Positions 1 to 26,740 of a stretch of 26,740 nt of DNA are shown here, in pieces (position 1 is the stretch's first letter; each line of letters starts with the position of its first letter). The DNA comes from a virus. The DNA is taken from positions 1-26,740 of IMG/VR virus record IMGVR_UViG_3300013094_000226; one strand, written 5' to 3'. Under the pieces are notes generated by a model, which worked only from the letters and a program-made list of their open reading frames with translations, had not been told where the DNA came from and made no database searches. Made by a program: the position numbers and the translations under genes.

Positions 1-36
1 CCCCAATGCCATCATTGCTAGGGTGAACGGGTCCAT
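1..36 (-). CDS. Start of an unidentified phage gene, cut by window edge
   Basis: Only the first 12 codons are inside the window; they read MDPFTLAMMALG and stay open to the edge. The ATG at 36 overlaps the stop of the 77-residue membrane protein in a TAATG junction, the same translational coupling used at many other junctions here. The hydrophobic start would suit a small membrane or tail-tip protein, but too little is visible to assign a function. Confidence 0.6.
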   Translation of the reverse strand, partial: MDPFTLAMMALG

Positions 37-269
37 TATTTAAATGTAACGTAATGAGATATGAATCCAATAAAGCTAGACATTCCTGAAATTACCATCA
101 TGCCAACCCAAAACCCACCTCTAGATTTGTCAGCCATAGAAATAAGTTTCTCAATAGAAGACTCAAGTTTGTCGATCTTTTTTCCCATTGAATCAAACTT
201 TTTTTCGTAGTCTTCGACTTTTTGCCAAAGAACACCGTATTTGACTAGGTCTATTTGTGGCTCGTTCAT
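36..269 (-). CDS. Small coiled-coil protein with C-terminal membrane segment (holin/hemolysin XhlA-like architecture)
   Basis: This 77-residue protein has a charged, heptad-like stretch at about residues 15-45, then one hydrophobic segment at about 52-73 (GFWVGMMVISGMSSFIGFIS) and a two-residue tail. That layout resembles small phage membrane proteins of the XhlA or accessory-holin type, which sit in the inner membrane and help lysis. No motif proves the role. It starts at a TAATG overlap with the end of the M15-domain ejection protein, so it is translated with the ejection cluster. A role as a membrane anchor in DNA injection is also possible. Confidence 0.6.
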   Translation of the reverse strand: MNEPQIDLVKYGVLWQKVEDYEKKFDSMGKKIDKLESSIEKLISMADKSRGGFWVGMMVISGMSSFIGFISHYVTFK

Positions 270-2416
270 TATTTGCCTATATCAGAAAGTTTTACACCAG
301 CGCCAGGTTTTAGCGATTCTTTTGTTTGTTTTCTTATTGCATTACTTTGTAATGCCTCTCTGCCCATTGTGCCAATTGGAACAATATTAGCAGTTGTTGC
401 ATTTAATGCTTTTTCTAAGCCAGATGCAGCCAAAGCCTTTGCTCCTGCTACAAATGTATTGGATTCGTTAACAAATGCGCCCCTTGGCCTAGCTTCCACA
501 TATTGACCAGTTTTTACTAGATTTCTCAACATTTGAGCATCATTGCCAAATAAAGAATCTAGTTTTCCGTCAACGTCCATTTTATTAATGGCTTTGTTAA
601 ATTTGGCAGTTGAAAAGTTACCGCTTGCGTCTGTGGCTTCTCTAGTCAAATAATCTAATGTGCCAGAACGTAAATGCTCAATAGCTTGCGGATTGTCTTT
701 TAGTAAATCAAGTGACTTAGCAAAGTCTGCATTTTTAGATCTAACAACAAAATTCTGTATAAAGTCTTTAGTGTCGGCTTTACCATTTACAACTTTGTTA
801 TATAAATTGTTTGTATCTTCTAATTCAAAGTCGTGTTTAGCTAATCCTCTAGCTTTATCAGCAGCTGCTTTAAGTTCAGCACTAGCGCCAGGCATAGGTA
901 TATTTTCTAATTCTTGACGAACAATACCAAGCGCATGAATAACGTTTCCGTCATCAGAAGCTCTAGATGCTTTAGCAATTTGAGTTCTTAGATTTTCAAA
1001 ATTGTCAAAGTTCATTTCCTTTGTACCGTTAGCGTATTCTTCAATTCGCTTTTTAAATACATCAGGTAAAAACTCTGATTCTTCGCCTTTGGTAAGCGCT
1101 TTTTGAGCATTTTTACCAAATTCTTCAGCATTAATAGGAAACTTACCGCCACCCAAAGCTTCTAAATCTTTATAAGCCGTTCTAGTAGCGTCAACATTGG
1201 CCTTCTTAATGTCATTGACAAATACAATAGCATTACCAGCATCATCTACATAATCTGTGGTAAATACGTTAGGCGCAGTTCTTTCCTTAATAGCCTGAGC
1301 ATTAGCCAATAAATCTTTGTTTTGCTGGTTGAAATGTTCAACATACTGTTCTTTAACGCCTCGCTCATTTCTTTCTTTAGAAATAAGATTTGGATCTTGT
1401 AGGGCTTGGCCTTTTGTTAAACGAACAGGAATAGGCAAAGAATCAGCTTCTAGATGCCTAGAAAGAGCTTCAGAATTAAGATCTGATGGTGCAACAGTTT
1501 TAAGTTCCGCAGCAAGTTCAGGCGTAGCAGTTTGAATAGCCTGATCCAATACTGATTTATTAATGGTCTGCGCAGCTCCTGCGTTTTGTGCAATTTGTTG
1601 AGGTACTGCTACAGGCTCTTTTTTTAACTGTTTAGCAGCGTTAAAAGCCTCATTAATTTCAGTTGCAACGGGTCTAGCCGTTGGCGTTTGACCAAGCACT
1701 TCAGGCATTACTGGAGGCAATTTAGAAGCCTCAAAAGCCTTTTGTAAGCCTTCTACATATGCTTTACCTTGTGGAGTTGTGGGTTGATAGCCTGGGTGTT
1801 CAGCTAAAAACTGTGATGCTATTTTCTCAGCAATAGGAGCAGGAGCTTGCCCTGTTTCAATAGCTTGCGGAATACTTTGGGCAATTCCCTTAACTCCAGC
1901 AACCAAAGGCATAACTGCGCTTGAAACAGTAGAAAGTCCTGCCTCTCCTAATCCAGTCAATACATCTTTTGCTTTTTGTCTTTCTTCAAAAGCTCTTTGT
2001 AATAAAGATTTGTCTGCTTTTGTTTGTTCTGTTTTAGGTTCACCTACGTCTACCTGATCCCAAAGACTAGCCAAAGACTGTGTGCCTTTAGCGCTTGGCA
2101 TTACTTGGACGTGAACAGGGTCGTTTTTAAAAGGACGATGTAAACCGTATTGATTTAAAAATGAATCAGGTACATCTTTGCCTATATCTACAGCATCCCC
2201 AGTTTCGTGCATACTTGTGCCGGGTCGAGCAACGGGGTAAGGATTTGGCTTAGATGCTAAAGCAGCCTGTTGTTCATAAGTACGGAAACCGCTAGTAATA
2301 GGTAATTCTTTACCGTATTGTTTACGGTAAGCATCTTTGGCTTGCTCAAGACGATCATTTAGATCACCTTTAAGGCCAGTATCCGAAGAATCCCAAAGTT
2401 CTGCTAATGTAGGCAT
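269..2416 (-). CDS. Large ejection-type virion protein with N-terminal M15 peptidase domain
   Basis: A 715-residue protein, third and last of the ejection-type cluster and in the position of P22 gp16. Residues about 18-106 look like an M15 (D-Ala-D-Ala carboxypeptidase/endopeptidase) domain: SGFRT at 42-46, the zinc motif SMHETGDAVD at 68-77 (SxHxxGxAxD, with H70 and D77 as ligands) and a later His in VHVQV near 102. Known members cut peptidoglycan cross-bridges. The rest is long, Ala/Lys/Glu-rich and mostly helical, as expected of proteins injected with the DNA. A reasonable inference is a virion-associated murein hydrolase that opens the cell wall during DNA entry. The start overlaps the previous stop (TAATG). 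Confidence 0.75.
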   Translation of the reverse strand: MPTLAELWDSSDTGLKGDLNDRLEQAKDAYRKQYGKELPITSGFRTYEQQAALASKPNPYPVARPGTSMHETGDAVDIGKDVPDSFLNQYGLHRPFKNDPVHVQVMPSAKGTQSLASLWDQVDVGEPKTEQTKADKSLLQRAFEERQKAKDVLTGLGEAGLSTVSSAVMPLVAGVKGIAQSIPQAIETGQAPAPIAEKIASQFLAEHPGYQPTTPQGKAYVEGLQKAFEASKLPPVMPEVLGQTPTARPVATEINEAFNAAKQLKKEPVAVPQQIAQNAGAAQTINKSVLDQAIQTATPELAAELKTVAPSDLNSEALSRHLEADSLPIPVRLTKGQALQDPNLISKERNERGVKEQYVEHFNQQNKDLLANAQAIKERTAPNVFTTDYVDDAGNAIVFVNDIKKANVDATRTAYKDLEALGGGKFPINAEEFGKNAQKALTKGEESEFLPDVFKKRIEEYANGTKEMNFDNFENLRTQIAKASRASDDGNVIHALGIVRQELENIPMPGASAELKAAADKARGLAKHDFELEDTNNLYNKVVNGKADTKDFIQNFVVRSKNADFAKSLDLLKDNPQAIEHLRSGTLDYLTREATDASGNFSTAKFNKAINKMDVDGKLDSLFGNDAQMLRNLVKTGQYVEARPRGAFVNESNTFVAGAKALAASGLEKALNATTANIVPIGTMGREALQSNAIRKQTKESLKPGAGVKLSDIGK

Positions 2417-3732
2417 TATTTAACCAATCCTAAACGTCTGGCTTCTGCTAATTTCTCGGCAAATTCTTTACGCTCATCAGGTGTCATTGATTGTTTTAAA
2501 GATCTAACTTGTTCAGGAGACATCTCTTGTAACAATCTTGGATCTGCAACTTTAGCAAATTCTAATGATTTCTTCTGTAAAGTTAAAGGATCATTTGCAT
2601 AAGGAGCTAAAAATTCGGCTTTCTTCTGCTTCAATCTTTCTCCAGCAATTAATTGATTAGAAGCCTCTTTAATTGCTTCAATATTCATCTTCTTGTTAGG
2701 ATTTGCTGCTTCTGCTAATTGTCTAGCTAAATCGGTATTGCCACCAGCCAGTGCAAGCAAATTAGAATTCTTGGCTAAAACATCAGTATTGGCTTTTTCA
2801 AGTTCGTAAGCAGGAATACCAATTGAATTAGCAAGTCCTGCGACAAATTCTTTTCTAGTTCCACCAACGCCAGTAAACGATTTACTAGCCAAATCTTTAA
2901 TGTTTTGCAATAAACCAATTCTGTTTTGAGCATTTTGAGCTTCTGAAAATATTTGTGGTAAATTTTCAGATCCAACTCCTGCATTTGGTGGTAAAGCGCT
3001 AGGAGTAAATCCTTGTTGGCCTTGTACTCCAAGATACCCTGGTTGACCAGTTGGACTTATTGTAGGTGTTGATGGAGGCAATACGTTTTGAATTGCAGGA
3101 GCATTTCCTGGACCACCACCTTGGTATGGTGATTGATAGATAGGAACTTGCATTTGTCCTGTATTCATATACTGCGCAGGAGCATTTACTTGTTGGAATT
3201 GTTCTGCATTTGATCCAGCTTGTTGAACACCATTTTTGATTAATTGATATGCTTGAGCAGGATTATCTTTAGCTTGCTTAATTAGATCATCGTGCATTTT
3301 AGAGTTGTGCATTGGAATTCCAACGTCTTCTAAAAAGCTCTTTGCTTTATCTAATTTTTCAACCATTTTTTTAGAATCACCTTTTTGGAAATCAGGATCA
3401 GTCAAAAGACCTCCATATACTCCACGGGCAATATTTGCATAATGATTAGTTACATCAACACCAGTTTGATCTGCAACAAGTTTTAATCTTTTAGCTTCAG
3501 ATTCTTTTGCAGATACTTCAGGTTCTAAAGTTCTTTTAGCCTTTTCTGTACCTACTTTGGCTTGCTCAAGTAATTGCTGTGCTTGTTGAAGTTGCAAAGG
3601 ATTTAATTGTTGAGCTTGCTGATAGGCTTGTGCGCCTTGAGCAATACTCATTAATTGGGCAAGGGAAGTACCCTGAGCAGGAGTTGTCTGTATAGGCGTT
3701 GGTGTTGCAATTGGAAATGATTGAATACCCAT
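2416..3732 (-). CDS. Probable ejection / DNA-transfer protein, middle of three
   Basis: A 438-residue protein. The N-terminal 60 residues are rich in Gln and Ala (AYQQAQQLNPLQLQQAQQLL); a charged helical stretch lies at about 60-180, a Pro/Gly/Gln-rich low-complexity linker at about 185-255, and a helical C-terminal half follows. Composition, size and position between two other ejection-like genes match the role of P22 gp20, which is carried in the virion and ejected with DNA. This is based on synteny and composition; I see no catalytic motif. It ends in a TAATG overlap with the M15-domain gene. Confidence 0.55.
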   Translation of the reverse strand: MGIQSFPIATPTPIQTTPAQGTSLAQLMSIAQGAQAYQQAQQLNPLQLQQAQQLLEQAKVGTEKAKRTLEPEVSAKESEAKRLKLVADQTGVDVTNHYANIARGVYGGLLTDPDFQKGDSKKMVEKLDKAKSFLEDVGIPMHNSKMHDDLIKQAKDNPAQAYQLIKNGVQQAGSNAEQFQQVNAPAQYMNTGQMQVPIYQSPYQGGGPGNAPAIQNVLPPSTPTISPTGQPGYLGVQGQQGFTPSALPPNAGVGSENLPQIFSEAQNAQNRIGLLQNIKDLASKSFTGVGGTRKEFVAGLANSIGIPAYELEKANTDVLAKNSNLLALAGGNTDLARQLAEAANPNKKMNIEAIKEASNQLIAGERLKQKKAEFLAPYANDPLTLQKKSLEFAKVADPRLLQEMSPEQVRSLKQSMTPDERKEFAEKLAEARRLGLVK

Positions 3733-3740
3733 ATTTATCC

Positions 3741-4466
3741 TTAACTATTAAAATATTGGCTTATTCCGCCTGGCTGGTCAATCATGGCTTGAGTTGGACT
3801 TGAATATTGCGTTTGACCTCCAGCATTAGCTGGATTTAAAAGTGATGACAAAGCATAAGTATTTCCTGCTCCTGTGAGTCCAGATGAAATCGCTCCAGCA
3901 GATCCAACTTGTCCGGCAGCTTGAGCATTGGCAGCCCCAACACCAAGGTTAGAAATATTTGTTGCGTTACCAGTAGCCAAGTTAGAAAGATTAGCCAAAC
4001 TCTGTTGACCAATTCCGGCAATATTAGCTAATTTGTTGTAAATATTAGACTGTTGTGTCTGATAATTGTTAAATGCGTTTTGATACGCATTATTAGCATA
4101 ATCTTCTGCAAACTTGGTTCCTGCAATTCCTATGTTAGAACCACCGCCTCCAGCATTAAGAGCCTGGTTTTGCGCTCCTAATCCTTGATTTAGCATAAAC
4201 TGATAGTTAGGCGCTAAGTTACTTTGAAGTTGTTGTGGACCAAAAGATTGGGTCAAACTTGGAAGTTGAGACTGTAATTGAGATAAACCTTGCTGACCAG
4301 TTTGTAAGTAAGGATTAAATTGTGGAGACAGATTTTGATAATTCTGCTGAAGTAATTGTTGACCTTGCGTAGCAGCATTAGCCTGGGTATTGGCTGCATT
4401 TTGAGCTGCATTTGCTTGTAGTAATGAGCCACCTATAGTGGCTGCAGCTAACCATCCAAATGCCAT
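3741..4466 (-). CDS. Probable ejection / DNA-transfer protein, first of three (P22 gp7-like position)
   Basis: A 241-residue protein. It opens with a hydrophobic Gly/Ala stretch (MAFGWLAAATIGGSLLQ), then is extremely rich in Ala, Asn, Gln and Leu. Similar small phage proteins with this start are usually annotated as DNA transfer or internal virion proteins. It begins the ejection cluster directly after the cupin gene with a 2-nt gap. The hydrophobic N-terminus could be a membrane-active segment or a cleaved leader like that of P22 gp7. Assignment rests on position and composition. Confidence 0.55.
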   Translation of the reverse strand: MAFGWLAAATIGGSLLQANAAQNAANTQANAATQGQQLLQQNYQNLSPQFNPYLQTGQQGLSQLQSQLPSLTQSFGPQQLQSNLAPNYQFMLNQGLGAQNQALNAGGGGSNIGIAGTKFAEDYANNAYQNAFNNYQTQQSNIYNKLANIAGIGQQSLANLSNLATGNATNISNLGVGAANAQAAGQVGSAGAISSGLTGAGNTYALSSLLNPANAGGQTQYSSPTQAMIDQPGGISQYFNS

Positions 4467-4468
4467 AA

Positions 4469-4819
4469 TTATCCCCTTTGAATTAAAACTTCATCCACTT
4501 TAGACTTATCTTTTTCGTCTGTGGCATGAATACAAAACCATACACAATCTTCAAGCGCTTCAATCGAATGATGTAACCCTGATTTTATCTCTATACAGGC
4601 CGGTGCGCTATATGATTTTTCACCATCATCAGTCCTAACAATCACCACTCCTTTAGCCAAAATGCTCAAATGTGAATAATTGTGCATATGTTGACCAGCC
4701 ATGAATCCCTTGGGAATATTCATTTGTTTAGCGTAAAGTCCATCCGAAAAGTGATGAACAGTGTCTAAATCGGCTTCAAAAGTACCTTCCATCTTTTTAA
4801 ATACTTCTGCGTGATTCAA
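4469..4819 (-). CDS. Cupin-domain protein (TTG start)
   Basis: A 116-residue single-domain cupin. The metal-site motif is clear: HMHNYSH at about 44-50 followed by a Gly turn (LAKG) and, some 25-30 residues later, a second-motif region with PACIEIKSGLHHSIEA. Cupins are small beta-barrels that bind a metal or small ligand; their activities vary too widely to guess a substrate. The start is a TTG inside the TTTTGA junction with the preceding gene, placed 7 nt after a strong GGAGG site; the first ATG would remove nine residues and has no comparable site. It sits among tail genes, which suggests it is made late and may act in the virion or on the host surface. Confidence 0.75.
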   Translation of the reverse strand: MNHAEVFKKMEGTFEADLDTVHHFSDGLYAKQMNIPKGFMAGQHMHNYSHLSILAKGVVIVRTDDGEKSYSAPACIEIKSGLHHSIEALEDCVWFCIHATDEKDKSKVDEVLIQRG

Positions 4820-5061
4820 AATGTACCTCCTGAAATACCATCTAAAGCAGTTAAAGTGCCTTTTACAATCTCATTTCCATCGATTATTGAATTTCCAGTA
4901 ATTTCTTGATTTCCTTGAATTGTTTGTTGTCCAGTTTTCATACTGACAAAATTAGGGCTTTGTAGCCAAAGTAACCAAGGTAATGATGGTTGTTGCGAAG
5001 TTGGGTCTAGGAATGGAACTCTAGGCCATAAAATATTACCGCTAGAACTAGAAGTAGTCAT
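4816..5061 (-). CDS. Small hypothetical protein between tail hub and cupin genes
   Basis: An 81-residue protein not recognised from its sequence. The N-terminal half is Ser/Pro/Trp-rich (PSLPWLLWLQSP). The second half is a beta-type repeat (TIQGNQEITGNSIIDGNEI) that looks like part of a fibre or collar appendage. It starts in a TGATG overlap with the gp10-like gene and ends in a TTGA overlap with the cupin gene, so the three are likely translated as a coupled set. A minor tail component is plausible. Confidence 0.55.
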   Translation of the reverse strand: MTTSSSSGNILWPRVPFLDPTSQQPSLPWLLWLQSPNFVSMKTGQQTIQGNQEITGNSIIDGNEIVKGTLTALDGISGGTF

Positions 5062-6530
5062 CAGTTTTCACCTTCTTCTGCTTTAAGATTAGCACTTACA
5101 ATCACAGCCTTAACTGGATCAGTTATGCTAACTTCAAAAATCCTGTCCCTAGCTTGCCCTAATCTTCTCCAAATTGCCCTATTTTTGTACTTACCTACAG
5201 CTCCAATAGTACACCAATGTTCATTTGAATAAGTAGAGCCTCCATCATTTGACCATCTAAGCATAGCCTGTGGATTTTGTCCTTGTCCATTCTCTAATCC
5301 TACACCAGGCTGAAACTGTATTTGTAATTCAGCAAAATATTGCCTTTGCAAGTCAGTTACCAAGTGTGGGCATCTTCTTAGCCTTCTAATGGTATTTCCT
5401 GCTTCTGTATATACAGCATTATCTAATTGGTAGATTTGACCATTTTGGTAATCTCCAACCAAATAAACATTGTTAAAAATAGCACCACAATTTGATCTAT
5501 CTCTATTAAATTGTTCTCCATCCCAAGATAGCCATTTATGCCACATTTCAGAATTTAAATCATAAACCCAAGTAATTTTAATAGTGGGAAATGTGACTAC
5601 ATAAAACTCATGTCCATCTAATTGGTATGTGTATGCAACTGCATCAGCTATGTATTGGTTCATTAAAGTCTGTTCTACTGCATGGGTACTTATCCTTTTA
5701 AAAGAATACCCTTGCATGACTCCAATAATATTTTGACCTCTGTAGTCTTGGCTAACAAAAGCAAATTGCTCACCAAATCTTGCTACTGAGAAAGGAGCTG
5801 CAATCCCATGCTGTACAGATGTTCCTGTAACCCTTTGGAATGGAAAACTAATAATGCCAGGAATTACGTTTCCTACATCTGTCCACATTTCAGCAGTATA
5901 TTCACCAAGCAAAAATACTTGTCTGTGATCTACGATTAGAGATACAAGTGGATCAGGAGCACCATCTTTAGAACCATAATAAGCATTAGTGGATGTGACT
6001 AACCCCAAGTCTGTGGCTGCCCAAAGTTGTGTCCCAGGCTGATTGTAAATAATATAGTTATCCACAACATCACATACATTTGCTCCCTGCCACGGTCCAT
6101 CTGAGCTTGGCAAAGTATTAAATGAATTTGTAGATGCAATCCAATAATATCTATTAACACCATCAACAATATAAGCATTTAAGCCTGTATTGCTCATAAT
6201 ATTGTCTGTAATAGAAACATATCCAGTTGAAGTGCTTAATGTTCCTATTTGAGTTGAAACATAACCATTTGAATATGTAACAGAATAAACAATGTTACCT
6301 ACAACAACAATTAAGTATTTACCACCAGAAAGAGTCCTCATGCCTCTGACTGGCGCATTATTGAGCTGTAAGATGCTAGTTAAGCCTGGAGTTGGATAGA
6401 GCGCAACTACACCTCTACTACCGGGAGGCTTTAAAGGATCAATTTCTGGGTAGAAATTAATGCACTCTTGAGCCTCCTGATAAATGGATGCTGCTTCATA
6501 GGAGGGGCCGACAAAGCCAAAATCAGCCAT
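5061..6530 (-). CDS. Tail accessory / packaged-DNA stabilisation protein, P22 gp10-like
   Basis: A 489-residue protein, close to the 472 of P22 gp10. The N-terminus (GFVGPSYEAASIYQEAQECI, then NFYPE and LYPTPGL) is characteristic of the gp10 family, the hub under the portal and gp4 rings that closes the head and carries the tailspikes. The body is beta-rich with many aromatic and Gly residues. It starts in a TAATG overlap with the gp4-like gene, and the tailspike gene lies immediately beyond that, as expected for a P22-type tail module. The family call is from memory of the N-terminal signature and from synteny. Confidence 0.82.
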   Translation of the reverse strand: MADFGFVGPSYEAASIYQEAQECINFYPEIDPLKPPGSRGVVALYPTPGLTSILQLNNAPVRGMRTLSGGKYLIVVVGNIVYSVTYSNGYVSTQIGTLSTSTGYVSITDNIMSNTGLNAYIVDGVNRYYWIASTNSFNTLPSSDGPWQGANVCDVVDNYIIYNQPGTQLWAATDLGLVTSTNAYYGSKDGAPDPLVSLIVDHRQVFLLGEYTAEMWTDVGNVIPGIISFPFQRVTGTSVQHGIAAPFSVARFGEQFAFVSQDYRGQNIIGVMQGYSFKRISTHAVEQTLMNQYIADAVAYTYQLDGHEFYVVTFPTIKITWVYDLNSEMWHKWLSWDGEQFNRDRSNCGAIFNNVYLVGDYQNGQIYQLDNAVYTEAGNTIRRLRRCPHLVTDLQRQYFAELQIQFQPGVGLENGQGQNPQAMLRWSNDGGSTYSNEHWCTIGAVGKYKNRAIWRRLGQARDRIFEVSITDPVKAVIVSANLKAEEGEN

Positions 6531-7717
6531 TATCTAAAGAACCCCCCGCTAAGTATCCAACCAGCGTCTTTTTGTCTTCCAACCAAAAGCGCATCAGCAT
6601 ACGTTGAAGTAATTGCTGGATTCATGTTTGTTCGTTTTACAGTAGATTTACCTTGCGCTGCAAACTTTGTAATCATCGCAATTTGAGTAGGACTTGCTTT
6701 ACCATACATAGGCATCAACCGTTCTGCAAGACACCATCTAAGAGCCATGTTATAGCCTTGTGGTAAATTTATATTATCAAATTGGCTTGTAAACCTAGAA
6801 AATATTTGATCTACAAAAATGTGCATTTGACCCTGAGATGGATTAGGCCAAAGATAAATATTTCCTAAAGTTTCGGTAGGCTCGTAATAAACTGCTTTAG
6901 GCCAAGGACCATTTAGTGTTTTAAGACCAATCATCTCATATTGTTCAAGATTTAAAACTGAAACTGGATAATCTAATCCGCCTCCAGTTATAGCAATACC
7001 ATTAGAAGTAGTGTTTACCCTTACAAAAGCAGATCTAATTCCAAGTGGACGTTGATAATAAGAATTAAATGTAACCAAAATAGGTGTAGCGGTCATTGCT
7101 TCGCTACTTACTGATTGGCTAATACTTACAGAATAAGTACCAACTCCTCCAGTAGTCCCAGAAATTTGTGAGGCAATTGAAGTGCCAGAAACAATATTTG
7201 TACCGCTTAAAACACAACCTATTCCTAAAGTTCCTTGGCTAATAGCACTTACTGTTAAAGTCGTACCTGAAATTGAGCCTGTAAATGTAGGAGTTGGATT
7301 GCTTGTATAAGTATTTAATTGATATGTACCAGTTTCATTTACTTGTCCACCAGCTCCAGACAACATTTGAGTAATGGTAGTTCCATTTGCTACATTTGTT
7401 CCAGAAACTGTCTGGTTAAGAGAAATGCCACCAGAAGTTAATTGTGTTACCGTAAGTACATTTCCTTGAATATATCCGCTAAATATTGCCCCTATTTGTC
7501 CGCCTGGGCCAATGGTATATTGAACTTGATTTTGTACAACATTAAATATAATTTCATTTTTGTAAAACACCATCATATCTTCGTTAGACCATTGATCTAA
7601 CATATCTTGGAGCATATCAAAAGCATCTTGCGCTGCTTCAGCCGTAGGAACTTCACCCGCCTCTAATGCGCCAATATCTTTTAACGCCCTGCTAATAATG
7701 TCATTTGGTGTTGTCAT
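6530..7717 (-). CDS. Head-completion / tail accessory protein, P22 gp4-like, with inserted beta-repeat domain
   Basis: A 395-residue protein. Residues 1-70 ([18 protein letters not shown], then [17 protein letters not shown]) are the helical start of the gp4/tail accessory family, which binds the portal and stabilises packaged DNA. The family core resumes at about 213 ([19 protein letters not shown]) and continues to the end. Between them, at about 75-212, lie two copies of a Gly/Ser/Thr-rich beta repeat ([13 protein letters not shown] and [14 protein letters not shown] are equivalent stretches). P22 gp4 is only 166 residues, so the extra length is largely this insertion. A clear AAGGA site precedes the ATG. 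Confidence 0.8.
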
Positions 7718-7725
7718 TTTGATCC

Positions 7726-9639
7726 TTATGAACTAATTAGGCCGTAAGTTTTCCATGTGCCAGGGTTTCCAGTCGCTGTACAAACATAACCATAATATCC
7801 CCCAGCAGTAGGAGATTTATTTATAAAATTAGACCCTTGCAACCAATAACCTGTAGTTGCTGCGCCAAATGAACTAGGAATGTTATAACCTAATAAACTA
7901 CCTGTAATTGTTCCAGTAAACACATACAAAGTAGCTTCTGTAGATGCATCAGAAATTGGAGATTGCAAAATCACATTTGATATAGTTGAGGAAAAGTTAT
8001 AACTTGCTGTTGTAAAACTTTGTGTCACATTTCCATTAATAACACCATTTGTCATGTAATTAATATTCATGCCATATCTTGATGATGTGCCATTAATTTT
8101 ATTGAAATTAACATTAATTAAATTGGTATTTAAAATTTGCATACCATCTGTACCATTAGCATTAATTACATTGTTTGAAATGCTTGCATTTTGTACTAAA
8201 TAAGTTGAATTGTATCCACTTACATAAATTCCAACTGCGGCGGCCTCAATATAATTATTCGTAATTTCTAAGTCGTTTAAATATGTTGCAACACTTGAAT
8301 AAACACTAATACCATTGGAAATAACTCCAGATGAACCAGTTTCATCTCCATATCTATAAATTCTATTATCTGATATTTTTGCTCTGTAGATACTTTGTCC
8401 ACTAGTGTTTGTGCTTACACCAATGCCATTGCCATTTGGAGAACTAGACATAGCATAACAATCATTATCAATAATTGTTAAATTGCTACAGCCTAATTCA
8501 ACAACAATTCCATCTCTACCATAAGCAATATTTCCACTAATTTTTACTTCAATAGTATTGGCACTACCAGAACCACCAACATCAATTGCTGGTGTACCAG
8601 GTAAAAATACAATGTTGTTTTCAATCAATGTATTTCTTACAGATGGGAATGTAAGTTCACCACCTAAATAAACATTGTTATTAGTAAAAATAAGATTGTT
8701 AAGCAAATAACCAGTAAATGATGTATTTGCATTTTGTGAAATAAAACAATTTTCTACAATAGTTACATTAGTTTGGACAAAACTGGTTGTTCCTTGTATA
8801 TATAAAGGACAATAATCAAAGTTTAAAAAATTACAATTATAAACTTTACTACCTTGTGTCAAATGTAAACCAGCTTGATATTGTTTATAGGCATAAGTAA
8901 AAGAACCATTCCACCATGAAGCAGTACCAGTTTGATTTGTTGTTTTTGGTTTAAATGTTAAACCTTCTACTTCAACAGGGATTGAATTTGTAGAAAAATC
9001 TATACAGAATGTATTTGTACTTAAACTAGGAAAATCAACTAATATAGATGCTTTACCATATATTTTGGTCAAGGCTGTATTTGTAGGTGTAATTAAAGAT
9101 GTTATTCTATATTGAGAAGTGTTATCTCCAAAATATACAGTTCCAACCCCACTATTTAAAGCATTTCTAATTGCTACTGTGTCATCTGTTGTTCCATCAC
9201 CTACAGCACCAAAATCTTTAACATGAATTTTTTGTTGTAATTTAGCTTGTATGGTTTCAGAAACTGCACCAGTTTGATTAGCAGTATAAGTGATTAAAGT
9301 AGAACCATTAGATGCAATTAAAGAAGCATATATAGATGAAAAATCATTTATTGCAGGAATATTATCCCATGAACCAATTTGAGAACCAGCAGAATTTTGC
9401 AAAACAAACTTATATGTTGAGCCTGTTATCAACCAAATCTCATTAGGAACACGACCACTTGCATCTAACACAATTGGATTTGAATTAGCAACAGTTCCTA
9501 AATAACTTGTATATGTTGCAATTTGAGTGGTTGTTCCTGCAGAATAGGTATATAAAAAACCACCAGCCAAAGGTATACCATTATTATCAAAAAATTGTGC
9601 TCCAGCACCAGCAAAAGAAGAAAAATTAACTGTTGTCAT
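7726..9639 (-). CDS. Tailspike with P22-type head-binding domain and pectate-lyase-like beta-helix
   Basis: A 637-residue protein. Residues 1-100 resemble head-binding domains of podovirus tailspikes ([20 protein letters not shown], then the [11 protein letters not shown] motif at 56-65). A short linker is followed at 139-160 by the pectate-lyase superfamily motif [18 protein letters not shown]. About 400 residues rich in Asn, Ile, Ser and Val then form evident beta-helix rungs. Such proteins bind and often cut surface polysaccharide such as O-antigen or capsule; no catalytic residues can be assigned here. The DNA is markedly AT-rich, as is usual for exchangeable receptor-binding genes. It lies directly before the gp4-like gene. 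Confidence 0.85.
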
Positions 9640-9640
9640 A

Positions 9641-9811
9641 TTATTTACCCGTTGCTTTTAATTGTTCATCTGTAGGTTGTGTATAAGTATGATTCCATTC
9701 TTTAATGTAATCCCCTTTGCCATCACTATCATTTTGCAAATAAATTGTTGTTATAAAATCTCTTTCAATAAGATCAGGATAAATTGCTTTAATTTGGTCA
9801 TATAGTGCCAT
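9641..9811 (-). CDS. Short tail-associated protein (56 residues)
   Basis: A 56-residue frame from ATG at 9811 to TAA at 9641, filling the gap between the fibre and tailspike genes. It reads MALYDQIKAIYPDLIERDF, then LQNDSDGKGDYIKEW and a Pro/Thr/Gln end. Small proteins of exactly this plan (MALYDxIKxxYP ... LQDDSDGKG) accompany tail-fibre genes in many phages and are sometimes labelled XkdW-like; their role is unknown. The ATG is one base after the stop of the upstream gene, so coupled translation is likely. Confidence 0.75.
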   Translation of the reverse strand: MALYDQIKAIYPDLIERDFITTIYLQNDSDGKGDYIKEWNHTYTQPTDEQLKATGK

Positions 9812-9812
9812 T

Positions 9813-10904
9813 TTATGATGTCCTTATCATAGATGCTTGAAAATAAGTATATGCACTATTTGGATTTAAAGCCTGTCCTATTCCAAGTTGGGCATATACT
9901 TCAATGTAATCAGTAGAACCATTGCAATAAATTAAAGCAGAACCTGATGCACCATTAATAGTTGTTGGTGAACTATATTGTAAAGATTTAGTAACTGATC
10001 CATTTTTATAAAGTTGAATATTTATAGATGAAGCTGTTACATTTATTTGAACAGAAGCATTTACTTGATAGTAACCAGCAACATTAGGTGTAAATCTATA
10101 ATTCGTAGTATTGTCAAAACATGATGCAGTATCATATTCTTTTGTTTGAAATTGAATTTTTGTAAATGTACCACTTGATAATGTTTGTGCTGAACTTTGA
10201 TAAGCACTAAACGCAGGCCCTGTATTCTGAGTGTTAGCAATAGTAATTGCACCTGAAGCATTGGTTACCGATATACCAGAACCAGCCGTTAAAGTAGCTC
10301 TAGTAAATCCTGTTCCATTTCCTATATCTATTTGCCCATTGCTAGGAGTAGCAGTCAAGCCTGTTCCACCATAAGCCACACCTAAAGCATTAGTAGGAGT
10401 TAAATAAGTAGTTGTCAAAGTTCCTGTGCTTGGCACAAAACTTAATTTAGTTGAGCTTGTGGTTTGAGGTAAATTGCCTGTTGTTGCAGAAACAATTGTT
10501 GGATACCAAGTTGCACTTGAGCTTGTGTTATCAGTTATTGCAGTATTTGTTGCATTAGTAGCTGTTCCAACAGTCAAAGTAGATTGATCTACCCAAGTTG
10601 GAGCAGAACCATTAGACTGTAAAACATATCCACTTGTGCCAATTCCAAGTTTAGATAGAGCTGAACCAGAGGCATAATAGGGTAAATCACCTGCTGTGTA
10701 GCTAGTTAACCCAGTACCACCTGCAGTTGTGGGGGTTGTCTTCCATCCAATTACCTGAATTGCAGAACTATTATCTTTATAAAATAGCTTTCCATCTGTA
10801 TAGTTAATGGCTAACTCACCACTTGCCAAATTACTAGCAGATGGGGCATTAGTGGTTGTCCCACTGTTATACAGTATTATTGGAGTGTAATTAGTCTGAG
10901 CCAT
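9813..10904 (-). CDS. Tail-fibre-like protein with C-terminal C1q/TNF-like domain
   Basis: A 363-residue protein. The first 60 residues (ASNLASGELAINYTDGKLFY) are a common phage fibre N-terminal motif. Residues about 60-220 carry Gly/Thr repeats such as AYGGTGLTA, typical of a trimeric shaft. From about 228 the sequence (AFSAYQSSAQTLSSGTFTKI, then NYRFTPNVAGYYQVNASV) matches the pattern of C1q/TNF-like jelly-roll tips, which form trimeric heads that often bind receptors. The domain call is by pattern recognition. It probably forms a fibre or spike tip beside the 637-residue tailspike. Confidence 0.7.
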   Translation of the reverse strand: MAQTNYTPIILYNSGTTTNAPSASNLASGELAINYTDGKLFYKDNSSAIQVIGWKTTPTTAGGTGLTSYTAGDLPYYASGSALSKLGIGTSGYVLQSNGSAPTWVDQSTLTVGTATNATNTAITDNTSSSATWYPTIVSATTGNLPQTTSSTKLSFVPSTGTLTTTYLTPTNALGVAYGGTGLTATPSNGQIDIGNGTGFTRATLTAGSGISVTNASGAITIANTQNTGPAFSAYQSSAQTLSSGTFTKIQFQTKEYDTASCFDNTTNYRFTPNVAGYYQVNASVQINVTASSINIQLYKNGSVTKSLQYSSPTTINGASGSALIYCNGSTDYIEVYAQLGIGQALNPNSAYTYFQASMIRTS

Positions 10905-10906
10905 TT

Positions 10907-11218
10907 TTATAAATCAGGTTTAAAAACTTGAGGCATCCAAGGAGGAATTACAGCTTGCTTTTCCAAGGATTTTAACTGTTCTTCAAGTCTTGTGGTAATT
11001 AAATTTTGACCATCTTTATAGGTTTCAGATTCAATCCATTGAGCTACTAATTGCTCTGTTACCTGGTCAAAAGGCACTTTAATCTCAGGATTTTGAAACC
11101 ACCAATTACCCTCAGTTTCTACCTTTTTATCATCCTCAGAGGCAGTTACAAAGTATTTAGCATGAGTAATTAGCCCATTTTCAGCAGAAATTTCTAATAT
11201 TTTCCAAGTAATTTCCAT
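10907..11218 (-). CDS. Small conserved tail-fibre-associated protein
   Basis: A 103-residue protein starting MEITWKILEISAENGLITHA. The frame is open further upstream, but this ATG makes a TAATG overlap with the stop of the fibre gene, and the longer version would begin inside that gene. It is acidic and rich in Trp near the middle (EGNWWFQNP). Proteins of this type often follow phage fibre genes; their function is not known to me. It may be a small structural cap or a fibre chaperone. Confidence 0.7.
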   Translation of the reverse strand: MEITWKILEISAENGLITHAKYFVTASEDDKKVETEGNWWFQNPEIKVPFDQVTEQLVAQWIESETYKDGQNLITTRLEEQLKSLEKQAVIPPWMPQVFKPDL

Positions 11219-13020
11219 TAGAAAGTACCTCCATTGAGTCCATTGGTGATAGCCCCTGTGGCCGGCCAATAGGTGAGTTTTGTAGAGCTTGTATATTCAG
11301 TTGCCAAATTTCCACTTGTCTGATTAGCAAAAAGCAAGTACCTAGTGCCTGCAGTGGTTGTGTCATCAGTCACAGTGGCATAAGCAGTTGGTGTTGTCCA
11401 ACTAGGAGCAGATGCCCCATTACTGGTTAAAACTTGTCCAGTTGTGCCATTTGCCAAAAAAGCAGTAGCCCCAGCTCCAGATTGATAAGGGATATTGCTT
11501 GCTACCCCTCCAGCCAAATTAGTAGCAGTTCCAACTGCCAGACTAGACTGAGCTGTGTAGCTTGGTGCTGATGCTCCTGAAGTTAAAACATATCCTGAAG
11601 TGCCAAGGCTTAAAAAGCTAGTAGCTCCTGAGCCAGTTTGGTAAGGAATTGCTCCTGCTGTGCCACTAGCAATATTTGTAGCAGTTCCAACTGTGAGGCT
11701 AGAAGTTGCAACCCAAATAGGAGCAGAAACTGCCCCTAAAGTCATGAGTAATGAGCCAGAAGTGCCAGGACTCAAATATGCTGTAGTGGCTGAACCAGAC
11801 TGGTAAGGCACTGAATATTGGGTTGTTCCAGCTAAGTTACTAGCTGTTGTGGCTGTACTGGCATTGCCTGTGGTGTTTTGGTTGAAAGTCGGCCAGGTGA
11901 ATGTCCCACTTGAGAAATTCCCAGACTGAGGCGTTCCAAGGATAGGAGTTACTAAAGTAGGGCTTGTTGCAAGGGCTACAACCGTTCCTGAGCCTGTTGT
12001 TGAGTAACTTGTACCCCACGCACTTCCTGTTGAATTAGGAATCCCTGCGCCTGGATAAACCATTGTAGAAGACGCATTTATCGTTATGGCAGCAGATCCG
12101 TTATAAGTTGTACCAGAACTAAACGTTATATTTGTTCCGGCTGTCAAGTTAAACAAATTCCCACCCAACGCCACACCCGAAATAGTCGAGTTTGTCAACC
12201 CAGAATTAGGGATGGTTGTATTGATTGCGCTTGCAGGGATTGAAATGCTTGTATTGGTTACTGATGTGACCTGACCTGACGCATTAGTAACAAATACGGG
12301 AACTTGAGAGGCTGATCCGTATGTTCCAGCAGTTCCTACGGGAGTAATGCTGAAAGTAAAAGTAGATAGGGTTAACCCTGTTCCTGCGCTATATGTCGCT
12401 GAAGTTGAGAATTGCGACCATGTAATCGCAGTTGTGCCCAAAGTACCGCCTGGCTGAACATAACAATACCAAGCCGATCCTGCTTGACCGCCTGATTCAA
12501 CAAAGCAAATAGCAGAAACGTAGTCGTTCCAAGTATTTCCATCGGTTGAGTATGTCCAAGCCCCGGAAGAAGCGATGTACAGGCCGTTTTGAGCCTGATT
12601 AGACTGGTTTTTAACTAAAACTCTAGCCCCAGCAGTCACGGAAACCGTGTCTATTGTCTGAAGCCCAGATAAAGTGATGTTTGCGGTTGTTGCACAAAGT
12701 ACGGGTTGTTTCCAACTCAGTCCAGCAGCCGTATAGTCAACATAGAGCTTATTTACTATGTCGGTCGGATTGCTTGGAGACGTACTAATTGACCCTGTAG
12801 TCGTGCTTATATTGGTAAAAGCACCGCTAGACGGGGTTACAAGACCAATAGTTGTACTGTTAATCGTACTATTGGTGATATTTAAACCGCTCTGCGACGG
12901 ATTTAAAGTAGCGTAAAAAGGTTGCCCCTGACCTATGAAAGTATTAAAACTTCCGTCCAAATTAAAATACGCCTGTACGGGCAGTAAATTCTGATCTGAG
13001 GTTAGGTTAGGGGCACTCAT
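11218..13020 (-). CDS. Long tail-fibre-like protein with shaft repeats
   Basis: A 600-residue protein rich in Gly, Ser, Thr and Ala and almost without charged residues. A central domain at about 100-210 (NQAQNGLYIASSGAWTYSTD, then AGSAWYCYVQPGGTLGTTAI) is a recurring phage fibre module. Residues about 395-545 contain at least three copies of a roughly 45-residue repeat with the landmarks VGTATN, IPYQ/VPYQ, GTSG or GTTG, VLTS and SAP, typical of trimeric fibre shafts. The start overlaps the previous stop (TAATG). It is probably a fibre or appendage attached near the connector; the receptor is unknown. Confidence 0.75.
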   Translation of the reverse strand: MSAPNLTSDQNLLPVQAYFNLDGSFNTFIGQGQPFYATLNPSQSGLNITNSTINSTTIGLVTPSSGAFTNISTTTGSISTSPSNPTDIVNKLYVDYTAAGLSWKQPVLCATTANITLSGLQTIDTVSVTAGARVLVKNQSNQAQNGLYIASSGAWTYSTDGNTWNDYVSAICFVESGGQAGSAWYCYVQPGGTLGTTAITWSQFSTSATYSAGTGLTLSTFTFSITPVGTAGTYGSASQVPVFVTNASGQVTSVTNTSISIPASAINTTIPNSGLTNSTISGVALGGNLFNLTAGTNITFSSGTTYNGSAAITINASSTMVYPGAGIPNSTGSAWGTSYSTTGSGTVVALATSPTLVTPILGTPQSGNFSSGTFTWPTFNQNTTGNASTATTASNLAGTTQYSVPYQSGSATTAYLSPGTSGSLLMTLGAVSAPIWVATSSLTVGTATNIASGTAGAIPYQTGSGATSFLSLGTSGYVLTSGASAPSYTAQSSLAVGTATNLAGGVASNIPYQSGAGATAFLANGTTGQVLTSNGASAPSWTTPTAYATVTDDTTTAGTRYLLFANQTSGNLATEYTSSTKLTYWPATGAITNGLNGGTF

Positions 13021-13388
13021 TAGAACGGTATCGCAGTCATAATTAAGGTATCACCAGCAGACATATTAGCAGCCAGACCCGTAGTTATTGAGTAACTATT
13101 GATTGTTGCTGAAGTTGTCGAATACGCTGTTTGTTGTAAAAACAAAGTCGTACCGCTAGTAATATCATAACCTTGGACTAGCCACCCATTAGGCGCAGCA
13201 GGAAACGTTAAAGTTCCCGTGTTTGCTGCCGTATTACCCATAATCACCCTGAAAACGTTAGCCTGATTGCCCAAAACTTGAGAACCAGCGCCACCGAATC
13301 CAGAACTAATTACTGGTACAGCGTCATAAGTCAAAACAGCTACTGTGTTAACGGTAGATGTAGATGCTACTTGGTTAGTATTAGCCAT
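13020..13388 (-). CDS. Small beta-rich virion-type protein (122 residues)
   Basis: The start chosen is the ATG at 13388 (MANTNQVASTSTVNTVAVL), which overlaps the previous stop as TAATG; a longer frame of 140 residues exists but begins inside the upstream gene. The protein is Ala/Thr/Ser/Gly-rich, predicted beta, with no catalytic motif. It belongs to a row of three small proteins of similar size between the coat region and the fibre gene. Head decoration, collar or fibre-base proteins are possible; I do not recognise it more exactly. Confidence 0.6.
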   Translation of the reverse strand: MANTNQVASTSTVNTVAVLTYDAVPVISSGFGGAGSQVLGNQANVFRVIMGNTAANTGTLTFPAAPNGWLVQGYDITSGTTLFLQQTAYSTTSATINSYSITTGLAANMSAGDTLIMTAIPF

Positions 13389-13750
13389 TATGATTGATCT
13401 GCCATAGGTGTTACATAGACCGTTGCTGTGCTTGTCCCACAAATAGCGCTTACCGCAAACCCGTTAGGGGGTACGGCAATGACCATTGGTGAAGACATGG
13501 AAACTCCAAGCATGACCACTTGTTGGGGCGTACCCGACACAGGCATAACTGGAGTTGCTGGGGTTACTGTATTCAAAGCGTTAGCTTCGGAAATCGTAAT
13601 AGCCACAGGATTTGTAGAAGTGTTCAAAAAACCACAGAAATTGATCTGATCGTTACCCGTTGGGGTTACGGTCAAAGCGCTTGATGCGGTCGTAGACACC
13701 GATATAGCGTAGGACGGGCCAACTGGCCTAAAAACGCTTGTATTTGCCAT
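13388..13750 (-). CDS. Small beta-rich virion-type protein (120 residues)
   Basis: A 120-residue protein (MANTSVFRPVGPSYAISVST) made of alternating hydrophobic and Thr/Ser residues, suggesting one beta-sandwich domain. It shares its composition, and the MANT start, with the next gene, but the two are not obviously alignable along their length. The three small genes at 13020-14088 are packed without spacing. A minor structural role is likely from position; function is unknown. Confidence 0.6.
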   Translation of the reverse strand: MANTSVFRPVGPSYAISVSTTASSALTVTPTGNDQINFCGFLNTSTNPVAITISEANALNTVTPATPVMPVSGTPQQVVMLGVSMSSPMVIAVPPNGFAVSAICGTSTATVYVTPMADQS

Positions 13751-13752
13751 GA

Positions 13753-14088
13753 TTAGACAGCCGTTATGGGTAGTGGGCCTTCAGCACGGACGATTTGAAT
13801 ATCGTAAACGCCAGTAGCAGGAACTAATGAAGCGTTAGCAGTCAAATTACCATATTGAATTGTCAATACGTTAGCGGTGAAACAATCTGCTTCTGCAATA
13901 ACGACACCAGTAGTTTGACTACCAGCTACACCAATAACGGTAATAATATCGGTCGTTTGCAGACCAGGTATTGTGTAAGTTACGGCTGTAGTTGTGTTAG
14001 CAGCTAAAGTATTGGATGCGTTAGATAGCGTTGGAGCAATATAAAACGTGCTTAGAGCATTTCCACGGGCTATTGTGGTAGAGGGCAT
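13753..14088 (-). CDS. Small virion-type protein with beta-sandwich pattern (111 residues)
   Basis: A 111-residue protein. The middle section (AANTTTAVTYTIPGLQTTDI, then GVVIAEADCFTANVLTIQYG) follows a pattern I know from phage structural proteins: a Thr-rich strand, a GLQTTD turn and an 'A-C-ANVL-I-Y-N-T' strand, consistent with a small beta-sandwich. It is the first gene after the 14131-14160 terminator and has an AAAGGAAAAATC leader before the ATG. It may decorate the head or attach to the connector; this is inference. Confidence 0.6.
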   Translation of the reverse strand: MPSTTIARGNALSTFYIAPTLSNASNTLAANTTTAVTYTIPGLQTTDIITVIGVAGSQTTGVVIAEADCFTANVLTIQYGNLTANASLVPATGVYDIQIVRAEGPLPITAV

Positions 14089-14130
14089 GATTTTTCCTTT
14101 GAAAAACTTGATTAATTGTAACGATAAAAA

Positions 14131-14160
14131 CAGAAAAAGCCACCCCTTTTGAGGGTGACT
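14131..14160 (-). terminator. Rho-independent terminator after the coat gene pair
   Basis: Read on the minus strand, an 8-bp stem (AGTCACCC with GGGTGGCT, one G.T pair) encloses a short A-rich loop and is followed at once by TTTTTC. It lies between the 148-residue gene downstream of the coat protein and the 111-residue gene. It would let the coat transcript be made in excess over the fibre and tail genes. Confidence 0.8.
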
Positions 14161-14180
14161 TTCCCCAGTTTTAGCTTAGA

Positions 14181-14627
14181 TTAGCTGAAATCGTAGCCAT
14201 AAACATATACGTCACCCGTTCCAGTTGCGCCAGAGGCGACTGTTACGTCTGCGTACAGAGTTTGGTTAGCCAAAGACAGGCTTGTTGAACTAGAGTCCAA
14301 GTAAGCTGTGCCTAGTGTGGATGTAGACAAAGCTGCGATTTGGGCAGTTGTCAACGCACCAAACAAACTAGAGGGTGAACCCACGTTTGTAGTAGTAATG
14401 CTCAAAGCTGTAGTTGTTGATAAAGAAACAACCGAACCATTGTTATTCACGTTGGTAACGATCAATTCTTTAGGCAAATACGCAGTAGAGTTATTTACTG
14501 GGATTGGTGTAAAAGCAACGGCATTCAAGTTTACGCCTTTAGCCACACCAATCAAACGCAGGGCTTGGTTGGTGGTGACGTTACTTGGGTGTGCCGATAC
14601 TGTGGTTGCTGGTCCTGGATTACTCAT
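14181..14627 (-). CDS. Hypothetical protein directly after the coat gene, possible decoration protein
   Basis: A 148-residue Ser/Thr/Ala/Val-rich beta-type protein (MSNPGPATTVSAHPSNVTTN). The ATG follows a strong AAAGGAAA site 22 nt after the coat stop. Together with the coat gene it is closed off by a terminator, so the two are probably expressed at similar high levels. That suggests a stoichiometric capsid partner such as a decoration or head-stabilising protein. I do not recognise a named family. Confidence 0.6.
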   Translation of the reverse strand: MSNPGPATTVSAHPSNVTTNQALRLIGVAKGVNLNAVAFTPIPVNNSTAYLPKELIVTNVNNNGSVVSLSTTTALSITTTNVGSPSSLFGALTTAQIAALSTSTLGTAYLDSSSTSLSLANQTLYADVTVASGATGTGDVYVYGYDFS

Positions 14628-14649
14628 TTTGTGTTTCCTTTAAATAAGT

Positions 14650-16632
14650 TTAGGCTGCAATACGGCAAGAGAGTTCAGGGTAGAGCGGAGCCCAACCGTA
14701 AAGCACGTCTAGACGAGTCGGTATTGAATCGTTGTTAATGGTGTATTGGCGAACCACACGCATAGACAATCCGATCTCTTTATCGGAAGCACGTCCAGCA
14801 AAATGTACACCTTCAGGAAGCTCTAAATCGGCTCATTTCTGTTACTTTCACCTTTCGGCTACTGACTACTTTCGTAGCGGAGAGAACTCTTCGGATCTCT
14901 CTCTACCCCTTCAATTCAGTTATAGGGTAGTTCAGACTATCGCATCAGCTTTCGCTGCCATCCCACTTAGTCGTTCACGCTGCACGATCTTTCAATCTGC
15001 TTGCGCCTTGTTAACCTCTTCAGGCACTCCAAGTCAATCAGGGACGGTTTTCTACTTACGCTGCTTGTAAGTAGCCGCAGTCGTTTACGGCAAGAGTAAA
15101 GGCATTCCTGTGCATCATGATGTTCTGTGGTGACAAAGTACCAGTGTTGTTGAATGGTGTTACAACAGCAGTAGTAGATGTAGAACCGATCACGATTGTG
15201 TTCTGGAACTGACCACCGATGATGATTGCAGGGCTAACTGTAATGTTTGTTGCGCCTGTACCTACTGTAGTAGTAGATTGGACAACAAAGTTACGGAGCT
15301 TGCCTGAACCATAAGCCTGACGGTTTTGGGGGTTGGTTGCGTATAGACCAGCAATCTGGAAAGTGTCACCAGCGTTCAATGTAGAAGCTGAAGATGCTTT
15401 GATCTGGATTGTGGAATACTGTGCCCAACCACTTGTCAGATAACCAACTTGTGCAGTCGTATCAGCAGACAAAGTGTTGCCAGAGTAAGAACCAAAAGTT
15501 TGTGCAACCACGTTTTGGTCGAGCTTCCAGTTAACACCAGCAGAGTCACGGCCCATCAGACCTTTACGGTACTGTTCGCCAATCGCTTCTTGTGGAACAA
15601 ACAAACCTTTTAAGCTATCAACGATAGTTGCAGATGTAAAGGGCTCGATGATACAAGAACGACGACCATCTCTAGGTGCGCCTTCAGAGTCAAGATAAGC
15701 ACCAGCTGTTAAGAAAGTGATTAATCCTGTTGGAGGTGTACCAGCAGTTCCAACGATGTTGGCAGTCTGCAGAGCAGCAACGTTCAAACCGTCACGGTCA
15801 ATCTTGTTAGCGATTGCTGCAACAGCGGGTTTCAACACACGGTCAGAGAACATATCAAGGCTTAAAGCTAAGTCTTGAGTAGTGAACTGTGTCATTCTGT
15901 TACTTCGGTTTTACCCTACTGACCCTTTCGGGCGGTTCGACCTCTTCGGATCAAACTCATCGGCTTCGTTTCAAGTTATACCGATGTTCAGACTATCGCA
16001 TCCCTCTCGGGTTCCTCCACTTAGTCGTTCAGGCTGCACAAACTTTCGTTTTGCTTGCCCCCTGTCGTCTGCTTCCAGACTTCCAAGTCAATCAGGAGAA
16101 ATTTTGCCAACTTGCTTAGTGCAAGTATGTGGACATACGTTTATCCACATGGAATTGAGTGCTCAAAGTTACTGGGACTGAAGTCTCGTTAAAGTCTTCA
16201 ACGTTCAAAGCTGGGCCAGTTGTACCGATAAAACGGCCAGGTCTACGGACGTTTACGGTGTTACCGATCTTAGCTCCGACAACAGCGAACTGGTCGTCAT
16301 AGTTACGGTCTACTTCTGAAGTGAAAGTTACATTCTGTTACTTTAGTGACCTATTTCTAGGCGGGAAAACCTCTTCGGATTCTCCTCTGCCCCTTCTTGG
16401 GTTATAGGGCAGTTCAGACTATCGCATCATCCTATTTCTAGGAGCTTTCTCACTTAGTCGTTCAGGGTGTCTTTCGACTTCCCCCTTGTTGTCCACTTCT
16501 GGAGTTCCAAGTCAATCAGAGAAAGTTATTCAATATGCGTTACCGCATAAGGGAGCAAACTGTTTACTCGTTTTCGAGAACCATCAGGGCTTCATTAGTA
16601 ATTTTACTAATCGTTAGTAAAATATTACTCAT
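14650..16632 (-). CDS. Major coat protein, P22 coat family, split into four exons by three group I introns
   Basis: Exons, in transcription order: 16632-16566 (67 nt), 16330-16143 (188), 15892-15087 (806), 14833-14650 (184). They sum to 1245 nt, an uninterrupted frame of 414 residues plus TAA. Exon 1 gives MSNILLTISKITNEALMVLE-NE; Leu23 is split (T|TA); exon 2 runs to Asp85; exon 3 runs from Thr86 to residue 353; Val354 is split (GT|A); exon 4 ends with the tract LDVLYGWAPLYPELSCRIAA. The joined text follows the P22-type coat pattern across every junction (NELTFTSEVDRNYDDQF, FHVDTQFTTQDLALS, FTLAVADLELPEG). A strong AAAGGA precedes the ATG at 16632. Unspliced, the frame stops at once after exon 1 (GAG TAA). 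The scaffold gene ends 23 nt upstream. The exon calls are inferred from protein pattern and intron structure; mRNA was not seen. Confidence 0.93.
14834..15086 (-). ncRNA. Group I intron C (third) in coat gene, 253 nt, no ORF
   Basis: The 5' exon ends in GCCGT and the intron ends in ...CAGAAATG, leaving Val354 split as GT|A. P1 pairs exon GCCGU with intron GCGGC with U.G at the splice site. P2 is a perfect 8-bp hairpin (CUACUUAC/GUAAGUAG). P3 pairs CCGUCCC with GGGAUGG. P4 is CUUG/CAAG; P5 is CCU-GAAG-AGG. P7 pairs GACUA with UAGUC. P8 is CAGC-GAAA-GCUG. P9 pairs CUACCC with GGGUAG. The core landmarks TGAACGACTAAG and GATGCGATAGTCTGAAC are the group I R and S elements. No P7.1/P7.2 insertion is visible, which argues against subgroup IA. 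Confidence 0.95.
15893..16142 (-). ncRNA. Group I intron B (second) in coat gene, 250 nt, no ORF
   Basis: The intron lies exactly between codons 85 and 86 (GTG GAT | ACA CAG). P1 is 8 bp, exon AUGUGGAU with intron GUCCACAU, U.G at the splice site. P2 is ACUUGC/GCAAGU. P3 pairs UUUCUCC with GGAGGAA (one G.U). P5 is GUCUG-GAA-CAGAC in place of the different P5 of the other two introns. P6 includes AAAC-GAAA-GUUU. P7 is GACUA/UAGUC; P8 is CCC-GAGA-GGG; P9 is AUCGG/CCGAU. It ends in ...CAGAATG with the terminal G. The ATG at 15895 that seems to start the 279-residue frame is actually the last bases of this intron. Confidence 0.95.
16331..16565 (-). ncRNA. Group I intron A (first) in coat gene, 235 nt, no ORF
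   Basis: It splits the Leu23 codon after GAG T. P1 pairs exon GAGU plus intron AAA with UUUGCUC, U.G at the splice site. P2 is UAUGCG-GUAA-CGCAUA. P3 pairs CUUUCUC (16525-16519) with GAGAAAG (16451-16445). P4 is CUUG/CAAG; P5 is UCCA-GAAG-UGGA; P6 carries GUC-GAAA-GAC. P7 pairs GACUA (16459-16455) with UAGUC (16421-16417). P8 is CCUA-GAAA-UAGG (16442-16431). P9 pairs CUGCCC with GGGCAG. The terminal G is at 16331. It is the shortest of the three and shares the AAAC start and the AGTAACAGAATG end. Confidence 0.95.
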
Positions 16633-16655
16633 TTCATTTCCTTTAAAAAATTGTT

Positions 16656-17546
16656 TTACCTAATCTTTCCTGAACGTCTGAGTTCCTTCCATTGAGCTGG
16701 TGTACCGGTAAACTCCCCATCAGAAGTTAAAGGTACGTCAACGTTAGTTCCCCCACGAATAGGAGTGATAGGCGCTGGTGCATTACTTCGCTTTACGACA
16801 GGCTTGACTTCAACGGGCTTTTCAAACCCAGCTTCTATCCTTCCAATCTCTCTTAATGCGCTGACCACAGACAGACCGTTGATTTTCTCGGCTATTTCGG
16901 GATTCTCTGCCAGATGGTAAAGAATCTTCGCACCTACTTCGCTCTCAAGAATTGCATCTCTTACTTGGTCGCTTACGGTGATGTCGCTTGAAGCAACCAT
17001 ATCCTCGTAATCAGGTAATTCAGACTTCGCAGCTTCAACTTTTGATTTCCAGGCTTCGTTAAGTTTCTGGCGTTCTTCAGATTGTTTACGCTCGGCCTCA
17101 ATTTTGTCTCTGTTCTTCAGCGCATTATCAGCAGCGTATTTAGCCAATGCCCTTGCGTATTCAAAAGCATCAGTAAACTCACTTGGCTGTGGCTCTCGGT
17201 CTGGGTCTTCTACCTTTACAGGCTGATTACCTTTTTCTAAAGCCGTTAAACGATCCTCTAACTCTCTAGCTCTTTGGCGCTCCCTTTCAGCTTCCTGACG
17301 GGCTTGCTCCCTTTGCTTAGTGAGTTCGGAAAACCGCTTTTCGAGTTTCGGATTCGGCTTTTTTTCCGTCTCCTCTGTCGGTTTGGCTATCTCTGCTTCT
17401 GGTTCACTCTGCGGAGTTTCTGCAACTGGCTCGGGAGTTTCCTCAACCGCCACAGCTTCAGGCTCTTTAGCTAAACCTAATTTTTGAGCATAAAAATCGC
17501 CACTATTTTCACTCGTCAATACAGACGATGCTTCTTTCTCTGACAT
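16656..17546 (-). CDS. Scaffold / capsid assembly protein, P22 gp8-like
   Basis: A 296-residue protein, close to the 303 of P22 scaffold. It is highly charged: an acidic Pro/Glu-rich N-terminal region at about 30-75, a long predicted coiled coil rich in Arg/Glu/Gln/Ala at about 75-165, and a basic C-terminal tail (GTPAQWKELRRSGKIR). The scaffold of P22 guides coat assembly and binds coat protein through a basic C-terminal helix-turn-helix; the tail here is consistent with that. It sits between portal and coat genes as in P22. No protease motif was seen. Confidence 0.78.
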   Translation of the reverse strand: MSEKEASSVLTSENSGDFYAQKLGLAKEPEAVAVEETPEPVAETPQSEPEAEIAKPTEETEKKPNPKLEKRFSELTKQREQARQEAERERQRARELEDRLTALEKGNQPVKVEDPDREPQPSEFTDAFEYARALAKYAADNALKNRDKIEAERKQSEERQKLNEAWKSKVEAAKSELPDYEDMVASSDITVSDQVRDAILESEVGAKILYHLAENPEIAEKINGLSVVSALREIGRIEAGFEKPVEVKPVVKRSNAPAPITPIRGGTNVDVPLTSDGEFTGTPAQWKELRRSGKIR

Positions 17547-17566
17547 AGGTTTCCCTAAGAATAAAC

Positions 17567-17583
17567 CCCGTTTACCTAACGGG
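17567..17583 (-). other. Small hairpin in portal-scaffold gap
   Basis: A perfect 6-bp stem (CCCGTT with AACGGG, 5-nt loop) lies in the 56-nt gap between the portal stop and the scaffold start, followed by GTTTATTCTT on the minus strand. It may be a weak terminator or an RNA-processing site that adjusts the ratio of portal to scaffold; the T run is too broken for a firm terminator call. Confidence 0.4.
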
Positions 17584-17602
17584 TAAGGTTTTGGGCTAAG
17601 CC

Positions 17603-19696
17603 CTAAATCGCTCTTTCAGTTGTCTCAGCCGATGCTTCATTCCTTGATCTAGCGTCCAAATGGGCTAAAACTAAAGCAAACTGGCCTTTCAAATTCTCAA
17701 TCTCTAACGCAGTCTGAGACTTCAGATCCGCTTCTTGCGCTTTTCCGTGAACATTTAGTTCAGCAACGTACTTACGTTCTGCGTCCCTAAGCTCAATGTC
17801 GTGTGCCTTAGCGGTCACTCTCATCAATTCACGTTTTGTCTCAGAATCCTGCTTGACTTGCTCAATATCAGACCTTTGCTTCATCGCCAACTGCATAGCT
17901 TGCATTTGTTGTTGAGCTTGCTGGGCTTGAGCCTGAGCCTGTTTAATCATCATCTGAGCTTGCGGTGGGATCTCAGAATGTTCGTCAATCTGACTGAGCG
18001 GATTCATTGCAGCCAAACGGTCTGCAATCGTCTCAGCGCCTGGGAAGTCCATATTACGGAAGACTAAGTCACCAGCCACGTTAAAGAGCTCAGGCTTGGC
18101 AAGTAACGGCATCATTGCGTCCACAGCTTCTTGGCGCTTAGAGTTGTATCCTGGTCCTGTCTCCATAACCACGTCATATTGACCCACAGTTACGTCATTT
18201 TTAACCCGTCCAACTGCATCTCGCTCATTGATTGTGAGCAATTCTGGCCTACCGTCATCCCCGATGATCCGCATAATTCTCTGAACATCGTAGATTTTAG
18301 GAATCAGGTCGAGAATAATCTTGCCCACATGGCACATTGACTTGGTCAAATTATCATAGAGGTCAAAGTTAGTCAAGTCAATCTGCATTTGCTGACCGTT
18401 TAACGCCTTACCGGACATATTTCCTGGCAGTTGTTGGCTAGGATCGTATATACCGATAATGGTAGCCATATCGTTATTGATCTCTTGCGCAGCTGCCATA
18501 ACCCCAGCAGGAGGAGGCTCGGGCTGAAGTCTTTGAGGAGGAGGCGCTGGGTTTCCGTCAATGTCTGTCTGCTTATAACGCAAAGTTGCCATTGATTTGA
18601 TGTTCGCAGCTGCCCAGTCCAACTCGTGACCTTCGTCCTGACCTTCTGCCATGATCCATTTAGCTTTGGGAGCTAACGCCACAGACTCAGTCAGGGAAGT
18701 TACCCAGAAGTTGTACATCCTCTGAGCGTCTTTGGCATGGCGAACCATACCAAATTTTTTACGCTTATCCCCGATTACAACGTGACGACCGTAAACAGGC
18801 ACGATTGGAATGTAATAACCAGCCCAATCACGTTCTTCTAAAACCTGAATAGCGGTGAGTTTTTTCCATTTAATTGTCTTTTTAACGGATTCACGTTCAT
18901 TTAGGATTTCTAGCCCTGCTCTTTTGATGCGCTCAAAGAAATCTTTGCCATCAGCAAACCTAGAAGATCCATCAGACAATTGGTATAAAGTGGCCTTTTC
19001 CCGTACTGTGTAGAAGTATTCGGCAATCCTAATATCTTCCTTGGTAATCCACTCAGACTGAGAATCTCCCGTTCCTCTCATCGTGAACGAGGTTTCCTCA
19101 GCATCTGGGTACATTTCCTTAAATGTGGTCTTATGCATCATTGTCGTAATAAGACAACGCTCCTGGTCTGACCCGTCAACCGCTATGGAGTTGGGATCTA
19201 AGTAAACAGTAAATGGATTGTCAATCGGATCAATGTAGATTTCTTGGTCAAAAGAATCTTCTCTTATATATCTGTGATCGACCCTGATATATCCCCAACC
19301 CATCCGTACAGCATAATTGTAAGCATTATCATAAGCATTATCAGCATTTGAATTTACCTCTATGTGGCGAATCATTCCCTGAACGACTTTAGCGTCCGCA
19401 GCGTCCTCGACTGTGTTAGTCGCATGGACACGAATTCTGGGGCGTTGTTGGCGTTGCTGGTTGGTGACCTGACGGCAATATCCATCTAACTTATTAATAG
19501 TCAGAACTGGGCGTGATTCAAGGTTACGGGAGTTTTGTAGGTCTACAGGCCATTGATCCCCACCAGAAGCAAATTTAAGATCTTCTAGCGCTTCTTGCCT
19601 ATTTTGTGTATCAGAGTCATTAGCCAATTTCAGGAATTGCTTCGCTTCCTCTATGATTGGATCATAATCATCCATATCCTGATATTGTGATGCCAT
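17603..19696 (-). CDS. Portal protein, P22 gp1-like
   Basis: A 697-residue protein against 725 for P22 gp1. The N-terminus is acidic (DPIIEEAKQFLKLANDSD), followed by DLKFASGGDQWP and the LTINKLDGYCRQVTNQQRQQ stretch typical of P22-type portals. A middle part has DGSDQERCLITTMMHKTTF and WDILIP-like wing features. The C-terminal 120 residues are a Gln/Ala-rich helix and coiled coil, which in P22 forms the long barrel inside the head. Twelve copies form the DNA channel bound by terminase and by the gp4-like protein encoded further along. The start follows AAGGAAAAAA. Confidence 0.88.
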   Translation of the reverse strand: MASQYQDMDDYDPIIEEAKQFLKLANDSDTQNRQEALEDLKFASGGDQWPVDLQNSRNLESRPVLTINKLDGYCRQVTNQQRQQRPRIRVHATNTVEDAADAKVVQGMIRHIEVNSNADNAYDNAYNYAVRMGWGYIRVDHRYIREDSFDQEIYIDPIDNPFTVYLDPNSIAVDGSDQERCLITTMMHKTTFKEMYPDAEETSFTMRGTGDSQSEWITKEDIRIAEYFYTVREKATLYQLSDGSSRFADGKDFFERIKRAGLEILNERESVKKTIKWKKLTAIQVLEERDWAGYYIPIVPVYGRHVVIGDKRKKFGMVRHAKDAQRMYNFWVTSLTESVALAPKAKWIMAEGQDEGHELDWAAANIKSMATLRYKQTDIDGNPAPPPQRLQPEPPPAGVMAAAQEINNDMATIIGIYDPSQQLPGNMSGKALNGQQMQIDLTNFDLYDNLTKSMCHVGKIILDLIPKIYDVQRIMRIIGDDGRPELLTINERDAVGRVKNDVTVGQYDVVMETGPGYNSKRQEAVDAMMPLLAKPELFNVAGDLVFRNMDFPGAETIADRLAAMNPLSQIDEHSEIPPQAQMMIKQAQAQAQQAQQQMQAMQLAMKQRSDIEQVKQDSETKRELMRVTAKAHDIELRDAERKYVAELNVHGKAQEADLKSQTALEIENLKGQFALVLAHLDARSRNEASAETTERAI

Positions 19697-19704
19697 TTTT
19701 TTCC

Positions 19705-20196
19705 TTAAGAATGACGTGCAAAGTCCATATGTAGACGTTCACGGGCTAATTTTACGACTTTTTCAGCTTCTGCGATAGTATTAAATAATCCAATTGTATG
19801 TGTTTTTTTATTAGACCAAATTCTAGCTTTCCAACGTCCTGATTGTGAATCCCAACTTACGCCCTTAACGCCAGATGTGTTGTTTTTATTGATTTTGGCA
19901 TTTTTTCTATTTAAAGACGTATTTGCTGGTCTTAAATTTTCAATTCTATTATTGGATGGATTTCCGTCAATATGATCTATTATTTCAGGCAATTCGCCAT
20001 TAAACATTAAATATATCAATCTGTGAGCTTTGTATAGCTTTGAGTTTATTTTTACTGCTCTATATCCAAGTTTATTTACCGAACCAGCCAACATGCCCAC
20101 AGAATGTCCTCTAGTTGGTATTTTCCAATAAATCTCACCTTCTCTGTATTCAAATAATTCATTCAAATACTCTTTAGTTATAATTTGTTCAGCCAT
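19705..20196 (-). CDS. Free-standing HNH homing-type endonuclease with AP2-like DNA-binding domain
   Basis: A 163-residue protein from the ATG at 20196, which has AAAGGG six bases upstream; the frame is open to 20274 but that version would overlap the terminase stop and include a terminator hairpin. Residues 54-93 hold the HNH core: AHR with H58, then IIDHIDGN with D74, H75 and D77, and NNRIENLR with N87. Residues about 106-150 (NTSGVKGVSWDSQSGRWKAR) are an AP2-like DNA-binding module. Genes of this type are mobile and insert between phage genes. It separates terminase from portal, which are normally adjacent, and lies about 3 kb upstream of the three introns, which have no endonuclease of their own. 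Confidence 0.88.
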   Translation of the reverse strand: MAEQIITKEYLNELFEYREGEIYWKIPTRGHSVGMLAGSVNKLGYRAVKINSKLYKAHRLIYLMFNGELPEIIDHIDGNPSNNRIENLRPANTSLNRKNAKINKNNTSGVKGVSWDSQSGRWKARIWSNKKTHTIGLFNTIAEAEKVVKLARERLHMDFARHS

Positions 20197-20222
20197 AAGA
20201 TACCCTTTTATCGGTTGGTTAG

Positions 20223-20255
20223 AAAAGCCAGTTAGCTCGTTACTAATTGGCTTTT
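20223..20255 (-). terminator. Strong hairpin terminator after large terminase gene
   Basis: A 13-position stem at 20223-20235 and 20243-20255 (AAAAGCCA..TTAG with CTAA..TGGCTTTT) has one imperfect position and a 7-nt loop. On the minus strand it ends in TTTTCT; on the plus strand in TTTTTG, so it could act both ways. It lies seven bases past the terminase stop and 26 bases before the HNH start. It would separate terminase transcription from HNH and portal unless read-through occurs. Confidence 0.75.
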
Positions 20256-20261
20256 TGCATT

Positions 20262-21551
20262 TTACGACATCCAAGACAAAGGCTGACCATAATTTTGAAC
20301 ATTTGGCCTAGATTTTCTAGCTTTTGTTTCCTGAACACCAAGAGCAATATATCTAAAGGCATCACTACCATGAGAATATTGGTCGTGAAGTGGATTTTTG
20401 CTGAATTGCTTAGTATCTGGATCTACTTCATATCTGTAATGTCTAAGGCATTGAAGCCCGTCATAACAGTTATCCCGATCAAAAAAGCAATTTCTAAATA
20501 TAGTTCTGGCAGCGTTAATGCTATCAGCTATAGGAGTTCTTGGGATGATTTTGGTCTTGTATCCAGCTGCTCGTACTATTTCATCAATTGATCTTCCATT
20601 TGATCCTATTGTTTTGTTGACAGAATCGTGAGGAAGCCACAGAGTATCGTAGACATATCCAAACGTCTGCATAGTCGCTAGGTAATGGCTGATTGTTTGC
20701 TGGTTGTCCTCAATATACCGAATTAGCCTGATTTCCTGGGCTATGAACTGGACAAACCAAATCGAGGTCGAATCAGCCCAGCCAAGGTCAAATACCGCAT
20801 GGACTGGCTTGGTAGGATCGTAGCGAACCTTGGTGATTCTTTCCTCTAACTCCGCAGTCTGCATCTCTCTGGCAAACACCGCTCCGTCCACAGTCTGACG
20901 GCATAAACCTTCCCAGACCGTGTTGTACGCTTCTGGATCTCTGGATTGAAGTGTTCTGCGCTCATGGTCTAGAACTTCGGGAAACCAAGGATTGTCCGAC
21001 CAGTTGACCTTTTGGGTGATGCAATTCTCAGCTGGATGCAGAATGAATCTCTGATAAGTAGCGTCAGATTCCAACTCAGGATTCATTGTGATCCAGATCT
21101 CGGAGTCTTTTGCCCTTATCGTAGGGATCAAAATATCCCATGACCGAGCGGATACGGCCTGAGCTTCCTCTACCCAAACAATGGTGCACCCTTCAAACGA
21201 TTTAATGTTATGAGGATTGTTTTTTAGGCCTACAAAAGAGAATTCCGTGCCGTTTGCGCCCCTGATAGAGTTTTGGGTAATCTCATAGAACCCAATTAAT
21301 CCCATCTCAACGATCTGGTCGGACAAAAGTTTATGTACGGATTGGCTAATAGAGTTCTGATATTCTCGAGCGCAAAGAATCCGGTGGACTTGTTTAGCAC
21401 CGAGAATAAGCAAAGCCCTAGCTACCGACCAAGACTTCGCAGATCCTCTCCCTCCGTATATACATTTATAACGGCTTTTTTCGAATAGGCATTGCAATTT
21501 AACCGGAAACTCGGCTTTCTTAATTGCTTGGTCTATCTCATTCTGTTGCAT
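20262..21551 (-). CDS. terL: Terminase large subunit
   Basis: A 429-residue packaging motor. The ATPase domain has Walker A GGRGSAKS at 33-40, Walker B TIVWVEEA at 123-130 with catalytic Glu at 128/129, and a coupling-type motif around ITMNPEL at 154-160. The nuclease domain has FDLGWAD at 254-260 (D255), LPHDS around D309, and HGSDAFRY with D397, the three acidic positions expected of an RNase H-type headful nuclease. It starts inside the end of the small-terminase gene (14-nt overlap). A hairpin terminator follows. The sequence is closer to PBSX/P22-class terminases than to T4 or T7. Confidence 0.93.
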   Translation of the reverse strand: MQQNEIDQAIKKAEFPVKLQCLFEKSRYKCIYGGRGSAKSWSVARALLILGAKQVHRILCAREYQNSISQSVHKLLSDQIVEMGLIGFYEITQNSIRGANGTEFSFVGLKNNPHNIKSFEGCTIVWVEEAQAVSARSWDILIPTIRAKDSEIWITMNPELESDATYQRFILHPAENCITQKVNWSDNPWFPEVLDHERRTLQSRDPEAYNTVWEGLCRQTVDGAVFAREMQTAELEERITKVRYDPTKPVHAVFDLGWADSTSIWFVQFIAQEIRLIRYIEDNQQTISHYLATMQTFGYVYDTLWLPHDSVNKTIGSNGRSIDEIVRAAGYKTKIIPRTPIADSINAARTIFRNCFFDRDNCYDGLQCLRHYRYEVDPDTKQFSKNPLHDQYSHGSDAFRYIALGVQETKARKSRPNVQNYGQPLSWMS

Positions 21552-21816
21552 TAGGCGCTATAAAAGATACTTGAATATGAGGAACAATTGCAGTTCCGTC
21601 TGCGCTCTCAAGGCTTGTAGACTGATGCGCTTTACCCTCTAGCCTGTCCATCAGCTCTTTAATCGCCCAAGGCTCACCTTCCTCGGCCTTAGTTACCAAC
21701 TGCTCGGCAATAGTCCTAAGTCGATGTGGCTCTTGGGTTAGAACCATGCGAAGACGGTCAGAAAACATCCTTGACTTAGATGCGTTCTTGTTTCCGAGTG
21801 GTGCGCCTGTTGACAT
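21538..21816 (-). CDS. terS: Probable terminase small subunit
   Basis: A 92-residue protein (MSTGAPLGNKNASKSRMFSD). The GxPxGNKNA opening is common in short phage and DUF5681-type proteins encoded directly before large terminase. The central part (HRLRTIAEQLVTKAEEGEPW, AIKELMDRLEGK) is helical and could be the oligomerisation core; no clear helix-turn-helix is visible. Its overlap with the large-subunit gene is the main evidence for DNA recognition and packaging. It is shorter than P22 gp3 (162 residues). Confidence 0.68.
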   Translation of the reverse strand: MSTGAPLGNKNASKSRMFSDRLRMVLTQEPHRLRTIAEQLVTKAEEGEPWAIKELMDRLEGKAHQSTSLESADGTAIVPHIQVSFIAPNATE

Positions 21817-21854
21817 ATTGTTTTAAGTTATAAGGTTTTGATTCTTAATTACTT

Positions 21855-22043
21855 TTAAGCATTAGGATTATCAACAGGGGCTGACACATTTTCTTCTGAT
21901 GGCACTACAGTATTTTGAGCTGGTAATTGCTCATTAGCTGTTTTAGTTAACTTTTGAATTAATAACTGAATATCACGGGCTTTGTGCTCTAAAGCGGTGA
22001 TGATTAGGTTTACGTCTTGGACTTCGTGTGTGAAATTAAACAT
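21855..22043 (-). CDS. Hypothetical small phage protein (62 residues)
   Basis: It reads MFNFTHEVQDVNLIITALEH, then a short helical hairpin and an acidic Pro-rich tail. Similar MFNFT-type small proteins are frequent near phage terminase genes; no function is known to me. It starts directly after the stop of the preceding 43-residue frame with AAAGGAAAATAA as ribosome site. Confidence 0.6.
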   Translation of the reverse strand: MFNFTHEVQDVNLIITALEHKARDIQLLIQKLTKTANEQLPAQNTVVPSEENVSAPVDNPNA

Positions 22044-22175
22044 TTATTTTCCTTTGTGTTTTCGGCCTGGGCCTTTTTTGGTTGAGTGAAAGTTCTTTCC
22101 TGATCGCCATTTCATGAATAAATGCTCATCCACGCCCATAGCGACCAATAAATGTACGGCTAAAGTTGTTTTCAT
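22044..22175 (-). CDS. Very small basic protein (43 residues)
   Basis: A 43-residue frame (MKTTLAVHLLVAMGVDEHLF) whose ATG overlaps the TGA of the upstream gene and whose TAA is immediately followed by the next ATG. The C-terminal half is very basic with Gly and His (STKKGPGRKHKGK), so RNA or DNA binding is possible. Perfect packing with both neighbours is the main support; the amino-acid sequence is not one I recognise. Confidence 0.55.
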   Translation of the reverse strand: MKTTLAVHLLVAMGVDEHLFMKWRSGKNFHSTKKGPGRKHKGK

Positions 22176-22315
22176 TTCTTTTTAGCTTTCTTTTCTGCTT
22201 CACGTTTAACATTCAGGGCAATCGCAATTGCCTGTTTCTGTGGTTTACCAGCCTTGATTTCTTTTTCTATGTTTTTACCAACATTCTTTTCTAGTTTTGA
22301 CTTAATTAGTGGCAT
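22172..22315 (-). CDS. Small Lys-rich phage protein of the 'AGKPQKQAIAIAL' family (47 residues)
   Basis: A 47-residue frame (MPLIKSKLEKNVGKNIEKEI, then KAGKPQKQAIAIAL and a Lys-rich end). The AGKPxKQAxAIAL motif is a recurrent signature of tiny proteins in many phages, grouped with DUF6496-like sequences; no function is established to my knowledge. The start lies 14 nt inside the end of the GroES-like gene and the stop overlaps the next ATG. Confidence 0.75.
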   Translation of the reverse strand: MPLIKSKLEKNVGKNIEKEIKAGKPQKQAIAIALNVKREAEKKAKKK

Positions 22316-22592
22316 CTTCTGGATCCTCTATAAAACAAACATCTTGCCAAGAAAGGACTAGGAATTTCTCGTCCCCGTCCTTAAAATTGTGATATTTCAA
22401 ATATTCGTCTTTGTAGTCTTTGGCTAAAGTCCCAAACCAGACCTTATCCCCGACCTTTAAACCCTCCTCAGCAGCTTCGTCCCCAACTGCGGTTACATAA
22501 CCACAAGTATCTACCTCTGCGGTCTGAATGTAAAGGACTGATTGAATTCTAGGTACGGGTTTGACTATTATTTTGTCTTTTATGGGTTTCAT
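22302..22592 (-). CDS. GroES-like co-chaperonin (cpn10 fold)
   Basis: A 96-residue protein with the cpn10 pattern: MKPIKDKIIVKPVPR start, a short mobile-loop region (IQSVLYIQT), then CGYVTAVGDEAAEEGLKVGD and KVWFGTLA, which corresponds to the 'G-V-AVG-G-VKVGD-V-F' core of GroES. T4 gp31 is a known phage counterpart that adapts host GroEL to fold the coat protein. No GroEL-like gene is in the window, so a host chaperonin would be the partner. The start overlaps the preceding stop (ATGA). Confidence 0.75.
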   Translation of the reverse strand: MKPIKDKIIVKPVPRIQSVLYIQTAEVDTCGYVTAVGDEAAEEGLKVGDKVWFGTLAKDYKDEYLKYHNFKDGDEKFLVLSWQDVCFIEDPEDATN

Positions 22593-22912
22593 GGGATCTG
22601 TCTCCCACTAAGTTTAGGTCTGCCTGGCTTTCTTTTCCCTGGCATATCTATGGGCTTGGCAATGTCCAAACCCTCCAATCTTTCTGCTTCTGCGACCAAA
22701 TTCTCTATCGTGTCAGGTAAATCAGAAAAGACCGCAGGAAGATTAGTGCTTCCCACGGTCAAAGTCGCCTTCTCAGCAACTGCACTTAGAAATTCACCAC
22801 ACCATTCGGTTGAATGACGGTTTTGATAAGTTGGATAGCGTCTACAACTTCCCATTTGGGCGTTGGTCTCTATCAAAAAGTATCTACAAGTCTTACAATA
22901 CTTCTCAGCCAT
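22589..22912 (-). CDS. Zinc-finger plus AT-hook small protein
   Basis: A 107-residue protein. The N-terminal 40 residues have four spaced cysteines (CKTCRYF, SCRRYP, WCGEFL), a likely single zinc site. The C-terminus has KRKPGRPKL, an AT-hook-type motif that contacts the minor groove of AT-rich DNA. Between them is an acidic helical segment. This suggests a DNA-binding or regulatory protein, a plausible match to an AT-rich genome. AAGGAA precedes the ATG. The exact family is not recognised. Confidence 0.65.
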   Translation of the reverse strand: MAEKYCKTCRYFLIETNAQMGSCRRYPTYQNRHSTEWCGEFLSAVAEKATLTVGSTNLPAVFSDLPDTIENLVAEAERLEGLDIAKPIDMPGKRKPGRPKLSGRQIP

Positions 22913-22941
22913 CTCAATTCCTTATTAATTGTTTTGGTTAG

Positions 22942-22974
22942 TAGAGGCTCTGTGTGCTCCCACAGAGTTCTCTA
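22942..22974 (-). other. Strong intergenic RNA hairpin
   Basis: A perfect 7-bp stem (CTCTGTG/CACAGAG, 6-nt loop) is extended by an outer TAGAG/CTCTA stem with small bulges, in the 66-nt gap between the 121-residue gene and the zinc/AT-hook gene. No T run follows on either strand, so it is more likely an RNA processing, stability or protein-binding site than an intrinsic terminator. Confidence 0.55.
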
Positions 22975-22978
22975 CGAT

Positions 22979-23344
22979 TTACATTTTATCTTGAACGTGA
23001 CCTACTCTAACGTGAGAATATACTTCACGCTCTTTAGAACCGTCATTCATCTCACCAGTACGTCCGTCATTACGACCCATGTGGGAGGCTTCACGAGCAC
23101 CGATACCATCCATCTTACCCATGCCAACACCACCAGCGATAGGCATTTTACGTTCACCAGACATATCGGAAGCTGTTGCGCCAAATGGGATTTTCTCTCC
23201 AGATACGCCTTTAGTTCCCTTAATGCTGTTAGGGCCAGTTTGTTTCATAGCACTTGTTGGGCCTTCTTTCTTCTCGCCTGTACGGTCTGAAGATTTAGCA
23301 CCTTTTGGCAATTTTTCGCCTGATTCTGCACGAGTTGAATACAT
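22979..23344 (-). CDS. Gly/Lys-rich, probably disordered protein with internal repeats
   Basis: A 121-residue protein with no hydrophobic core. A motif occurs at least twice: SGEKLPKGAKSSDRTGEKK near 8-26 and SGEKIPFGATASDMSGERKM near 48-67. The rest is rich in Gly, Met, Arg and Ser. It looks intrinsically disordered and basic, compatible with nucleic-acid or capsid binding. It starts 9 nt after an AAGGA site and behind a good sigma70-type promoter. I know no function for it. Confidence 0.65.
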   Translation of the reverse strand: MYSTRAESGEKLPKGAKSSDRTGEKKEGPTSAMKQTGPNSIKGTKGVSGEKIPFGATASDMSGERKMPIAGGVGMGKMDGIGAREASHMGRNDGRTGEMNDGSKEREVYSHVRVGHVQDKM

Positions 23345-23364
23345 GATAATCCTTAAAAAATAAG

Positions 23365-23392
23365 TTTTCTTGCAAGAAAAGCTCTTTCGAGC
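23365..23392 (-). terminator. Hairpin and palindrome in leader of the 121-residue gene
   Basis: On the minus strand GCTC-GAAA-GAGC (23392-23381) is followed by TTTTC, then by a 16-nt palindrome (TTTTCTTGCAAGAAAA, 23380-23365). It could end transcripts coming from the upstream lipoprotein genes, or act as a stabilising 5' hairpin for the transcript started at the promoter just before it. The stem is short, so the terminator call is weak. Confidence 0.45.
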
Positions 23393-23398
23393 ACAACC

Positions 23399-23426
23399 AT
23401 TTTAACGGATTATTCTTTATTTTCAA
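23399..23426 (-). promoter_or_regulatory. Sigma70-type promoter candidate
   Basis: On the minus strand TTGAAA (23426-23421) and TAAAAT (23404-23399) are separated by 16 bases, each one mismatch from the consensus -35 and -10 boxes. It would start transcription about 50 bases before the 121-residue gene and drive the co-chaperonin and terminase genes. The -35 box lies in the end of the 36-residue frame. Confidence 0.5.
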
Positions 23427-23520
23427 CAAATATTTTATACAAAACCACACCCCAAACCACAACTACCCCCAGGATTGCTCCCAAGGATAGTAGGCTAAAT
23501 ATAAGGATTACGTTGCTCAA
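23410..23520 (-). CDS. Single-pass membrane peptide (36 residues, TTG start)
   Basis: A 36-residue frame starting TTG inside the TTTTGA that ends the lipoprotein gene, the same junction used by the cupin gene. It reads SNVILIFSLLSLGAILGVVV plus WGVVLYKIF and a charged end, so nearly all of it is one membrane helix. It directly follows a lipoprotein with a Pro-rich region, so the pair may act in the envelope, for example in lysis. The short length and non-ATG start lower confidence. Confidence 0.5.
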   Translation of the reverse strand: MSNVILIFSLLSLGAILGVVVVWGVVLYKIFVENKE

Positions 23521-23795
23521 AAGTACGCTGCCCGTTTAGGTACGCATTGAATGTCTATGATTATGTCTGACATCATTCCCGACACAATCCGCTTAGACAT
23601 GACTGGCACAGCCCTTAGACCATCCTGTTCGCATTGGATTGTGGCCTGAATGACCTCAGTTCTGCTCATTTGCTGAACTTGTGGCTCTACCTTGACAGGC
23701 ACAACTGGGGGAGCTGTGTAAGTCTGGACGGGCGGTGTTTCTAGCCGTTGCCCAGCGCACCCAGCTAGGAACGCCATTAAAAGTAAGTATCTCAT
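23517..23795 (-). CDS. Small lipoprotein, possible outer-membrane spanin
   Basis: A 92-residue protein with a lipoprotein signal: MR, then LLLMAF and the lipobox LAGC with Cys13. A Pro-rich stretch follows (PPVQTYTAPPVVPVKVEP), then a mixed domain with two further cysteines. Proline-rich lipoproteins are typical of Rz1-type o-spanins, but an i-spanin gene is not evident and the protein is longer than most, so this is only a possibility. AAGGAGG before the ATG predicts strong translation. It also signals a Gram-negative host. Confidence 0.65.
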   Translation of the reverse strand: MRYLLLMAFLAGCAGQRLETPPVQTYTAPPVVPVKVEPQVQQMSRTEVIQATIQCEQDGLRAVPVMSKRIVSGMMSDIIIDIQCVPKRAAYF

Positions 23796-24085
23796 TCTGG
23801 TAACCTCCTTAAAGCCTTTAGCTTCTGAGTTGTTCCGTCAAATAAAAACTCTACGTTGTGATTTCCTATCTTGGCTAATTCCAAATAATCTCCCTGAACG
23901 CCAAGTTTGAACTTTACGCAAGCGCTGACTGCAAAATCTTTCTTTTCTTCGGGTTTTAGCCTGTATTCAGTATCATCATCCCAACTTGGGCTATCAGAAT
24001 CCAACCATTCGTTGTATACGTTTTTACATTGAATTTCAGCCCCATCTGCCCATTGTTTAATCAATTCTGCGTGTTTATGTTTCAT
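23792..24085 (-). CDS. Conserved small phage protein of unknown function (97 residues)
   Basis: It reads MKHKHAELIKQWADGAEIQC, then WLDSDSPSWDDDTEYRLKPE. The 'HAELIKQWADGAEIQ ... W-DDTEYRLKP' pattern recurs in many temperate and lytic phages of Proteobacteria; the function is unknown to me. Both ends overlap neighbours by 4 nt (ATGA), placing it firmly in the same translated unit. Confidence 0.75.
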   Translation of the reverse strand: MKHKHAELIKQWADGAEIQCKNVYNEWLDSDSPSWDDDTEYRLKPEEKKDFAVSACVKFKLGVQGDYLELAKIGNHNVEFLFDGTTQKLKALRRLPE

Positions 24086-24537
24086 TTGTTGCGCTCCTTA
24101 AGAGTTGCTTCGGCTACCCCGGTTGCTGCCAAGATTATTTTCCGCAGATCATCTTCAGTAAGACCTACCCATTCTTTAGTTTGTGGTTTGGTGTAGAGAG
24201 GCAAACAGTCATCCCACGCTTTTGTTGCGTAATAAATATTTTCTCCATTTTCTTTTCTAAACCACGCCACAGGTTCACCCTGCTCTGGAGGCTCCCAAAA
24301 CTCACATTCACATACATATCTATCTTCACTATGACTAGCATTACGAACAAACCCATGAGGGGCATCTGGGTGTGTTTTGCAATTAAAATTATTTTCTTTT
24401 TGATTTAGTGCTTCTTCTAGGGCTTTGATTGCGTCACGTGCTTTTTTTGAGGCATCAAGAGCATCTTGCATGGTTTCAGTTCTACTCATTAAACATTTCA
24501 ACGCCTCAAGCGCCAGTTCCATTACTTCTTTAGTCAT
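24082..24537 (-). CDS. Mosaic accessory protein, paralogue 3 of 3 (151 residues)
   Basis: The N-terminal module, about 45 residues (MTKEVMELALEALKCLMSRT, then ETMQDALDASKKARDAIKAL), is almost identical in DNA to that of the gene at 24717-25121. A middle region has the EPVAWFRKENGE and LYTKPQTKEWVGL motifs common in phage accessory proteins; TKPQTKEWVGL is shared at DNA level with the gene at 25118-25762. Two Cys and two His at about 50-80 may bind metal. The role is unknown; the gene looks assembled from pieces of its two neighbours. Confidence 0.75.
   Translation of the reverse strand: MTKEVMELALEALKCLMSRTETMQDALDASKKARDAIKALEEALNQKENNFNCKTHPDAPHGFVRNASHSEDRYVCECEFWEPPEQGEPVAWFRKENGENIYYATKAWDDCLPLYTKPQTKEWVGLTEDDLRKIILAATGVAEATLKERNK
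24404..24537. repeat. 134-bp direct repeat, copy 1
   Basis: Pairs with 24988-25121 at a constant offset of 584. I count 6 mismatches by hand. It encodes the N-terminal module of two paralogous genes, including the start codon, which indicates recent duplication. Confidence 0.93.
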
Positions 24538-24540
24538 GTC

Positions 24541-24720
24541 TTACTCCTTATTAATGCCGTGTGCTGATTCATAAGCAGTGACACCGCCCCTACAATCAAA
24601 ACAAAGTCCATCGTACTCACTACCTTTACGAGTGCCACATTGGCATATAACTCGACCATCTTTTCCACGTTTCCATAAATGCTTTGGAAGTGGTTTTTTA
24701 GGTTGCTTTCTTTTTGTCAT
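24541..24720 (-). CDS. Zinc-ribbon-like small protein (59 residues)
   Basis: A 59-residue frame (MTKRKQPKKPLPKHLWKRGK) with Cys pairs CQC and CFDC about 15 residues apart, a probable zinc ribbon, and a basic N-terminal arm. The ATG overlaps the previous stop (ATGA). The TAA is followed by the next ATG with GGAG of its own codons acting as ribosome site. It sits between two copies of the duplicated module, so it probably was carried in with the duplication or separates the copies. DNA or RNA binding is plausible. Confidence 0.75.
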   Translation of the reverse strand: MTKRKQPKKPLPKHLWKRGKDGRVICQCGTRKGSEYDGLCFDCRGGVTAYESAHGINKE

Positions 24721-25121
24721 GTTGTTTCTCTTTTCAATTCTCGAATTGCATCAGTAAGCCCGTTTTGTGCCCGTTCAAAACCTTCGTGGTCATCATTAAC
24801 GCAAAAATTCCAGCCATCTTTTAAACCTCTGAAATAGCCAAGATCGTGATTTGCAGCTTCCGTCAACGGCTTGCGCTTTGGTGGTGGGTGGGCGTAAAGA
24901 GGTATGCTATAAAACCCAAATTTATCTTCCCTAACATATAACTCAATGTCATCAGTTTTCCACGCCACTGGCTCGTCCTGATATTGCTTTAGTGCTTCTT
25001 CTAGGGCTTTGATTGCGTTACGTGCTTTTTTTGAGGCATCAAGAGCATCTTGCATGGTTTCAGTTCTACTCATTAAACATTTCAACGCATCAAGCGCTTG
25101 TTTCATTACTTCTTTATTCAT
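24717..25121 (-). CDS. Mosaic accessory protein, paralogue 2 of 3 (134 residues)
   Basis: Residues 1-45 are the module shared with 24082-24537 (MNKEVMKQALDALKCLMSRT onwards). The rest differs: DEPVAWKTDDIELYVREDKF, a Pro-rich PLYAHPPPKRKPLT motif, then GYFRGLKDGWNFCVNDDHEG. The DEPVAW...PLY.HPPP...LT pattern is widespread in phage accessory proteins of unknown function. It overlaps its neighbours by ATGA at both ends. Confidence 0.75.
   Translation of the reverse strand: MNKEVMKQALDALKCLMSRTETMQDALDASKKARNAIKALEEALKQYQDEPVAWKTDDIELYVREDKFGFYSIPLYAHPPPKRKPLTEAANHDLGYFRGLKDGWNFCVNDDHEGFERAQNGLTDAIRELKRETT
24988..25121. repeat. 134-bp direct repeat, copy 2
   Basis: Pairs with 24404-24537; both copies begin in codons for the Ala/Leu-rich helix end and finish at the ATG. 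A 37-bp identical repeat of a different module also links 24163-24199 and 25217-25253. Confidence 0.93.
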
Positions 25122-25762
25122 GTATTGCGCTCCTTTAATATTTGTTCAGCCCATCTTGCTCCATAAATAAAATCAAAATTGCTTGTTTTTGGGTCTTTCA
25201 TATCCTCATCAATTAAACCTACCCATTCTTTAGTTTGTGGTTTGGTGTAGAGATTGTGTTTTCCAACTGGCAACAATTCCTTTCCGTAAAATTCATACGG
25301 GCCCTGATGTGTGCATTTAACATCCACCCACGCCGCGGGCTTATCCTGCTCTTGCTTGGCAATGATGCGTTCTAATAATTCAGCCGCTTCAACAGATACT
25401 GGGTCGCTGTTTTCATAGAGAGCTTCAATTACTTTTTGAACGTAATTAAATGAATCATCTTGCTCTTGCTTCAACTTCTCAAGTTCATCCTCTCGCAAAT
25501 AACATCCACGTTCAAAATGCTCGGCTTGCTCATTTGCTTTTTTCAAAGCAACTGTTAAGCGTTCAATCTCATTTTGCTCTTGCTTAGGCATCTCCATTAA
25601 GCGGTGGTCAGATGTAGTTATTAGCTCACCTTGCTCTTGCTTTAGTGCCTCACGCAATCCATACCTAGCATTTTTAGCAATTGTTGTAGCTGAATCAATG
25701 TCACGAGCCATCATGATTGCTTCAAACGCCTCAAGTGCTTGTTGCATTACTTCTTTAGTCAT
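25118..25762 (-). CDS. Mosaic accessory protein, paralogue 1 of 3 (214 residues)
   Basis: The N-terminus (MTKEVMQQALEAFEAIMMAR) is a diverged form of the module in the other two paralogues. Residues about 35-140 contain repeated KQEQ spacers and a coiled-coil-like acidic/Glu-rich region. The C-terminal 40 residues share the TKPQTKEWVGL motif and the LKERN ending with the 151-residue gene. The KQEQ units look like short in-frame expansions. Function is unknown. Confidence 0.75.
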   Translation of the reverse strand: MTKEVMQQALEAFEAIMMARDIDSATTIAKNARYGLREALKQEQGELITTSDHRLMEMPKQEQNEIERLTVALKKANEQAEHFERGCYLREDELEKLKQEQDDSFNYVQKVIEALYENSDPVSVEAAELLERIIAKQEQDKPAAWVDVKCTHQGPYEFYGKELLPVGKHNLYTKPQTKEWVGLIDEDMKDPKTSNFDFIYGARWAEQILKERNT

Positions 25763-26085
25763 ATAGCCCTCATCACTCGTTGGTTACGACCTGAGAAACC
25801 TGGACGTTTCTCTCCTGTGTCCACAATCAATCCTTTCTTCATCAAAGGACGATAGCGAGGAGTAACTGAACTTGCCCGGTACTGCGCCAAAGCAGACTCT
25901 ACGTCTTGGCTGATACACCCGTTAGGGAAACTCTTAATCACGTCTAGAACGAGTTGTTCCATCTTGTTGACATCTACTGTCTTTGCTGCTTCCTTTGACG
26001 TTTGTGGGTCTGTTTTACGGGCAAACGCCATCAAATCGTCAGGGAAGTAGGCTTTTAACGTCTCATATAAATCAAATTTGTTCAT
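25759..26085 (-). CDS. Winged-helix-like DNA-binding protein (SKEAA family)
   Basis: A 108-residue protein. The segment ARKTDPQTSKEAAKTVDVNK is a marker of a widespread phage and plasmid family. It is followed by a winged-helix pattern (MEQLVLDVIKSFPNGCISQD, then VTPRYRPLMKKGLIVDTGEK) and a basic end (RPGFSGRNQRVMRAI). Such proteins are annotated as helix-turn-helix or DNA-binding; targets are unknown. It lies next to replication/recombination-type genes, so a role in DNA metabolism or control of the early operon fits. Confidence 0.72.
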   Translation of the reverse strand: MNKFDLYETLKAYFPDDLMAFARKTDPQTSKEAAKTVDVNKMEQLVLDVIKSFPNGCISQDVESALAQYRASSVTPRYRPLMKKGLIVDTGEKRPGFSGRNQRVMRAI

Positions 26086-26110
26086 AATTTATCCTTGTTT
26101 ATCTGTTTTT

Positions 26111-26350
26111 TTAAAATCCAATATCGTCTTCTTCTTTCTTAAACTTCTTACCGTCTTTTGGTAATGGATCGTTGATATAACACCAGCCATCCCAACCACC
26201 CTCTTTTAGCGGTAAGTTGTCAATCTTGAGCATTTCCCCGTTTTTAGTCTCAATAATCATTCCGACCTTGTGATAACGGTTCTTCTCCTCACCTTTGTCG
26301 TTTGTGTACTTACCCACGATGGTGGTGATTTCTTTTAATACTTTAGCCAT
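26111..26350 (-). CDS. Small hypothetical protein after exonuclease (79 residues)
   Basis: It reads MAKVLKEITTIVGKYTNDKG, then GMIIETKNGEMLKIDNLPLK and an acidic tail EEDDIGF. Short beta-rich body plus acidic C-terminal tail is the plan of some single-stranded-DNA-binding proteins, and the position after a recombination exonuclease fits a partner role, but no motif settles it. The start overlaps the exonuclease stop by 8 nt. Confidence 0.6.
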   Translation of the reverse strand: MAKVLKEITTIVGKYTNDKGEEKNRYHKVGMIIETKNGEMLKIDNLPLKEGGWDGWCYINDPLPKDGKKFKKEEDDIGF

Positions 26351-26740
26351 TAATTTTCTCCAATTGTTTAATCTTTGCGTCTACTTCATCTAAAAATCTA
26401 ATTACTTCCTGCTCTAGCTCCGCAGCGTATTTAGGATCGTATTCCACCCGTTTAATAAATAGCTGAAGATTCTCTGGCAGTCTTGGGTCGTAAGACACAA
26501 AATCTGTCCAATGTCTGCCAGTACAGCACATCTGCCAAGTCATCTGGGTTAGGTACTTTGTCGGGACTTTGCCTGATAACAATGTCTCGATATGAGTTGC
26601 TGTGTTTGGGCACTTAATCTCAATCATGCCTGAATCCCCCACTAATCCGTCAGGAGAAGCGCCAGTCATCGCTATGGATGGATGGTCAACAAACCCTACT
26701 TGATCGACTGTAAGACCCGTCTTGACCTCGTAGGCAGCCC
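26343..26740 (-). CDS. YqaJ / lambda-type recombination exonuclease, 5' part outside window
   Basis: The frame is open to the edge; the ATG at 26669 is internal, since AYEVKTGLTVDQVGFVDHPS precedes it in frame. Active-site motifs of the family are present: GASPDGLVG with the metal-binding Asp, and MIEIKCP with the E-x-K pair. The region YLTQMTWQMCCTGRHWTDFV, then SYDPRLPENLQL, matches the lambda exonuclease C-terminal half. The enzyme degrades the 5' strand of linear dsDNA to make 3' ends for annealing. About 132 residues are visible; roughly the first third to half is missing. Confidence 0.85.
   Translation of the reverse strand, partial: AAYEVKTGLTVDQVGFVDHPSIAMTGASPDGLVGDSGMIEIKCPNTATHIETLLSGKVPTKYLTQMTWQMCCTGRHWTDFVSYDPRLPENLQLFIKRVEYDPKYAAELEQEVIRFLDEVDAKIKQLEKING

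Follow-up and report, generated by a model that had tools for sequence, protein, structure and literature searches.

What process has given neighbouring small genes of a phage stretches of DNA in common, and where do their pieces come from? The question is raised by a 26,740-base IMG/VR virus record, analysed here over its whole length and referred to as the window, which derives from a P22-like phage with a P22-type portal and coat and a terminase_3 large subunit. On the minus strand a YqaJ exonuclease is followed by a 79-aa and a 108-aa gene, by the 214-, 134-, 59- and 151-aa genes, and then by a 97-aa gene (Table 1). When the DNA of the region was searched in phages the YqaJ match alone was returned; in relatives an annealing protein is found 5′ of YqaJ, either ERF (PF04404; loci L179/L262) or Sak (PF06378; L188/L260), where L-numbers denote the loci of relatives. 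Bounded by the 108-aa and 97-aa genes, the slot is a cassette array, probably within an early operon. The original prediction held that its genes are mixed and matched from duplicated DNA modules, and this is strongly supported, as the modules recur in many other combinations; in environmental phages there is clear module swapping at three recurring DNA joints.

Table 1. Coordinates of the slot genes, their neighbours and the repeated DNA elements within the window
Feature	Position	Strand	Basis or remark
YqaJ exonuclease, cut by record end	26343..26738	-	Pfam PF09588, E 4e-16
108-aa phrog_1123 gene, conserved; fixed upstream edge of variable slot	25759..26085	-	
214-aa module gene	25118..25762	-	ORF
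134-aa module gene	24717..25121	-	ORF
59-aa CxC...CxxC gene, zinc-ribbon-like	24541..24720	-	ORF
151-aa module gene	24082..24537	-	ORF
97-aa MKHKHAEL gene, conserved; fixed downstream edge of variable slot	23792..24085	-	
Head repeat, copy in 151-aa gene	24400..24555	-	156 nt, 91%
Head repeat, copy in 134-aa gene	24984..25139	-	156 nt, 91%
Exact joint LYTKPQTKEWVGL in 151-aa gene	24163..24199	-	37 bp
Exact joint LYTKPQTKEWVGL in 214-aa gene	25217..25253	-	37 bp
KQEQ linker DNA (AAGCAAGAGCAA), repeated in 214-aa gene	near 25455-25480, 25569-25594, 25626-25651	-	
Further KQEQ linker in 214-aa gene	~25344-25361	-	
Coupling element, end of 151-aa gene	24082..24099	-	AAGGAG (24094-24099) and ATGA over next gene (24082-24085)
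Coupling element, end of 214-aa gene	25118..25135	-	AAGGAG (25130-25135) and ATGA (25118-25121) in common with 134-aa gene

Repeated DNA within the window

All repeated 24-mers found in the whole window lie within a head repeat or a joint repeat, and the longest common words observed, 37 and 59 nt, compare with a mean of 9.6 and a maximum of 15 nt in 1000 trials with codon-shuffled genes. The N-terminal repeat predicted for the 151-aa and 134-aa genes is real, and its true extent covers the first 46 codons, the ATG and the upstream ribosome-binding site of both genes, stopping at the start of the linker (ALNQ/ALKQ). Over residues 1-46 the two copies differ by one synonymous and six non-synonymous changes, too few amino-acid changes for judging selection. 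The 37-bp identity between the 151-aa and 214-aa genes is likewise exact, but what had been taken for a common C-terminal module is a joint: the core sits in a 55-nt, 89% repeat and encodes LYTKPQTKEWVGL, which links the middle module to the tail, and the tails beyond it differ.

Composition of the slot genes

The 151-aa gene is made up of the head (residues 1-46), a CKTHPDAPHGF...CECEFWEP module (~49-84), a middle module EPVAWFRKENGENIYYATKAWDDCLPLY (~87-115), the joint and a tail. It had been described as a chimera of its two neighbours, a reading we abandon in favour of a wider pool as the source, since only the head is in common with the 134-aa gene and only the joint with the 214-aa gene, and neither neighbour has the CKTHPDAPHGF...CECEFWEP, FRKENGENIYY or tail module. 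Indeed CKTHPDAPHGFVRNASHSEDRYVCECEFWEP and EPVAWFRKENGENIYYATKAWDDCLPLY, which the neighbours lack, are present in other phages (L004-L010; L016-L018). In the 134-aa gene the common head is combined with a middle module, EPVAWKTDDIELYVREDKFGFYSIPLY, in common with L036/L045 and with a tail of its own; the EPVAWKTDDIELYVREDKFGFY of this gene is also found in L036/L045. The 214-aa gene is a chimera of several modules itself, running from a head (MTKEVMQQALEAF...) through several KQEQ-linked segments (EIERLTVALKKANEQAEHFER; DDSFNYVQKVIEALYENSDPVSVEAAELLERI) and a KPAAW middle module to the LYTKPQTKEWVGL joint and the tail IDEDMKDPKTSNFDFIYGARWAEQILKERNT. Its segments occur in other contexts elsewhere (L033, L035, L036, L037, L040, L041, L045), with EIERLTVALKKANEQAEHFER found in L036/L045, DDSFNYVQKVIEALYENSDPVSVEAAELLERI in L033/L034, and the tail near-identical in L035 and L037 and in more distant versions in L038-L044. 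As pieces of all three genes recur in other phages, most of them derive from a pool that extends beyond this genome. The 59-aa gene, noted originally as a zinc ribbon between the copies, does have the CxC...CxxC pattern but is no bystander, because its end (ESAHGINKE*, with an embedded AAGGAG) resembles the tail-terminus DNA, AHGI(K)E, of relatives such as L045, L036 and L048.

Module combinations in relatives

At least 120 stretches of virus contigs contain the pattern KEWVGL[T/I/M]DEE, as against just two contigs in a collection of 84,980 genomes of bacteria and archaea; these two belong to beta-proteobacterial MAGs. One of these two contigs, L258, carries what we read as phage-like replication genes. 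The loci yielded 178 non-redundant module proteins; divided at the joints, these fall into 140 clusters of heads, 53 of middle modules and 103 of tails, numbers that are approximate because the cuts were placed by regular expression. A typical cassette consists of a head, an EPV-type middle module and a WVGLTDEE...LKEKN (or ...AHGIKE) tail. Among these proteins all 29 tail clusters with two or more members occur on at least two heads, multi-member middle clusters occur on at least two heads in 14/14 and on at least two tails in 16/18, and multi-member head clusters are found on different tails in 16 of 18; tails occur with numerous unrelated heads, short cysteine-rich ones included. Pieces are exchanged, with the frame kept, at KQEQxEPVAW and at LYTxPQTKEWVGLTDE, the two joints inside genes; the third joint is the gene-to-gene junction, at which whole genes are gained or lost.

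Searches of cultured phages with the whole 151-aa protein or an AHGI-tailed relative gave no match, and a composite WVGLTDEE-type query gave four distant records. The relatives are almost all metagenome contigs and the joints are repeats of 35-60 nt, at which an assembler might have spliced unrelated contigs. We regard such an artefact as very improbable, however, as identical architectures appear in independent metagenomes (L005/L006/L007; L011/L012/L013/L015; L016/L017/L018; L009/L010), the ORFs are in frame and under purifying selection, and a relative is present in the complete genome of Phage DSL-LC05.

Near their copy of the 97-aa gene, backbone relatives of the window (L179, L183, L186, L188, L190) differ in the module genes they carry. 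Furthermore, L260, which matches the window at 94% identity from 25750 up to the record end, has a single, unrelated 93-aa module gene in the slot that holds four genes in the window, and in L261 and L262 the slot is empty, the 108-aa gene joining the 97-aa gene directly, ATGA to ATGA. The modules are thus not fixed in order in all relatives, the slots of near relatives being different and the modules being recombined elsewhere. Tandem duplication and divergence in this one phage lineage, with the modules always kept together, would suit a 156-nt head repeat at 91% within one window; it is already refuted by the other combinations in relatives, where pieces are joined to other partners and the slot differs or is empty, and we leave it almost no weight.

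Exchanges between near-identical phages

Single events can be recognised where near-identical phages differ in their module genes, the comparisons being read without a direction of change. L263 and L265 are near-identical here, and L265 has one module gene more, flanked on both sides by AAGGAAAA...ATGA. L131 and L058 are 97% identical over several kb, and the middle module of one gene is replaced between GAGCCTGT and TACACCAAACCACAAACTAAAGAATGGG: identity ends at GAGCCTGT(t/a)GC(a/g)TGG and restarts at TACACCAAACCACAAACTAAAGAATGGGTAGG, and the module of L058 is practically identical to a module in a neighbouring gene of L131. In L036 and L045, 98-99% identical over 8 kb, two genes of L045 correspond to one in-frame fusion of L036 at KQEQGE/IERL, with no more than a few matching bases at the second of the two sites. 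Finally, L162 and L057 have common blocks of 212-266 nt at 93-98% in different order.

Dual-coded gene ends and conserved joints

The common C-terminus LKEKNT* is encoded by AAGGAGAARAAYACATGA, which provides the next gene with a Shine-Dalgarno sequence and with a start codon that overlaps the stop, and the AHGIKE* type of tail likewise ends in AAGGAG. Of the module genes, 105/161 have AAGGAG within their final 33 nt, compared with 47/1107 control ORFs; a 4-nt overlap with ATG is seen in 89/161 module genes and is also common in other ORFs (445/1107). The coding of a start signal probably accounts for part of the conserved C-terminus, and as most cassettes bring the translation signal of the next gene, the operon would stay translated when they are inserted, lost or permuted.

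The internal joints are conserved at silent sites, when their codons are scored against each contig's own codon usage. The KQE joint is written AAG CAA GAG in 18/19, 19/19 and 19/19 cases (AAG expected at 0.45), and in the LYT joint, CTC TAC ACC, CTC is used in 37/55 (expected 0.11) and ACC in 48/55 (expected 0.25). In the EWVGL joint GAA reaches 0.93 (expected 0.53), GGG 85/110 = 0.77 (0.17) and CTG 83/113 = 0.73 (0.15). Conserved YqaJ motifs of the same phages served as the codon control, terminase sequences being too few, and show a weaker excess, with the commonest codon at 0.29-0.73 versus 0.12-0.57 expected. Given that the flanking modules have no relation to each other, the silent sites of the joints would have become random under point mutation alone. 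In differently composed genes, 55% of high-identity block ends fall in joints versus 28% for random placement, an excess that arises in part because short blocks can be joints themselves.

There could nevertheless be another cause for the conserved silent sites of the two internal joints. The joints might be kept for an internal translation start, an RNA structure or a regulator site, with shuffling by random illegitimate joining. Such a role would parallel the evident translational role of the gene-end element and would fit the scant homology at the second site of the L036/L045 fusion; set against it are the L131/L058 swap, whose ends coincide with joint homology on both sides, and the enrichment of block ends in joints, and we consider it unlikely.

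Selection, structure and family membership

Diversity in these genes arises by shuffling and by gene gain and loss. Over 70 pairs of common modules pN/pS is ~0.25 and omega ~0.19, with no pair above 1, for pairs that were picked by protein similarity, which lowers the ratio, and that are not independent; in near-identical phage pairs, chosen by genome, the changes are mainly silent. Selection for diversity, as proposed originally, therefore finds no counterpart in positive selection on point changes, and the low pN/pS makes the modules look like functional proteins under purifying selection. Cassettes could instead spread for reasons other than the usefulness of their proteins, the joints and coupling elements being selfish or neutral recombination-prone repeats that make insertion harmless. 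The empty slots of L261 and L262, from which it follows that no cassette is essential, speak for this explanation; we judge it improbable in view of the maintained reading frames and of a pN/pS that is low even in L036/L045 and L131/L058.

AlphaFold2 models of the 151-aa and 134-aa proteins, built with alignments of relatives and of low to moderate confidence, predict the head as a helical hairpin, the EPV...PLY module as a short beta element and the tail as helical. In the model of the 151-aa protein (pLDDT 71.4, pTM 0.32) helices at 3-18 and 23-49 are followed by a loop, strands at 91-96, 99-103 and 112-114, and helices at 128-136 and 141-149; that of the 134-aa protein (pLDDT 68.8, pTM 0.38) has a helical hairpin at 3-47, strands at 53-55 and 73-75, and helices at 88-98 and 112-133. 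The cysteine-rich module is not resolved in the models. A Foldseek search of viral proteins with the 151-aa model returned nothing at E<=1e-3, its best matches being uncharacterised phage proteins, and the PDB held no relative by sequence. No named or anti-defence family of Pfam, NCBIfam, PADLOC or PHROG was matched by module proteins, the PHROG matches being weak or of unknown function (phrog_60, best 2e-7; phrog_20840, 6e-12, in one relative). DLH, DUF2911, MkoB and capP were rejected as identities, since their matches were weak and involved single proteins only.

From position and architecture, it is possible, though we hold it tentatively, that the products are anti-defence or host-takeover binding proteins. 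The main alternative on function, by analogy, is that they might be modulators of lysis and lysogeny like the Ea22/exo-xis proteins of lambda. Ea22 is mosaic among related phages and has a helical coiled-coil region and a separate, swapped C-terminal domain (PMC10834534); in the lambda gene order it lies in the early left operon, between exo and the integration genes, and the slot, too, is found just downstream of exonuclease/SSAP genes. The Ea22 family is further characterised by a tetramer with a dimeric C-terminal domain and by a pro-lysogenic effect. In both systems small early accessory proteins with a helical region and a separate C-terminal domain lie downstream of exo and are mosaic, an analogous position; unlike Ea22, the genes described here form several paralogous cassettes per genome with common joints, and gene ends encode the next start signal. 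Homology to lambda Ea22 was rejected (hhalign probability 0.4%, E 0.17), Ea22 matching phrog_250/368 and others and the module proteins none of these, and no integrase or repressor was identified within the window. An Ea22-like role has a small but appreciable chance in our estimation.

A proposed model for cassette exchange

We propose a model that most reasonably fits these observations, and that we think likely as a whole, in which a cassette array undergoes exchange at its joints by short-homology recombination, with coupled translation and adaptor-like products. The short conserved joints would serve as homology for recombination by the YqaJ exonuclease encoded upstream together with an ERF or Sak annealing protein, and exchange could take place both within a genome, from one cassette to its neighbour, and from one co-infecting phage to another. 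The dual-coded 3′ end would then keep each new arrangement translationally coupled. Less surely, the early adaptor-like products, with their helical head, small beta module and helical tail, may bind host, defence or competitor proteins, in which case shuffling might switch binding partners as purifying selection keeps the modules intact. This mechanism is drawn from the comparison of sequences, and that the exchange is homology-driven and carried out by phage enzymes is, on balance, what we infer. ERF, Sak or YqaJ homologues lie within 4 kb of module genes at 27/151 loci, a count obtained with probes from two phages and on short contigs, and so the exchange may instead be due to other enzymes, to host RecA or to illegitimate joining.

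Selection at the DNA level may even have made the joints and the dual-coded start/stop elements into standard connectors that serve both recombination and translation in a re-sorted effector pool, a speculative extension that we think doubtful. If it were true, phages would draw on a common, constantly re-sorted pool of early effectors. The small accessory gene array as observed behaves like a parts kit with standard connectors, which suggests why such genes are missed by family databases. It also offers a natural system in which to measure intragenic recombination by phage annealing proteins, and its many natural chimeras could help to identify the binding partners of the modules, possibly host or defence proteins.

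Relation to known systems

Mosaic phage proteins (PMC10684548) and the mosaicism of Ea22 (PMC10834534) are known already. Swapping of cassettes of the present kind in phages is apparently undescribed so far: no description of the family, or of standard joints and dual-coded connectors in phage accessory genes, was found in the literature covered, which included little of the subscription literature. Recombinases of the Red-beta/Erf/RecT type exchange short or diverged homology, Red-beta with a minimum of about 30 bp and Erf with relaxed fidelity (De Paepe et al. 2014, PMC3945230). The mosaicism linked to such Rad52-like proteins resembles ours in that ERF or Sak stands with YqaJ beside the slot in relatives, and differs in that the homologies here are in-frame intragenic joints repeated throughout an array. 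Shufflons also generate protein variants at one locus, by way of inverted-repeat sites, of which the region shows none as inverted joint pairs, having two short palindromes only. Diversity-generating retroelements, which rely on a reverse transcriptase and a template/variable repeat with A-to-N changes, likewise produce variants at one locus, but here modules are exchanged and there is no adenine-directed mutation. Among the ORFs of the window neither a reverse transcriptase nor a dedicated recombinase was noticed.

In a survey of domain mosaicism the cases came mainly from tail, lysin and replication proteins, and the mechanism was left open (Smug et al. 2023, PMC10684548). The present genes differ in being uncharacterised accessory genes, in having defined DNA joints and in forming cassettes of whole genes. 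They have in common with the surveyed proteins that a fragment is present in otherwise non-homologous proteins and that shuffling occurs between near-identical phages, and mosaicism in the ongoing sense of that survey is seen in L131/L058, L036/L045 and L263/L265.

Additional features of the window

The apparent pieces of the P22-like coat gene run, in order, from MSNILLTISKITNEALMVLENE through a stretch ending ...STQFHVDKRMST to TQFTTQDLALSL..., and are separated by two noncoding stretches of ~235 nt each that bear a clear likeness to one another. Against Rfam's model for group I introns, the first of these scores 27.3 bits (E 9e-5), under the 50-bit cut-off. The two are probably twin group I introns within a single capsid gene. 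A gene of the homing-endonuclease type is placed between those for terminase and portal.

In the related phage pair L131 and L058, the end of the module gene's tail, NHVVSGA*, overlaps the MWFLG... of the next gene, showing how the tail-terminal residues (T, HG, GY, HVVSGA) are set by the position of the overlapping start.

Features of the window and of related phages
Feature	Location	Strand	Remark
P22-like coat gene	15056-16632	(-)	apparently three coding pieces
HNH + AP2 domain protein	19705-20274	(-)	homing-endonuclease type
Tail/next-gene overlap	L131:10188-10364; L058:3738-3911		next start inside upstream tail, out of frame
GroES-like co-chaperonin, phage-encoded	22302-22592	(-)	Cpn10, barely over Pfam cut-off
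Tail-spike-like protein	7726-9639	(-)	beta-helix
715-aa protein	269-2416	(-)	VanY-like peptidase domain
121-aa protein	22979-23344	(-)	internal GEKxPKGAxxSDxxGERK repeats

The gene for the 121-aa repeat protein is a second locus showing intragenic shuffling, with repeat-sized replacements inside the protein between near-identical relatives (contig L261 versus L262, and L263 versus L265).
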